Part shown: positions 1 to 64,000 of the stretch, piece by piece
Layout: each line of letters starts with the position of its first letter
Numbering within the stretch: the first letter of the stretch is position 1
Assembly: GCF_006716115.1 (NCBI RefSeq)
Contig: NZ_VFOO01000001.1
Coordinates: forward strand, 1,116,001-1,180,000
Length of the DNA: 64,000 bases
Source of the DNA: Subtercola boreus
Lineage (GTDB): Bacteria; Actinomycetota; Actinomycetes; Actinomycetales; Microbacteriaceae
Direction of reading: 5' to 3'
Program-made: the position numbers and the translations under genes
The notes under the pieces: generated by a model
The model's database searches: none
What the model was told of the DNA's origin: nothing
The model's input: the letters and a program-made list of their open reading frames with translations, nothing else

Positions 1-838
1 GGTCTTCACCTCGAAGAATCCCGACTCGGGCCCGAGCCAGGACTGGCTCTCGTTCGTGCAGAGCCCCCGGGCGCGCAACAAGATCCGCCAGTGGTTCACG
101 AAGGAACGCCGCGACGAAGCGATCGAACAGGGTCGGGACTCGATTGCCCGTGCGATGCGCAAGCAGAACCTCCCCCTGCAGAAACTGATGAGCCAGGACT
201 CGTTCACCGAGGTCGCCTCCCAGCTGAGCTACAACAACGTCGAAGCGCTGTACGCGGCCATCGGCGAGGGGCACGTCTCCACGCAGTCGGTCATCGAGAA
301 GGTGCTGCAGTCGCTTCAGACAGAGGTCGAGAGCGACGACAGCGAGATCGACGTCGGCGTCGGACGACGACCGCGATCGACGCACAGCGAGTCCGGTGTG
401 CTCGTGCGCGGCGCTCCCGACATCCTTGTGAAGCTCGCGAAGTGCTGCACCCCCGTGCCGGGCGACGAGATCGTGGGCTTCGTCACCCGCGGCGCCGGAG
501 TCTCGGTTCACCAGTCCGACTGCCACAACGTGAAGTCGCTGCTGATGGAGCCCGAGCGGATGATCGAGGTCGACTGGGCACCCTCCTCGAAGAGTGTCTT
601 CCTGGTTCAGATCCAGGTCGAGGCTCTCGATCGTTCGGGCCTGCTCTCCGACGTCACCCGCGTTCTGTCGGAGCACCACGTCAACATCCTCTCGGCGACC
701 GTCAGCACGTCCCGTGACCGCCTGGCGATCAGCCGCTTCGTCTTCGAGATGGGCGACACCACCCATCTCGACCGGGTGCTGAATGCTGTTCGGCGGATCG
801 ATGCCGTGTACGACGTCTACCGGGTCAGCGGCGGCTGA
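1..838 (+). CDS. relA: Bifunctional (p)ppGpp synthetase/hydrolase RelA/SpoT, C-terminal part (5' end outside window)
   Basis: The reading frame is open from the window edge (frame of base 2), so the gene is cut off at its 5' end. Only the regulatory C-terminal part is visible. It contains the RelA-specific segment with a cysteine pair ([13 protein letters not shown]) and a later DC pair, which matches the conserved cysteine/zinc-finger-like domain. A final ACT domain follows ([20 protein letters not shown]). The synthetase and hydrolase domains lie upstream and cannot be judged. In the family the protein makes and degrades (p)ppGpp from GTP/GDP and ATP in the cytoplasm, and the C-terminal part senses ribosome-bound uncharged tRNA. 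The stop codon lies in a short GC-rich inverted repeat (830-844). Confidence 0.93.
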
Positions 839-843
839 GCCGC

Positions 844-923
844 CAGCGCTTCAGTCGGCCATCGCCTCAGCCAACCAGCGCCTCAGTCGGCCAGCGCCTC
901 AGTCGGCCAGCGCCTCAGTGAGC
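844..923. repeat. Five tandem 16-bp repeats at the 3' end of the AbiEi-like gene
   Basis: Five consecutive 16-bp units start at 844, 860, 876, 892 and 908. The consensus is CAGCGCCTCAGTCGGC. Units 3 and 4 are identical, units 1 and 5 differ at one and two positions, and unit 2 differs at several. The last two units overlap the final codons of the minus-strand gene ending at 899; the others lie beyond its stop. Because 16 is not a multiple of 3, the repeat is not coding. Confidence 0.9.
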
Positions 924-1453
924 CGCACCATGGCACGTCTCTTGTTCGGCATGCTGCGGCACCTGTCGAGCATCGCCGTCGCCTCGGGAAGTGTCACATG
1001 CGAGGCGACCAGGATCTCTCTCAGTCGGCCGCGCTCGACATCGTCGACCCGCGGCAGTGACCGCGCGAGGTCGACCGCTGTTCGGAGCAGCGATGTCACG
1101 GGCACGCCGTAACGCGTGACGATGTCGTCTTCTGCGAGCACCACCTCGCGCACCTGCAGTCGGACGGAGCCGGGCACCCGGCGACCGACACCCGCATGCA
1201 CGCAGGCCTGGTGTCGAAGCGGTGGGTAGGGCCGGAAACCGTAGGCCCACAACGCGCTCTGCCGCTCGACGATCGCCGATTCGGGAAGCAGGGGAGCTAA
1301 AGCCCGGAGCCTCAGCTCCACCGTCGACGGACAGTCGAGCGGAGCGAACCCGGCATCGACGGCAGTCAGTTCACCGTCGAGTCGTGCGGCGTGGAGTTCG
1401 GCGATGCTGAAGTCGGCGGAGGGGAAGAGGAGATCGGGGAGGAGTCGAGGCAT
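899..1453 (-). CDS. AbiEi-antitoxin-like (type IV TA family) orphan protein
   Basis: A 184-residue protein. It resembles the common actinobacterial family related to the C-terminal region of type IV AbiEi antitoxins, which have a segment of the form VVLAEDDIVTRYGVPVTSLL followed by RTAVDLAR. I recognise this from the general pattern of the motif, not from a search. No AbiEii-type nucleotidyltransferase toxin gene lies next to it, so it is an orphan here. It points away from relA's strand and lies downstream of the DUF349 gene, separated by a strong hairpin. Its role is unknown. In the family the N-terminal winged helix binds DNA, but that part is poorly recognisable here. Its last codons are part of a 16-bp tandem repeat array. 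Confidence 0.6.
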   Translation of the reverse strand: MPRLLPDLLFPSADFSIAELHAARLDGELTAVDAGFAPLDCPSTVELRLRALAPLLPESAIVERQSALWAYGFRPYPPLRHQACVHAGVGRRVPGSVRLQVREVVLAEDDIVTRYGVPVTSLLRTAVDLARSLPRVDDVERGRLREILVASHVTLPEATAMLDRCRSMPNKRRAMVRLTEALAD

Positions 1454-1512
1454 GGATCCATCGTGCCGCCCCAGCGACGCACGAACAGGCCCGGAAGCCG
1501 CATCTGTGGAGA

Positions 1513-1556
1513 ACCCGGCATCGCACGCTCCTGTGGGGGAGCGGGCGATGCCGGGT
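1513..1556 (-). terminator. Long hairpin downstream of the DUF349 gene
   Basis: Arms ACCCGGCATCGC (1513-1524) and GCGATGCCGGGT (1545-1556) pair perfectly. After one A/G mismatch, an inner CGCTCC/GGAGCG stem continues around a 6-nt loop (1532-1537). This gives about 18 bp of stem. There is no real U-run on either strand, so it would be an actinobacterial-type hairpin terminator or an mRNA-stabilising structure separating the DUF349 gene from the AbiEi-like gene. Confidence 0.6.
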
Positions 1557-1618
1557 GTCGGGGGTTCGACGGGGAGACGCTTCCGGTGGATCAGCTCGAC
1601 GCGATCACGCCGGGCGGC

Positions 1619-2845
1619 CTAACCCAGTGCGTCGAGCCAGACCTTCCGGGCATCCAGAGCCTCTTGCAGCTCCGTCACCTTCGCCGCGTCCCCGGCAGCC
1701 TTCGCCGCGTCGATCTCGCCCTGAAGCTTCGCGATCGCGTCGGTCAGCTGGCCGGCGAGGCCTTCGGCGCGGGCCTTCTTCTCGGGGTTGTTCTTCTGCC
1801 AGAAGTCGTCGTCCAGCTTGCGGACGGCTGCCTCGACCTTGCGGAGACGCTCGTCGACGGCCCGGACCTGGTCGCGCGGGACCTTGCCGATCTCGTCCCA
1901 GCGACGCTGGATCGAGGTGAGACGTTCCCGGGCGACAGTACGGTCGGTCTCGGTGAGGAGCGGCTCGGCCTCGGTCAGCAGGTCGAGTTTCAGCGTCAAG
2001 TTTCCCGCGAACTCCTCGTCGTCTTTCGCGACGACCTCGGTGCGGGCGGCGTAGATGAGGTCGCCCGCGGCCTTGAACTTGTCCCACAGGGTGTCGTCGA
2101 CGCGCTTTCCGGCGCGGCCCGCGTTCTTCCACTCCGTCAGGAGGTCGCGATAGGCGTTGACGGCGTCGGCGCCCTTCGGGATCAGGGCCTCAGCTCGTTC
2201 GACGAGCTGCTGCTTCTTCGTGCGGGCGTCGCGGTGAGTGCTGTCGAGCTCGGCGAAGAACGCCTTGCGATGCCCCTCGACGATCGTGCGGGCGTCGCGG
2301 AACCGCTTCCACAGTTCACCGGCCTCGGTGCGGGGGAGCCGCGGCCCCTCCTGCTGGTGCTTCTGCCAGCGAGCGAACATGTCGTCGAGGCGGGCTGTGA
2401 CCTGCTTCCACTGCGCCTTGGCGGGGTCTTCGGCGGCAAGGGCCTCGACCTCCTCGACGATCGCCGTGCGCACGGCGATGGCGTCGGTCAGCTGCGCCTT
2501 GGATTCCTCGTTCTGCTTCTCGGTGAGCGACGAGACGACCTCGGTGAGAGCATCCACCCGCCGCTTCAGCGAGGCGAGGTCACCGATCGCATTGGCCGTC
2601 TCGATGGCACTGGAGAGGGATGACACGGCCTTACTCACATCGGAGGCGGACGCGCCACGCTTCACCCGCTGTTCGAGCAGGGTCACCTGGCCGGCGAGGT
2701 CGGTGTACTTGCGCTCGAAATAGGCGAGCGCCTCCTCGGGTGTGCCGTCGGGAAACTGGCCGACGACACGCTCTCCGGACGGCTCGCGAAGATAGACCGT
2801 TCCGGTCTCGTCAACGCGGCCCCAGGGCTGTTGGTCACTACTCAT
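1619..2845 (-). CDS. DUF349 domain-containing protein
   Basis: A 408-residue, charged, mostly helical cytoplasmic protein. After an N-terminal segment (SSDQQPWGRVDETGTVYLRE) come repeated DUF349 units with the W-K-x(n)-R-F pattern, such as LWKRFRDARTIVEGHRKAFF, TLWDKFKAAGDLIYAAR, RRWDEIGKVPRDQVRAVDER and DDDFWQKNNPEKKARAEGL. The units are linked by likely coiled coils. The frame extends upstream over the cyclophilin gene, but the ATG at 2845 (or the in-frame GTG at 2848) fits the family start and lies just after a -10 box. The gene shares the relA-DUF349-cyclophilin neighbourhood seen in many actinobacteria. Its molecular function is unknown; the family has been linked to RNA or translation factors only loosely. 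Confidence 0.85.
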   Translation of the reverse strand: MSSDQQPWGRVDETGTVYLREPSGERVVGQFPDGTPEEALAYFERKYTDLAGQVTLLEQRVKRGASASDVSKAVSSLSSAIETANAIGDLASLKRRVDALTEVVSSLTEKQNEESKAQLTDAIAVRTAIVEEVEALAAEDPAKAQWKQVTARLDDMFARWQKHQQEGPRLPRTEAGELWKRFRDARTIVEGHRKAFFAELDSTHRDARTKKQQLVERAEALIPKGADAVNAYRDLLTEWKNAGRAGKRVDDTLWDKFKAAGDLIYAARTEVVAKDDEEFAGNLTLKLDLLTEAEPLLTETDRTVARERLTSIQRRWDEIGKVPRDQVRAVDERLRKVEAAVRKLDDDFWQKNNPEKKARAEGLAGQLTDAIAKLQGEIDAAKAAGDAAKVTELQEALDARKVWLDALG

Positions 2846-2855
2846 CACGAAATTC

Positions 2856-2861
2856 ACCCTA
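2856..2861 (-). promoter_or_regulatory. Candidate -10 box for the DUF349 gene
   Basis: TAGGGT read on the minus strand lies 7 nt before an in-frame GTG (2848-2846) that precedes the ATG at 2845. This is the spacing of a leaderless actinobacterial transcript. The TAG of the box is supplied by the second copy of the 16-bp duplication at 2861-2892. No clear -35 was seen. Confidence 0.4.
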
Positions 2862-2892
2862 CTGCACGGTGACGTTACTGCACGGTGACGTC
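2861..2892. repeat. Two tandem 16-bp copies over the cyclophilin stop codon
   Basis: ACTGCACGGTGACGTT (2861-2876) is followed directly by ACTGCACGGTGACGTC (2877-2892). On the minus strand the upstream copy encodes the last codons of the cyclophilin gene, and the other copy lies beyond its TAA stop. Confidence 0.9.
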
Positions 2893-3678
2893 GGTGATAG
2901 TGGTCGGAACGGCCGGGGTCTCCGTACCGCCCGTCACGCCTGCCGCGATGACGCCGCTCTGCAGCTGGTCGAGCCCACCGGTGATCCGGCCGAGCACGGT
3001 GTAGCCACCGGCGGTGTCCGACGGGATGGTGGAGTCGGCGTAGACGATGAAGAACTGGCTGCCGTTGCTGTAGCCGTTGTTGCCCTGCCGCGCCATGGCG
3101 AGCGTGCCGGCGGGGTAGACATTGTCGGCCGGGGCGTTCTCGACGGGACCGTAGGAGTAGCCGGGACCGCCGCTGCCGTCGCCGTTCGGGTCGCCGCACT
3201 GCAGCACGAAGATGCCGGTGGTGGTCAGCCGGTGGCAGGTGAGGCCGGTGTAGAACCCGGCCTGCACGAGGGAGATGAACGAGGAGACGGCCTGCGGGGC
3301 TGCGACACCGTCGAGGGAGAGCGCGAGCGGGATCTCGTTGATCGTCATCGTGCCGGTCCAGTCGCGGCCCTCGGCCACGGAGGTCGGCGGCACGTCACCG
3401 GTGTTCTCCGTCGAACTCGGAGAGGCCGACGGGGATGCCGTGGGCTCAGGGGTTGCCGAGGAGGACGGTGAGGGCACGGGAGCGCCGGGGCCACCGGAGA
3501 AGTAGAAGACCTGCACGACGATTGCGACGATGACCACGACGATGACGACGATCACCGAGACGAGGTTGTCGCGGCGTCGCCTCGTCACCTGCGACGCATG
3601 CACGGTCTGCCGGGCCTGGTAGTTGCGGAGCCGCTGCTTCGACTCCCGTGCTTCACGCTCAGAATTGCTCGGTGCCAC
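2875..3678 (-). CDS. Membrane-anchored cyclophilin-type peptidyl-prolyl cis-trans isomerase
   Basis: A 267-residue protein. A basic cytoplasmic N-terminus (about 1-38) is followed by one transmembrane segment rich in V and I (about 39-62), a Pro/Ser/Thr-rich linker (about 65-95) and a cyclophilin domain (about 105-267). Family hallmarks are FYTGLTCHRL, FVLQCGDPNGDGSGGPGY and NGYSNGSQFFIVYA. The usual F-H-R is C-H-R here, and Q-G-G is Q-C-G, so two cysteines sit near the active site. The isomerase domain should face outside the membrane, where it would help fold exported proteins. The GTG start at 3678 follows a GGAGGA ribosome site. The DUF349 gene is directly downstream. Confidence 0.88.
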   Translation of the reverse strand: MAPSNSEREARESKQRLRNYQARQTVHASQVTRRRRDNLVSVIVVIVVVIVAIVVQVFYFSGGPGAPVPSPSSSATPEPTASPSASPSSTENTGDVPPTSVAEGRDWTGTMTINEIPLALSLDGVAAPQAVSSFISLVQAGFYTGLTCHRLTTTGIFVLQCGDPNGDGSGGPGYSYGPVENAPADNVYPAGTLAMARQGNNGYSNGSQFFIVYADSTIPSDTAGGYTVLGRITGGLDQLQSGVIAAGVTGGTETPAVPTTITDVTVQ

Positions 3679-3732
3679 GAATCCTCCGTCAACGACTGTT
3701 CTGGCGCCGAAGAAGCGACAGACCCCCCGAGA

Positions 3733-3738
3733 ACTTTA
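3733..3738 (-). promoter_or_regulatory. Candidate -10 box for the cyclophilin gene
   Basis: TAAAGT on the minus strand lies about 55 bp upstream of the GTG start, in the 132-bp divergent region shared with rarA. No convincing -35 was seen. Confidence 0.3.
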
Positions 3739-3798
3739 CGGTGAATCCTCCACGGAGCTCAAAAGCACCGGCAGAATCGCGGTGTCGGTGGGTCGGAC

Positions 3799-3804
3799 TA
3801 CCCT
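3799..3804 (+). promoter_or_regulatory. Candidate leaderless -10 box for rarA
   Basis: TACCCT is followed by 6 nt (GAGGGA) and then the rarA ATG at 3811. This fits transcription starting at the A of the start codon. Confidence 0.45.
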
Positions 3805-3810
3805 GAGGGA

Positions 3811-5145
3811 ATGGTCTCGACACAGCAGGGGCTCCACTCGGGAGCCGTTCCTCTCGCTGTCCGCATGCGCCCGCGGAGCCTCGACGAGGTCGCCGGCCAG
3901 AAGCACCTGCTCCGGCCCGGTTCACCCCTGGTCAACCTCGCCTCAGACACGGGCGGTACGCAGGGGTCGGTGTCGATCATCCTGTGGGGCCCGCCCGGTA
4001 CGGGCAAGACCACGCTGGCCCAGGCCATCGCCCACAGCTCGAACCGCAAGTTCGTGGAGCTCTCTGCCGTGACGGCGGGGGTCCGCGATGTGCGGCAGGT
4101 GATGGAGGAGGCGTTCACCAGCCGCGACCTCTACGGCGTCTCGACGGTGCTCTTCCTCGATGAGATCCACCGCTTCACGAAGGCCCAGCAGGATGCCCTG
4201 CTGCCCGGTGTCGAGAACGGCTGGGTCATCCTTGTGGCTGCGACCACCGAGAATCCGTCCTTCTCCGTGATCTCGCCGCTGCTCTCCCGTTCTCTCCTCC
4301 TCACGCTCGAGCCGCTCAGCGACGACGACCTGGGTCTGCTCGTCGACAGGGCGGTGGTGGATGCCCGGGGGCTCGCCGGGCGGGTCAGCCTGTCACCCGA
4401 GGGCAGGGCCACGATCATCCGTCTCGCGTCGGGAGACGCCCGGCGGGCACTGACGGCGCTGGAGGCGGCGGGTACCAGCGCACTGGCCGGCGTCGGCGAT
4501 GCCGGCGGCGTGCCGGAGGTCACCGACGAGACCGTGGCCCAGGCTGTCGATCGCGCGCTGCTCCGCTACGACCGGAACGGTGACGAGCACTACGACGTGA
4601 TCAGCGCGTTCATCAAGTCGGTACGTGGCTCCGACGTCGATGCTGCGATCCACTACCTGGCGCGGATGATCGAGGCGGGCGAGGATCCGCGGTTCATCGC
4701 GCGCCGCATCATCATCTCGGCAGCCGAAGACATCGGAATGGCCGACCCACAGGCGCTGGTCATCGCGACGGCTGCAGCCGATGCCGTGCAGTTCATCGGC
4801 ATGCCGGAGGGGCGCATCCCGCTCGCCGAGGCGGTCGTCTACCTTGCGACCGCACCGAAGTCGAACGCGTCCCACCTCGCGATCGACAAGGCGATCGCCG
4901 ACGTGCGGGCCGGAAAGATCGGCCGGGTGCCGAAACCTCTGCGGGACGCCCACTATCCGGGCGCGAAACGGCTCGGCCACGGCAAGGGCTACAAGTACCC
5001 GCACGACGCCGACCTCGGTGTGGTGACCCAGCAGTACCTGCCCGACGAGCTGAAGAGCACAGAGTACTACCGTCCGACGGAGCACGGCAACGAGCGGGAC
5101 GTCGCGGCGCGGCTGGAGAAGATCCGCAGGATCACGCGCGGCTGA
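3811..5145 (+). CDS. rarA: Replication-associated recombination protein A (AAA+ ATPase)
   Basis: A 444-residue member of the RarA/MgsA/WRNIP1 family, a clamp-loader-like AAA+ ATPase that acts at stalled replication forks. Visible motifs are the N-terminal [17 protein letters not shown] segment, Walker [11 protein letters not shown] (about residues 59-69), Walker [11 protein letters not shown], sensor 1 ATTENPSF and the arginine-bearing SGDARRAL. The C-terminal tetramerisation region contains YHYL-type elements ([36 protein letters not shown]). The length is normal for the family. It stands alone, divergent from the cyclophilin gene, with rpsD downstream. This RarA-rpsD-DUF948-alaS order is common in actinobacteria. 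Confidence 0.95.
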
Positions 5146-5170
5146 GCCACTCCCGGCTGCTCTGCTGTGG

Positions 5171-5341
5171 TAATCTTCTCAAGGCCTACTTCTGGGTGTC
5201 TTTAGCGCGGCTGCGAGAGACCCCCACCTCAGGAAAAGCGCGTTCTGTAGCCGAAGCGCCTGGTCCATCCCTCGATTTCCCCGGGCATCCATGTGCCCGA
5301 GGGTCAACAACTCAACCGTATTTACTTTTTGAAGGATGTTT
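5171..5341 (+). promoter_or_regulatory. rpsD promoter candidate and 5' leader
   Basis: TAATCT at 5171-5176 is a plausible -10 box, giving a leader of about 155 nt. The leader contains a hairpin with arms GGGCA/TGCCC extended by flanking C/G pairs (5279-5302). The ribosome site is GAAGGA at 5331-5336. Ribosomal protein S4 represses its own mRNA in other bacteria, so a structured leader is reasonable, but I do not recognise a catalogued leader family. Confidence 0.4.
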
Positions 5342-5971
5342 GTGTCTACCAAGTCACGTACCCGCAGCAAGACCCGCCTTTCCCGGGCCCTCGGCATTCC
5401 GCTGACCCCGAAGGCCGCCAAGTACCTCGAGAAGCGTCCCTACGCTCCGGGTGAGCACGGCCGCACCAAGCGCAAGACCGACTCCGACTACGCGGTGCGT
5501 CTTCGCGAGAAGCAGCGCCTGCGCGCCCAGTACGGCATCCGCGAGGCCCAGCTGAAGATCGTCTTCCAGGAAGCCCGTCGCCAGGGTGGCCTGACCGGTG
5601 AGAACCTGGTCGAGCTGCTCGAGATGCGTCTCGACGCGCTCGTGCTCCGTGCCGGCTTCGCCCGCACCACGGCCCAGGCCCGCCAGCTGATCGTGCACCG
5701 CCACATCCTGGTCGACGGCGCCCGCGTGGACCGCCCGTCGTTCCGCGTCAAGCCCGGCCAGATGATCCACGTGCACGCCCGCTCGGAGGCCCTGCCCCCG
5801 TTCCAGGTCGCCGCAGCCGGTGGCCACGTCGACGTGCTGCCCAAGGTTCCGGGCTACCTGTCGGTCGAGATCGACAAGCTGCAGGCGCGCCTCGAGCGTC
5901 GCCCGAAGCGCGCAGAGGTCCCCGTGACCTGTGAAGTGCAGCTCGTCGTCGAGTACTACGCGGCCCGCTAG
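5342..5971 (+). CDS. rpsD: 30S ribosomal protein S4
   Basis: A 209-residue primary 16S rRNA-binding protein of the small subunit. The N-terminus (STKSRTRSKTRLSRALGIPL) lacks the cysteine zinc knuckle, as in many actinobacteria. The S4 RNA-binding domain is clear (LDALVLRAGFARTTAQARQL, then VHRHILVDG). I chose the GTG at 5342 because it lies 5 nt after GAAGGA and gives the family length. The in-frame ATG at 5336 overlaps that ribosome site and would add only MF. The gene sits alone, away from the main ribosomal operons, as is usual in Microbacteriaceae. A strong terminator follows. Confidence 0.97.
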   Translation: MSTKSRTRSKTRLSRALGIPLTPKAAKYLEKRPYAPGEHGRTKRKTDSDYAVRLREKQRLRAQYGIREAQLKIVFQEARRQGGLTGENLVELLEMRLDALVLRAGFARTTAQARQLIVHRHILVDGARVDRPSFRVKPGQMIHVHARSEALPPFQVAAAGGHVDVLPKVPGYLSVEIDKLQARLERRPKRAEVPVTCEVQLVVEYYAAR

Positions 5972-5997
5972 GCCCCGCTGTCATAACAGCTACGCTG

Positions 5998-6030
5998 AGG
6001 GCGGTCCACTTCCGAGTGGGCCGCCCTTTC
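5998..6030 (+). terminator. Rho-independent terminator of rpsD
   Basis: Arms AGGGCGGTCCAC (5998-6009) and GTGGGCCGCCCT (6016-6027) pair over 12 bp with one G-U pair and a 6-nt loop. A short T-rich tail (TTCGTGTTCCT) follows. Confidence 0.85.
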
Positions 6031-6058
6031 GTGTTCCTCAAGTTGTAAGGAGTCGCCC

Positions 6059-6499
6059 ATGTCGGGTGGAGACATCGCCGGGTTGATCGCTGCGGGAGTG
6101 TTCGCGGTACTGGTCGTGTTCCTCGCACTTCCCCTGATCAAGCTGGGCAAGGTCTTCGACGAGACCACCCTCGCGATCCGGGACGTCAGCAAGGGGATCA
6201 CCCCGATCCTCGAGGAGACCACCGTCACCGTGCAGGAGGCGAACAAGCAACTCGCCCGTGTCGACTCGATCACCTCGAACGTCGCGGAGGTGACCGGCAA
6301 CGTCAATTCGCTGGTCGCCCTCTTCGCCGCCTCCATCGGCGGCCCGCTGATCAAGATCGCTGGCTTCAGTGCGGCGGTGCGCGCGGCGATCCGGGGCGGT
6401 CGTGACGTGGCCGCCGACTCCTCCTCAGCCTCCTCCTCCACAGGAAGGACTTCGACGAAGAAGTCCACCGGAAGACGTGCCCGCAAATCGGATTACTGA
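6059..6499 (+). CDS. DUF948 domain-containing membrane protein
   Basis: A 146-residue protein. An N-terminal transmembrane helix (about residues 5-27, IAGLIAAGVFAVLVVFLALP) is followed by a helical DUF948 region with heptad character (TTLAIRDVSKGITPILEETT, then VTVQEANKQLARVDSITSNV). The tail is Ser/Thr/Lys-rich and probably disordered. The ATG is preceded by AAGGAG at 6048-6053. The family is found before alaS in many actinobacteria. Its role is unknown; an envelope-associated coiled-coil protein is the most that can be inferred. Confidence 0.8.
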   Translation: MSGGDIAGLIAAGVFAVLVVFLALPLIKLGKVFDETTLAIRDVSKGITPILEETTVTVQEANKQLARVDSITSNVAEVTGNVNSLVALFAASIGGPLIKIAGFSAAVRAAIRGGRDVAADSSSASSSTGRTSTKKSTGRRARKSDY

Positions 6500-6522
6500 G
6501 AGCCACTAAACTGGCCACAGCT

Positions 6523-6528
6523 TAAAAT
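6523..6528 (+). promoter_or_regulatory. Candidate -10 box upstream of the small membrane protein and alaS
   Basis: TAAAAT (6523-6528) would give a leader of roughly 15-20 nt carrying AAGGAG (6541-6546), 6 nt before the TTG start at 6553. It may drive the long alaS-nusB gene row. Confidence 0.4.
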
Positions 6529-6552
6529 CGAACCCTCACGAAGGAGCCCGCC

Positions 6553-6774
6553 TTGAAGAAAGTCCTGTGGTTTGCAGCCGGAATCGCCGTCGGCGTGGTC
6601 GCTGCCCACCAGCTCAACCAGACGGCCCAGGGCAAGAAGTTCTTCGCCGAACTCGATGCGAAGATCAAAGACTTCTCCGGGGCCCTTTCGGATGGGTACC
6701 ACGAGCGCGAGAACGAGCTGCGTGCCGCCATCGGCGACGCGGGAGACGCCGTGAAGAAGGCTGCACAGAAGTAG
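6553..6774 (+). CDS. Small membrane-associated protein of unknown function
   Basis: A 73-residue protein that starts at TTG with a good ribosome site (AAGGAG, 6 nt spacing). The N-terminus is hydrophobic (KKVLWFAAGIAVGVVAAHQL), consistent with one membrane helix. The rest is a charged helical region (FFAELDAKIKDFSGALSDGY). Small proteins of this type often lie between the DUF948 gene and alaS in actinobacteria. The last base of its stop codon is the first base of the alaS GTG start, so the two genes are translationally coupled. The function is unknown. Confidence 0.75.
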   Translation: MKKVLWFAAGIAVGVVAAHQLNQTAQGKKFFAELDAKIKDFSGALSDGYHERENELRAAIGDAGDAVKKAAQK

Positions 6775-9440
6775 TGCAGACCGCAGACATCCGCCGTCGC
6801 TGGCTCGAGTTCTTCGGCGACCGCGGCCACACCGTCGTTCCCTCGGCCTCCCTGGTGAGCGACGACCCCACGCTGCTGTTCACCGTCGCAGGCATGGTGC
6901 CGTTCATCCCCTACATGTCGGGCCTGGTGCCGGCGCCGTTCCCGCGGGCGACGAGCGTGCAGAAGTGCATTCGTACCCTCGACATCGAAGAGGTCGGCAA
7001 GACCACCCGGCACGGCACGTTCTTCCAGATGAACGGCAACTTCTCGTTCGGCGACTACTTCAAAGAGACCGCCATCGAATATGCCTGGGAGCTCCTGACC
7101 ACGAGTGAGGCCGACGGCGGGCTCGGCTTCGCCGAGAAAGACCTCTGGGTCACCGTCTACGAAGACGACGACGAAGCCATCGGCATGTGGAAGAAGACGG
7201 CGGGTCTTCCCGACCACCGTATCCAGCGACTCGGCAAAGAAGACAACTACTGGTCCACCGGCCAGCCGGGACCTGCGGGGCCCTGCTCGGAGATCTACTT
7301 CGACCGCGGACCCGCGTACGGCGCCGAAGGTGGCCCGATCGCCGACGAGAACCGCTACATCGAGATCTGGAACCTCGTGTTCATGCAGTACCTGATCGGG
7401 AATGTGAAGTCGAAGGTCGACTTCGACATCCTCGGCGAACTGCCGCGCAAGAACATCGACACCGGCATGGGCCTCGAACGTGTGGCGTTCATCAAGCAGA
7501 ACGTCGAGAACCTCTACGAGATCGACCAGGTGCGCCCGGTGCTCGACCGGGCATCCGAACTCTCCGGTCGCCGCTACGGTGCCGACCATGAAGACGACGT
7601 GCGCATGCGCGTCGTCGCCGACCACGTGCGTTCCGCACTGATGCTGATGTCCGACGGCGTCACGCCCTCGAACGAGGGCCGCGGCTACGTGCTCCGGCGG
7701 CTGCTTCGCCGCACCGTCCGCAGCATGCGCCTGCTCGGGGTCGACCGCTCCACCTTCCCCGAGCTCTTCCCGGCCTCGCGTGACGCGATGGCCACGGCCT
7801 ACCCGGAGGTCTCCGCCGACTACGAGCGCATCTCACGTACGGCCTACGCCGAGGAGGAAGCATTCCTCCGTACCCTCAGCGGAGGAACGACGATCCTCGA
7901 CCTCGCGGTGCTGAAGACGAAGGAGCAGGGTGCCCCGGCCCTCGCGGGTGACACCGCCTTCCAGCTGCACGACACCTACGGCTTCCCGATCGACCTGACC
8001 GTCGAGATCGCCGAGGAGGCCGGCCTCGCCGTCGACCGCGGCGCGTTCGAACGCCTGATGACGGAGCAGAAGCAGCGCGCCAAAGCGGATGCGAAGTCGA
8101 AGAAGCTCGGCAACGCCGACCTCAGTGCCTTCGCCGCCTTCCGCGCCCAGGGCGAGACCGTCTTCACCGGCTACACCGAACTCGAGACCGAGTCCCGCGT
8201 GCTCGGCCTGATCATCGACTCCCAGTCGGTCAACACCGCCGTCTCGGGCGAACTCGTCGAGGTGATCCTTGCCGAGACCAGCCTGTACGCCGAGTCCGGC
8301 GGCCAGGAGGCCGACTCCGGCACGATCGTCGGCGACGGCTTCGTGCTCGAAGTGCTCGACGTGCAGAAACCCGTCAAGGGCCTGGTCAGCCACCGCTCCC
8401 GGGTGACGAGCGGGCAGGTCGCTGTCGGCGACGCCGCCCGCAGTGTCGTCGCCAGCGACTGGCGGAAGGGCGCCACCCAGGCGCACTCTGCGACGCACAT
8501 CGTGCACGCGGCCCTCCGCGAGATCCTCGGCAGCACGGCTCACCAGTCGGGGTCGTACAACAAGGCCGGGTACCTGCGCCTCGACTTCACCTGGAGCCAG
8601 CCGCTCTCGACCGAGACGAAGTCCGAGATCGAGGAGATCTCGAACACCGCGGTGCGGGCCGACTTCGAGGTGCTCACCCGCGAAATGGCTGTCGATGACG
8701 CGAAGGCGCTCGGTGCCATGGCCCTGTTCGGCGAGAAGTACGGCGACGTCGTCCGCATGGTGGAGATCGGCGGCCCGTGGTCGCGCGAACTCTGCGGCGG
8801 CACGCACGTCGTGCACACGTCGGAGATCGGTCTGATCAACCTGCTGGGCGAATCGTCGATCGGCTCGACCAACAGGCGCGTGGAGTCCCTCGTGGGGGCG
8901 GACGCCTTCCGCGAGTTCGCCACCGAGCGAGCGATCGTGTCCCAGTTGACCTCGTCGCTGAAGGCTCCGCGCGACGAGCTCACGAACCGCATCGCCGACC
9001 TCGTCGCCAACCTCAGGACGGCCGAGAAGAAGATCGCCGCCTACGAGACGAGTGCGCTGTCGTCCCGGGTCCCTGCCCTGGTGGAATCCGCTGAGCGGTT
9101 CGGCGGAGTCTCCGTCGTGACGGCGAACGTGGGCGAGCTCCGCTCGAGCGACGACCTCCGGATGCTCGTCACCAGCGTTCGCGAGAGGCTCGGCAGCGGG
9201 CCCGCCGTGGTGGCGCTGGCAGCCTCGGTCGCCGACAAGCCGGTGGTCATCGCAGCCACGAACGACGCCGCGCGGGCAGAGTCCCTGCGCGCCGGCGGCC
9301 TGGTGAAGATCGCCTCCTCCGTGCTCGGGGGCGGCGGCGGCGGCAAAGACGACCTGGCACAGGGCGGTGGAACGAAGGTCTCGGCCATCGACGATGCCCT
9401 GCTGGCCATCCGGTCGGCTGTGGGCGACGGGCGAGCGTGA
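6774..9440 (+). CDS. alaS: Alanyl-tRNA synthetase
   Basis: An 888-residue class II synthetase that charges tRNA-Ala. The N-terminal catalytic domain shows RRRWLEFFGDRGHTVVPSAS, RHGTFFQMNGNFSFGDYFKE and NIDTGMGLERVA. The editing domain has the zinc-binding HSATHIVHAAL (HxxxH) and ELCGGTHVVHT (CxxxH) motifs. A C-terminal oligomerisation/DHHA1 region ends in a glycine-rich stretch (VLGGGGGGKDDLAQGGG). The frame is open far upstream, but the GTG at 6774, overlapping the preceding TAG stop, matches the family start. The length is normal. Confidence 0.97.
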   Translation: MQTADIRRRWLEFFGDRGHTVVPSASLVSDDPTLLFTVAGMVPFIPYMSGLVPAPFPRATSVQKCIRTLDIEEVGKTTRHGTFFQMNGNFSFGDYFKETAIEYAWELLTTSEADGGLGFAEKDLWVTVYEDDDEAIGMWKKTAGLPDHRIQRLGKEDNYWSTGQPGPAGPCSEIYFDRGPAYGAEGGPIADENRYIEIWNLVFMQYLIGNVKSKVDFDILGELPRKNIDTGMGLERVAFIKQNVENLYEIDQVRPVLDRASELSGRRYGADHEDDVRMRVVADHVRSALMLMSDGVTPSNEGRGYVLRRLLRRTVRSMRLLGVDRSTFPELFPASRDAMATAYPEVSADYERISRTAYAEEEAFLRTLSGGTTILDLAVLKTKEQGAPALAGDTAFQLHDTYGFPIDLTVEIAEEAGLAVDRGAFERLMTEQKQRAKADAKSKKLGNADLSAFAAFRAQGETVFTGYTELETESRVLGLIIDSQSVNTAVSGELVEVILAETSLYAESGGQEADSGTIVGDGFVLEVLDVQKPVKGLVSHRSRVTSGQVAVGDAARSVVASDWRKGATQAHSATHIVHAALREILGSTAHQSGSYNKAGYLRLDFTWSQPLSTETKSEIEEISNTAVRADFEVLTREMAVDDAKALGAMALFGEKYGDVVRMVEIGGPWSRELCGGTHVVHTSEIGLINLLGESSIGSTNRRVESLVGADAFREFATERAIVSQLTSSLKAPRDELTNRIADLVANLRTAEKKIAAYETSALSSRVPALVESAERFGGVSVVTANVGELRSSDDLRMLVTSVRERLGSGPAVVALAASVADKPVVIAATNDAARAESLRAGGLVKIASSVLGGGGGGKDDLAQGGGTKVSAIDDALLAIRSAVGDGRA

Positions 9441-9461
9441 GTCTGTCCGCCCTCGCGCCGA

Positions 9462-9489
9462 CACGCCCTGCCTCATGAGGCAGGGCGTG
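9462..9489. repeat. 28-bp perfect palindrome over the ruvX start
   Basis: The left arm CACGCCCTGCCTCA (9462-9475) is followed directly by its exact reverse complement (9476-9489). The centre is CATG, so the ATG at 9475 lies at the dyad. The possible ribosome site GAGG (9477-9480) and part of the alternative GTG start (9487) are also inside. In RNA it would form a hairpin of about 12 bp. Confidence 0.95.
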
Positions 9490-9954
9490 CGACTCGGCAT
9501 CGACGTCGGGAAGGCCAGGGTCGGTGTGGCGCGCTCCGACCTGCACGGCATCCTCGCCACGCCGGTGGAGACCGTCGCCCGCGCCCACACGGGCGAGGCC
9601 GATGTCGAACGCATCCTGGCGATCGCCGCGGAGGTCGGCGCCACGGAGTTCGTCGTCGGTCTGCCGCTGTCGATGTCGGGCGGCAGCACTCAGTCGACGG
9701 AGGATGCGAATTCGTTCGCCCTGCGACTCGCCCGCGCGGGCGAGCATCCGGTGCGCATGATCGACGAACGCCTGACAACGGTGTCCGCCCAGGCCGCCCT
9801 TCACCGAACAGGACGGGACACCAGGAACTCGCGTCCAGTGATTGACCAAGTAGCCGCCGTTATACTTCTGCAACACGCCCTCGACGTCGAGCGCTCCATG
9901 GGTAAACCCCCTGGGCTCCCGGTCGACCCGAACCAAGGATCACACCGTGACTGA
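9475..9954 (+). CDS. ruvX: Holliday junction resolvase-like protein RuvX (YqgF family)
   Basis: A 159-residue RNase H-fold protein of the YqgF/RuvX family, thought to process 16S rRNA precursors and/or Holliday junctions. Motifs are LGIDVGKARVGVARSD (first catalytic Asp), VVGLPLSMSG, MIDERLTTVSA (Glu) and VIDQVAAVILLQ (last Asp). The position between alaS and mltG is the conserved actinobacterial order. The start is uncertain. The ATG at 9475 fits the family (MRxGVRLG) but has no ribosome site. The GTG at 9487 has GAGG 6 nt upstream, inside the palindrome. The 3' end overlaps mltG by 8 bp. Confidence 0.92.
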   Translation: MRQGVRLGIDVGKARVGVARSDLHGILATPVETVARAHTGEADVERILAIAAEVGATEFVVGLPLSMSGGSTQSTEDANSFALRLARAGEHPVRMIDERLTTVSAQAALHRTGRDTRNSRPVIDQVAAVILLQHALDVERSMGKPPGLPVDPNQGSHRD

Positions 9955-11149
9955 CCCCCAGCCACCCGAAAACCACCCCTTTGCCGAGTTCTTCCGCGAA
10001 TCGCCCCCGAGCGACAGCCGACGAGCCGCGCGCCGCGAGCAGCACACCGCACGGTCGGGCCGCTCGGGCGGCCCTCGCAGACGCGGGCCTGTCCGTGTCA
10101 TCGTGACGGTCGTCGTCGCCCTGGTCCTGGTCGGCGGACTCGCGACTGCCGCGACCGCGGTCATCCCCCCGCTCCTGCCGGGAATCGAGAAGGTGTTCGG
10201 CTCGAAGGACACCGGCGCCGACTATTCCGGTACCGGCACCGGGGAGAAGGTCGACTTCGTCATCAACGACGGTGACGTCGGTGAGATCATCGGAGACAAT
10301 CTCGAGAGCCAGGGCATCGTCAAGTCCTCCGCGGCGTTCTACAACCTGCTGCTCACCCAGCCGAACCTCGTCTTCCAGCCGGGAACCTACACGCTGTCGA
10401 AGGAGATGAGTGCGCAGTCCGCTCTCACCGCCCTCGAAGACCCGGCCAACCATGTCACCGTGCAGGTGGTCATCCCTGAGGGCACTCTCGCGGCCGACGT
10501 GCTCACGACGCTCTCCACCGACACGGGTGTTCCCCTCACCGACCTGCAGGCCGAAGCGGCCAACTTCACCCAGTTCGGCATCGATGCCTCCGCACCGAAC
10601 ATCGAGGGCTACCTCTTCCCCGCGACCTACACCTTCGAGCCGAACACCTCGGCGAAGGCGCTGCTCCAGACCATGGTCGACCGCACCTTTCAGTCCCTCG
10701 ACACGGCCGGTGTGCCTGCCGCCGACCGGGAGAGGATCCTGACGCTCGCCTCCGTCGTGCAGAAAGAGGCTCGCCTGACGCCGGACTTCTACAAGGTGGC
10801 CCGGGTGTTCACGAACCGCATTGCCGACGACATGCCCCTGCAGTCCGACGCGACGGTCGCCTACGGCACCGGCGAGAAGCGAGTCGACACGACGGATGCC
10901 GAACGGAACGACGAGTCGAATCCGTACAACACCTACGCCCGCACCGGGCTCCCGGCCGGACCGATCTCGAACCCCGGCGACACGGCCATCGACGCGGCCA
11001 TGCACCCGGCGGACGGCACCTGGCTCTACTTCGTGACGATCAACCTCGACACCGGCGAGACCGTCTTCTCGACCTCCTACGACGACCACCTGAAGGCCGT
11101 CGATCAGTACCAGGCCTGGTCGGCGGCCAACCCCGGCGCCGGGGGATGA
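9947..11149 (+). CDS. mltG: Endolytic murein transglycosylase MltG (YceG-like)
   Basis: A 400-residue protein. A disordered, basic cytoplasmic N-terminus (about 1-45) is followed by one membrane helix (about 46-70, VIVTVVVALVLVGGLATAAT), a LysM-like subdomain (VDFVINDGDVGEIIGDNLES) and the catalytic YceG domain. Family signatures are EGYLFPATYTF, LASVVQKEARLTPDFYKVAR (conserved Glu), VFTNRI and PYNTYARTGLPAGPISNPG. In the family it cleaves nascent glycan strands outside the membrane and sets strand length. The GTG start has AAGGAT upstream and overlaps ruvX; the stop overlaps the aroE ATG (ATGA). Confidence 0.94.
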   Translation: MTDPQPPENHPFAEFFRESPPSDSRRAARREQHTARSGRSGGPRRRGPVRVIVTVVVALVLVGGLATAATAVIPPLLPGIEKVFGSKDTGADYSGTGTGEKVDFVINDGDVGEIIGDNLESQGIVKSSAAFYNLLLTQPNLVFQPGTYTLSKEMSAQSALTALEDPANHVTVQVVIPEGTLAADVLTTLSTDTGVPLTDLQAEAANFTQFGIDASAPNIEGYLFPATYTFEPNTSAKALLQTMVDRTFQSLDTAGVPAADRERILTLASVVQKEARLTPDFYKVARVFTNRIADDMPLQSDATVAYGTGEKRVDTTDAERNDESNPYNTYARTGLPAGPISNPGDTAIDAAMHPADGTWLYFVTINLDTGETVFSTSYDDHLKAVDQYQAWSAANPGAGG

Positions 11150-12033
11150 CCGGCGGCGGGGCTCCCGGGGCGTCGCGACCGCAGCTCGCGGTGCTCGGGT
11201 CGCCGATCGCGCACTCGCAGTCGCCCGCCCTGCACTCCGCGGCCTACCGCGTGCTGGGTTTTGACGCGGACTACGGTTCCGTCGAGGTGACGTCGGGCGG
11301 GCTCCGCGCCTTCGTCGACGGTCTCTCCGGAGACTGGCGCGGCCTCTCCTTGACGATGCCGCTGAAGGAAGAGGTGCTGCCGCTCCTTGCCACGGCAGAC
11401 CGGATGGCGACTCTCACCGGAGCCGCGAACACGGTGCTGTTCGAGGAGCGGGCCGGGAATCGTCGTCTCCAGGGATTCAACACCGACGTTGCCGGCATCG
11501 TCGGGGCACTGGCGAGTGTCGGCGTGTCCCGGGCCCGCAAGGTGCTCGTGCTCGGTGCGGGCGCGACGGCGCGCTCCGCGATCGTTGCCGCCGCGCAGCT
11601 CGGTGCCGAACACGTGACCGTTGCGGCCCGGAACCCCGGGCGGGCATCCACCGCTGTCGCGGTCGGCCGGTCGGCGGGGCTGGCGGTGACGGTCATCCGG
11701 ATGCCCGAGGCACTCGGCCGCGTCGACGCCGACGTCACCATCAGCACTCTGCCCGGGGGCACGTTGACGGCCGACGACGTCGCCCGCGTCTCACCGGCAC
11801 CCGGCGCGGTGCTGCTCGACGTCGCCTATGCGCCGTGGCCGAGCCTCCTCGGAACGGCCTGGGCGGCAGGCGCGCACAAAGGCTCCGGCGTCGTCGTCTC
11901 CGGCCTGCTGATGCTGGTGCACCAGGCCCTCATGCAGGTGCGGGTGTTCGTCAACCGCGACCCGGCGGTCGAACTGCCGGGCGAACCCGACGTCCTGGCC
12001 GCGATGCTCGACGCCGTCGGACTGGAGGCGTGA
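11146..12033 (+). CDS. aroE: Shikimate dehydrogenase
   Basis: A 295-residue enzyme that reduces 3-dehydroshikimate to shikimate with NADPH. It shows the substrate-binding [19 protein letters not shown], the catalytic Lys in [32 protein letters not shown], a Rossmann glycine motif [12 protein letters not shown], and the late [18 protein letters not shown] segment. The ATG overlaps the mltG stop. It begins the aro genes; 43 bp separate it from aroC, where an SD-like GGAGG (12062-12066) precedes the aroC ATG. Confidence 0.94.
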
Positions 12034-12076
12034 CGCACGACGCGGCACCCGTCCATCCTGTGGGAGGATTTCAAGC

Positions 12077-13462
12077 ATGCTCCGTTGGCTCACAGCCGGC
12101 GAATCCCACGGCCCCGAACTCATCGCCATCCTTGAGGGCCTGCCGTCTGGAATCCCGGTTTCCGTAGAAAACATCCAAACCGATCTCGCGCGCCGCAAAC
12201 TCGGCTACGGCCGGGGTGCGCGCATGAAGTTCGAACAGGACGAGGTGTCGCTCTCCGGTGGCATCGTGCACGGGTTCACGCTCGGCAGCCCCGTCGCGAT
12301 CCGCGTCGGCAACACCGAATGGCCGAAGTGGACAGAGGTCATGGGAGCAGCACCCGTCGAGGGCGACGCGAAGACGACGGGCCGCGGCGCCCCGCTCACC
12401 CGGCCCCGCCCGGGTCACGCTGATCTCGTGGGCATGCAGAAGTACGGTTTCGACGAGGCCCGCCCGATCCTCGAGCGCGCGAGCGCCCGGGAGACCGCCG
12501 CCCGCGTCGCGCTCGGCGCTGTCGCACGGAACTTCCTGGCCGAACTCGGAATCACGCTCGTCAGCCACACGCTCTCCATCGGGCCGGTCCGGGTGCCCGA
12601 GGGGTCCCCTCTGCCGCGACCGAGCGATGTCGACACGCTCGACGCCGATCCTCTCCGCTGCTTCGACCCTGCGACGTCAGCCCTGATGGTGGCTGAGGTC
12701 GACGACGCCCACAAGGAGGGCGACACGCTCGGCGGCGTCGTCGAGGTGCTCGCCTACGGCCTGCCGCCGGGGCTCGGATCGCACGTGCACTGGGACCGGC
12801 GCCTCGACTCGCAGCTCGCCGCAGCGCTGATGGGCATCCAGGCGATCAAGGGTGTCGAGGTGGGCGACGGGTTCCTCACAACGACCCGCCGTGGGTCCAG
12901 GGCCCACGACGAACTCTTCGAGGTCGACGGTGAGATCGGGCGCTCGAGCGACCGGGCGGGCGGCACCGAGGGCGGCATGAGCACCGGCACAGTACTGCGC
13001 GTACGCGCCGGCATGAAGCCGATCGCCACCGTTCCGCATTCGCTTCGCACGGTGGATGTCCAGACCGGCGGTGCGGCGGCAGCGAACCACCAGCGCTCCG
13101 ACGTCTGCGCCGTTCCCGCAGCGGGCGTCGTCGCCGAGGCGATGGTGGCGCTCGTGCTCGCGAATGCGGTCCAGGAGAAGTTCGGCGGCGACTCGGTGCG
13201 CGAGACGAAACGGAACCTCGACAGCTACCTCGCCGCGATCCCCGCGTCGCTCCGGAGCGGGCACGAGACGGTCCAGGCGCCCGAGCGGGACGACGAGGCC
13301 CCGGGCGAGCGGAGCGACGGCACGAGTGCAGCGCCCGTGCGCGAGGGGTTCGATGCGGGCACGTCCGGCGACGGCAGGACGCCCGGCGACAGCCCGGCTC
13401 CTGGCGACAGCCCGGCTCCCGGCGACAGCGCGGCGCCCGGCGACACCCCGGGCATCCGGTGA
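12077..13462 (+). CDS. aroC: Chorismate synthase with a repetitive C-terminal tail
   Basis: A 461-residue enzyme that converts EPSP to chorismate with reduced FMN. The family body covers about residues 1-400: [91 protein letters not shown] and [19 protein letters not shown]. After the normal end comes a tail of about 60 residues rich in Gly, Asp, Pro and Ser. It finishes in five GDSPAP-type hexapeptides encoded by 18-bp tandem repeats. The tail is probably disordered and not needed for catalysis. The stop overlaps the aroK GTG. Confidence 0.95.
13367..13456 (+). repeat. Five in-frame 18-bp tandem repeats in the aroC tail
   Basis: Units begin with GGCGAC at 13367, 13385, 13403, 13421 and 13439. 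They encode [24 protein letters not shown] and GDTPGI. The array ends 3 bp before the aroC stop codon. Confidence 0.92.
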
Positions 13463-13959
13463 CCGTCGTCATCATCGGCCCGCCGGCCGCCGGCAAGACC
13501 CGGATCGGCCGCCGCGTCGCGAAACTGCTCGACATGACCTTCACCGACACCGACAAGCAGATCCAGGCCGGCCACGGGCCGATCCCGGCCATCTTCGAGA
13601 CGCAGGGCGAGGCGCGGTTCCGCGAGATCGAGCGCACCGAGGTCGTGCAGGCGCTGAAAGAGGGCGGCGTCGTCTCGTTCGGCGGGGGTGCCGTGCTGAA
13701 CCCGGCCACCCAGCGCGACCTCGACGGCTGCCTCGTGGTGCTCTTCACCTGCACCGCCGAGGCCGTCAGTGCACGCCTCGGCAACGCGAAGAGGCCGCTC
13801 GTTCCCGACGTCGAAGCCTGGCAGAAGGTGGTGGATGCCCGGCGGGAGCTCTACGACGAACTCGCCGACTTCAGTGTCGACACCTCGCACCACCGGGCCG
13901 ACGACATCGCCGAAGAGGTCGCCGCCTGGATCCGCACCCAGCTGGGAGAGCACGTATGA
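13459..13959 (+). CDS. aroK: Shikimate kinase
   Basis: A 166-residue P-loop kinase that phosphorylates shikimate at the 3-OH with ATP. Seen are Walker [14 protein letters not shown], the shikimate-binding FTDTDKQIQ, the F-R-E-I-E segment ([12 protein letters not shown]), [12 protein letters not shown] and the lid/arginine region AKRPLV. Length is normal. GTG start overlapping the aroC stop (GTGA); its own stop overlaps the aroB ATG. It follows EPSP-pathway order only in part, since aroA is not in the window. Confidence 0.94.
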
Positions 13960-15095
13960 GCACCGAAGACACCACCACCACCGACACCGCAAGCACCGAC
14001 ACCACCGGCACCACGGGCACGGACACCCCGACCGTGATCACCGTGCCGGGCACCGCGCCCTATGACGTGATCGTCGGGCGCGGCGTGCTCGCCGGCCTCG
14101 GGGCCTCCCTCGCGCCCGGGGTGCGGAAGATCCTGATCGTGCACGCCCCCCAGCTCGCCGACTGGGCCTCGTCCCTCCGCGACGGGCTGAAGTCCGACTA
14201 CGAGGTGCTGCTCGCCGAGATCCCCGACGGCGAAGGCGCGAAACGCGTCGAAGTCGCGTCGTTCCTCTGGCAGATCCTCGGCCAGGCCGACTTCACGCGC
14301 TCCGACGCCATCGTCGGCTTCGGCGGCGGTGCCACCACCGACCTCGCCGGATTCGTGGCGGCGACCTGGCTGCGCGGAGTGCAGCTCATCCAGGCCCCGA
14401 CCACCCTGCTCGGCATGGTGGATGCGGCCGTCGGCGGCAAGACCGGCATCAACACCGCGGAGGGCAAGAACCTCGTCGGAGCGTTCTACGCACCCACCGC
14501 CGTCATCGCCGACCTCGACACCCTGGCCAGCCTGCCCCGGAACGACCTGCTGGCCGGTTTCGCCGAGGTCGCCAAGGCGGGCTTCATCGCCGAGCCCGAG
14601 ATCCTCGACATCCTCGAACGGGACGTGGATGTCGCCACCGACCCGACCTCGCCCGAATTCCGTCGGCTCGTCGAACTGTCGATCGCCCTCAAGGCGAGGG
14701 TCGTCGGCGAAGACTTCAGGGAGTCGGGCCTCCGCGAGATCCTGAACTACGGCCACACCCTCGGCCACGCGATCGAGCACACCGAGCGCTACCAGTGGCG
14801 CCACGGGGCAGCCGTCGCGGTCGGCATGATGTTCGCGGCCGAGCTCGGCCGGCTCACCGGCTCGCTCTCGGACGATGCCGTCGACCGGCACCGGCGCATC
14901 CTCGAGTCGTTGACGCTGCCCACCAGCTACCCCGTCGGCCGCTGGAACACGCTGCTCGCGGCGATGCAGCGCGACAAGAAGGCGCGGGGGAGCATGCTGC
15001 GCTTCATCGTGCTCGACGACATCGCGAAGCCCACCGTGCTGCAGGGGCCGGAGACCGCGTTGCTGTTCGCGGCCTACCAGGAGATCGGCTCATGA
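13956..15095 (+). CDS. aroB: 3-dehydroquinate synthase
   Basis: A 379-residue NAD- and zinc-dependent enzyme that converts DAHP to 3-dehydroquinate. The first 30 residues are an unusual Thr/Asp/Ser-rich tail ([20 protein letters not shown]). The enzyme body starts near [17 protein letters not shown]. Motifs are [40 protein letters not shown], the metal ligands in EVAKAGFI and [12 protein letters not shown], and the C-terminal [16 protein letters not shown]. The ATG at 13956 overlaps the aroK stop, which supports including the tail. The stop overlaps aroQ. Confidence 0.95.
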
Positions 15096-15538
15096 CCCGC
15101 GTTCTGGTGCTCAACGGCCCGAACCTCGGCCGCCTCGGCAGCCGGGAGCCCGACGTCTACGGCCACCAGGATCTGGATGCCCTCCGGCAGTTGCTCGAGA
15201 CGAATGCGCCCGACGGCTTCGATGTCGACGTGCGGCAGACCGACGACGAGTCGGAGCTGATCGGCTGGCTCCATGCCGCCGTGGATGCCCGCACCCCGGT
15301 CATCCTGAACCCCGCCGCCTTCACGCACTACTCCTACGGGCTCCGCGACGCCGCCGCCCTCGTGACGAAGGCGGGGGTGCCGCTCATCGAGGTGCACATC
15401 TCGAACCCGCACGCCCGCGAGACGTTCCGGCACACCAGCGTGATCTCCGGCATTGCGACCGGCGTCATCGCGGGCTTCGGATTCGACGGCTACCGGCTGG
15501 CCCTCGACCACCTCTCCCGCATCTCGACTACACTTTGA
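15092..15538 (+). CDS. aroQ: Type II 3-dehydroquinate dehydratase
   Basis: A 148-residue dodecameric-type dehydratase that turns 3-dehydroquinate into 3-dehydroshikimate. It has the type II signatures [18 protein letters not shown] (catalytic Tyr near the end), [35 protein letters not shown] and [14 protein letters not shown]. The ATG overlaps the aroB stop. Together with aroE, aroC, aroK and aroB the window holds five of the seven shikimate-pathway steps. Confidence 0.95.
15529..15534 (+). promoter_or_regulatory. Possible -10 box for efp within the aroQ 3' end
   Basis: TACACT lies just before the aroQ stop and would give a leader of about 80 nt for efp. The match is modest and no clear -35 is visible. 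Confidence 0.25.
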
Positions 15539-15619
15539 TGTCGGGCTGAAAAGGCCCCGCAACTCTCCGCATGATTCACAGGCGTGCACGTCTCCCAACC
15601 GAATGGATCCACCTCTCCC

Positions 15620-16183
15620 ATGGCTTCGACAAGCGACATCCGTAACGGCGTAGTGATGAAGATCGACGGCCAGCTCTGGGCTGTCATCGAGTTCCAGCAC
15701 GTCAAGCCCGGCAAGGGTGGCGCCTTCGTGCGCACCAAGATCAAGAACGTGCTCTCGGGCAAGGTCGTCGACCGCACCTTCAACGCTGGCGCGAAGATCG
15801 AGACGGCCAACGTCGACCGCCGCGACTACACCTACTCCTACAACGACGGCCAGGACTTCGTGTTCATGGACAACGACACCTACGAGCAGCTCAGCGTGAC
15901 CGACAAGGTCGTCGGCGACGCGAAGAACTACATGCTCGAGAACCAGCCCGTCACCATCGCGCTGCACGAGGACGCCCCCCTCTACGTCGAGTTGCCGGCA
16001 TCCGTGATCCTCGAGATCACCTACACCGAGCCGGGCCTCCAGGGCGACCGCTCGACCGGCGGCACCAAGCCCGCCACCGTCGAGACCGGGCACGAGATCC
16101 AGGTGCCGCTGTTCCTCGAGCAGGGCACGAAGGTCAAGGTCGACACCCGTACGGGCGACTACCTCGGCCGCGTCAGCGACTAG
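15620..16183 (+). CDS. efp: Elongation factor P
   Basis: A 187-residue, three-domain factor that relieves ribosome stalling at polyproline stretches. Seen are [20 protein letters not shown], the tip loop [15 protein letters not shown] (its Lys is the position modified in other bacteria), and the C-terminal [20 protein letters not shown] and [14 protein letters not shown]. The frame extends upstream, but the ATG at 15620 gives the exact family length. nusB follows after 14 bp, so the two are co-transcribed. The neighbouring genes are unusually rich in polyproline-like tails, but no direct link can be shown. Confidence 0.96.
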
Positions 16184-16197
16184 GGCCGCCTTCCTCC

Positions 16198-16620
16198 ATG
16201 AGTGCACGCACGAAGGCCCGCAAGCGGGCGCTCGACATCCTGTACGCGGCGGATGTCCGCCAGATCTCCATCAACGAATCCCTCGGGGCGGAGGCGGCCA
16301 GGGCCCTCACGGAGCCCGCCCGTGAGGCCTCGTGGGAGTACGCGCGCGAGATCGTCGACGGGGTCGTCGCGCACGGCTACGAGATCGACGAGCTCATCGA
16401 GACCTACGCCGTCGGCTGGACCCTCGGCCGCATGCCGCACGTCGACCGCGCGCTCCTCCGCATCGGCATCTGGGAGATCCTCTACAACGACGGCGTGCCG
16501 GATGCCGTGGCCATCGCCGAGGCGGTCGAAGCCGCCCAGTCGATGTCGACCGACGACTCCGCCGGCTTCATCAACGGCATCCTGGCCAAGATCGCCCAGA
16601 CCAAGGGCGTCGCCCACTAG
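16198..16620 (+). CDS. nusB: Transcription antitermination factor NusB
   Basis: A 140-residue all-helical RNA-binding protein. With NusE(S10) it binds boxA in rRNA leaders and suppresses termination. It starts with the typical MSARTKARKRALDILYAADV and has the family segments IDELIETYAVGWTLGRMPHV, VDRALLRIGIWEILY and ADDSAGFINGILAKIA-like (STDDSAGFINGILAKIAQ). The ATG is 14 bp after efp. It ends the alaS-nusB row. 191 bp then separate it from pyrR; only weak small hairpins are seen before the pyr promoter region. Confidence 0.93.
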   Translation: MSARTKARKRALDILYAADVRQISINESLGAEAARALTEPAREASWEYAREIVDGVVAHGYEIDELIETYAVGWTLGRMPHVDRALLRIGIWEILYNDGVPDAVAIAEAVEAAQSMSTDDSAGFINGILAKIAQTKGVAH

Positions 16621-16746
16621 CGTCGGGTGAGGCGCTCGCTCCCTCGCCGTAGCGTGCAAACGGACGAGGGCGGGCGGAGACGACGCTCTATACGAGGGCA
16701 CGTCGGCTGAGCGACGCCCGTTAGAACCGGGACTGTGGGCGGCTGG

Positions 16747-18432
<1,686 letters not shown>

Positions 18433-18436
<4 letters not shown>

Positions 18437-19788
18437 GCACGCCGACACACCTGATTGTGGGTGCCACCCTCCCGACGGGGGAACGCGCCGACCTGCTGGT
18501 TCAGGATGGCCGGCTCCTCCGCATCGTGAGAGGCGCGGAAAGCGCCAGCACGAAGGGTGCGATCCGTATCGACGCCGACGGCCTCATCGCGCTGCCCGGC
18601 CTCGTCGACCTGCACACGCACCTCCGCGAGCCCGGCTTCGAGCAGAGCGAGACGGTGCTGACCGGTACCCGGGCCGCTGCCGCCGGTGGATTCACCGCGG
18701 TGTTCCCGATGGCGAACACTCTCCCCGTCTCCGACACGGCCGGCGTGGTCGAGCAGGTCATGACCCTCGGCGACGACGCGGGCTACGCCACGGTGCGTCC
18801 GATCGGCGCTGTCACGGTCGGTCTCGCCGGGGAGCGGCTCAGCGAGATCGGCGCGATGGCACACTCGAAGGCTCGCGTGCGGGTCTTCTCCGATGACGGC
18901 AAGTGTGTGCACGACTCCCTGCTGATGCGCCGCGCCCTCGAATACGTGAAGACGTTCGACGGTGTCGTTGCACAGCACGCACAGGATCCGCGGCTCACCA
19001 AGAACGCCCAGATGAACGAGGGCGCCCTCTCCAGCGAGCTCGGCCTGAAGGGGTGGCCGGCCGTCGCCGAGGAGTCGATCATCGCCCGTGATGTGCTGCT
19101 CGCCGAGCACGTCGGCGCGAGACTCCACGTCTGCCACATCTCCACCGCGGGATCGGTCGACGTCATCCGCTGGGCCAAGGCGCGCGGCATCGTCGTGACG
19201 GCCGAAGCGACGCCGCACCACCTCCTGCTGACGGAAGACCTGATCCGGAGCTACGACGCCCGCTACAAGGTGAACCCCCCGCTTCGCCGCGATGAGGATG
19301 TGCGGGCCCTCCGGGAGGGTCTGGCCGACGGCACGATCGACATCATCGCGACCGACCACGCCCCGCATCCGACGGAGTCGAAGGAGGCGGAGTGGGATGC
19401 CGCGAGCTTCGGCATGGTCGGGCTCGAGTCCGCGCTGAGCGTCGCCCAGACGGCCCTTGTCGACACCGGCCTGCTCGGGTGGGACGACATCGCCCGGGTG
19501 CTCTCCCGCACCCCCGCGGAGATCGGCCGCCTCGCCGGCCACAGTCATACCTTCGAGACCGGCGCTCCCGCGAACTTCACGCTGCACGACCCGAGTGCGT
19601 CGAGCACCTTCGAGCTCGACCGGCTGGCCGGCAAGAGCCACAACTCCCCGTTCCTCGGCCGCACACTCTCGGGCCGTGTTCAGCACACGTTCCACCACGG
19701 GTACCCGACGGTGCAGGGCACCCGGGTGCTCGAAAGCGACATCGTCGCAGCTTCGGCTGCGACCCAGAAAGCAGGTACAGCACTGTGA
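18433..19788 (+). CDS. pyrC: Dihydroorotase
   Basis: A 451-residue type I (class I) dihydroorotase of the amidohydrolase fold that closes N-carbamoyl-aspartate to dihydroorotate. It has the metal motif [40 protein letters not shown], later ligands in [11 protein letters not shown] and [14 protein letters not shown], and the catalytic Asp in [15 protein letters not shown]. It ends with the family [23 protein letters not shown] start overlapping the pyrB stop; its stop overlaps the next GTG. The order pyrB-pyrC matches other actinobacteria. Confidence 0.95.
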
Positions 19789-20429
19789 ACACCCTGGTTC
19801 TCGCCCTCCCGGTGATCGCCCTCCTGGTCGTCCTCTACCTCGCCATGGTGCTCGGCTGGCGCGCCCGCAAGAAGCGCCAGGCCGGTTTCGCCGCAGCCGC
19901 GGTCACCCCGGAGGACGCCGGTGCCCTGCTGCTCGAGGCGCCGATGCTCTACGTGGCGACGACGCCCGCGAACAAGCCCCTCGAGCGGCTCGTGCTGCCG
20001 GGGCTCGCGTTCCGGGGCCGTGGCACGTTCATCGTCTGGGAGAAGGGCGTGACCCTCTCGATCAACGGTGAGCCAGACGTCTACGTTCCGTACGGCAACA
20101 TCCGGTCCATCGGAACCTCGACCTTCACCATCGACCGCGTCGTCGAGTCGGGTGGCCTCGTGCGCCTCGACTGGACCACGCCGCTGGTCGGCGACGAGAA
20201 GGCCCGCACCGTGGCCGCGACCGCGGGTGCCACGCGCCGCGAGAAGCAGGTCATCCTCGCCGCCGCAGCTGCGGGCGACCGCCCCTCGAACGCCGACATC
20301 GAGTCGTACGTGCGCATCCTCGACCAGGCCGACAGCGTGCGCGTGCTCAGCACCGTACAGTCGCACCTCCCGAGCCGACACCCCGGCAACCCCACTGACA
20401 CCCCGAAACAGGAAGGCCAGGTCGCGTGA
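19785..20429 (+). CDS. PH-like membrane protein encoded between pyrC and carA
   Basis: A 214-residue protein. An N-terminal transmembrane helix (about residues 2-22, [20 protein letters not shown]) is followed by basic residues ([11 protein letters not shown]) and a beta-rich cytoplasmic domain ([39 protein letters not shown]) of the PH-like type annotated in actinobacteria. Mycobacteria carry a membrane protein of unknown function at the same place (Rv1382). The 4-bp overlaps on both sides make it a full member of the pyr operon, but no role in pyrimidine synthesis is known. The GTG at 19785 was chosen for the overlap and for keeping the membrane helix at the N-terminus. Confidence 0.82.
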
Positions 20430-21594
20430 TCGCCACCGAACCGGCAGTATTCGTTCTCGAAGACGGCACCCGCTACACCGGCAGGGCGTACGGCGCCCGC
20501 GGGCGTACCTTCGGTGAAGCCGTCTTCGCCACCGGCATGACCGGCTACCAGGAGACCCTGACCGACCCGTCGTACGCCGGCCAGATCGTCATGATGACGG
20601 CCCCGCACATCGGCAACACAGGCACCAACGACGAAGACCTCGAGTCGAGCCGCATCTGGGTCTCCGGCTTCGTCGTGCGGGATCCCTCCCGCATCGTGTC
20701 GAACTTCCGCGCGACCCGCTCGCTCGACGATGACCTCGTGCGTGACGAGGTGGTCGGCATCAGCGGTATCGACACGCGTGCCGTCACCCGCCACATCCGT
20801 TCCGCCGGGGCCATGCGCGCCGGCATCTTCTCGGGCCCCGACTTCGAGCTGTCACCGGATGCCCAGCTGAAGCTCGTGCGGGAGGGCGCCGAGATGGCGG
20901 GCCAGAACCTCTCGAGCCGCGTCTCGACCGCCGAGCGCTACACCGTGCCGGCGGTCGGCGAACGGATCGGGTCCGTCGCCGTGCTCGACCTCGGCGTGAA
21001 GAAGTCGACGCTGAACTATCTCGCCGACCGCGGATTCGACGTCGAGGTGCTCCCCGAGTCGATCTCGTCGGCGGAGGTGCTCGCGCTCGAACCCAGCGCG
21101 CTGTTCTACTCGAACGGGCCGGGCGACCCTGAGGCATCCGAAGGTCACGTGCAGGTGCTCCGCGACGTGCTGCGCGCCGGCGTGCCGTATTTCGGCATCT
21201 GTTTCGGCAACCAGCTGCTCGGCCGCGCCCTCGGCTTCGGCACCTACAAGCTGCCGTTCGGGCACCGCGGCATCAACCAGCCGGTGCTCGACCGCACCAC
21301 CGGCCGCGTCGAGATCACCAGCCAGAACCACGGTTTCGCAGTCGACGCACCCCGCGAGGGCGTCACCGACAGCCCCGAAGGCTTCGGCCGGGTCGAGGTG
21401 AGCCACATCAGCCTCAACGACGACGTGGTGGAGGGCATCCGGTGCCTCGACATCAACGCCTTCAGCGTGCAGTACCACCCGGAGGCGGCCGCGGGGCCGC
21501 ACGACTCCATGTACCTGTTCGACCGGTTCCGGGAGATGGTGCTGACCGGCTCCCTCGACACAGCGAATGCCGAGATCAGTAAGGAAGGCAACTG

Positions 21595-21595
<1 letters not shown>
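20426..21595 (+). CDS. carA: Carbamoyl-phosphate synthase, small (glutaminase) subunit
   Basis: A 389-residue subunit that hydrolyses glutamine and passes ammonia to CarB. The N-terminal domain shows [39 protein letters not shown] and [20 protein letters not shown]. The C-terminal class I glutaminase has [10 protein letters not shown], the nucleophile Cys in [25 protein letters not shown], and the catalytic His/Glu in [15 protein letters not shown] start overlapping the previous stop; the final A of its TGA is the first base of the carB ATG. Confidence 0.96.
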
Positions 21596-24929
<3,334 letters not shown>

Positions 24930-24933
<4 letters not shown>

Positions 24934-25826
24934 AAGAGGGAATCACCCCGTTCGGCGAGCGGCTGGCCGGCGTCTTCGCGACGCTCGGCCAGCTGTGCGT
25001 CGGCATCGACCCGCACGACTACCTGCTCGACGCGTGGGGGCTGCCCCGTTCGGCCGCCGGAGTGCGCGAGTTCGGGCTGCGGGTCGTGGATGCCGCGGCC
25101 GGCCGGGTGGGCATCCTGAAGCCGCAGGCGGCCTTCTTCGAGCTCTACGGAGCAGCCGGGTTCAGCGCCCTCGAAGAGGTGCTCACTGCGGCCCGCGCGG
25201 CCGGGCTCCTGGTGATCGCCGACGCCAAGCGCGGAGACATCGGCACCAGCGCCGCCGCGTACGGTCGTGCGTGGCTGGAGCCGGGCTCGGCGCTTGAGTC
25301 CGACGCGGTGACGCTCACGGCCTACGCCGGGGTCGGGTCGCTCACGCCGGTCTTCGAGCTGGCCGAGCGGGCCGGCAAGGGCGCATTCGTGCTGAGCGCG
25401 ACATCCAATCCCGAATCGTTCGTGCTGCAGACCGCGCGGGCCAGCGTCGGGGGAGAGTCCGTCTCGGTCGCAGGTCTCGTCGCCGGCGAAGTCTCCACCT
25501 TCAACCGTTCGGCGGCGCACGGGCACGACCGGGCGCCGGCTGCTGTCGGTAACATCGGACTCGTGCTTGGAGCTACGAAGAACCTCACCGATTACGGAAT
25601 CGACCGCGACGCGCTGGCTGCGTCCCCCTCGACGCCGGTGCTGGCGCCCGGTTTCGGGTTCCAGGGCGCCACGTTCGCCGAGGTGCGCCCGGTCTTCGGT
25701 GCTCTGACGCCGTCGACGGTGGTCGCGGTCGCCCGGTCGGTGCTCTCCGCTGGGCCCTCGGGGCTGGCCGCGGGCATCCAGAGCCAGGCCATCGAGCTCG
25801 GCGACGCCCTGGCGGCCAGCCGATGA
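24930..25826 (+). CDS. pyrF: Orotidine 5'-phosphate decarboxylase, type 2
   Basis: A 298-residue enzyme that decarboxylates OMP to UMP. It belongs to the long, type 2 family found in mycobacteria and myxobacteria. Motifs are [34 protein letters not shown], the catalytic [20 protein letters not shown] (Lys and two Asp), [25 protein letters not shown] and [10 protein letters not shown]. The GTG start overlaps carB and the stop overlaps the next gene. pyrD and pyrE are not in this operon and must lie elsewhere. Confidence 0.95.
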
Positions 25827-26764
25827 AGCCGCCGGAGGTCGACAGGGTCGCCGCGTCCCGTGCCGCGGTCGCTGCACGGCGTGCGCGCGCTGACGTGAAG
25901 AAGAACATCGTCACGGGCGTGCGGAGCGCCGACGACGTGGTGCGGACCGGGCTCCGCGACCCCGCCGGCGCGGAGGGCGGCCTCCGGGTGCGCGACCTGC
26001 TGCTCTGCATACCCGGCCTCGGCCCGGTGCGGAGCGACCGGATTCTCGAGAAACTGGCCATCTCCCCCTCGAAACGGGTGGGCGGCCTCGGTCGGCACCA
26101 GCAGGAGCGGCTGCTCGAGTTCCTCGGCACTCGCACGGGCGATGCCCGCACCGGTGCTGCGGCCCCGACCCGCGTGGGCGGCAGCCGCGGCGACGGGCCG
26201 CAACTGGTCGTGTTGGCCGGCCCGACCGCGGTCGGCAAGGGCACCGTCTCGACGTTCATCCGCGAGAACTATCCCGAGGTGAAGCTGTCGGTGTCGGCGA
26301 CGACCCGGAGCCCCCGCCCCGGCGAGATCGACGGCGTAAGCTACTACTTCGTGACCGACGCGGAGTTCGACCGGATGATCGCCGAGGGCGAGTTCCTCGA
26401 ATGGGCCACCGTGCACAACTCCTCGCGCTACGGCACCCCGCGCGGGCCCGTGCAGGAGGCGCTCGACGCCGGCCGGAGTGTGCTGCTGGAAATCGATATC
26501 CAGGGCGCACGGCAGGTTCGGGCATCCGCACCGGAGGCCGTTCTGGTGTTCCTGCTCCCGCCGAGCTGGGACGAACTGGTGCGCCGGCTGATCGGCCGCG
26601 GCACCGAATCGAGCGAGGAACAGGCGCGCCGGCTCACCACGGCGAAGGTCGAACTGAAGGCGCAGAACGAGTTCGATTTCCGTGTCGTGAACAACAAGGT
26701 CGAAGATGCGGCGCGCGAGGTCGTAGACTTGATGAATATTTCCGCTCGGCCCGCCCCGGCCTGA
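25823..26764 (+). CDS. gmk: Fusion of actinobacterial integration host factor (mIHF-like) and guanylate kinase
   Basis: A 313-residue protein; stand-alone guanylate kinases are about 190-210. Residues 1 to about 105 match the actinobacterial IHF fold: a basic helix ([18 protein letters not shown]), then [20 protein letters not shown] with a helix-hairpin-helix, and [20 protein letters not shown]. After a flexible linker (about 106-124) comes guanylate kinase: P-loop [13 protein letters not shown] (about 130-142), [49 protein letters not shown] and [13 protein letters not shown]. In mycobacteria mihF and gmk are separate neighbours in this same pyrF-mihF-gmk-rpoZ order, which supports a true fusion. 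The kinase turns GMP into GDP; the N-terminal part probably binds DNA. An internal start producing free Gmk cannot be excluded. Confidence 0.9.
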
Positions 26765-26822
26765 TGCACGATCTGAAGGCCGCGTGAAGCGCTGGCCTTC
26801 CCCCGATTCAAGGAGTACACCC

Positions 26823-27089
26823 ATGCCAGCCAAGCCCCTCGGCATCATCGACCCGCCCATCGACGAACTGCTCTCGAAGGTCGACTCCAAGTACGCCCTC
26901 GTGATCTTCGCGTCGAAGCGCGCCCGCCAGATCAACGACTACTACGCCGACCTGCACGAAGGCAGCCTCTTCGACAACGTCGGCCCGCTGGTCGACTCCG
27001 GCATCGACGACAAGCCGCTGTCGATCGCGCTGCACGAGATCAACGAAGACAAGCTGACCGTCAAAGCAAATGCTCCGATCCCTGAATAG
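26823..27089 (+). CDS. rpoZ: RNA polymerase omega subunit
   Basis: An 88-residue subunit that stabilises the beta' subunit of RNA polymerase. It shows the family segments [34 protein letters not shown] and [20 protein letters not shown]. The ATG at 26823 is preceded by AAGGAG (26810-26815). Its last codons and stop lie inside the first of three 34-bp palindromic repeats, so the C-terminal residues (APIPE) may come from a sequence duplication. It follows the mIHF-Gmk fusion by 58 bp, which is the conserved order. Confidence 0.93.
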
Positions 27090-27172
27090 GGATCGGACGA
27101 GCAATGCTCCGATCCCCGAATAGGGATCGGACGAGCAACGCTCCGATCTTCGAGTAGTCCTCGTCTGAATGA
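27071..27172. repeat. Three 34-bp tandem repeats, two with an internal hairpin, over the rpoZ stop
   Basis: Units start at 27071, 27105 and 27139. Units 1 and 2 differ at one position; unit 3 keeps only the first part. Each of the first two holds arms CCGATCCC and GGGATCGG around a 6-nt loop (27075-27096 and 27109-27130), with an outer TGCT/AGCA pairing. The rpoZ TAG stop lies at the end of the first loop (27087-27089). Confidence 0.93.
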
Positions 27173-27210
27173 AAGGCTCGCCGTCGTTTCGACTGCGGGC
27201 CTTTCGCTTT
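27171..27210 (+). terminator. Rho-independent terminator after rpoZ
   Basis: GAAAGGCTCGCCGTCG (27171-27186) pairs with CGACTGCGGGCCTTTC (27190-27205) around a TTT loop, with one mismatch and one G-U pair. A T-rich tail (GCTTTCC) follows. It should end the pyr-gmk-rpoZ transcription unit. Confidence 0.85.
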
Positions 27211-27244
27211 CCCCCGCCCGCCATCGACCTGCCAGAGTAGAGCC

Positions 27245-28501
27245 ATGAACATCGTCGTCGGAATCACCGGGGGAATCGCGGCCTACAAGGCGGTCGGGGT
27301 CGTCCGCGGCTTCGTTCTCGCGGGCCACAGCGTCCAGGTCATCGCCACCGAGCACGCCCTGCGCTTCGTCGGCAAACCGACTCTCGAGGCGATCTCCCGC
27401 AACACCGTCCACACCGACCTCTACGAGGGTGTCGCCGAGGTACGGCACGTCGCGCTCGGCCAGGCCGCCGACCTCATCGTCATCGCGCCCACCACCGCCA
27501 ACACCCTGGCGAAGCTGGCCGCCGGGCTCGCGGACGATCTGCTCGGCAACACCGTGCTCGCCACGACAGCGCCCATCCTCCTCGCTCCCGCGATGCACAC
27601 GGAGATGTGGCAGAACGCCGCGACGGTGGCGAACACCGCACTGCTGCACTCGCGCGGCTACCGGTTCATCGGTCCGGCCGTCGGGCAGCTGACCGGCACG
27701 GACTCCGGGCCGGGGCGGATGAGCGAACCCGACGAGATCGTGGCCGCAGGGCTCGCGCTGCTGGCAGCGCGTGAGCAGGCTCCGGATGCCGCGGCGGCAG
27801 CCCGCGGCACGGCAGACCTCGCGGGCCTCCGCATCCTCCTCTCTGCAGGCGGAACGCGCGAGCCGCTCGATCCCGTGCGCTTCCTCGGCAACCGGTCGAG
27901 CGGAAAGCAGGGCGTGGCCCTCGCCGAGGCCGCTCTGAGCCGGGGTGCCACCGTGACGCTCGTCACTGCCCACCTCGAGGTGCCGGTACCCGGCGGTGCC
28001 GAGATACACCCCGTGGAGACCGCGGAACAGCTGCGCACGGAGATGAATGCACTGCTCGGTGGGGCCGACATCGTGATCATGGCCGCGGCCGTTGCCGACT
28101 ACCGGCCGCGCGAGGTGGCCGAGGGCAAGATCAAGAAGGATGCCACGGGCGACGTTCTGACGCTCGAACTGGTGAAGAACCCCGACATCCTCGCCGAACT
28201 GGCCGCCAACCGTGCACCGGGACAGGTCGTCGTCGGATTCGCCGCGGAGACCGCCGGCAGCCGGGAGGAGCTCCTGGAGCTCGGCAGAACGAAGGCCGCC
28301 CGCAAACGCGCGGACTATCTTGTCGTCAACAGGGTGGGCTGGACCGAAGGTTTTGCCACAGACGGCAACACTGTCGTGGTGCTCGATGGGGCCGGGCATA
28401 TAGTGATCGAGGCCACCGGCTCGAAGTTGTCAGTGGCGCACAGCATTCTGAATGTGCTGGCAGAGGCCGGCCGTTCGAACCACCAGGAGCACAATGACTA
28501 A
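27245..28501 (+). CDS. coaBC: Bifunctional phosphopantothenoylcysteine decarboxylase / phosphopantothenate-cysteine ligase
   Basis: A 418-residue fusion for two steps of coenzyme A synthesis. The N-terminal flavoprotein CoaC covers about residues 1-180 ([40 protein letters not shown] and the [13 protein letters not shown] segment). The C-terminal CoaB covers about 190-418 ([62 protein letters not shown]). The order rpoZ-coaBC-metK-priA is conserved in actinobacteria. It overlaps metK by 8 bp. It starts at the ATG 34 bp after the rpoZ terminator, without a clear ribosome site, so a leaderless or near-leaderless transcript is possible. Confidence 0.95.
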
Positions 28502-29705
28502 CCTTCGCCTGTTCACGTCAGAGTCGGTCACCGAGGGCCACCCCGACAAGATCTGCGACCAGATCTCCGACAGCATCCTCGATGCGCTGCTGACCGTCGA
28601 CCCGACGAGCCGCGTCGCGGTCGAGACTCTCGTCACCACGGGCCTCGTGCACGTGGCCGGTGAGGTCACCACAGAGGGTTACGTCGACATTCCCACGATC
28701 ATCCGGGAGCGGGTGAACGCCATCGGCTACACCTCCTCCGACATCGGGTTCGACGGCAACAGCTGCGGCGTCTCGGTGTCGATCGGAGCCCAGTCGCCCG
28801 ACATCGCGCAGGGCGTCAACAACGCGTGGGAGACCCGCCAGGCTGCGGGTGGCTCAGAGGGTCACGACGACGACCCGCTCGACCGCCAGGGCGCGGGCGA
28901 CCAGGGCATCATGTTCGGGTTCGCAACCACCGAGACCCCGCAGCTCATGCCGCTGCCGATCTGGCTGGCGCACCGGCTCTCCGAGCGTCTCGCCGAGGTG
29001 CGCAAGACGGGGCAGCTCGACTACCTCCGGCCCGATGGCAAGACGCAGGTGACCATCGGTTACGAGGGGCTCATCCCGCGCACCGTCGAGACCGTGGTGC
29101 TCTCCACGCAGCACACGCCGAGCGTGTCGAGCGAACAGCTCGCACGCGACGTGGAGGAGCTGGTCATCCGCCCGGTGCTCGCCGATGCGCCGCTCGACTC
29201 CTCCGCCACCGCCCTCCTCATCAACCCCACGGGCCGCTTCGAGATCGGCGGGCCGCAGGGCGACGCCGGGGTCACGGGCCGCAAGATCATCGTCGACACC
29301 TACGGGGGAGCGAGCCGCCACGGCGGCGGTGCCTTCAGCGGCAAAGACCCGTCGAAGGTCGACCGTTCGGCCGCCTACGCCATGCGCTGGGTCGCGAAGA
29401 ACGCGGTCGCCGCCGGGTTCGCCGACAAGCTCGAGGTGCAGATCGCCTACGCGATCGGCAAGTCCGCACCGGTCGGGCTCTATGTCGAGACGTTCGGCAC
29501 CAACCACGTTCCCGACGAGCGCATCATCGACGCCATCCGCCAGGTCTTCGACCTCCGCCCGGCGGCGATCATCCGCGACCTCGACCTGCTCCGACCGATC
29601 TATGCGCAGACGGCCACCTACGGGCACTTCGGCCGCGAACTTCCCGACTTCACCTGGGAGCGTCTCGACCGCGTGAGCGATCTGCAGGCCGCAGCGGGCT
29701 TGTGA
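28494..29705 (+). CDS. metK: S-adenosylmethionine synthetase
   Basis: A 403-residue enzyme that joins methionine and ATP to S-adenosylmethionine. Motifs are [75 protein letters not shown], the [19 protein letters not shown] segment and [13 protein letters not shown]. The frame is open upstream, but the ATG at 28494, preceded by CAGGAGCA in the coaBC tail, matches the family start. No SAM riboswitch is seen upstream because the gene lies inside an operon. The stop overlaps the priA GTG. Confidence 0.96.
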
Positions 29706-31885
29706 GCCCGGCCGGCGGAGGCCCCGCCGAGGCTGGCGGCGGTGCGGCTGAACCCCCGGCCCCGACCGGCGGCGCCGGGGGCGGCGGGGGCGGCGAGCCT
29801 GTCGCGGCGCGCACAGCCACGCGCGTCGCCCGGGTGATGCTCGAGTCGCCGCTGCCGCAGCTCGACCGGCTCTTCGACTACCGCATCCCCGAGAGCCTGC
29901 TGGCGGATGCCCGGCCGGGCGTGCGCGTGAAGGTTCCGCTCCGCTCGGCGGGGCGTGTCTCGCGGGCGTACATCATCGAAGTGACCGACCACGCCGACTA
30001 CGTGGGCACCCTCAGCGACATCGAGGAGATCGTTTCGCCTGTGCCGGTGCTCACGCCCGAGGTGTGGCAGCTCGCCCGGCGTGTGGCCAGCCGCGCTGCC
30101 GGGAATGCGAGCGACGTCGTCCGCCTCGCGGTGCCGCCGCGCACGGTGCGCGTCGAGAAGGCGTGGGTGGCGCGGCAGGCGGCGGCCGCGGCAGCCGACG
30201 AGCCGGCCGAGACTCCCGTGACAGGCGACGTCGCTGCCGCTTCCGAGCCAGCTGCGGCCCACGGGCCTGCCACTCCATCGCCGGCCGTCACCCCCGCCAT
30301 CACGGGGTACGGCGACGGCGTCGTCGAGGCCGCCCTTCGGGCGCGGGCGCGCCTCGCGATCACGGCGGTGCCCACCGTGCGGCAGACCACGGGCGGCGAG
30401 TGGGTGGGTGCCTGGGCCGAGACGATGGCCGCCATGGCGGCATTCACACTGGGGCTCGGCCGGTCATCCATTCTGGTGGTGCCCGACTACCGTGACCAGG
30501 AACAGCTCACCACCGCTCTCCGTGGTGCCGGGGTCGCTCCAGAGCGGGTCTCGCCGCTGGATGCCCACCAGACGAACCCGGAACGCTACGGCCACTTCCT
30601 CGAATGCCTGGAGCCCGTACCGCGTGTCATCGTCGGCACCCGCTCAGCGATCTACGCCCCCGCCCACGACCTCGGACTGATCGCCCTCTGGGACGAAGCC
30701 GACCCGCTGCACGAGGAGCCGCTCAGCCCCTACGTCTCGTCCCGCGACGCAGCGCTCGTGCGGCAGGAGCTGAGCGGTGCGGCGCTGGCATTCGTGTCAC
30801 ACTCGCGGAGCTCCGAGGTCGAACGGCTGGTCGAGCTCGGCTTCCTCTCCGACCTGCCGCAGAACCCGCGGTTCCTGCCGAATGTCGTCCCCACCTCAGC
30901 GCAGTCCTCGAACGACCGGCTCGCGCAGTCCGCCCGCATCCCGTCGAGCGCATGGAACGCCGCCCGCAAGGCCCTCGAGACGGGTCCGGTGCTCGTGCAG
31001 GTCGCCCGCCCCGGGTACGCCCCGGTGCTCGCCTGCGCGAGCTGCACGAATCCGGCACACTGCCTCGTCTGCGACGGTCCGCTCCGCCAGGCCTCCCGCT
31101 CCTCGCCGCCCTCCTGCGCCTGGTGCGGCGCGATCGCCGCTCAGTGGCAGTGCCGCCACTGCGAGGGCACGACCTTCCGCCTGGTGGGCCAGGGCAGCAC
31201 CCGCACCGCGGAGGAGCTCGGCCGCGCCTTTCCCGCCACGCGCATCATCGTCTCCGACGGTTCGCGCTCCCTGGGTGACGTGGGGTCGGCACCGGCCCTC
31301 GTCATCGCGACCCGCGGCGCCGAACCGGTCGCGGCCGGCGGCTACCATGCCGTGCTGCTGCTCGACGGCGAACGGATGCTCGCGCGCGAGTCGCTCACGG
31401 TGGCTGAGGACTGCCTGCGCTGGTGGTCGAACGCCATCGCTCTCGCGGCTCCCCGCGCCCCGGCCGTGATCGTCGGCGTCGGCGGCGAGCTCGCCCGAAC
31501 CCTCGTCACCTGGCAGCACGCCCGGTTCGCCAGCGCGGAACTCGCCGACCGGAGGCGCCTCCGCTTCCCACCCGCCGTGCGGATCGCGACCGTGCGAGGC
31601 ACCCCTGACGCGGTCTCGAAGGCTGTGCAGGAGCTGCACGATTCGGTGCAGGGCGAAGACAGCGCGAAGATAGACGTGCTCGGACCGGTTCCCGACGAGG
31701 CCGACGACTTCGTGCGCTCCATCGTGCGTTTCGACTACGCGGTGGGCGCGAACGTCGCCTCGACGCTCCGCGCCGCCGTCATCAAGAACGCGACGAGCAG
31801 GCGCAAGATCCCGGGCAAACCCGCCAACTACCGACCACCGCCCACCCTCCGGGTGCGCTTCGACGACCTGGAGATCCTCGAGTGA
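29702..31885 (+). CDS. priA: PriA-like primosomal protein N' with degenerate helicase motifs
   Basis: A 727-residue protein of the actinobacterial PriA family. A Gly/Pro/Ala-rich N-terminus (about 1-38) precedes the 3'-DNA-binding domain ([20 protein letters not shown]). The helicase region is recognisable but broken: where G-x-T-G-S-G-K-T is expected there is [15 protein letters not shown] (about residue 225), and the DEEH-type box reads [11 protein letters not shown] (about 330). Zinc-binding cysteines remain ([30 protein letters not shown]; about 445-490). Other actinobacterial PriA proteins are also annotated as lacking the ATPase, so it likely acts as a structural restart factor rather than a helicase. 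GTG start overlapping metK; stop overlapping fmt. Confidence 0.9.
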
Positions 31886-32817
31886 GACTTGTCTTCGCCG
31901 GAACCCCTGAGGTTGCGACCCCCACCCTCCGCCGCCTGGCTGCCGACCACGAGGTCGTTGCCGTGATCACCCGGTTGGATGCTCCCCAGGGCCGGAAGCG
32001 CGTGCTCACCCCGTCGCCCGTCGCCACCCTGGCCGACGAGCTCGGCCTCCCGGTCATCAAGGCGAACCGGCTCGACGACGAGGTCACCGCGCGGATCGCT
32101 GCCCTCGATGCCGACCTGGGCGTGATCGTCGCGTACGGAGGTTTTGTGCGGGAGCCCCTGCTCAGCACGCCCCGGCTCGGCTGGATCAACCTGCACTTCT
32201 CGCTGCTGCCGCGCTGGCGTGGGGCGGCCCCGGTGCAGCACGCGGTCATCGCGGGCGACTCCGTGACCGGGGCATCCGTGTTCCAACTCGTCGCAGGAAT
32301 GGATGCCGGACCGGTGTTCCAGAGCATCCGCACCCCGATCGGTGCCCACCAGAGCGCGGGCAGCCTGCTCGATGCGTTGGCCGTCGACGGCGCGGCACTG
32401 GTCGCCGAGGTCGTGGCCGGCCTGGCCGAAGGCACCGCGGTCTCGGCCGAACAGCGGGGCGAACCCACCCTGGCCCCGAAGCTCGGCATCGAGGATGCCC
32501 GGCTCGACTGGACTCGAAGCTCGGCCGAGATCTACCAGCGCCTCCGCGGCGTCACACCCGAACCGGGTGCGTTCACGACGATCGCGGGCGAGCGCTTCAA
32601 GATACTGGAGGCGGAACCCGCCCGCGACACGCCCCCTCTGCCGCCCGGGCGCATCCGCCTCGACGGCCGGTCGCCGGTGGTCGGCACGGCCGACGCGCCT
32701 CTCCGACTCGTTCGTGTGCAACCATCGGGGAAGAAGCCGATGGCGGCAGCGGACTGGTGGCGCGGCGTCGGAAGCGGTGCCGCAGACGATTCGACGATCG
32801 AGGTGGTGGCGGAATGA
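31882..32817 (+). CDS. fmt: Methionyl-tRNA formyltransferase
   Basis: A 311-residue enzyme that formylates initiator Met-tRNA using 10-formyl-THF. It starts [20 protein letters not shown] and has the catalytic region GWINLHFSLLPRWRGAAPVQ, then SVFQLVAGMDAGPVF. The C-terminal tRNA-binding domain is seen in VTPEPGAFTTIAGERFKI and PLRLVRVQPSGKKPMAAADW. The GTG start overlaps the priA stop (GTGA) and the stop overlaps the rsmB ATG, so metK-priA-fmt-rsmB form one tightly packed operon. Confidence 0.95.
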   Translation: MRLVFAGTPEVATPTLRRLAADHEVVAVITRLDAPQGRKRVLTPSPVATLADELGLPVIKANRLDDEVTARIAALDADLGVIVAYGGFVREPLLSTPRLGWINLHFSLLPRWRGAAPVQHAVIAGDSVTGASVFQLVAGMDAGPVFQSIRTPIGAHQSAGSLLDALAVDGAALVAEVVAGLAEGTAVSAEQRGEPTLAPKLGIEDARLDWTRSSAEIYQRLRGVTPEPGAFTTIAGERFKILEAEPARDTPPLPPGRIRLDGRSPVVGTADAPLRLVRVQPSGKKPMAAADWWRGVGSGAADDSTIEVVAE

Positions 32818-34466
32818 GCGGCACGAATGACGGCGGCAGCGGCGGAACGGGCGGCACCGGCGGCACCGGAAGCGGTGCGGCGAACAGCGGCGCCCCGGGC
32901 GAGCGGCCGAAGCACGGCCGCCGGGGTGCCAACCAGGGCCGGAGCTCCAGCCCCGGCCGCGACACGCCCGGCCGAGACACGCCCGGCCGGGACACCGCGA
33001 GCCGCGACCGTGGCCGCGGCCACGGGGCAGGGCGCGACCGCTCCGGCACCGCGCCGGGCCCGCGGGAACGCACGCAGAGCGCGACAGCCGTGCAGCCCGC
33101 GCGGCGGATCGCGTTTGAGGTGATCCGGGCTGTCCGTGAAGACGACGCCTACGCCAACCTGCTGCTGCCGACGAAACTCGCCCGCGCGAAGCTCAACACG
33201 GCCGACGCGGGGCTTGCGACCGAACTCACGTACGGAACGCTCCGGCTCCGCGGTTACTACGACCGGGTCATCGAGCTCGCTGCCAACCGCCCCATCGACG
33301 AGATCGACGGCCCGCTCGTCGATGTGCTCGAACTCGCCGCCCACCAACTTCTGTCCCTCCGCGTGGCGAGTCACGCCGCGGTGAACGAGGCCGTCGAACT
33401 CGCCCGGGTGGTCGCGTCCCGGTCGTCCACCGGCTTCGTCAACGGTGTGCTCCGCACGATCACCCGCTCGACTCCCGAAGAGTGGCAGGACAGGGTGCTG
33501 GGCAGTGCCCAGGGTGACGACGGCCGACTCGAGGTGCTGTACTCGCATCCGTCCTGGATCATCCGCGCGTTCCGTCGCGCGCTCCTCACCGACGGCGCGA
33601 CCGCCGACGAGGCCGAGGTCGACCTCGTCGCACTGCTCGAAGCCGACAACGAACCCGCGAAGCTCGGCCTGGTCGCCCTGCCCGGGCTCGCAACCCGGGA
33701 CGAGATCGGGGTGGACGGGCATCCGGCGCCCTATTCACCGTTCGGATTCATCACCGAATCAGGTGACCCGCGCGACATCCCCGAAGTGAAGGCCGGCACT
33801 GTGCGCGTGCAGGATGAGGGATCGCAGCTCGCGGCCCTCGCCCTCAGCAGAGCCCAGCCGATCAGGAAGGGCGAACGCTGGCTCGACCTCTGCGCCGGCC
33901 CCGGCGGCAAATCGGCCGTTCTCGCCGCGGAGGCACGCGAAGGCGGAGCCGTGCTCACGGCCAATGAGCCCGTTCCGGCCCGCGCCGAACTCGTGCGGAA
34001 CGCCCTGGCTGCGATACCCGACCCGCCCGTCGTCTGGGAGCTCGACGGCACCACCGTCGGCGAGAGCCACCCCGGCGAGTTCGACCGCATCCTCGTCGAC
34101 GCCCCCTGCACCGGCCTCGGAGCACTCAGGCGCCGGCCCGAAGCACGCTGGCGCAAGTCCCCGAAAGACGTCGCCGAACTCGTCGTGCTCCAGTCGAAGC
34201 TCATCGACTCGGCCATGGCGGCCCTAAAGCCCGGCGGCATCCTCGCCTACCTCACCTGTTCGCCGCACGTCGCCGAGACGCGTGGGCAGGCGACGGATGC
34301 CCTGAAGCGCCATGCCGGAACTCTGGAGCCGCTCGCCACCCAGGCCACGCTCCAGGCCCTCGCAGACACGCCCCTCGTGCTCGGCACCGACGAAACCCAG
34401 GCGCAGCTCTGGCCGCACGTGCACGGCACCGACGCGATGTTCATCGCCCTGTTCCGAAAGCTCTGA
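32814..34466 (+). CDS. rsmB: 16S rRNA m5C967 methyltransferase RsmB (Sun/Fmu family)
   Basis: A 550-residue protein. The first 85 residues or so are low-complexity: Gly/Thr repeats (GGSGGTGGTGGTGSG) and three PGRDT repeats with many Arg residues. A NusB-like RNA-binding domain follows (about 95-230, RIAFEVIRAVREDDAYANLL and STGFVNGVLRTITRSTPEEW). The C-terminal SAM methyltransferase shows WLDLCAGPGGKSAVLAAEA, VDAPCTGLGALRRRPEARWR (second Cys) and the catalytic Cys in LAYLTCSPHVAETRG (about 480). The ATG overlaps the fmt stop, which supports keeping the N-terminal tail. The tail may bind rRNA. Confidence 0.94.
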   Translation: MSGTNDGGSGGTGGTGGTGSGAANSGAPGERPKHGRRGANQGRSSSPGRDTPGRDTPGRDTASRDRGRGHGAGRDRSGTAPGPRERTQSATAVQPARRIAFEVIRAVREDDAYANLLLPTKLARAKLNTADAGLATELTYGTLRLRGYYDRVIELAANRPIDEIDGPLVDVLELAAHQLLSLRVASHAAVNEAVELARVVASRSSTGFVNGVLRTITRSTPEEWQDRVLGSAQGDDGRLEVLYSHPSWIIRAFRRALLTDGATADEAEVDLVALLEADNEPAKLGLVALPGLATRDEIGVDGHPAPYSPFGFITESGDPRDIPEVKAGTVRVQDEGSQLAALALSRAQPIRKGERWLDLCAGPGGKSAVLAAEAREGGAVLTANEPVPARAELVRNALAAIPDPPVVWELDGTTVGESHPGEFDRILVDAPCTGLGALRRRPEARWRKSPKDVAELVVLQSKLIDSAMAALKPGGILAYLTCSPHVAETRGQATDALKRHAGTLEPLATQATLQALADTPLVLGTDETQAQLWPHVHGTDAMFIALFRKL

Positions 34467-34497
34467 GCGGTTGGATCCTGCGGTAAGGTCGGATCCC

Positions 34498-34560
34498 ATG
34501 AACAAGCGACAGAAACTCACTATTGTCGGGCGGGTTGTCTCAGAACGGCTGCCACGGTGA
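34498..34560 (+). other. 20-codon ORF overlapping the decayed gene downstream
   Basis: ATG at 34498 opens MNKRQKLTIVGRVVSERLPR and stops at a TGA that overlaps a GTG (34557), the GTGA arrangement usual here for coupled genes. The peptide is basic. Upstream TAAGGT (34481-34486) could be a -10 box. It may be a leader peptide or a remnant. Confidence 0.3.
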
Positions 34561-34920
34561 ACGACATGCCGGTGTGGCTGGCCGCCCTGACATCCGTCGG
34601 TGCGCTCGTCGCGGCGGTGTTCGCCGGCGTCGCAGCGTGGCGTGTCGCCCGAATCGAACAGCAACGCGACCGTCGCGCGCAAGCAGTCGCCGTGTCCGCC
34701 TGGGTCGTACTTCGTGCAGCAGAAGAGGTCGTCACCGTACAAGTGGGGGTTCCCCGAGCCTGCATCCGATTCGCTCGTGGCCATCATGAAGAGTGGCACC
34801 TGGCGGGTGCACTCGCTCAGCTTCCTCGACCAGGACCACGTGGGGTGGCTGCGTGGCTCGTCCGGCGCACTGTGGGAGGCGCCGTCCCAGCGGCCTGAGC
34901 GACCGGTGCCGGTCAACTAG
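34557..34920 (+). pseudogene. Probable frameshifted membrane-protein gene between rsmB and rpe
   Basis: Frame 1 starts at GTG 34557 and gives a convincing start: a transmembrane helix (VWLAALTSVGALVAAVFAGV) followed by a basic/charged segment (RIEQQRDRRAQAVAVSAWV). After about 34690 that frame becomes an arginine/valine-rich shadow. The natural-looking sequence continues in another frame as [40 protein letters not shown] and [11 protein letters not shown], ending at the TAG 34918-34920. I therefore read it as one small membrane protein broken by a frameshift near 34680-34710, or two fused remnants. A sequencing error is possible. No function is recognised. With this and the 20-codon ORF set aside, the stretch 34467-34930 holds no intact gene. 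Confidence 0.5.
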
Positions 34921-34923
34921 GGT
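34918..34923 (+). promoter_or_regulatory. Candidate leaderless -10 box for rpe
   Basis: TAGGGT begins in the stop codon of the decayed upstream gene and is 7 nt before the GTG at 34931. This supports that start over the GTG at 34937. Confidence 0.45.
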
Positions 34924-34930
34924 TGGAGCC

Positions 34931-35608
34931 GTGCCCGTGAGAATCGACCCCAGCATCCTCGCCGCCGACTTCGCCAACCTCCAGGCCGAGATCGACCGCG
35001 TCGCCACCGCCGACCTGATCCACGTCGACGTGATGGACAATCACTTCGTGCCGAACCTGACCCTCGGGCTCCCGGTCGTCGAAAGTCTGCAGAAGGTCTC
35101 TCCGCTGCCGCTCGACCTGCACCTGATGATCAGCGATGCCGACCGCTGGGCACCCGTCTACGCCGAGACCGGGGCGTTCTCCGTCACCTTCCACGCCGAG
35201 GCTGCGGTGGATGCCGTGGCCACCGCGAAGCGTCTCCGTGAGATCGGCGCCCGGGCCGGTCTCGCCGTGAAGCCGGGCACGGACATCGCGCCCTACCTCG
35301 ACCTGCTGGCCGATTTCGACATGCTGCTCATCATGACCGTCGAGCCCGGTTTCGGTGGCCAGTCGTTCATGGCCGACACGATGCCGAAGCTCACCGCTGC
35401 CCGCGAGGCCGTGCAGAGGAGCGGTCTCGACGTGTGGCTGCAGGTCGACGGTGGCATCAGCGAGAAGACGATCGAGATCGCCGCGGCGGCCGGTGCCGAC
35501 ACGTTCGTCGCCGGTTCCAGTGTCTTCGGCGCCGAGAACGCCGCCGCGCAGATCAGCCTGCTGCGGGAGCTCGCCGGGAAGCACAGCCACGGAAGCCCGG
35601 TAACCTAG
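34931..35608 (+). CDS. rpe: Ribulose-phosphate 3-epimerase
   Basis: A 225-residue TIM-barrel enzyme that interconverts ribulose 5-phosphate and xylulose 5-phosphate in the pentose phosphate pathway. Seen are [40 protein letters not shown] (metal/catalytic Asp), [35 protein letters not shown] and [20 protein letters not shown]. The GTG at 34931 was chosen for its spacing from a -10 box. It lies 5 bp before hisE, whose own promoter box overlaps the end of rpe; the pentose pathway also feeds the histidine and tryptophan branches through PRPP. Confidence 0.95.
35601..35606 (+). promoter_or_regulatory. Candidate leaderless -10 box for hisE
   Basis: TAACCT, spanning the end of rpe, is followed by 7 nt (AGATCCC) and the hisE GTG at 35614. 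No ribosome site is present, which fits a leaderless start. Confidence 0.45.
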
Positions 35609-35613
35609 ATCCC

Positions 35614-35877
35614 GTGAAGACCTTCGACTCCCTGTTCGAGGAACTGCAGCAGAAGCAGCAGCTCCGCCCCGAGGGCTCCGGCACGGTGCGCGAACTCGAC
35701 GCCGGCGTGCATGCCATCGGCAAGAAGATCGTCGAAGAGGCCGCCGAGGTGTGGATGGCCGCCGAATTCCAGAGCCTCGACGAGACGGCGGAGGAGATCT
35801 CCCAGCTGCTCTACCATCTGCAGGTGATGATGCTGGCGAAGGGCCTCAGCCCCGCCGACGTGTACAAGCACCTGTAA
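35614..35877 (+). CDS. hisE: Phosphoribosyl-ATP pyrophosphatase
   Basis: An 87-residue all-alpha MazG-like enzyme that removes pyrophosphate from PR-ATP, the second step of histidine synthesis. Motifs are [38 protein letters not shown] (metal-binding E-E-x-x-E pattern) and [19 protein letters not shown]. The frame extends upstream, but the GTG at 35614 gives the family length. It is separate from HisI, as in mycobacteria. hisG follows after 36 bp. Confidence 0.94.
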
Positions 35878-35913
35878 GAGCACCACACCCCACATCCTCA
35901 CGAAAGACCACTC

Positions 35914-36753
35914 ATGCTGAAAATCGCGGTACCCAACAAGGGTTCGCTGTCGGAGACCGCTGCCCAGATGCTCGCCGAGGCCGGCTACCACGGCCGCCGC
36001 GACCCCCGGGAGCTCGTCACCCAGGACCCGCGGAACAACGTCGAGTTCTTCTACCTCCGCCCGCGTGACATCGCCACCTATGTCGGGTCGGGCGCGCTCG
36101 ACGTCGGCATCACCGGCCGCGACCTGCTGCTCGACTCCGAGTCGCCGGCCACGGAGGTCGCCGAGCTGAACTTCGGCGAATCGACGTTCCGGTTCGCCGC
36201 TCCCGGCGGCCGGTTCGACAGCCTCGACCAGCTGCAGGGTCTCCGCGTCGCCACCAGCTACCCGGGCCTGGTCGGCGCGTTCCTCGCCCAGACGAACGTC
36301 ACCGCCACGCTCGTCAAGCTCGACGGTGCCGTCGAATCCGCTGTGCGCCTCGGGGTCGCGGATGCTGTCGCCGACGTCGTCTCGACCGGCAGCACGCTCC
36401 GGAAGGCCGGGCTCGAGATCTTCGGGCCAGTCATCCTGCAGTCCACCGCCGTGCTGATCTCCTCCGGTGTGCAGAACGCCGGGGCCGACACCCTGCTCCG
36501 CCGCCTGCAGGGCGTGCTCGTCGCCCGCCAGTACGTGCTGATGGACTACGACGTGCCCCGCGTGCACCTCGACGCCGCGACCGCCGTCACCCCCGGCATC
36601 GAGTCGCCGACGATCTCCCCGCTGGCCGACCCCGAGTGGGTGGCCGTCCGCGCGATGGTCCCGCGAACCGAGATGAACCTCGTCATGGACTCCCTCTGGG
36701 AGGTCGGGGCGCGCGCCATCCTGGTCAGCCCGATCCACGCCGCGAGGCTGTGA
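35914..36753 (+). CDS. hisG: ATP phosphoribosyltransferase (long form)
   Basis: A 279-residue committed enzyme of histidine synthesis that joins ATP and PRPP. The N-terminal catalytic part shows [40 protein letters not shown] and the PRPP loop in [20 protein letters not shown]. The C-terminal ACT-like regulatory domain at about 205-279 ([40 protein letters not shown]) marks the long form that is inhibited by histidine and does not need HisZ. The last codons (HAARL plus stop) form the first of three 30-bp repeats that continue towards hisF. Confidence 0.95.
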
Positions 36754-36814
36754 CGATGTCGCTCACACGCCGCGAGGCTTCGGCCATGCAGCTCACACGC
36801 CGCGAGGCTTCGGC
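36736..36814 (+). repeat. Three copies of a 30-bp unit between hisG and hisF
   Basis: CACGCCGCGAGGCT recurs exactly at 36736, 36766 and 36796, a period of 30 bp. Copy 1 encodes the C-terminus of HisG (HAARL). Copies 2 and 3 are nearly identical over their full length (CTCACACGCCGCGAGGCTTC) and lie in the intergenic stretch. Confidence 0.93.
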
Positions 36815-36818
36815 ATGA
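36756..36818 (+). other. 20-codon ORF made of two 10-residue repeats, overlapping hisF
   Basis: ATG 36756 opens [10 protein letters not shown] followed by [10 protein letters not shown] and stops at TGA 36816-36818. This stop overlaps the hisF ATG (ATGA). The ORF exists only because of the 30-bp duplication. It could help couple hisF translation to hisG; whether a peptide accumulates is unknown. Confidence 0.4.
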
Positions 36819-37576
36819 CGCTCGCCGTCCGCGTCATCCCGTGCCTCGACGTGGCCGCTGGCCGTGTCGTCAAGGGTGTCAACTTCGAGAACCTGCGTGA
36901 CGCGGGCGATCCCGTCGAGCTCGCACGCCTCTACAGCGCGCAGGGAGCGGACGAGATCACCTTCCTCGACGTGACCGCCACCGTCGACGAACGCGACACG
37001 ACCTACGACATCGTGCGCCGCACGGCCGAGCAGGTCTTCATCCCGCTGACGGTCGGCGGGGGAGTGCGGAGCGCTGAAGACGTCGCCCGGCTGCTTGCGA
37101 GCGGGGCCGACAAGGTCGGCGTCAACAGCGCAGCCATCGCCCGCCCCGCGTTGCTCGGCGAGATCGCCGACCGCTTCGGCGCCCAGGTGCTCGTGCTCTC
37201 GCTCGACGTCAAACGCTCCTCCAGCACCGACTCCGGCTTCGTCGTCACCACGCACGGTGGCCGCCGCGAGACCGACCTGGATGCCCTGGCCTGGGCCGAA
37301 CGCGCCATCGAACTCGGCGCGGGCGAACTGCTCGTCAACTCGATCGACGCCGACGGCACGAAGGACGGCTACGACCTCGAGCTGATCCGGCTCATGAAGT
37401 CCCTCAGCAGCGTGCCGGTCATTGCTTCAGGCGGCGCCGGCAAGCTCGGCGACTTCCCCGAGGCGGTCGGGGCGGGAGCCGACGCCGTGCTCGCGGCCTC
37501 CGTCTTCCACAACCGAGAACTGACCATCGGCGACGTCAAAGAGGCGCTGGCCGAGAGGGGAGTGATTGTCCGGTGA
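36815..37576 (+). CDS. hisF: Imidazole glycerol phosphate synthase, cyclase subunit
   Basis: A 253-residue TIM barrel that, with the glutaminase HisH, makes IGP and AICAR. It has the catalytic Asp in [20 protein letters not shown] and the second in [20 protein letters not shown], plus [16 protein letters not shown] and [13 protein letters not shown]. hisH, hisA and the other his genes are not in the window. The ATG overlaps the 20-codon ORF upstream and the stop overlaps the hisI GTG. Confidence 0.96.
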
Positions 37577-38001
37577 GCGACAACACACCGATGGGCTACA
37601 CACCGGAGTCGAGCGACATCATCAGGGAGCTTCCCATCGATGTGGAAGCCGTGATCGCCCGCGCGAGCTTCGACGCGAAAGGCCTGCTGCCGGCCGTCAT
37701 CCAGCAGTTCGACACGCTCGAAGTGCTGATGGTGGGGTGGATGGATGCCGAAGCCCTCCGCCGCACGTACACCACCGGGCGCGTGACCTTCTGGTCGCGC
37801 TCCCGCCAGGAGTACTGGCGGAAGGGCGACACCTCCGGCCACGCCCAGTACGTGCACGGCGCGGCGCTCGACTGCGATGGGGATACGCTTCTGGTGACGG
37901 TCGACCAGATCGGCGTCGCGTGCCACACCGGCACCCGAACCTGCTTCGACGGCGACCCTCTTGCTCCGGTGCAGGGTGCGCCGGGCGCTACCGAGGGATG
38001 A
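37573..38001 (+). CDS. hisI: Phosphoribosyl-AMP cyclohydrolase
   Basis: A 142-residue zinc enzyme that opens the adenine ring of PR-AMP, third step of histidine synthesis. It has [60 protein letters not shown] and the metal-binding cysteines in [20 protein letters not shown] plus TCFDGD. An N-terminal extension of about 25 residues is present. GTG start overlapping hisF; the stop overlaps the trpE start region (GATGATGG), so histidine and tryptophan genes are joined in one transcription unit. Confidence 0.95.
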
Positions 38002-39620
38002 TGGTGATGGCAGAGACTCCCACGACTTCGACCAGGCGAGAAGAGTTCGACGCGCTCCTCTCGACGCACCGGGTGCTGCCGGTCATCCGCACTCTCTTCG
38101 CCGACGGTGAGACCCCGGTGGGCATCTACCGGAAGCTCAGCGACAACCGGCCGGGCACCTTCCTGCTCGAGTCGGCGGCGCAGGGCGGCGTGTGGTCGCG
38201 GTTCTCCTTCATCGGGGTGTCGAGCTACGGCGTGCTGAGCGCAGAGGGCGACCGCGCCGTCTGGATGGGCTCCGGGTTGAGCGCGGCACGCGCCTTCCCA
38301 CAGGGCATGCCCGCCGGCCCCCTCGAAGCCCTCGCGGAGCTCTACGAGGAGTGGAAGACCCCGGTCATCCCCGGGCACCCGCCCCTCACCGGCGGGCTCG
38401 TCGGTTTCATCGGCTGGGAGGCCATCCGCCAGATCGAGCACCTGCCGAACCGGCCCCCCGCCGACTTCAGCATGCCGAGCCAGGCCCTCTCGTTCGTCTC
38501 CGACCTGATCGCGGTCGACCACCTGCTCGGCACGGTGACACTCGTTTCGACAGTGCTGGCGGACGGCGCTGGCCTCGGTGGCAGTGGCACCGCCGGCGCG
38601 GGCGGGGTCCGTTCCGGTTCCCGCAGGCGCGCCGCGGCAGACGAGGAGAAGCTGAGCGCCGACGAGTTGTGGCGCGACGCCCAGACCCGCCTCGACTCGA
38701 TGCAGCGCCGGCTGGCGAAGCCCGCGGAGGCGTGGCTCGCCGAGGCCGACTTCGGCCTGTCGGCGGTTCCGGATGCCCGCACCACCCGCGACGAGTTCCT
38801 GGCGTCGATCGACGTGGCCAAAGAGCACATCCGCGCCGGCGACATCTTCCAGGTCGTGATCGCCCAGCGTTTCGACCTCGCGTGCACCGCGGAACCGATC
38901 GACGTCTACCGGGTGCTCCGCACCCTGAACCCGAGCCCGTACCTCTATCTGCTGAACCTCGAGTCACCGGCCCGCGAGCCCTACGCGATCGTGGGTTCGA
39001 GCCCCGAGGCTCTGGTGAAGGTCGCCGCGGGCACCGCCTTCACCCACCCCATCGCCGGCTCCCGGCCGCGCGGCCGCACGGTGGAGGCCGACCTCGACCT
39101 CGAGACCGAACTGCTGGCCGACCCGAAGGAGCGAGCGGAGCACCTGATGCTCGTCGACCTCGCTCGGAACGACCTGCTGAAGGTCTGCGAAGCCGGATCC
39201 GTCGAGGTGACCGAGTTCATGCGCATCGAGCGGTTCAGTCACATCATGCACATCGTCTCCTCGGTCGAAGGCACCCTCGCCCCCGAGGTGACGGCGATCG
39301 ACGTGTTCCGGGCGACGTTCCCCGCGGGCACCCTCTCCGGCGCACCGAAGCCGCGTGCCCTGCAGATCATCGACGACCTGGAACCCGCCCAGCGCGGGCT
39401 CTACGGGGGAGTGGTGGGCTACTTCGACTTCGCCGGGGACGCCGACCTGGCCATCGCGATCCGCACGGCTGTCATCGCCGACGGAGTGGCGCGCGTGCAG
39501 GCCGGCGGCGGGCTCGTCGCCGACTCGGACCCCGATTCCGAGTTCATCGAATCCCAGAACAAGGCGGCGGCACCGCTCCGCGCGGTGGCGATCGCGAACG
39601 CGATGACGAGGGTCGGATGA
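37998..39620 (+). CDS. trpE: Anthranilate synthase component I
   Basis: A 540-residue enzyme that converts chorismate to anthranilate with ammonia from a TrpG partner not present here. N-terminal tryptophan-feedback residues lie in [20 protein letters not shown]. The chorismate-binding core shows [60 protein letters not shown] and [21 protein letters not shown] Gly/Ala/Ser/Arg-rich linker (about 190-215) separates the halves. The exact start is unclear: ATGs at 37998, 38001 and 38007 and a GTG at 38004 are all in frame, and the GAGGG at 37993-37997 best serves 38004 or 38007. Confidence 0.95.
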
Positions 39621-40357
39621 CCGGCGGTACGGGAGCGACAGGCACTCCGGGCGCTGCAGAGCCGGTGCTCAGCGAGACGGAGCTCCGAGCATCCAGAGCA
39701 CGCCGGCTGAAGTCGTACACGATCCTGGCCGTCATCGTCTGGAGTGGGCTCGTCTTCCTCGCCTGGTCGCAGCCGTGGTTCAGCCTGCACGCCCAGGGCC
39801 GTGCCGGCGACATCGTCACCGTCACGGTGCAGGGCGCGGTCGCGGCTCCCGCCCTCTCGGCCCTCGCCCTCGCAGGGCTGGCACTGTCGGCCGCCCTCGC
39901 CATCGCCGGCCCTGTCATCCGGATCGTGCTCGGCGCCCTCGAGTTCGCGCTCGGACTCTCGATCACCGTCTCGTCCGTGTCAGCCCTGGCCGACCCCGTG
40001 CAGGCCGGGCAGTCCGCGATCACGACGGCGACGGGCGTCGCCGGCACGTCGTCGATCGGCCAGATCGCCACCGCTTCGGGCACGGAGCTCTGGCCGTTCC
40101 TCGCGATCGCCAGCGGCGCGCTGATGGCGCTGACGGGCATCCTGATCATCGTCTCGGTGCGCCGCTGGCCCGCCTCGGGCCGCAAGTACCAGCCGGTGAC
40201 CTTCGCCGCATCCGACGGCCGCACATCGGGCAACCCCGCCGATCTGCTGGTCGACGAGCCGGCCCCGAAGGCACCCGCGCGTGACGTCAACACCACGCGT
40301 ACCGCGGCGGTCGACAACTGGGACAGCCTCACCCGCGGCCAGGACCCGACGGACTGA
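39617..40357 (+). CDS. Tryptophan biosynthesis-associated membrane protein
   Basis: A 246-residue membrane protein of the actinobacterial family found in trp operons. Four hydrophobic segments are visible: about 34-53 (YTILAVIVWSGLVFLAWSQP), 74-100 (VAAPALSALALAGLALSAAL), 98-120 (IAGPVIRIVLGALEFALGLS) and 158-180 (LWPFLAIASGALMALTGILI). The family segment SQPWFSLHAQG is present. The C-terminal tail of about 60 residues is cytoplasmic and disordered, ending DNWDSLTRGQDPTD. The ATG overlaps the trpE stop. Its role is not known; transport or sensing of tryptophan pathway compounds is only a guess from context. Confidence 0.88.
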   Translation: MTGGTGATGTPGAAEPVLSETELRASRARRLKSYTILAVIVWSGLVFLAWSQPWFSLHAQGRAGDIVTVTVQGAVAAPALSALALAGLALSAALAIAGPVIRIVLGALEFALGLSITVSSVSALADPVQAGQSAITTATGVAGTSSIGQIATASGTELWPFLAIASGALMALTGILIIVSVRRWPASGRKYQPVTFAASDGRTSGNPADLLVDEPAPKAPARDVNTTRTAAVDNWDSLTRGQDPTD

Positions 40358-40431
40358 GCGGCATCCGCCCACACCGACCGCACCACCAGCACCACCGCAC
40401 TGCACCACCCAGCACACCCGGCGGCACCCGA

Positions 40432-40437
40432 TAGAAT
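40432..40437 (+). promoter_or_regulatory. Candidate internal promoter of the trp cluster
   Basis: TAGAAT lies in the 117-bp gap before the HGxxPAAW gene. Transcription from about 40444 would give a 30-nt leader with AAGGAG (40465-40470). It would let trpC-trpB-trpA be expressed apart from his-trpE. Confidence 0.45.
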
Positions 40438-40474
40438 GGATGCCGACCCGCGAACACAATTCTCAAGGAGCAAG

Positions 40475-40705
40475 ATGAGCATCGAGTCAGAAGAACCGGG
40501 CCACGGCAGTTCGACCGCATCGTGGACCGCCGTCGTCATCATGCTGGTGGCCTTCGCCATCGGCACGACCGCCTTCTTCTTCAGCATCGTGTGGCTTGTC
40601 TGGGCGTCCGTTGCCCTCCTGATCGTCGGTCTGCTGGTGGGCTACGGGCTCGCCAAGGCCGGCTACGGCGTCGGCGGCGCCAAGTCTGCCGCCCGGGGGC
40701 ACTGA
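40475..40705 (+). CDS. HGxxPAAW-motif small membrane protein
   Basis: A 76-residue protein with the actinobacterial HGxxPAAW-type motif in the form GHGSSTASWTAVV (HG-x-x-T-A-S-W, so Pro is replaced by Thr). Two transmembrane helices follow (about 19-38, AVVIMLVAFAIGTTAFFFSI; about 40-62, WASVALLIVGLLVGYGLA). The strong ribosome site AAGGAG, 4 nt before the ATG at 40475, decides the start. The family is found in trp operons next to trpC in many actinobacteria, but its function is unknown. It lies 6 bp before trpC. Confidence 0.85.
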   Translation: MSIESEEPGHGSSTASWTAVVIMLVAFAIGTTAFFFSIVWLVWASVALLIVGLLVGYGLAKAGYGVGGAKSAARGH

Positions 40706-40711
40706 CCTCCC

Positions 40712-41485
40712 GTGCTCTCCTCCCTGACCGCCGGGGCTGCTGAAGACGCAGCGGCGCGGCTCGAACTCGTTCCCTTCGACGAGGTCGAGCGCAGGGCGCT
40801 GGCCGCCCCGCCCGCGCTCGATGCCCTGGCCTTCCTCGCACCGGCCGAACGTGTCAAGATCATCGCCGAGGTGAAACGCTCGAGTCCTTCGCGCGGTGCC
40901 CTCGCCGCCATCAGCGACCCAGCCGCCCTCGCCTCCACCTACCAGTCGGCCGGCGCCAGCACCGTGAGTGTGCTCACCGAGGGCCGCAAGTTCAAAGGCA
41001 CGCTCGAAGACCTCGAACTCGTGCGTGACGCCGTCTCCATCCCGGTGCTCCGGAAAGACTTCATCACCCTCGACTACCAGGTCTTCGAGGCTCGCGCGGC
41101 GGGGGCCGACCTCGTTCTGCTGATCGTCGCCGCGCTCGACCAGGCGCAGCTCGCCCACCTCCAGGAGCTCATCCAGTCCCTCGGCATGACCGCCCTGGTC
41201 GAGACGCACTCCGCCGACGAGGTCGAACGGGCACTCGACGTGGGTGCCTCCCTGATCGGGGTCAACGCCCGCAACCTGTCGACGTTCGAGCTCGACCGCG
41301 ACCTCTTCGGCACTCTCGCCGACCGCATCCCGGCCGGCATCGTCCGTGTCGCCGAGTCCGCCGTGAAGACGGCGGCCGATGTCAGCCACTACCGCTCGAG
41401 CGGCGCCGACGTGGTGCTCGTGGGGGAGGCGCTCGTCACGGGCGACCCCGCGCGCACCCTCGAAGAATTCCTGGGAGTCTCATGA
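40712..41485 (+). CDS. trpC: Indole-3-glycerol-phosphate synthase
   Basis: A 257-residue TIM-barrel enzyme that closes CdRP to indole-3-glycerol phosphate. Seen are [20 protein letters not shown] (catalytic Lys), [55 protein letters not shown] and [20 protein letters not shown]. It is a single-domain enzyme, not fused to TrpF; in many actinobacteria PriA-type HisA replaces TrpF, and no trpF is seen here. GTG start 6 bp after the HGxxPAAW gene; stop overlaps the trpB ATG. Confidence 0.95.
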
Positions 41486-42819
41486 CCACGCACCTCCGCG
41501 ACGAGCAGGGGCCGTTCTTCGGCGAGTTCGGCGGGAGGTTCATGCCCGAGTCGCTCATCGCCGCGCTCGACGAGATCTCCGTCGCCTACGGCGAGGCCAA
41601 GAACGACCCGGCCTTCGCTGCCGAGCTCACCGAGCTCCACAGGAGCTACACCGGTCGTCCCTCGATCCTCACCGAGGTTCCCCGGTTCGCGAAGCATGCG
41701 GGCAACGCCCGCATCATCCTGAAGCGTGAAGACCTGAACCACACCGGCTCGCACAAGATCAACAATGTGCTCGGCCAGGCCCTGCTCGCGAAGCGGCTCG
41801 GCAAGACCCGCCTGATCGCCGAGACCGGCGCGGGCCAGCACGGCGTCGCCACGGCGACCGCGGCCGCCCTGATGGGCATGAGCTGCGTCGTCTACATGGG
41901 TGAGGTCGACACCGAGCGCCAGGCGCTGAACGTCGCCCGGATGAGGCTGCTGGGCGCCGAGGTCATCCCCGTGACGACGGGAACCCGCACCCTGAAGGAC
42001 GCCCTCAACGAGGCCTTCCGCGACTGGGTCGCCAACGTCGAAGACACCCACTACGTGCTCGGCACCGTGGCCGGCCCGCATCCGTTCCCCGTCATGGTGC
42101 GCGACTTCCACAAGATCATCGGCGAGGAGGCGCGCCAGCAGGTGCTCGACCTCACCGGAGCGCTGCCCGACGCCGTGGTCGCCTGTGTCGGCGGGGGTTC
42201 GAACGCCATCGGCATCTTCCACGCCTTCCTCGACGATCCGGATGTCACGCTGATCGGCTACGAGGCAGCCGGCGACGGTGTCGACACCCTCCGCCACGCC
42301 GCAACGATCACGATGGGCCGCCCGGGAGTGCTGCACGGCTCCCGCAGCATGATGCTGCAGGACGAAGATGGCCAGACCCTCGACTCGCACTCGATCTCCG
42401 CGGGTCTCGACTACCCGGGTGTCGGCCCCGAGCACGCCTGGCTGGCGTCGATCGGCCGGGCCCAGTACGTTCCCGTGACCGACTCCGAGGCGATGGCGGC
42501 GTTCCGCCTGCTCTGCCAGACCGAAGGGATCATCCCGGCCATCGAGTCGGCGCACGCCCTGGCCGGTGCCCTGGAGCTCGGCCGCGAGCTCGGTGAGGGT
42601 GCGGTCATCCTGCTGAACCTGAGCGGTCGCGGCGACAAAGACGTGGAGACGGCGGCACGCTACTTCGGCGTGCTCGACGAGGTCGCTCTCGTCGCCACCG
42701 AACTCGAGGCGAGTTCCCTCGAGCCGGGCGAGCTGGCCAGCGACGCCCTGACCGACGAGCTCCGAGCGGGCTCCGGGGAAGCGGCCGAGCTCGCCTCCGG
42801 TCGAGGAGTGCAGCTGTGA
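41482..42819 (+). CDS. trpB: Tryptophan synthase beta chain
   Basis: A 445-residue PLP enzyme that joins indole and serine to make tryptophan. It shows [20 protein letters not shown], the PLP lysine in [60 protein letters not shown] and [20 protein letters not shown]. The body matches the TrpB1 form that pairs with TrpA. A C-terminal extension of about 40 residues, rich in Glu, Ala, Ser and Gly, goes past the usual end. ATG overlapping trpC; stop overlapping trpA. Confidence 0.96.
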
Positions 42820-43622
42820 GCGGCACCACCACCGTTTCGCCCGTCGGCACCCGCATCGCGGAGGCCAACCGCGACCGGGCCGGAGCCCTGATCGGCTACC
42901 TGCCCGTCGGCTTCCCGACTCTCGAACAGAGTGTCGACGCCGCGGTCGCGCTGGTCGAGAACGGCGTCGACGTGCTGGAACTCGGCCTGCCCTACTCCGA
43001 TCCGGTGATGGACGGCCCGGTCATCCAGAGGGCGACCCAGACCGCCCTCGAGAACGGCTTCCGGCTGCGTGACGCCTTCACGGCGGTCGAGGCGATCCGC
43101 TCCCGGGTGGATGCCCCCATCCTGCTCATGACGTACTGGAACCCCGTGGTGCAGTACGGGGTCGACCGGTTCGCCGACGACCTCGTCTCCGCCGGTGGCG
43201 CCGGCCTCATCACGCCCGACCTCACCGTCGACTCCGGCCGGGACTGGCTCGCGGCAAGCGACCGCACAGGGCTCGACCGGGTCTTCCTCGCCGCCCCCAC
43301 CTCCACCGCCGAGCGCCTCGAACTGGCGGTGACGAACAGCCGCGGCTTCGTCTACGTGGTCTCCACAATGGGTGTCACCGGCGCCCGGAGCGACGTCGAC
43401 GTCTCCGCCCGCACCCTCGTCGACCGCCTCCGGGCGGCCGGTTCCACGAGCGCCTGCGTCGGCATCGGCATCTCGACGGGCGACCAGGTCGCCGAGGTGC
43501 TGGAGTACGCCGACGGCGCGATCGTGGGCTCAGCGCTGGTACGCGCGCTCAGCGACGACGGGGTGCAGGGCGTGGCGAAGGTGGCCGCATCCCTCGCCGC
43601 CGGCACTGCACGCTCACTCTGA
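42816..43622 (+). CDS. trpA: Tryptophan synthase alpha chain
   Basis: A 268-residue TIM barrel that cleaves indole-3-glycerol phosphate and channels indole to TrpB. Family motifs are [20 protein letters not shown] (catalytic Glu normally near residue 49 region [20 protein letters not shown]), [29 protein letters not shown] and [23 protein letters not shown] start overlapping trpB. It is the last trp gene; lgt follows after 69 bp with its own likely promoter. Confidence 0.95.
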
Positions 43623-43673
43623 GAGACCGGGCAGACAGCAGCCCCCTGTCACGCGCGCCCTCACGGCGCACCC

Positions 43674-43679
43674 TAGAAT
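43674..43679 (+). promoter_or_regulatory. Candidate -10 box for lgt
   Basis: TAGAAT would place the transcription start near 43686, a few nt before the TTG at 43692. No ribosome site is seen before that TTG. Confidence 0.4.
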
Positions 43680-43691
43680 TGGGCTTGCCGA

Positions 43692-44756
43692 TTGCCCTCT
43701 TCGCTTTCGGTTCCCGCATGGAAGGTCTACCACCAGGTGTTTCTGCCGCAGAGCATTCCCAGCCCGTCGATCAACTCGCTTGACATCACCGGGTGGATTC
43801 GCACGTTGGGCCTCGCCCTGCCCGACAACTGGAACCTGAGCATCCGCATCTACGCCCTGTGCATCCTGCTCGGCATCGTCATCGCCACGATCATGACGTC
43901 ACGCCGGCTCACCAAGCGGGGCGCGGAGCCGGGCATCGTGCTCGACATCATCCTCTGGGCGGTGCCGCTCGGAATCATCGGATCCCGTGTCTTCCACGTG
44001 CTCACCCACCCCGGCGACTACTTCTACCCCGGCGCAGACCTGCTGAAGACGCTCTACATCTGGGAGGGCGGGATCGCCATCTACGGCGGACTGCTCGGGG
44101 GCGCCCTCGGCGCGTACATCGGCTGCCGCCTCACCGGCATCCGGCTCTGGACGTTCGGTGACGCCCTCGCGCCCGGCCTCCTGCTCGCGCAGGCCTTCGG
44201 CCGGTTCGGCAACTACTTCAACCAGGAACTGTTCGGCTACCCGACCGACGGCTGGTGGGGCCTCGAGATCGCGTCCCCCAACCCGGCCATCCCGATCGGC
44301 CTCGCGCCCGGAACCCTCTTCCAGCCGACGTTCGCCTACGAGGTCATCTGGGATGTCATCGGCGTCATCGTGCTGCTGGTTCTGTCGAGCCGACTGAAGC
44401 TCCAGTGGGGCAAGGTCTTCGGCGCCTACCTCATCTGGTACGGCGCCGGCCGGAGCGTCTTCGAGACGATCCGCATCGACCCCAGCGAGATCTTCTTCGG
44501 CGTGCGCACCAACGTCTGGGCCTCCTGGATCGCCATCCTGCTCGGCCTCATCCTGATCATCGTGCAGACGAAGCGCCACCCCGGTCTCGAGCGCGGACCG
44601 TACCGCTCGGGAATTGCGTGGTCACCGGCGAACGCTGAGGTAGACTCGGTGGACAGGTACACAGACGAAGAACTCCGCAGCAACGATGCCTCGGAAGAGT
44701 CTGTGGCAGACGCACCTCTCGAACCGAAGGCCACAAGCACAGTCGGAAAGAAGTAG
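43692..44756 (+). CDS. lgt: Prolipoprotein diacylglyceryl transferase
   Basis: A 354-residue integral membrane enzyme that attaches diacylglycerol to the lipobox Cys of prelipoproteins. Several membrane helices are visible. The signature is FGRFGNYFNQELFGYPTDGW with the preceding IWEGGIAIYGGLLGGALGAY; RSVFETIRIDPSEIFFGVRT follows near the C-terminal helices. The last 60 residues are a charged cytoplasmic tail. The TTG start at 43692 is uncertain: the GTG at 43737 would remove 15 residues and still keep the first helix. It follows trpA, a common actinobacterial order, and precedes gltB. Confidence 0.94.
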   Translation: MPSSLSVPAWKVYHQVFLPQSIPSPSINSLDITGWIRTLGLALPDNWNLSIRIYALCILLGIVIATIMTSRRLTKRGAEPGIVLDIILWAVPLGIIGSRVFHVLTHPGDYFYPGADLLKTLYIWEGGIAIYGGLLGGALGAYIGCRLTGIRLWTFGDALAPGLLLAQAFGRFGNYFNQELFGYPTDGWWGLEIASPNPAIPIGLAPGTLFQPTFAYEVIWDVIGVIVLLVLSSRLKLQWGKVFGAYLIWYGAGRSVFETIRIDPSEIFFGVRTNVWASWIAILLGLILIIVQTKRHPGLERGPYRSGIAWSPANAEVDSVDRYTDEELRSNDASEESVADAPLEPKATSTVGKK

Positions 44757-44894
44757 GCAGGCCGAAACAAGCCAGGCACCACCAGCTGCAGTCGCACTCC
44801 ACTGCACTCATCACCATCGCACTTCTCCACTCGGGCCGCCGGCGTCCCAATTCAGCACAACCCGGTCGTCACAGTTCCGGGGGGATGGATTCCT
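44757..44894 (+). other. Spacer between lgt and gltB
   Basis: 138 bp rich in CA and CT dinucleotides, with little secondary structure visible. It must hold the gltB control region, but I see no convincing -10/-35 pair, operator or terminator. A GGGGGAT stretch at 44879-44885 could be the gltB ribosome site. Confidence 0.3.
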
Positions 44895-47800
44895 ATGGTT
44901 GAGCACAGCATCTCGCCCAGCTTCAGCATGAACCCGAACACGCAGGGCATGTACGACCCTGCGAACGAGAAGGACGCCTGTGGCCTCGCCATGGTCGCCA
45001 CTCTCCGTGGCACGGCCGGGCACGACATCATCGACACGGCTCTGGATGCCCTGCGGCACCTCGAGCACCGGGGAGCTGTCGGCTCGGATGCCGGTACCGG
45101 TGACGGTGCGGGCATCCTGACCCAGATCCCCGACGAGTTCCTGCGCGCTGTCGCAGGCTTCGAGCTGCCCCCGGTCGGCCACTACGCCGTCGGCAACGCC
45201 TTCCTGCCCCTCGACCACGATGAGCGCGAGACGGTGATCGCCCGCCTCGCGGAGATCGCCGACGAAGAGGGCCTCACCGTGCTCGGCTGGCGCGACGTGC
45301 CCGTGCGGCCCGACGAACTCGGCCGGCTGGCCCGCGAGGCGATGCCCGCGATCCGGCAGCTGTTCGTCACCGCCAAGCACCACGACGCCTCGGGCAACAC
45401 CCCCGCGGGCATCCAGCTCGACCGGCTCACCTACCGTCTCCGCAAGCGCGTCGAGCACGAGCACGAGGTGTACTTCATGTCGCTCTCGGCCCGCACCCTG
45501 ACCTACAAGGGCATGGTCACGACGCTGCAGCTCGAGCCGTTCTACCCCGACCTCAGCGACGAGCGCTTCGCCTCGAAGCTGGCGCTGGTGCACTCGCGGT
45601 ACTCGACCAACACGTTCCCGTCCTGGCCGCTGGCCCAGCCCCTCCGCATGATGGCGCACAACGGCGAGATCAACACGGTGCAGGGCAACCGCAACTGGAT
45701 GCGCGCCCGGCAGTCCCAGCTGAAGAGCGAGCTGCTCGGTGACATGCAGCCGCTGCTGCCGATCGTCACCCCCGGCGCGAGCGACTCGGCCTCCTTCGAC
45801 GAGGTGGTCGAACTGCTGACCCTCGCGGGCCGGCCGCTGCCGCACGCCATCATGATGATGGTGCCGGAGGCCTGGGAGAACAACGCCGACTTCGACCCCG
45901 AACGGCGATCGTTCTACGAGTTCCACTCCATGCTGATGGAGCCGTGGGACGGTCCCGCCGCCCTCGTCTTCACCGACGGCGATTTGGTGGGCGCGACACT
46001 CGACCGCAATGGTCTCCGCCCCGGTCGCTACCTGATCACCGACGACGGCCTCGTCGTGCTCGCCAGCGAGATCGGCGTGCTCGACGTCGACCCGGCCAGA
46101 GTCGTTCGGAAGGGCCGGCTCCGCCCCGGCAAGATGTTCCTCGTCGACACCGAGGCCGGCCGCCTCATCGAAGACGACGAGATCAAGTCCGACCTCGCCG
46201 CCAGCGAGCCCTGGGCCGAATGGCTCGATCAGGGCCGGATCAACCTCCGCGACCTCCCGGAGCGCGAGCACATCGTGCACACGCCCGCCTCGGTCACGCG
46301 CCGCCAGCGCACCTTCGGTTTCACCGAGGAGGAGATCCGCATCCTGCTCACCCCGATGGCGAAGAACGGCGCGGAGCCGCTCGGTGCCATGGGGTCCGAC
46401 ACACCCATCGCGGTGCTCTCGAAGCGCCCCCGGCTGCTGTTCGACTACTTCACCCAGCAGTTCGCCCAGGTGACGAACCCGCCGCTCGACTCGATCCGCG
46501 AGGAGGTCGTCACCTCCCTCCGGCTCGGGCTCGGGCCGGAGCGGAACCTGCTCGACGCGACCCCCGGGCACACCGGCCAGGTCATCCTCGACTTCCCGGT
46601 GATCGACAACGACGAGCTGGCGAAGATCCAGCACATCGACCCCACCTCCGGCAGTTCGACCACCACGACCATCCGCGGCCTCTACCGGGTCGAGAACGGC
46701 CCCTCCGCCATGCAGGAGCGCATCGCCGAAATGTGCGCAGAGGCCGACGAGGCGATCGCGAACGGCGCGCTGTTCATCGTGCTCTCCGACCGCGACTCCA
46801 ACAAGGAGTATGCGCCGGTTCCCTCGCTCCTGATGCTCGCGGGTGTGCACCACCACCTCATCCGCGAAGAGACCCGGATGAAGGTCGGCATCATCGTCGA
46901 GGCAGGCGATGTGCGCGAGGTGCACCACGTCGCGCTGCTCATCGGGTACGGCGCTTCGGCGATCAACCCCTACCTCGCCATGGAGACGTGCGAGAACCTC
47001 GTGCGTGGCGGCATGATCACCGGCATCACGCCCGAGAAGGCCGTGAAGAACGTCATCAAGGCGCTCGGCAAGGGTGTGCTGAAGATCATGTCCAAAATGG
47101 GCATCTCGACGGTCTCGTCGTACGCCGGCGCGCAGGCCTTCGAGGCAGTCGGTCTCGACAAGGCCTTCGTCGCCCAGTACTTCACGGGAACATCCTCGAA
47201 GCTCGGCGGAGTCGGCATCGACGTCATCGCCGCCGAGAGCGGCAGCCGGCACCGGGCGGCATTCCCCGAGGACGGCGCGATCACCGTGCACGAACCGCTC
47301 GCCGTGGGCGGTGAGTACCAGTGGCGCCGCGAAGGCCCGCCGCACCTCTTCAACCCGGACACCGTCTTCCGGCTGCAGCACTCCACCCGTGCGCGCCGGT
47401 ACGACATCTTCCGCGAGTACACGAAGCTCGTCGACGACCAGGCCGCCGAGCTGATGACCCTCCGGGGGTTGTTCAAGCTGAAGACGGATGTCCGCCCCGC
47501 TGTGCCGCTCGACGAAGTCGAGTCGGTCGAATCGATCGTCAAGCGCTTCTCCACGGGGGCGATGAGCTATGGCTCGATCTCCGAGGAGGCCCACACCACC
47601 CTCGCCATCGCGATGAACCGCCTCGGCGGCAAGTCGAACACCGGTGAGGGCGGAGAGGACACCGAGCGACTCCTCGACCCCGAACGCCGCAGCGCGATCA
47701 AGCAGGTCGCCTCGGGCCGGTTCGGCGTGACGAGCATGTACCTCACGCACGCCACCGACATCCAGATCAAGATGGCGCAGGGCGCGAAGCCCGGCGAGGG

Positions 47801-49472
47801 CGGGCAACTGCCTCCGACCAAGGTGTACCCGTGGATCGCGCGCACCCGCCACGCAACAGCAGGCGTCGGCCTCATCTCGCCGCCCCCGCACCACGACATC
47901 TACTCGATCGAAGACCTCAAGCAGCTGATCTTCGACCTCAAGCGCGCGAACCCCGAGGCCCGCGTGCACGTGAAGCTCGTCAGCCAGAACGGCATCGGAG
48001 CGGTCGCGGCCGGTGTGACGAAGGCCCTGGCCGACGTCGTGCTCGTATCCGGCCACGACGGCGGAACGGGCGCCAGCCCGCTCAACTCGCTGAAGCACGC
48101 CGGAACCCCCTGGGAGCTCGGTCTCGCCGAGACGCAGCAGACACTGATGCTGAACGGCATGCGCGACCGCGTGGTCGTGCAGGTCGACGGCCAGATGAAG
48201 ACCGGCCGCGACGTCATCGTCGGCGCCCTGCTGGGGGCTGAGGAGTTCGGTTTCGCCACCGCACCCCTCGTCGTCTCCGGCTGCGTCATGATGCGCGTCT
48301 GCCACCTCGACACCTGCCCCGTGGGCGTCGCGACGCAGAACCCCGAGCTCCGCGCGCGGTTCACCGGCAAGCCCGAGTTCGTGGTGAACTTCTTCGAGTT
48401 CCTGGCCCAGGAGGTTCGCGAGTATCTCGCCGAACTCGGTTTCCGCTCGCTCGAAGAGGCCATCGGTCACCACGAGCTGTTGAACGTCGACCACGCCCTG
48501 GAGCACTGGAAGGCCGATGGCCTCGACCTCAGCCCGATCCTCGTCGGCCCCGAGTTCGCCGACGACGAGCCGCGGGTGAACCACCGCCAGCAGAAGCACG
48601 ACCTCGACAAGCACTTCGACAACCGGCTCATCCGTGACTCGGCCGAAGCGCTCGAGTTCGGCGAGCCCGTCGTGATCAGCCTGCCGATCCGCAACACCGA
48701 GCGTGCCGTCGGCACGATGCTCGGCCACGAGGTCACGGTGCGCCACGGCGAAGACGGCCTGCCCGACGACACGATCCAGGTCACCCTGACCGGGTCTGCC
48801 GGCCAGTCCCTCGGGGCCTTCATGCCCCGTGGCATCACGCTGCGGCTCGAGGGCGACTCGAACGACTATGTCGGCAAAGGCCTCTCCGGTGGTCGCGTGA
48901 TCGTGCGCCCCAACCGGGCAGCCACCTTCGCGGCCGAGCAGAACGTCATCGCCGGCAACGTGATCGGCTACGGCGCGACGAGCGGCAGTATGTTCATCCG
49001 GGGCATCGTGGGTGAGCGCTTCCTGGTTCGGAACTCCGGCGCGACGGCCGTTGCCGAAGGGGTGGGTGACCACGCCCTCGAGTACATGACCGGCGGGATC
49101 GCGCTCATCCTCGGTACGACCGGGCGGAACCTCGGCGCGGGCATGTCGGGCGGAACCGCCTACGTGTACAAGCTCCGTTCCGAACTCGTCAACACCGATT
49201 CGCTCGGTTCGGGTGAGCTGCAGCTTCTGCCGCTCGACGCGAACGACGCCGAACTGGTGCGTTCCCTGCTCGTCGAGCACGAAGCCGAGACCGGATCCAC
49301 GGTCGCGGCCGCTCTGCTCGCCGACTTCCCTGCTGCTCAGGCAGAGTTCGTCAAGGTGCTGCCGCGCGACTACGCGGCCGTGCTTGCAACCCGCCAGTCC
49401 GCCGTCGACGAGGGTCTCGACCCCGACGGCGATGTGGTCTGGGAGAGAATCCTGGAGGTTACCGGTGGCTGA
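44895..49472 (+). CDS. gltB: Glutamate synthase (NADPH), large subunit
   Basis: A 1525-residue enzyme that with GltD makes two glutamates from glutamine and 2-oxoglutarate. The mature N-terminal nucleophile Cys is residue 29 ([20 protein letters not shown]), so about 28 residues are a propeptide. The class II glutaminase ([30 protein letters not shown]-like [20 protein letters not shown]) covers about 29-430. The FMN/synthase domain lies at about 800-1200 ([40 protein letters not shown]) with 3Fe-4S cysteines in [18 protein letters not shown] (about 1130). A beta-helix GxGxG domain closes it. The gene overlaps gltD by 8 bp. Confidence 0.97.
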
Positions 49473-50922
49473 TCCCAAGGGATTCCTGAAGGTCACGGAG
49501 CGCGAGGTCCCCAAGCGCCGTCCCGTTCCGATCCGCCTGATGGACTGGAAAGAGGTCTACGAGGCCGCCGATCCGTCGGAGACCCGCCGCCAGGCCGGTC
49601 GCTGCATGGACTGCGGCATCCCGTTCTGCCACCACGGCTGCCCGCTCGGCAACCTGATCCCCGAGTGGAACGACCTGACCTGGCGCGGTGAGGGCCGGCA
49701 GGCAATCGAGCGCCTGCACGCCACGAACAACTTCCCCGAGTTCACCGGCCGGCTCTGCCCGGCGCCCTGCGAGAGTTCGTGCGTGCTGGGCATCAACCAG
49801 CCCGCGGTGACGATCAAGCAGGTCGAGGTCTCGATCATCGACCAGGCCTTCGCCAACGGCTGGGTCACCCCGCACCCGCCCGAGCGACTCACCGGCAAGA
49901 CGGTGGCCGTGGTCGGATCCGGCCCTGCGGGCCTCGCGGCGGCACAGCAGCTCACCCGGGCGGGCCACACCGTGGCCGTGTACGAGCGCGACGACCGCAT
50001 CGGCGGCCTGCTGCGGTACGGCATCCCGGACTTCAAGATGGAGAAGAAGCACCTCGAAGCCAGGCTGACCCAGATGATGGCCGAGGGAACCCGCTTCCGC
50101 GCCGGCATCAACATCGGTGTCGACATCACCTGGGCCGACCTCCGGTCGCGCTACGACTCGGTGATCGTCTGCACCGGCGCCACGGTTCCCCGCGACCTGC
50201 CGATCCCGGGGCGCGACCTCGAAGGTGTGCACTTCGCGATGGAATACCTCGTACAGGGCAACAAGGTCGGCGCCGGTGACACGGTGCACGACCAGATCAC
50301 GGCCGAGGGCAAGCACGTCGTGGTTCTCGGCGGCGGCGACACCGGTGCGGACTGCATCGGGACCGCCCACCGCCAGCAGGCGATCTCGGTGACGAACCTC
50401 GCCATCGGGCAGCAGCCGCCCTCCGAACGGCCCGAGGAGCAGCCGTGGCCGATGGTCGCGAACCTGTTCGAGGTCTCGAGCGCGCACGAAGAGGGCGGTG
50501 AGCGCGTCTACCTCGCCTCTACCGTCGAGTTCCTGTCGAACGAGGCGGGCGAGGTGCGCGCCATCCGCGTGGCCGAGACCGAGTACCTCGACGGGCGCCG
50601 GGTGCCGAAGGCGGGCACCGAACGCGAGATCCCGGCCGACCTCGTGCTGCTCGCGCTCGGCTTCACCGGCCCCGAAGACCAGAGCCTCACCCACCAGGTG
50701 GGCGCGGCGTTCGACAAGCGCGGCAATGTCGAGCGCGGCGACGACTACGAGACGAGCATCCCGGGCGTCTTCGTTGCCGGCGACGCGGGGCGCGGCCAGT
50801 CGCTGATCGTCTGGGCCATCGCCGAGGGTCGCGCTGCGGCCGCCGCCGTCGACAAATACCTCGAAGGCGCCACCGAACTGCCATTCCCCGTTTCCCCGCG
50901 CGACCGTGCAATCACCGTATAG
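49465..50922 (+). CDS. gltD: Glutamate synthase, small subunit
   Basis: A 485-residue FAD- and NADPH-binding subunit that passes electrons to GltB. The N-terminal iron-sulfur cysteines are [20 protein letters not shown] and [15 protein letters not shown] binding: [25 protein letters not shown] binding: [18 protein letters not shown]. The final FAD segment is [20 protein letters not shown]. The GTG at 49465 is preceded by GGAGGT inside gltB and overlaps it, so the two subunits are translated together. Confidence 0.96.
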
Positions 50923-50988
50923 AACCAGCAGACTTACCCGTACCCCCTCAATGCGCCAACGCGCAGAAACACGGAGCAACTCCTACAC

Positions 50989-52440
50989 ATGAGACGCGCT
51001 AAAATCGTCGCCACCCTCGGGCCGGCAACGTCGTCGTACGAAAACATCAGGGCCATCATCGATGCCGGCGTCGATGTCTGCCGCATGAACCTCAGCCACG
51101 GCACCTATGACGTGCACGAGGGCATCTACGCCACCGTGCGGAAGGCCGCCGCCGACTCCGGCCGTGCCGTCGCAGTGCTGGTCGACCTCCAGGGCCCGAA
51201 GATCCGCCTCGGCAAGTTCGAAGCCGGCCCCTACTACCTCGAGCAGGGCGACATCTTCAAGATCACCACCGAAGACGTTCTCGGCACCCGCGAGCTCTCC
51301 GGAACGACCTTCAAAGGCCTGCCGCAGGATGTCGCGCCCGGCGACTTCCTCCTCATCGACGACGGAAAGGTGAAGGTGCGGGTTCTCGAGACCGACGGCG
51401 TCGTCGTCACCACCGAGGTCATCGTTGCGGGCAACGTCTCCAACAACAAGGGCATCAACCTGCCCGGTGTCGCCGTGAACGTTCCGGCTCTCTCCGAGAA
51501 GGACGAGGCCGACCTCCGCTGGGGCCTGAAACTCGGCGCGGACATGATCGCGCTGTCGTTCGTGCGTGACGCCGCCGACATCTCCCGCGTGCACGAGATC
51601 ATGGCCGAAGAGGGTCGCCGCATCCCGGTCTGCGCCAAGATCGAGAAGCCCCAGGCCGTCGACAACCTCGAAGAGATCATCGACGCCTTCGACAGCATCA
51701 TGGTCGCCCGCGGCGACCTCGGCGTCGAACTGCCCCTCGAAGCGGTGCCGATCGTTCAGAAGCGTGCCGTCGAGCTCTCCCGCCGCATGGCGAAGCCCGT
51801 CATCGTCGCCACGCAGATGCTCGAATCGATGATCTCCTCCCCGATCCCGACCCGCGCCGAGACCTCGGATGTCGCGAACGCCGTGCTCGACGGAGCCGAC
51901 GCCGTCATGCTCTCCGGCGAGACCAGCGTGGGGGAGTACCCCGTCATCACGGTTCAGACAATGGCCCGCATCGTCGAGTCGACCGAGGTGCACGGCCTCG
52001 AGCGGATCCCCGCCCTCGGCACCAAGCCCCGCACCCAGGCCGGGGCGATCACGCTCGCAGCCTCCGAGGTCGCCGACTTCGTCGGTGCCAAGTACCTCGT
52101 CGTCTTCACGGAGTCGGGCGACTCGGTGCGGCGGATGACGCGGCTGCGGTCGAGCATCCCGATCATCGGGCTCACCCCGGAGCCGGGCATCCGCAACCGC
52201 ATGGCCCTCTCCTGGGGCGTCGAGTCGTACCTCGTCGACCGGGTCAAGCACACCGACCAGCTGATGGTCCAGGCCGACGACGTGCTGCTCGGTGAGAACC
52301 TCGCGGCCCTCGGCGACAAGGTCGTGGTGATCTCCGGATCCCCTCCCGGCAAGGCCGGCACCACCAACGACATGCGCGTGCACATCGTCGGTGAGGGTCA
52401 CAACCCGCAGAAGCCCGACCCTGAAGAGCTCGACCACTAG
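50989..52440 (+). CDS. pyk: Pyruvate kinase
   Basis: A 483-residue glycolytic enzyme that converts phosphoenolpyruvate and ADP to pyruvate and ATP. It has RRAKIVATLGPATSSYENIR, VCRMNLSHGTYDVHEG, VLVDLQGPKIRLGKF, the catalytic Lys in PVCAKIEKPQAVDNLEEIID, MVARGDLGVELPLEAVPIVQ, ATQMLESMISSPIPTRAE and DGADAVMLSGETSVGEYPV. The B domain and C-terminal regulatory domain are complete. It starts 66 bp after gltD, in a spacer with a small GCGC hairpin (50954-50967) and no clear promoter. A strong terminator follows. Confidence 0.96.
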   Translation: MRRAKIVATLGPATSSYENIRAIIDAGVDVCRMNLSHGTYDVHEGIYATVRKAAADSGRAVAVLVDLQGPKIRLGKFEAGPYYLEQGDIFKITTEDVLGTRELSGTTFKGLPQDVAPGDFLLIDDGKVKVRVLETDGVVVTTEVIVAGNVSNNKGINLPGVAVNVPALSEKDEADLRWGLKLGADMIALSFVRDAADISRVHEIMAEEGRRIPVCAKIEKPQAVDNLEEIIDAFDSIMVARGDLGVELPLEAVPIVQKRAVELSRRMAKPVIVATQMLESMISSPIPTRAETSDVANAVLDGADAVMLSGETSVGEYPVITVQTMARIVESTEVHGLERIPALGTKPRTQAGAITLAASEVADFVGAKYLVVFTESGDSVRRMTRLRSSIPIIGLTPEPGIRNRMALSWGVESYLVDRVKHTDQLMVQADDVLLGENLAALGDKVVVISGSPPGKAGTTNDMRVHIVGEGHNPQKPDPEELDH

Positions 52441-52458
52441 GTTCGCGTCACGCATGCA

Positions 52459-52490
52459 GAAAGGCCCGGGAGGATTCTCCCGGGCCTTTC
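52459..52490 (+). terminator. Rho-independent terminator of pyk
   Basis: GAAAGGCCCGGGAG (52459-52472) pairs perfectly with CTCCCGGGCCTTTC (52477-52490) around the loop GATT. The tail GCAATTTTGC follows. It may work in both directions, also for the minus-strand tRNA gene downstream. Confidence 0.92.
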
Positions 52491-52519
52491 GCAATTTTGC
52501 ACAGACTTTCAGAACCCTG

Positions 52520-52600
52520 TACCGGTGGTGGGACTCGAACCCACACGTCTTGCGACAACGCATTTTGAGTGCGCCGCGTCTACCATTCCGCCACACCGGC
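52520..52600 (-). tRNA. tRNA-Leu (anticodon CAA)
   Basis: An 81-nt class II tRNA on the minus strand. The acceptor stem is GCCGGTG/CACCGGT with a G-U pair at the end and discriminator A. The anticodon loop is CTCAAAA in the stem GCGCA/TGCGT, giving anticodon CAA for UUG codons. The variable arm is short (GTC-GCAA-GAC). The T arm is GTGGG-TTCGAGT-CCCAC. CCA is not encoded. Confidence 0.95.
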
Positions 52601-52626
52601 TCGCATCAACACCGTTCAGAATACCG

Positions 52627-52632
52627 TAGGGT
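52627..52632 (+). promoter_or_regulatory. Candidate leaderless -10 box for pdtaR
   Basis: TAGGGT is followed by 7 nt (TGTCTTT) and the GTG at 52640. No ribosome site is present, so a leaderless transcript is likely. Confidence 0.5.
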
Positions 52633-52639
52633 TGTCTTT

Positions 52640-53245
52640 GTGACCGACCAACCTGCCTCCACCACCGCACCCCGACGTGTGGTCGTCGCTGAAGACGAAT
52701 CCCTGATCCGGCTCGACATCGTCGAGATCCTCCGCGACGCCGGATTCGAGGTGGTCGGCGAGGCCGGCGACGGCGAGACCGCTGTCGCCCTGGCCACGGA
52801 GCTCCGGCCCGACCTGGTCATCATGGATGTCAAGATGCCCCTCCTCGACGGCATCTCCGCGGCCGAGCGGCTCAGCAAGGGCCACATCGCCCCGGTCGTG
52901 CTGCTGACCGCCTTCAGCCAGAAGGAGCTCGTCGAACGGGCCACCGAAGCCGGTGCCCTCGCCTACGTCGTCAAACCGTTCACGCCGAACGACCTGCTGC
53001 CCGCGATCGAGATCGCCCTCTCGCGCTACGCCCAGATCATCACCCTCGAGGCCGAGGTCGCCGACCTCGTCGAGCGGTTCGAGACGCGCAAGCTGGTCGA
53101 CCGCGCCAAGGGACTCCTCAACGAGAAGATGGGTCTCACCGAGCCCGAGGCCTTCCGCTGGATCCAGAAGGCCTCGATGGACCGTCGGCTGACGATGCAC
53201 GACGTCGCCCAGGCGATCATCGAGCAGCTGAGCGTCAAGAAGTAG
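52640..53245 (+). CDS. pdtaR: ANTAR-domain response regulator (PdtaR type)
   Basis: A 201-residue two-domain protein. The receiver domain covers about 12-130, with acidic residues in VVVAEDESLIRLDIVEIL, the phosphoacceptor Asp63 in LVIMDVKMPLLDG, VVLLTAFSQ and the Lys in AYVVKPFTPNDLL. The C-terminal ANTAR RNA-binding domain covers about 145-198 (ETRKLVDRAKGLLNEKMGLT, EPEAFRWIQKASMDRRLTMH). In mycobacteria the homologue lies between pykA and polA, as here, and is phosphorylated by the orphan kinase PdtaS. ANTAR proteins bind two-hexaloop RNAs and prevent termination. No such RNA pair was found by eye near the gene. Confidence 0.93.
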   Translation: MTDQPASTTAPRRVVVAEDESLIRLDIVEILRDAGFEVVGEAGDGETAVALATELRPDLVIMDVKMPLLDGISAAERLSKGHIAPVVLLTAFSQKELVERATEAGALAYVVKPFTPNDLLPAIEIALSRYAQIITLEAEVADLVERFETRKLVDRAKGLLNEKMGLTEPEAFRWIQKASMDRRLTMHDVAQAIIEQLSVKK

Positions 53246-53253
53246 AACTTCGC

Positions 53254-53661
53254 GTGTCAGACGCAGCTGATGTGAGCAAGGTGTTCCCGCTCGGAGTGGG
53301 CGATCTTGCGGCCCGCATGGGCATCGAGTTCGTCGAGATCACCGCTGAACGAGCCGTGGCGACCATGCCCGTCGAGGGCAACACTCAACCCTACGGAGTG
53401 GTGCACGGCGGGGCCTACGTTGTTCTGGCGGAGAGCCTCGGATCGTCGGCGGCAGCGGTTTTCGCCGGTCCCGGCCGCATCGCGATGGGCATCGAGGTCA
53501 ATGCGAGCCACACCGGTTCGGTGAGATCGGGAACCGTGACCGGGGTGTGCACGGCCATCAAACTGGGGCGCACGCTGACCGTGCACGAGATCGCCATCAC
53601 CGACGAGGCCGGCCAGCGCCTGTCGACGGTTCGCATCACCAATCTCCTCCGCGACGCGTAG
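53254..53661 (+). CDS. PaaI-type hotdog-fold thioesterase
   Basis: A 135-residue hotdog-fold protein of the PaaI/YdiI acyl-CoA thioesterase group. The helix motif is NTQPYGVVHGGAYVVLAESL, and the beta strands are IAMGIEVNASHTGSVRSGTV and GRTLTVHEIAITDEAGQRL. The catalytic acidic residue is probably the Glu of LAESLGSS. It likely acts on menaquinone-pathway or aromatic CoA esters (compare DHNA-CoA thioesterase), but the substrate cannot be told from sequence. GTG start 8 bp after pdtaR, so co-transcribed. The same pdtaR-thioesterase-polA order occurs in other actinobacteria. Confidence 0.88.
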   Translation: MSDAADVSKVFPLGVGDLAARMGIEFVEITAERAVATMPVEGNTQPYGVVHGGAYVVLAESLGSSAAAVFAGPGRIAMGIEVNASHTGSVRSGTVTGVCTAIKLGRTLTVHEIAITDEAGQRLSTVRITNLLRDA

Positions 53662-53727
53662 AACGGGCACCCGTCGTTCCGCCCGAGAGCGCTTCGGGGC
53701 AGCCCGGCCGGTGTCGGTGGCATTGAG

Positions 53728-53733
53728 TAGGCT
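53728..53733 (+). promoter_or_regulatory. Candidate leaderless -10 box for polA
   Basis: TAGGCT is followed by 6 nt and the polA GTG at 53740. No ribosome site is seen in this position. Confidence 0.45.
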
Positions 53734-53739
53734 TGCGGT

Positions 53740-56463
53740 GTGTCCGACAACGAACAGCCCACCCTCCTTCTCATCGACGGCCACTCGCTGGCCTTCCGGG
53801 CGTTCTACGCGCTGCCGGTCGACAGTTTCCAGACCCGCGACGGGCAGCACACGAACGCCATCCACGGCTTCCTGTCGATGCTGCTCAACCTGCTGAAGAA
53901 CGAGAAGCCCAGCCACCTGGCCGTTGCGTTCGACATCTCGCGGCACTCGTTCAGAACCAACGAATATCCCGAATACAAGGGCACCCGCGGCGAGACTCCG
54001 CCCGAGTTCATGGGCCAGGTCCCGCTGCTCAAAGACGCCCTGCACGCCATGAACATCATCACCCTCGAGAAAGAGAACTACGAGGCTGACGACATCCTCG
54101 CGACCCTGTCGGTGCAGGGCGCCGAGCAGGGTTTCCGGGTGCTTGTGGTGTCGGGCGACCGCGACACCATCCAGCTCGTCAACGACAACGTCACGCTGCT
54201 CTACCCGTCACGGCAGGGCGTCACCGACCTCACGCGGTACGACCGCGACAAGGTCTTCGAGCGCTACGGCATCGAACCGCACCAGTACCCCGAGATCGCA
54301 GCGCTTGTGGGGGAGACGAGCGACAATCTCCCGGGCATCCCGAAGGTCGGCGAGAAGACCGCGGTGAAATGGCTGAACCAGTTCGGCAGCCTGGAGGAGA
54401 TCCTCCGGCGCTCCGACGAGATCGGCGGCAAGGTGGGGGAGAGCCTCCGCGAGTTCCAGGAGAACGCGGTGCGCAACCGCCGCCTCAACCGGCTTCTCAC
54501 CGATGTCGAGCTCGAGAACGGTCCGGCCGACTTCACCCGCCGGCCGGTCGACGAGCAGGGCGTTCGTGACCTTTTCGAGCGGCTCGAGTTCCGCACTCTG
54601 CTGGAGCGGGTCTTCAAGCTCGACGGGCTCGACGCCGCATCGGGCGGCAACGGCGGTGCGGGTGGTTCCGGTTCATCCGGCGGCTCCGGCGGCTCCGGAT
54701 CGGGTGAGGGCGGGGTCGACCCCAAGGCCGTCGTGGCGCCGGTGCCGAGCACCCTGCTCGACGAGGAACTCGCCGCCTGGCTGGCACGGGTCACCGCCGC
54801 CGAGCCGTTCGGGCTCGCCCTCTCGACGGAGTTGCTCGACGGCCGACCGATCGGGTTCGGCCTGGCCGCCTCCGATTCGGCGATATTCCTGCCGTGGATC
54901 CCCGACAGCCGCGACTACCTGCCGTTCGAGAACTGGCTGGCGTCGGATGCCCCGAAGATCCTGCACGGAGCGAAACACCAGCTCAAGGCCCTGCTCACCG
55001 CGGGGCTGACCGTCTCCGGTGTGACCTTCGACACCTCCATCGCGGCCTGGCTGCTGAAATCCGACGGTACGCCGCCTTCGCTGGCCGACCTGGTCGACCG
55101 GATGCTCGGCGAGACCCTGCCGTCCCCCGACCCCAACCAGCTGGTACCCGACGACGATTCGGTCATCGGCCCGGCCGTACAGGCCTGGTTCATCGGGCGG
55201 GTCGCCCGCGTCCTGGACGGGAGGCTCGACGCCGGCTCGCGCTCGGTGCTCGAGACCATCGAAATGCCCGTTCTCGCGGTGCTCGCCCGAATGGAGCTCG
55301 ACGGCATCGCCGTGAGCCACCCGCAACTCGCCGAGCTGTCGGCCGAACTCACCGCGCGGTCGACCGACCTCGCCACCCAGGCTTTCGCGATCATCGAGCG
55401 GGAGATCAACCTCGGCTCGCCGAAGCAGATCCAGGAGGTGCTCTTCGACCAGCTCGGCATGCCGAAGACACGCGCAACCAAGACCGGCTATTCCACCGAC
55501 GCGGTCTCCCTGGCCGACCTGCAGGCGAGCTCGCCGCATCCGTTCCTCGACCTCCTCCTGTCTCACCGTGACGCCACGAAGCTCAACCAGATCGTCGAGA
55601 CCCTCGACAAGTCGATAGCCCCCGACCGCCGCATCCACACCACGTATGTGCAGACCGGTTCGTCGACGGGTCGCATCTCGTCGACCGACCCCAACCTGCA
55701 GAACATCCCCGTTCGCACCGAGGAAGGTCGACGCATCCGCAAGGCCTTCATGGTCGGCGAGTCGTACGAAACCCTCCTCACCACGGACTACTCGCAGATC
55801 GAGATGCGCATCATGGCGCACCTCTCCGAAGACGCCGGGCTCATCGCGGCCTTCCAGTCGGGCGAAGACCTGCACCGTTTCGTGGGCGCGCGCATCTTCG
55901 GCGTCGAGCCCGCCGATGTCACTCCCGCAATGCGGTCGAAGGTGAAGGCGATGTCGTACGGGCTCGCCTACGGGCTCTCTGCTTTCGGGCTCTCGAAGCA
56001 GCTCCGAATCCCCACGGCCGAGGCGAAGCAACTGATGAGCGACTACTTCGAACGGTTCGGTGCCGTGCGCGACTACCTCCGGAACGTGGTCGTGCAGGCG
56101 CGAGAAGACGGTTACACCGAGACCATCTTCGGCCGCCGGCGCATGTTCCCCGACCTCAACAGCGGCAACCGGGTGCTGCGCGACAATGCGGAACGGGCTG
56201 CGCTGAACGCGCCGATCCAGGGCACGGCGGCCGACATCCTGAAGATCGCGATGGTGAACATCGCCGCCGACCTCGCCGCGCAGGGGCTGCAGTCACGCAT
56301 GCTGCTGCAGGTGCACGACGAACTGGTCTTCGATGTCTACCCGGGGGAGTGGGATTCCCTGGCGGCCGTCGTCACGGAACGGATGTCGACCGCGGCCACC
56401 CTCAAGGTACCGCTCGACGTGCAGCTGGGCCGCGGCCAGAACTGGAACGAGGCCGCCCACTAG
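53740..56463 (+). CDS. polA: DNA polymerase I
   Basis: A 907-residue repair and Okazaki-fragment polymerase. The 5'-3' exonuclease covers about 1-290 (LLLIDGHSLAFRAFYALPVD, GETSDNLPGIPKVGEKTAVK). An unusual Gly/Ser/Asn linker of about 30 residues (297-327, GGNGGAGGSGSSGGSGGSGS) follows. The 3'-5' exonuclease region (about 335-510) is degenerate: the usual D-x-E reads LALSTELL, so proofreading is probably absent, as in other actinobacteria. The polymerase domain shows motif A LTTDYSQIEMRIMAHLSEDA (about 683), motif B RSKVKAMSYGLAYGLSAFGL (about 733) and motif C LQVHDELVFDV (about 857). Its stop overlaps the convergent SHOCT gene. Confidence 0.96.
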   Translation: MSDNEQPTLLLIDGHSLAFRAFYALPVDSFQTRDGQHTNAIHGFLSMLLNLLKNEKPSHLAVAFDISRHSFRTNEYPEYKGTRGETPPEFMGQVPLLKDALHAMNIITLEKENYEADDILATLSVQGAEQGFRVLVVSGDRDTIQLVNDNVTLLYPSRQGVTDLTRYDRDKVFERYGIEPHQYPEIAALVGETSDNLPGIPKVGEKTAVKWLNQFGSLEEILRRSDEIGGKVGESLREFQENAVRNRRLNRLLTDVELENGPADFTRRPVDEQGVRDLFERLEFRTLLERVFKLDGLDAASGGNGGAGGSGSSGGSGGSGSGEGGVDPKAVVAPVPSTLLDEELAAWLARVTAAEPFGLALSTELLDGRPIGFGLAASDSAIFLPWIPDSRDYLPFENWLASDAPKILHGAKHQLKALLTAGLTVSGVTFDTSIAAWLLKSDGTPPSLADLVDRMLGETLPSPDPNQLVPDDDSVIGPAVQAWFIGRVARVLDGRLDAGSRSVLETIEMPVLAVLARMELDGIAVSHPQLAELSAELTARSTDLATQAFAIIEREINLGSPKQIQEVLFDQLGMPKTRATKTGYSTDAVSLADLQASSPHPFLDLLLSHRDATKLNQIVETLDKSIAPDRRIHTTYVQTGSSTGRISSTDPNLQNIPVRTEEGRRIRKAFMVGESYETLLTTDYSQIEMRIMAHLSEDAGLIAAFQSGEDLHRFVGARIFGVEPADVTPAMRSKVKAMSYGLAYGLSAFGLSKQLRIPTAEAKQLMSDYFERFGAVRDYLRNVVVQAREDGYTETIFGRRRMFPDLNSGNRVLRDNAERAALNAPIQGTAADILKIAMVNIAADLAAQGLQSRMLLQVHDELVFDVYPGEWDSLAAVVTERMSTAATLKVPLDVQLGRGQNWNEAAH

Positions 56464-56789
56464 AGGCCGGAGAGTATCCGTCTCTTTGCCTCGATGAATT
56501 CCTCTTCGCTGAGAAGGTTCTGCTCCCTCAGCGAAGACAGCCTCTCCAGGCGTTCGACGGTGGATTCGTTCGGCGGCGTCATCGCCGGGGAGGAACGTGC
56601 AAGCGGCACGGCCTTGACGTTCGCGCCGAATGCGTTCCCCGGAAAGACTGTGCGGTTTCGGGCGTTTCGGCGTGTTCTCCAGCGGAGGTAGAGAGGCAGA
56701 CCTGTCGTGATCAGGATCACCGGACCGACGATGAGTAGAACTTCGAGGAACAGCTCGAAACTGATGGGCCCGCTACCGTAGTGACTCAC
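56460..56789 (-). CDS. Small SHOCT-like membrane protein (third of trio)
   Basis: A 109-residue protein. The short N-terminus SHYGSGPISFE precedes one transmembrane helix (about 13-33, FLEVLLIVGPVILITTGLPL) and a basic stretch YLRWRTRRNARNR. The C-terminal helical hairpin STVERLERLSSLREQNLLSE ends EEFIEAKRRILSGL, matching the SHOCT (short C-terminal) domain pattern. GTG start overlapping the stop of the previous gene (GTGA); the stop overlaps the convergent polA stop. Codon and base use is visibly less GC-rich than polA. Function unknown; SHOCT domains occur at the ends of many membrane proteins and probably mediate oligomerisation. Confidence 0.75.
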   Translation of the reverse strand: MSHYGSGPISFELFLEVLLIVGPVILITTGLPLYLRWRTRRNARNRTVFPGNAFGANVKAVPLARSSPAMTPPNESTVERLERLSSLREQNLLSEEEFIEAKRRILSGL

Positions 56790-57340
56790 CGGCTCTGCCC
56801 GACGATCCGCGCACGCTCAGCCACGTACTCGTCTTCGTTCAGCACTCCGTTCGCCCGCAGGGCTGCGAGACGCTCCAGCTGCGATGCGAGATCGGCAGGA
56901 GGAAAGGCAGTGTTCCTTCTGTTCATCTGCTCGGCCACGAACTGGGCCAGATTCTCGGCAGTGGACGCGCTGGTGGGAACCTCGTTCCAGAGCACGGCGA
57001 AACGCTTCGGATTCTTCACGTCGATCACAATCGGAAGCTCAGCACCGGGCATCGGCCACAACGCACTGCTGACGAGCCGGCGATATTTGACCGCGGTGGG
57101 CGGGAGTCCGGGTGCCTGTACGACCAGGTTCATGTAGCAGATGCTGTAGCTGGAGTTGCCGGTGCGCCCTGAGACCGAGATCACCTGGCCCGTTCCACGG
57201 ACACCATTCTTCGGTCGACGCCATCCACCCATCAGTGCGAGGGGAAGTCCGACACCCAGACCGACGAAGAGCACGGTGGTGACCAGTGTGTGGACTACGG
57301 GGTCCGCGTTGAAGGCGTTCCATACGTCGGAGAGGTCCAC
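56786..57340 (-). CDS. SHOCT-like membrane protein with a beta-rich middle domain (second of trio)
   Basis: A 184-residue protein. A transmembrane helix (about 15-38, VHTLVTTVLFVGLGVGLPLA) is followed by a beta-rich domain of about 80 residues (GTGQVISVSGRTGNSSYSIC, MNLVVQAPGLPPTAVKYRRL, ELPIVIDVKNPKRFAVLWNE) that resembles the conductance- or DUF3592-like domains seen in actinobacterial membrane proteins, though I cannot name it firmly. The C-terminus ADLASQLERLAALRANGVLN and EDEYVAERARIVG is SHOCT-like. The GTG start is 4 bp after the upstream SHOCT gene stop. Function unknown. Confidence 0.75.
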   Translation of the reverse strand: MDLSDVWNAFNADPVVHTLVTTVLFVGLGVGLPLALMGGWRRPKNGVRGTGQVISVSGRTGNSSYSICYMNLVVQAPGLPPTAVKYRRLVSSALWPMPGAELPIVIDVKNPKRFAVLWNEVPTSASTAENLAQFVAEQMNRRNTAFPPADLASQLERLAALRANGVLNEDEYVAERARIVGQSR

Positions 57341-57344
57341 GACG

Positions 57345-57695
57345 TCATCCGTGATCGAAGAGCTGGCGTTTGCGTTCCTGGAATTCCGCCGGAGAAATCG
57401 TTTCGCTGTCTCTCAGAGCTCCGAGTCTCTCGAGCTCAGCGATCAGGTCGGGAGCCGTGCCCTGGGCAGGGAGGACGATCACCGATCCGGACTGTCCCAG
57501 GCCGGAAGGTGGGAACGGTGTACCGCTTGGAGCGGCTCCCGGTCGGTTCGGGGGCGCCACCTTGAACAGTCTTCGTGTGCGCCAACGCAGGACGAGTGGC
57601 GTCACGACTGCTGCCACGACAAAGGGGATGGCTATGACGGCGACATCACCGAGGTCGTCGAATCCGTATCCGGTTCCGTTGCCGTAGTGATGCAT
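57345..57695 (-). CDS. Small SHOCT-like membrane protein (first of trio)
   Basis: A 116-residue protein. It begins MHHYGNGTGYGFDDLG, similar to the SHYGSG start of the third gene, then has a transmembrane helix (about 18-37, VAVIAIPFVVAAVVTPLVLR) and a basic WRTRRLF segment also shared with the third gene. A Pro/Gly linker leads to the SHOCT-like end LIAELERLGALRDSETISPA, EFQERKRQLF. The ribosome site AAGGAG (57707-57702) is 6 nt before the ATG. The shared start, WRTRR segment and C-terminus show that genes one and three are paralogues. First gene of a three-gene operon; function unknown. Confidence 0.78.
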   Translation of the reverse strand: MHHYGNGTGYGFDDLGDVAVIAIPFVVAAVVTPLVLRWRTRRLFKVAPPNRPGAAPSGTPFPPSGLGQSGSVIVLPAQGTAPDLIAELERLGALRDSETISPAEFQERKRQLFDHG

Positions 57696-57731
57696 CTGTG
57701 GCTCCTTGACTTGCCCGCTGCTGATGTTGTC

Positions 57732-57742
57732 GAGATTATCTC
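57732..57742 (-). promoter_or_regulatory. Candidate promoter with inverted repeat for the SHOCT trio
   Basis: On the minus strand GATAAT (57740-57735) is a -10-like box about 40 bp upstream of the first SHOCT gene. It lies inside the inverted repeat GAGAT-T-ATCTC (57732-57742), which could be an operator. The 99-bp gap to dnaE2 shows no terminator. Confidence 0.35.
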
Positions 57743-57794
57743 ATCTGGTGATCAGCGTCGGGAGTCTCTGCACATTCTCAGCAAGCGAAGGGGG

Positions 57795-60700
57795 TCAGCG
57801 GAAGTCGCAGGAACGGGTCGGCGCGCCGAGCGGCAGCAGCTCGATGCGGTCGGCGACAAGGTTGATGATGCCGTCGTCGGTGCGCTCGAGGATGCCCCGG
57901 ACCACCATCGCCGGCGCCTCCCGGGCGACACGGCGGTAGCGGCTCCACACCCCCACGCTGCAGATCACGTTCAGGATGCCCGTCTCGTCTTCGAGGTTCA
58001 CGAAGGTGATGCCGCTGGCGGTCGCCGGACGCTGCCGGTGCGTCACCACCCCGCCGACCTCGATGCGGCGCCCGTTCTCGCACGTCTGCAGCTTCTCGAT
58101 CGAGAGGGCACCCCGGTCATCCAACCAGTCCCGGGAGTGCGCGACCGGATGGTCATCCGGGGAGATACCGGTGCTCCACAGGTCGTAGACCACCTGCTCG
58201 GTGGGGCTCAGCATCGGCAGCAGCGGCGGTTGCACACTCACGTGGGTGCCCTGCAGGAACTCGGGGCGGTCCTGGGCGGCGTTGCCGGCCTCCCACAGTG
58301 CCTCCCGCCGGGTCAGATGGAGGCTCGTGAAGGCTCCGGCCGAGGCCAGGGCCTCCATCTCGGCGGTGTTGAGGTCGTTGCGCCGGGCCACATCGGCCAT
58401 GTCGCGGTACGCGCCGCCGCGGCCCCGTTCCGTGACGATGCGTTCGGCGAGCTTCGCACCGATCGAGGTGATCTCGGCGAGCCCCAGCCGCACGTCGAGA
58501 TTGCCGTCGCGACGGTGCTGCCGGTAGTCGGCCGGAACCGACCGGTCGAACACCTCGCTCGGCAGGTGGTCGGCGGTGTGCAGGCACGCGTCCATCCCGG
58601 TCGCGGCGGTCAGCCCACCGCCGACCTCGGTGCCACGGCCCGCGTCGCGCCCGGCCGCGCCACCTCCCGCGGCACCCGCACGCGCCGCGCTCGGCTCGAG
58701 CCCCGCCATCACCCCCGAGCGCTGGATGTCGGGGCGGTGCACCACGACACCGTGCCGCCGGGCATCCGCCACCAGCGTCTGCGGCGAGTAGAAGCCCATC
58801 GGCTGGGCGCGCAACAGCGACGCGAGGAACGCCGCCGGGTAGTGCAGCTTGAACCACGAACTGGCGTACACGAGCAACGCGAAGCTGTTCGAGTGGCTCT
58901 CGGCGAACCCGAAACTCGCGAAGGCCTCGATCTTCTGGTAGATCTGCTCGGCGACATCGGGAGCGATGCCGTTCGACGCCATCCCCTCGAACAGTTTCGA
59001 CTTCAGCGACGAGATCTTCTCGATGCCGCGCTTGGACCCCATCGCCCGCCGGAGCAGGTCGGCGTCTTCGGGTGAGCAGTTGCCGACCGCCTGCGCCACC
59101 TGCATAAGCTGCTCCTGGAAGAGCGGAACCCCGAGCGTGCGTTCGAGAGGTTCTTCGAGCAGCGGGTGCAGGTATGTCACGGGTTCCTGCTTGAGCTTGC
59201 GCCGGATGTACGGATGTACGGCACCGCCCTGGATCGGCCCGGGCCGGATGAGCGCGATCTCCACCACCAGGTCGTAGAACTGGCGCGGCTGCAGCCGGGG
59301 GAGTGTGCCCATCTGCGCCCGGCTCTCGACCTGGAACACCCCGATCGAGTCGGCGCGGCAGAGCATGTCGTACACCCCCTGCTCCTCCTTGGGGATGCTC
59401 TTCAGACTCCACTCCTCGCCCAGGTGCTCGCGGGCGAGATCGAGCGAGTGCTGCAACGCCGACAGCATGCCGAGCCCGAGCAGGTCGAACTTGACGAGGC
59501 CCATCCACGCACAGTCGTCCTTGTCCCACTGCAGAACGGTTCGACCATCCATTCGTCCGTTCTCGATCGGGCAGACCTCACCGACGGGACGGTCAGTGAG
59601 CACCATCCCTCCCGAATGGATGCCCATGTGCCGCGGGAACTTCAGCACCTGCTCCGCCAGGTCGATCACGTCGGCCGGAATGTCGTGGTCTTCGCTCGCC
59701 ACCGTCGACCCCCACCGCTCGATCTGTTTCGACCAGGCGTCCTGCTGGCCGGGGCTGTGCCCGAGCGCCTTGGCCATGTCGCGCACCGCGAACTTGGGCC
59801 GGTAGGTGATCACGTTCGCGACCTGGGCGGCGTTTCGGCGACCGTACTTGCGATACACGTACTGGATGACCTCCTCCCGTCTGTCGGAGTCGAAATCCAC
59901 ATCGATGTCCGGTTCTTCATCGCGCATGCTCGACAGGAACCGTTCGAACGGCAGCTTGTAGAAGATCGAGTCGACCGCCGTGATGTCGAGGATGAAGCAG
60001 ACCGCCGAGTTCGCCGCCGACCCGCGCCCCTGGCAGAGGATGCCGAGCCGCCGCGCCTCGTGCACGATGTCGCGCACGATCAGGAAGTAGCCCGGGAAGT
60101 CCTTCTGTTCGATGACCGCGAGTTCGCTCTGGATGCGCTTCCGGTCGTCATCGGTCGCATGGGGGTAGTGCGTGGGCATCGCTTCGTCGACCAGCTGGCG
60201 CAGCCAGCTCATGGGCGTGTGGCCTTCTGGAACCTCCTGCCGGGGCAGTTTCGGTTTCGCCGTGCGGAGCTGGAACGAGAGGTCGTCGGCAACCTCGACC
60301 GTGCGTTCGACAGCACCCGGGTACCGCGCGAAACGTGCGGCCATCTCGGCACCCGAGCGCAGGTGCGAGCCCGCGGATGCCGGCAGCCAGCCTTCGAGGT
60401 CGTCGAGGCTCCGGCGTGCCCGGACGGCAGCCAGCGCCTGCCCGAGCGGGAACTGTTTCGGCGTGGCGTAGTGCACGTTGCCGGTCGCGACCGTGTCGAC
60501 GCGATGCTTCTGCGCCAGTTCGAACAGGGCGTCGTTCGCGTCGCTGTCGAGCGGGTTGCCGTGGTCGAAGAGTTCGACCAGCACGTTGTCGCGGCCGAAC
60601 AACGCAACGAGCCTGTCGAGCTCACGGGAGGCCCCGGGCAGCCCGTCGGAGGCGAGCGCCTGCCGCACCGCTCCCTTGCGGCAGCCGGTCAGCACCATCC

Positions 60701-61340
60701 ATGCGGAGTCGCCCGAACCACCCGGCCCACCCCTCGCCTCGCTGCCGTCGGCTCCGCTGCCCCCGCGTGCCTGGTCGGCCAGCTGCTCGAGGTCGTAGAG
60801 CGGCCTTCCCTTCTCGGCGTCGACGGCGAGCTGCCCCGTCGTGATCGCGCCGGAGAGCCGGTGGTACCCCTCCTGCTTGCGCGCAAGGATCACGAGGTGG
60901 GTCCCCTCGGGATCGGCCATGCCGTTCTGCGGCTTGCTCAGCCCGAGAGAGAGTTCCGCACCGAAGACCGTCGCGACACTCGGGTAGGCCTCGGCAGCCT
61001 CCGCCAGGTGCACCACCCCGTAGAAGCCGTCGTGGTCGGTGAGGGCCAGCCCGTGCATCCGGAGCCTGGCGGCTTCTTCGAGAAGTTCTTCGGGGGACGA
61101 CGCGCCGTCGAGGAAGCTGAAGTTCGAATGGGCATGCAGCTCGGCATAGCCCACGAAGGGACCGTCGTCGAGTTCGAGCTCGGGTTTCGGCGGAAGAGTC
61201 GGCGGAACATACGGCATGCGCTTGCGCGAGAACGCTGGCCCGTCGCCACCGTCCTTGCTCTCATCCGCCCCGGGTCGCCGAACGTCGGAGAGCCGCCGCT
61301 CGAGTTCCGACCACGGAATCGGAGGGTTGTTGAATCCCAT
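57795..61340 (-). CDS. dnaE2: Error-prone DNA polymerase DnaE2 (ImuC)
   Basis: A 1181-residue C-family polymerase of the SOS mutasome. The N-terminal PHP domain shows YAELHAHSNFSFLDGASSPE. The catalytic Asp residues are in EPDIDVDFDSDRREEVIQYV (about 477-487). Thumb/fingers segments include GRGSAANSAVCFILDITAVD, KFPRHMGIHSGGMVLTDRPV and SFGFAESHSNSFALLVYASS. An OB-fold lies near the end (VGGVVTHRQRPATASGITFV). Two Gly/Ala-rich insertions sit at about 215-230 and 880-905. The ATG at 61340 overlaps the stop of a short ORF that follows imuB. Expected to act with ImuB and ImuA' in damage-induced mutagenesis. Confidence 0.95.
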   Translation of the reverse strand: MGFNNPPIPWSELERRLSDVRRPGADESKDGGDGPAFSRKRMPYVPPTLPPKPELELDDGPFVGYAELHAHSNFSFLDGASSPEELLEEAARLRMHGLALTDHDGFYGVVHLAEAAEAYPSVATVFGAELSLGLSKPQNGMADPEGTHLVILARKQEGYHRLSGAITTGQLAVDAEKGRPLYDLEQLADQARGGSGADGSEARGGPGGSGDSAWMVLTGCRKGAVRQALASDGLPGASRELDRLVALFGRDNVLVELFDHGNPLDSDANDALFELAQKHRVDTVATGNVHYATPKQFPLGQALAAVRARRSLDDLEGWLPASAGSHLRSGAEMAARFARYPGAVERTVEVADDLSFQLRTAKPKLPRQEVPEGHTPMSWLRQLVDEAMPTHYPHATDDDRKRIQSELAVIEQKDFPGYFLIVRDIVHEARRLGILCQGRGSAANSAVCFILDITAVDSIFYKLPFERFLSSMRDEEPDIDVDFDSDRREEVIQYVYRKYGRRNAAQVANVITYRPKFAVRDMAKALGHSPGQQDAWSKQIERWGSTVASEDHDIPADVIDLAEQVLKFPRHMGIHSGGMVLTDRPVGEVCPIENGRMDGRTVLQWDKDDCAWMGLVKFDLLGLGMLSALQHSLDLAREHLGEEWSLKSIPKEEQGVYDMLCRADSIGVFQVESRAQMGTLPRLQPRQFYDLVVEIALIRPGPIQGGAVHPYIRRKLKQEPVTYLHPLLEEPLERTLGVPLFQEQLMQVAQAVGNCSPEDADLLRRAMGSKRGIEKISSLKSKLFEGMASNGIAPDVAEQIYQKIEAFASFGFAESHSNSFALLVYASSWFKLHYPAAFLASLLRAQPMGFYSPQTLVADARRHGVVVHRPDIQRSGVMAGLEPSAARAGAAGGGAAGRDAGRGTEVGGGLTAATGMDACLHTADHLPSEVFDRSVPADYRQHRRDGNLDVRLGLAEITSIGAKLAERIVTERGRGGAYRDMADVARRNDLNTAEMEALASAGAFTSLHLTRREALWEAGNAAQDRPEFLQGTHVSVQPPLLPMLSPTEQVVYDLWSTGISPDDHPVAHSRDWLDDRGALSIEKLQTCENGRRIEVGGVVTHRQRPATASGITFVNLEDETGILNVICSVGVWSRYRRVAREAPAMVVRGILERTDDGIINLVADRIELLPLGAPTRSCDFR

Positions 61341-61483
61341 CAGCGACCACCTCCCGCAGGGGCGACGGGCGCGGTGCAGGTGGGAGCAAGCCCCGCAAGC
61401 CCCGCAAGCCCCGCAAGCCCCGCGCACGCCGCGCGCGCCGCGCGCGCCGCGCCGCCGGCGGTCGTCGCAGTCTGCTCAGTCAT
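61340..61483 (-). CDS. 47-codon low-complexity ORF linking imuB to dnaE2
   Basis: ATG at 61483 starts within the imuB 3' end (ATGACTGA, overlap 8 bp) and the TGA stop shares its A with the dnaE2 ATG (TGATG). The product is MTEQTATTAGGAARAARAAC followed by four GLA repeats and TCTAPVAPAGGGR. It is encoded largely by 9-bp tandem repeats. GGAGG lies just before the dnaE2 start (61352-61348). It may be a coupling ORF rather than a functional protein. I recognise no family. Confidence 0.4.
   Translation of the reverse strand: MTEQTATTAGGAARAARAACAGLAGLAGLAGLAPTCTAPVAPAGGGR
61386..61457. repeat. 9-bp tandem repeats between imuB and dnaE2
   Basis: Four exact GCAAGCCCC units (61386-61421) are followed by four diverged 9-mers of the GCGCGCGCC type (61422-61457). 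On the minus strand they encode (GLA)4 preceded by Ala/Arg triplets. Confidence 0.92.
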
Positions 61484-63137
61484 AGCGCGCCTCCGCCCAC
61501 CAGCCATGGTCGTGCAGGGCCAGCAGCCAGGCCGTTCCCTCGGAGTCGACCACTTGGAAGCGGTGGAAAGACCGGGCGACCGCCTGGTCCCACCATCGTT
61601 CGTGAACGGGCCACGGACCGGTCCACGCGCTGAGTGGCTGCGGTCGGGGCACAGTGGACAACCCGGCACCGCCGCCGCCGGCTCTACCTCCGCCGCCTCC
61701 GCCGCCGGCTCCACCACTACCGCCACCGCCGACACTCGCGCCCGCGCCCCCGCCCGGCGGCGGCGTGTCGAGCACCGCGAACAGCGCCGGCACGCCGACC
61801 AGCGCCCCGCGCTCGCTCACCTCGACCGGCCCGCCGTCGTGCGCCAGCACCGTCACGCGCCGGGGCTTCTCGAACACCGTCGACGGAGCCGGCAGCGGAA
61901 TGCTGCCCGGCCACGGCTTGGAGTCGTCACCACCCGCACGCGGGTCGCCCCACGGCACCATGACCTGACGCTCGGAGACACCACGCCCCCCAGCGATGAC
62001 CGCCGTCGTCACGGCACCGTGCCCCAGCAGGCTCTGCACCCGGGACAGTCCGTGGTGGATGCGGTCGTCGGGCGCACTGCCCCACAGCCCCGTCTCGTAG
62101 TTGCCGATCGAGTCGAGGCCCTCCGGCAGCACGCGCACCTTCGTGATCGCCGAGGTGAGCGCCCCTGCGCCCGCACCCGTTCGCCCCTGCACCTGCCAGC
62201 GGATACGGTCGAGCACATCGTTGGCGCTGAACCAGCGCGGATGCCCCCACCCGCGGTCGTGTACCACTCCGTTGTCGGTGTGCAGCTCGACCCGGATGCT
62301 CGTGCAGACCAGCAGCGCACGGGTGAGTTCGTCGACGAACCGCTCGGCGGCCGTGCGCACCGCGAAGGTGATCTGGTCGACCCGGTCGAGGGGTGGCTCG
62401 AACGCGACCTCGATGTCGCGCAGCTGAGGGGGGAGCCGGGGCACGACCCGCCGGGAATCCCTGCCACTCGCCATGGTGTGCGCGTGCACCCCGGCCTCGC
62501 CGAACCGGGCCCGCACATCGCGGAAGTCGAGGGCCGCGAAGGCACCCAGTGTCGTGAGCCCCAGGCGCCGCAGCAGGGTCGCCAGCTGCAGGTCGCCGAT
62601 GGCCTCGATCGGATGCTCGGCCAGGAACTCGGGCGAGCCGCCGGGTTCGACGATACGGATGGCCTGCTCACCGGGCATGCGGGCAAGCTGCTCGGCAGCG
62701 AACCTGCCGTCGGCGATGGTGATGCGGGCGTCTTCGGCTCCCAGCCCCACCAAAGTGGTGAGCAGAACCCCGGCAGCACCCCTCTCGCCGCCGTAGTACC
62801 GGCTCGGGCCCTTGGCCACCAGCGCACACATGCCGGGCCGGAGCACCTGCACCCCCGGCATCAGCTCCTCGACGGCGGCTACCACCAGCTCGAAGCTGCG
62901 GTGGTCGAGGGCGGGGTCGTAGTCGAACGTCATCAGATCGACGCAGGCAGCCTGCGCCTCGCGTACCCGTTGGCCGCGCCGCACACCGTCGGCCCGGGCC
63001 CGCGGCGAGCACGCGAACACGAGACCGTGGTCGATCAGCGCGATCGGTTCGTCGAGCGAGAGCTCCTCCGACTGGGCCAGGGCGCGCACCGGCCAGTCGG
63101 GACACCACACCACGATGGTGCGCACAGCCATCGTCAT
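61476..63137 (-). CDS. imuB: ImuB, catalytically inactive Y-family polymerase homologue
   Basis: A 553-residue protein of the DinB/ImuB superfamily that acts as the hub between DnaE2, ImuA' and the beta clamp. It starts TMAVRTIVVWCPDWPVRALA, with palm/finger-like parts (IALIDHGLVFACSPRARADG, VRRGQRVREAQAACVDLMTF) and HhH/little-finger regions (LARMPGEQAIRIVEPGG, LATLLRRLGLTTLGAFAALD). The acidic catalytic motif S-x-D-E of active Y polymerases is replaced by AKGPSRYYGGERG, so no polymerase activity is expected. A long Gly-rich linker (about 455-490) precedes a C-terminal domain. Start ATG at 63137, 2 bp after the imuA' stop. Confidence 0.92.
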   Translation of the reverse strand: MTMAVRTIVVWCPDWPVRALAQSEELSLDEPIALIDHGLVFACSPRARADGVRRGQRVREAQAACVDLMTFDYDPALDHRSFELVVAAVEELMPGVQVLRPGMCALVAKGPSRYYGGERGAAGVLLTTLVGLGAEDARITIADGRFAAEQLARMPGEQAIRIVEPGGSPEFLAEHPIEAIGDLQLATLLRRLGLTTLGAFAALDFRDVRARFGEAGVHAHTMASGRDSRRVVPRLPPQLRDIEVAFEPPLDRVDQITFAVRTAAERFVDELTRALLVCTSIRVELHTDNGVVHDRGWGHPRWFSANDVLDRIRWQVQGRTGAGAGALTSAITKVRVLPEGLDSIGNYETGLWGSAPDDRIHHGLSRVQSLLGHGAVTTAVIAGGRGVSERQVMVPWGDPRAGGDDSKPWPGSIPLPAPSTVFEKPRRVTVLAHDGGPVEVSERGALVGVPALFAVLDTPPPGGGAGASVGGGGSGGAGGGGGGGRAGGGGAGLSTVPRPQPLSAWTGPWPVHERWWDQAVARSFHRFQVVDSEGTAWLLALHDHGWWAEARYD

Positions 63138-63139
63138 GA

Positions 63140-63871
63140 TCAGCTCGCCAGTTCCCGGGTGCCTGCGAAAGCCGGCCATGCCGCCCGGCCCGCGTCGGCA
63201 CCCCGCCCCGCGTCCCGCACCTGCTCCGAGGCATCCGGCAGCCACAGCCGGGCCGTGCGCTTCTGGCCCATGAACCCCTTGCCCCGCGCGCTCACCGTCA
63301 CCTGGCGGCTCGCGAGGTGACCGAAGCCCTGGCCGATGCCCTGCCAGCTGCTCTCGGTGATGCGCAGGGTGGCCTCGCTCTGTGGCCAGTCGCCCAGCAC
63401 GATCATCGTGGCCTCACGCTGCCTGATGCGTGCCGCCAGCCGGGCCGCCAGCGCATCACCGAGTCGCGGGGGAGCGACGGTGACGACCACCGTGACCACG
63501 TCGATCACAGCCGACACCACGGCCAGCCACTGCTCACCGGGATGCGGCACGAAGACCAGCCTGTCGAGGTCGATACCGGAGCGACTGGCGGCCTCGGCCC
63601 CGAAGTCGGGCAGCCCGACGACACCGCACCAGGCGCCGGCCGCAGACGGCCCCGCCATCATCGCCATGGCGAGGGAGTGCGACCCCTCGACCGAGTACGC
63701 GGCTCCGGCCTTCAGCGCCCCACCGGGGAGCAGGGACGCCAGCGCTGGAGTCGTCTGCAGGTTGCGGGTCTCGAGTTTCGTGGCCTGCATCTGGCGGATG
63801 CGCTCCTGCAGTTCGCGCACCGAGGGAGCCGCGGGGGCGGCTTCGGCGAGAAGAACAGCAGGGTCTGGCAT
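63140..63871 (-). CDS. imuA': ImuA' (RecA-fold mutasome accessory protein)
   Basis: A 243-residue protein. The first gene of the actinobacterial imuA'-imuB-dnaE2 cassette; ImuA' has a partial RecA-like fold. The sequence begins PDPAVLLAEAAPAAPSVREL, then LASLLPGGALKAGAAYSVEG and SLAMAMMAGPSAAGAWCGVV, where RecA would have its P-loop; no intact G-x-x-x-x-G-K-T is seen. The C-terminal part includes RITESSWQGIGQGFGHLASR and QVTVSARGKGFMGQKR. An ATG at 63889 is in frame but lies inside the LexA box, so I place the start at 63871, which also fits a leaderless transcript. Confidence 0.88.
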   Translation of the reverse strand: MPDPAVLLAEAAPAAPSVRELQERIRQMQATKLETRNLQTTPALASLLPGGALKAGAAYSVEGSHSLAMAMMAGPSAAGAWCGVVGLPDFGAEAASRSGIDLDRLVFVPHPGEQWLAVVSAVIDVVTVVVTVAPPRLGDALAARLAARIRQREATMIVLGDWPQSEATLRITESSWQGIGQGFGHLASRQVTVSARGKGFMGQKRTARLWLPDASEQVRDAGRGADAGRAAWPAFAGTRELAS

Positions 63872-63877
63872 GCCCCA

Positions 63878-63906
63878 ATATTCGAACATATGTTCGAATA
63901 AGTCAA
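63878..63906 (-). promoter_or_regulatory. SOS promoter of imuA'-imuB-dnaE2
   Basis: On the minus strand, -35 TTGACT (63906-63901), a 17-nt spacer and -10 GAATAT (63883-63878) are followed by 6 nt and the ATG at 63871. The LexA box fills the spacer and overlaps the -10 box, so bound LexA would block RNA polymerase. Confidence 0.7.
63882..63897. promoter_or_regulatory. LexA-binding SOS box
   Basis: TCGAACATATGTTCGA is a perfect 16-bp palindrome that matches the actinobacterial LexA consensus TCGAAC-N4-GTTCGA at every fixed position. Confidence 0.93.
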
Positions 63907-63929
63907 CCCCGGGACCCTGCTCAGAACTG

Positions 63930-63935
63930 TAGTGT
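63930..63935 (+). promoter_or_regulatory. Candidate leaderless -10 box for the divergent gene at 63942
   Basis: TAGTGT is followed by 6 nt and an ATG. It lies 33 bp from the LexA box, so the two promoters face away from each other. Confidence 0.4.
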
Positions 63936-63941
63936 CAGGAG

Positions 63942-64000
63942 ATGACATTCGAGAACGAAGACCGCAGAACCCGCCACGCCGAGAAGGATGCCGCGAAGCA
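63942..64000 (+). CDS. Start of an unknown gene, cut by the window end
   Basis: ATG at 63942 opens MTFENEDRRTRHAEKDAAK and is open to the window edge, so only 19 codons are seen. It is charged and helical. The start lies 6 nt after a TAGTGT box and next to an AGGAG, both of which support translation. It is divergent from the SOS mutasome operon. No family can be recognised from this fragment. Confidence 0.45.
   Translation, partial: MTFENEDRRTRHAEKDAAK

Follow-up and report, generated by a model that had tools for sequence, protein, structure and literature searches.

Translational coupling of a short ORF to the gene that follows it has been described in several bacterial settings. In mycobacteria, small-protein ORFs are coupled to downstream genes, and this coupled arrangement can be maintained even where the peptide sequence is not (Shell et al. 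2015, PMC4633059). MIRU repeats also carry an ORF that is coupled to a gene (Supply et al. 1997, cited after the review PMC12548453), and an insertion of this type need not break expression because the ORF of the insert couples to the gene. Short gaps strongly reduce translational coupling; in E. coli gene pairs a gap of 14 nt cost 40-80% of reinitiation and one of 38 nt nearly all of it (Huber et al. 2023, PMC10666635).

The window (the whole stretch of 64,000 nucleotides from Subtercola boreus that was analysed) carries imuA', imuB and dnaE2 in a row, and between imuB and dnaE2 lies a micro-ORF that touches both genes, referred to here as the relay (Table 1). The second gene is taken to be imuB from its Pfam IMS match and its position after imuA'. 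The palindrome before the row, GAACATATGTTC, resembles the actinobacterial LexA box, and three genes in a row behind a LexA-like palindrome have the composition of an imuA'-imuB-dnaE2 mutasome operon. The imuB-dnaE2 spacer is 135 nt long with a GC content of 82%. In Subtercola boreus P27444 the DnaE2 N-terminus is 97% identical, and the junction duplicates that of locus L005. Near its C-terminus (window ~61660-61770, minus strand, within imuB) ImuB also has a glycine-rich low-complexity stretch with tandem repeats of its own.

Table 1. Features of the imuB-dnaE2 junction and of the surrounding gene row (window positions)
Feature	Position	Strand	Evidence or remark
imuA'	63140..63871	-	first gene of the row; NCBIfam NF058630 ImuA', 5.4e-52
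imuB (Y-family polymerase relative)	61476..63137	-	Pfam IMS 7.8e-8; C-terminus A-E-A-R-Y-D-stop
dnaE2 (error-prone polymerase III alpha)	57795..61340	-	NCBIfam NF004225 error-prone DNA polymerase, 1413 bits
LexA-box-like palindrome GAACATATGTTC	63884..63895	.	just upstream of imuA'
Relay micro-ORF, 47 codons ATG...TGA, MTEQTATTAGGAARAARAACAGLAGLAGLAGLAPTCTAPVAPAGGGR	61340..61483	-	no conserved peptide; architecture kept in relatives
Relay start codon over imuB stop, ATGACTGA, 8-nt overlap	61476..61483	-	same site in 12/12 Subtercola
TGATG, relay stop with 1-nt overlap with dnaE2 start	61338..61342	-	sequence and relatives
GGAGG within imuB codons GCG GAG GC., 6 nt before relay ATG	61490..61494	-	predicted Shine-Dalgarno of the relay
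GGAGGTGG, within the relay ORF	61347..61354	-	predicted Shine-Dalgarno of dnaE2; duplex energy -11.6 kcal/mol
9-bp tandem repeat tract	61386..61457	-	7.9 degenerate copies, 84% match

The relay ATG sits in the last imuB codons, TAT GAC TGA, which form the restart motif TATGACTGA. A sequence-only reading of this DNA had proposed a 47-codon ORF with both overlaps, which the sequence bears out, and had pointed out correctly that changes by whole 9-bp units preserve its frame. The ORF is not, as was also stated, built mostly from 9-bp repeats; these account for 72 of its 144 nt, about half, and their perfect part is limited to 4.2 copies of the 9-mer (61386-61423). With both overlaps present, the anatomy would indeed be able to couple imuB to dnaE2.

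The micro-ORF is most probably a translational relay, indifferent to its own sequence, that keeps imuB and dnaE2 translationally coupled across a growing spacer. A ribosome ending imuB would (re)initiate at the overlapping ATG, aided by the GGAGG within imuB, would translate a relay peptide of no importance, and would then terminate on TGATG and (re)initiate on dnaE2, aided by GGAGGTGG. In sister lineages there is a direct overlap of the two genes at TGATG. Because termination-reinitiation works only across an overlap or a very small gap, selection acting on a lengthening spacer (one extended by tandem duplication, for instance) would tend to preserve a frame that stays open and is coupled to the gene on either side, while sequence and length of the relay would otherwise drift. 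A gap of 135 nt would break TGATG coupling unless it were translated through, which is what the relay would do; the benefit would presumably be the co-production of two mutasome subunits. The anatomy, the agreement of phase across genomes and a matching placement of Shine-Dalgarno sequences can be read directly from the junctions, and comparison between genomes gives good support to a predicted coupling of imuB and dnaE2.

As in the mycobacterial coupled ORFs (PMC4633059), the ORF is short, its stop overlaps the start of the next gene (here at TGATG 61342-61338), and Shine-Dalgarno sequences are found in wobble positions of upstream genes. The mycobacterial ORFs begin leaderless transcripts and use an RTGA overlap, whereas the relay is internal to a gene row; its ATG lies within imuB of the imuA'-imuB-dnaE2 row, which argues against a leaderless start. 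Unlike those ORFs it is linked to a gene on either side and occupies a place at which the genes of sister lineages directly overlap. With MIRU (PMC12548453) the junction shares an insert that carries repeats, lies at the start of a gene and contains an ORF coupled to that gene, but MIRU is a mobile repeat family with a -4 spacing, whereas relay inserts are mostly unrelated between species, and what relays keep, unlike MIRU, is start, stop and phase. In the studied genome a two-unit pattern of the repeat (at most one mismatch) was found only at the imuB-dnaE2 junction, with no dispersed MIRU-like family. Direct termination-reinitiation pairs (PMC10666635) have the same -1 and -8 overlaps and also join subunits of one complex; the relay differs from them in being two couplings in series around a dispensable ORF. 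A word search of the polymerase survey PMC12926913 did not return 'overlap' or 'intergenic', and no description of an imuB-dnaE2 relay was found in the titles and abstract openings of the literature searched. The imuB-dnaE2 arrangement can be regarded as a novel and well-documented form of coupled small ORF.

Within the genus, 12 Subtercola genomes were compared among the matches listed (the studied genome included, one genome per species; in one of them dnaE2 is split over two contigs, its junction being L016). Their spacers are 29, 30, 32, 44, 60, 60, 66, 111, 116, 135, 135 and 152 nt long and mostly unrelated to one another in sequence. All 12 nonetheless have an ORF that begins at the same ATG and stops near the dnaE2 start (-7 to +11): seven end exactly at TGATG, one at -7, and four at +8 or +11 within dnaE2. 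The sequence-only reading had named the lack of such an ORF in relatives as a refutation; on this count it stands. It had also put weight on the repeats, read as GLA, and these are not the conserved feature, since most relatives have unrelated spacers and the GGGGCTTGC repeat is at the imuB-dnaE2 junction of the studied genome only (1/12). The related proposal that changes in repeat number act as a contingency switch tuning mutagenesis is thus very improbable: the 4.2 perfect copies could slip, but slippage may be nearly silent as 9-bp units keep the relay. That repeat number would tune the DnaE2/ImuB ratio is likewise conjectural.

When compared by eye, the 12 relay peptides have little in common past the forced MTE/MTD start, except between near sisters such as L010 and L011, so that, as in the mycobacterial case, the linkage is kept and the peptide is not. 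An open frame in every Subtercola genome might be expected of a functional micropeptide, yet this divergence, together with the lack of a match to the relay peptide in Pfam and NCBIfam, makes such a product highly improbable. A second reading of the repeats (GAC) had been suggested to extend DnaE2 from an upstream start. The dnaE2 frame does exist upstream, with a GTG at 61427 (RGACGACGACGAC), but it has a stop within the spacer in 5/12 Subtercola and its open upstream part includes an ATG or GTG in only 4/12; an extended DnaE2 is therefore not a shared feature and appears unlikely.

To place these junctions in a wider frame, loci were fetched by similarity to the DnaE2 N-terminus in three sets. 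The family set, confined to the better matches (175/249 family genomes matched), comprised 138 loci, 134 of them usable and including the 12 Subtercola; four were dropped owing to a contig break (L015) or because no imuB was found (L054, L062, L111). The named set of 80 loci gave 57 junctions after removal of 6 without imuB and 17 duplicates or poor alignments, and the order/phylum set of 52 loci gave 24 (20 without a usable junction, 8 duplicate or poor). Among the matches listed this makes 215 junctions, of which 38 are direct imuB-dnaE2 overlaps, 130 combine a 9-200 nt spacer with a restart codon (a start codon at the imuB stop; 113 ATG, 17 GTG), 31 have such a spacer without a restart codon, 13 have a spacer longer than 200 nt and 3 a gap shorter than 9 nt. 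Where two restart codons were present (L137, L191, L210), the rule was to take the codon nearer the dnaE2 start; relatedness was handled by collapsing genera.

In 88 of the 215 junctions (among the matches listed) the imuB stop carries a start codon and the dnaE2 start is overlapped by a stop; an in-frame relay joins the two ends exactly in 84 of these 88, where one third would be expected. The exceptions are L011, L139, L185 and L238. Three spacer sequences that occur twice among the restart junctions are counted twice in the 88 and the 130; by distinct spacer the count is 81/85. In the family set, among the matches listed, exact relays make up 50 of 52 eligible junctions (p = 8e-22 against one third), about 23.9 of 25 when one junction per genus is taken, and 43 of 45 distinct combinations of genus, length and type; the named set gives 28/30. 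A stop overlaps the dnaE2 start in 88/130 junctions with a restart codon vs 3/31 without one, and the relay stop falls within -8 to +14 of the dnaE2 start in 123 of the 130 (outside in 7). Of the 42 restart junctions whose dnaE2 start is not overlapped by a stop, half (21) have their stop at +8/+11, within dnaE2; this stop goes along with codons common in dnaE2 and is a second frequent phase in some genera.

Three restart types can be recognized: TATGACTGA (8-nt overlap), GTGA/ATGA (4-nt, as in Curtobacterium) and TGATG-like (1-nt). These types differ in spacer length modulo 3. With the TATGAC restart it is 0 in 47/77, 2 in 23 and 1 in 7; with GTGA/ATGA it is 1 in 16/16 and with TGATG 1 in 27/37, while junctions without a restart codon (n = 31) are spread over 2 (16), 0 (10) and 1 (5). 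A programmed frameshift at the imuB end, extending ImuB through the spacer, would make use of the overlap between the relay frame and the imuB end, but that frame is +1 relative to imuB for TATGAC and +2 for GTGA/TGATG, thus varying by genome, and each relay has its own start codon with a fitting Shine-Dalgarno; such an event is very improbable. Tandem repeats offer weak support for the keeping of frame: their period is a multiple of 3 in 11/12 relays stopping near dnaE2 vs 4/9 restart-less junctions (p = 0.046), and in 11/13 over all restart junctions vs the same 4/9 (p = 0.074). Length steps within genera were multiples of 3 in 16/33 restart cases vs 1/4 without restart, which is not significant.

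Exact relays are 4 to 56 codons in size (median 12), and the shortest of them count further against a micropeptide. They also bear on the role of Rho. GC-rich spacers that are long and untranslated may well be targets of Rho, and a relay that covers the entire spacer could be translated mainly to keep Rho from ending transcription ahead of dnaE2, with dnaE2 reinitiation being secondary. This is rather unlikely as the main function, for shielding by itself needs no 1-base stop overlap with the dnaE2 start, exact relays can be as short as 4 codons, and restart-less spacers of up to 141 nt exist that have no LexA-like box (L272). Protection from Rho partly overlaps, as an alternative, with co-production as the benefit.

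A simpler possibility is that dnaE2 starts independently from its own Shine-Dalgarno, so that the spacer would be a neutral leader in which high GC has left an ORF by chance. The dnaE2 Shine-Dalgarno of the window is strong, the strength of this site does not differ between classes, and 31/161 spacer junctions lack a restart codon. Openness of the frame is also near expectation: 65/76 spacers are stop-free in the relay frame vs 59.1 +/- 3.2 in dinucleotide shuffles. Openness was accordingly rejected as the main proof, as shuffled high-GC spacers are nearly as open, and it is phase, not the absence of stops, that carries the signal. An independent start leaves unexplained the agreement of frame in all but four eligible junctions, as well as the Shine-Dalgarno within imuB that matches the restart codon (below), and is judged unlikely.

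The rate of relays at this junction is far above the background of the studied genome. The control consisted of 464 kb of sampled DNA (4 kb counted twice) with home-made gene calls whose starts are uncertain; the caller missed imuA' in the window. Relays running from a start at the upstream stop to a -1/-4 overlap were found in 7/156 other co-directional pairs with 9-200 nt spacers (154 distinct), and by the same criterion in 86/161 imuB-dnaE2 junctions across genomes. A background from -1 overlaps only (2/157, one being imuB-dnaE2 itself) was discarded as too low. Sites with a start codon make a relay in 7/35 cases vs 35/431 equivalent sites without one (p = 0.03), which points to a possible mild preference for relays at gene junctions generally. 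The imuA'-imuB junction (21 loci, 2 of which gave no imuA') was tried as a control and rejected: the gap is 1-4 nt in the 6 Subtercola loci whose alignment extends to the imuB start, and in the others the starts are too uncertain to score.

If the restart codon is of importance it should have a Shine-Dalgarno, and the Shine-Dalgarno sequences inside imuB are placed to fit the restart codon used, a second and independent signal. GGAGG stands ~6 nt before the ATG (codons GCG GAG GC.) in 55/79 TATGAC-restart junctions, and elsewhere in 1/37 TGATG restarts, 2/37 direct overlaps, 1/16 GTGA/ATGA and 8/36 junctions without a restart codon. Strength was scored by spacing-limited duplex energies. At the TATGAC site the median is -9.5 kcal/mol in users vs -5.8 to -5.9 in TGATG, direct, GTGA and restart-less junctions; at the TGATG site it is -7.2 (relay) and -7.3 kcal/mol (direct) vs -1.5 in TATGAC users and -1.6 in restart-less junctions. 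The strong TATGAC site is retained (-10.0) in 9 TATGAC junctions with spacers >200 nt. The contrast can be drawn within a genus in only 5 genera, 4/5 of which agree at each site.

Codon choice at the imuB end follows the same pattern. An arginine AGG/AGA occupies the third-last imuB codon in 41/74 TGATG-type or direct junctions vs 3/79 of TATGAC type (~5% elsewhere), and AGG at this arginine (18/37 TGATG relay, 19/37 direct) places a stretch of purines at a suitable spacing ahead of the ATG of TGATG. Tyrosine is encoded by TAT at the second-last codon in 96/200 cases vs 5/90 in the preceding imuB codons. The Shine-Dalgarno of dnaE2 itself is present in all junction classes with no difference in strength between them, and was thus rejected as a mark of coupling. 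Its region is predicted to be less accessible in restart than in restart-less junctions (0.30 vs 0.39, p = 0.003), which speaks for the relay, while direct overlaps, equal to the latter at 0.39, speak against it. Structure of the mRNA was also tried and rejected, as the studied junction folds no better than its shuffles (z = +1) and accessibility differs only modestly.

Junctions without a relay may in some cases control dnaE2 by other means. An exact LexA-like box lies 23-24 nt before dnaE2 in 5 junctions of the family and named sets (among the matches listed), all of them restart-less: L066 and L068 with spacers of 61 and 161 nt, and L070, L087 and L187 with 755-881 nt. Two named junctions with the box belong to Amnibacterium, and L303 and L309, which have long spacers, carry boxes that are similar by eye. 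No such box was found before dnaE2 in the restart junctions scanned in these two sets (among the matches listed). The data fit a choice by which dnaE2 would have either coupling or SOS control of its own, a contrast that rests on few cases given that 29/31 relay-less junctions with 9-200 nt spacers have no LexA-like box.

Longer inserts offer two further observations. In L122, L124, L129 and L106 (spacers 677-879 nt) TATGAC is retained where imuB ends and CTGATG where dnaE2 begins, and these inserts look as if an inserted gene had split a relay. The spacers of L079 and L134 contain a tandem duplicate of the imuB end itself (TATGACTGA or nearly so), which is a possible way for spacers to begin.

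It is conceivable, and put forward here only tentatively, that actinobacterial operons generally make use of doubly coupled relay ORFs, by which a growing spacer between genes that need to be co-translated is kept as an open frame of free sequence; imuB-dnaE2 would be the clearest example and the junction of a MoxR-type ATPase gene with a DUF58 gene the second, with some relay-less genomes giving dnaE2 its own LexA box instead. If ribosomes do use the imuB-dnaE2 relay, translational continuity between two subunits of a mutagenic polymerase would itself be under selection, strongly enough to preserve the frame of a meaningless peptide. The natural series of direct overlap, short relay, long relay and none would serve as a test of how far ribosomes can be handed on, and the case would be a warning that positionally conserved small ORFs need not encode functional peptides.

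The MoxR-DUF58 arrangement is seen in the studied genome (L250:4082-4148) and in L331-L334 and L350. In three Subtercola the spacers are 61, 61 and 85 nt long and unlike in sequence; in each of them an ORF connects the MoxR stop with the start of DUF58. Over 30 loci, 5 relays are exact at -1, 2 end at a -4 overlap and 1 at +7, and the remainder comprise 16 direct junctions or gaps <9 nt, 5 spacers without a restart codon and 1 long spacer.
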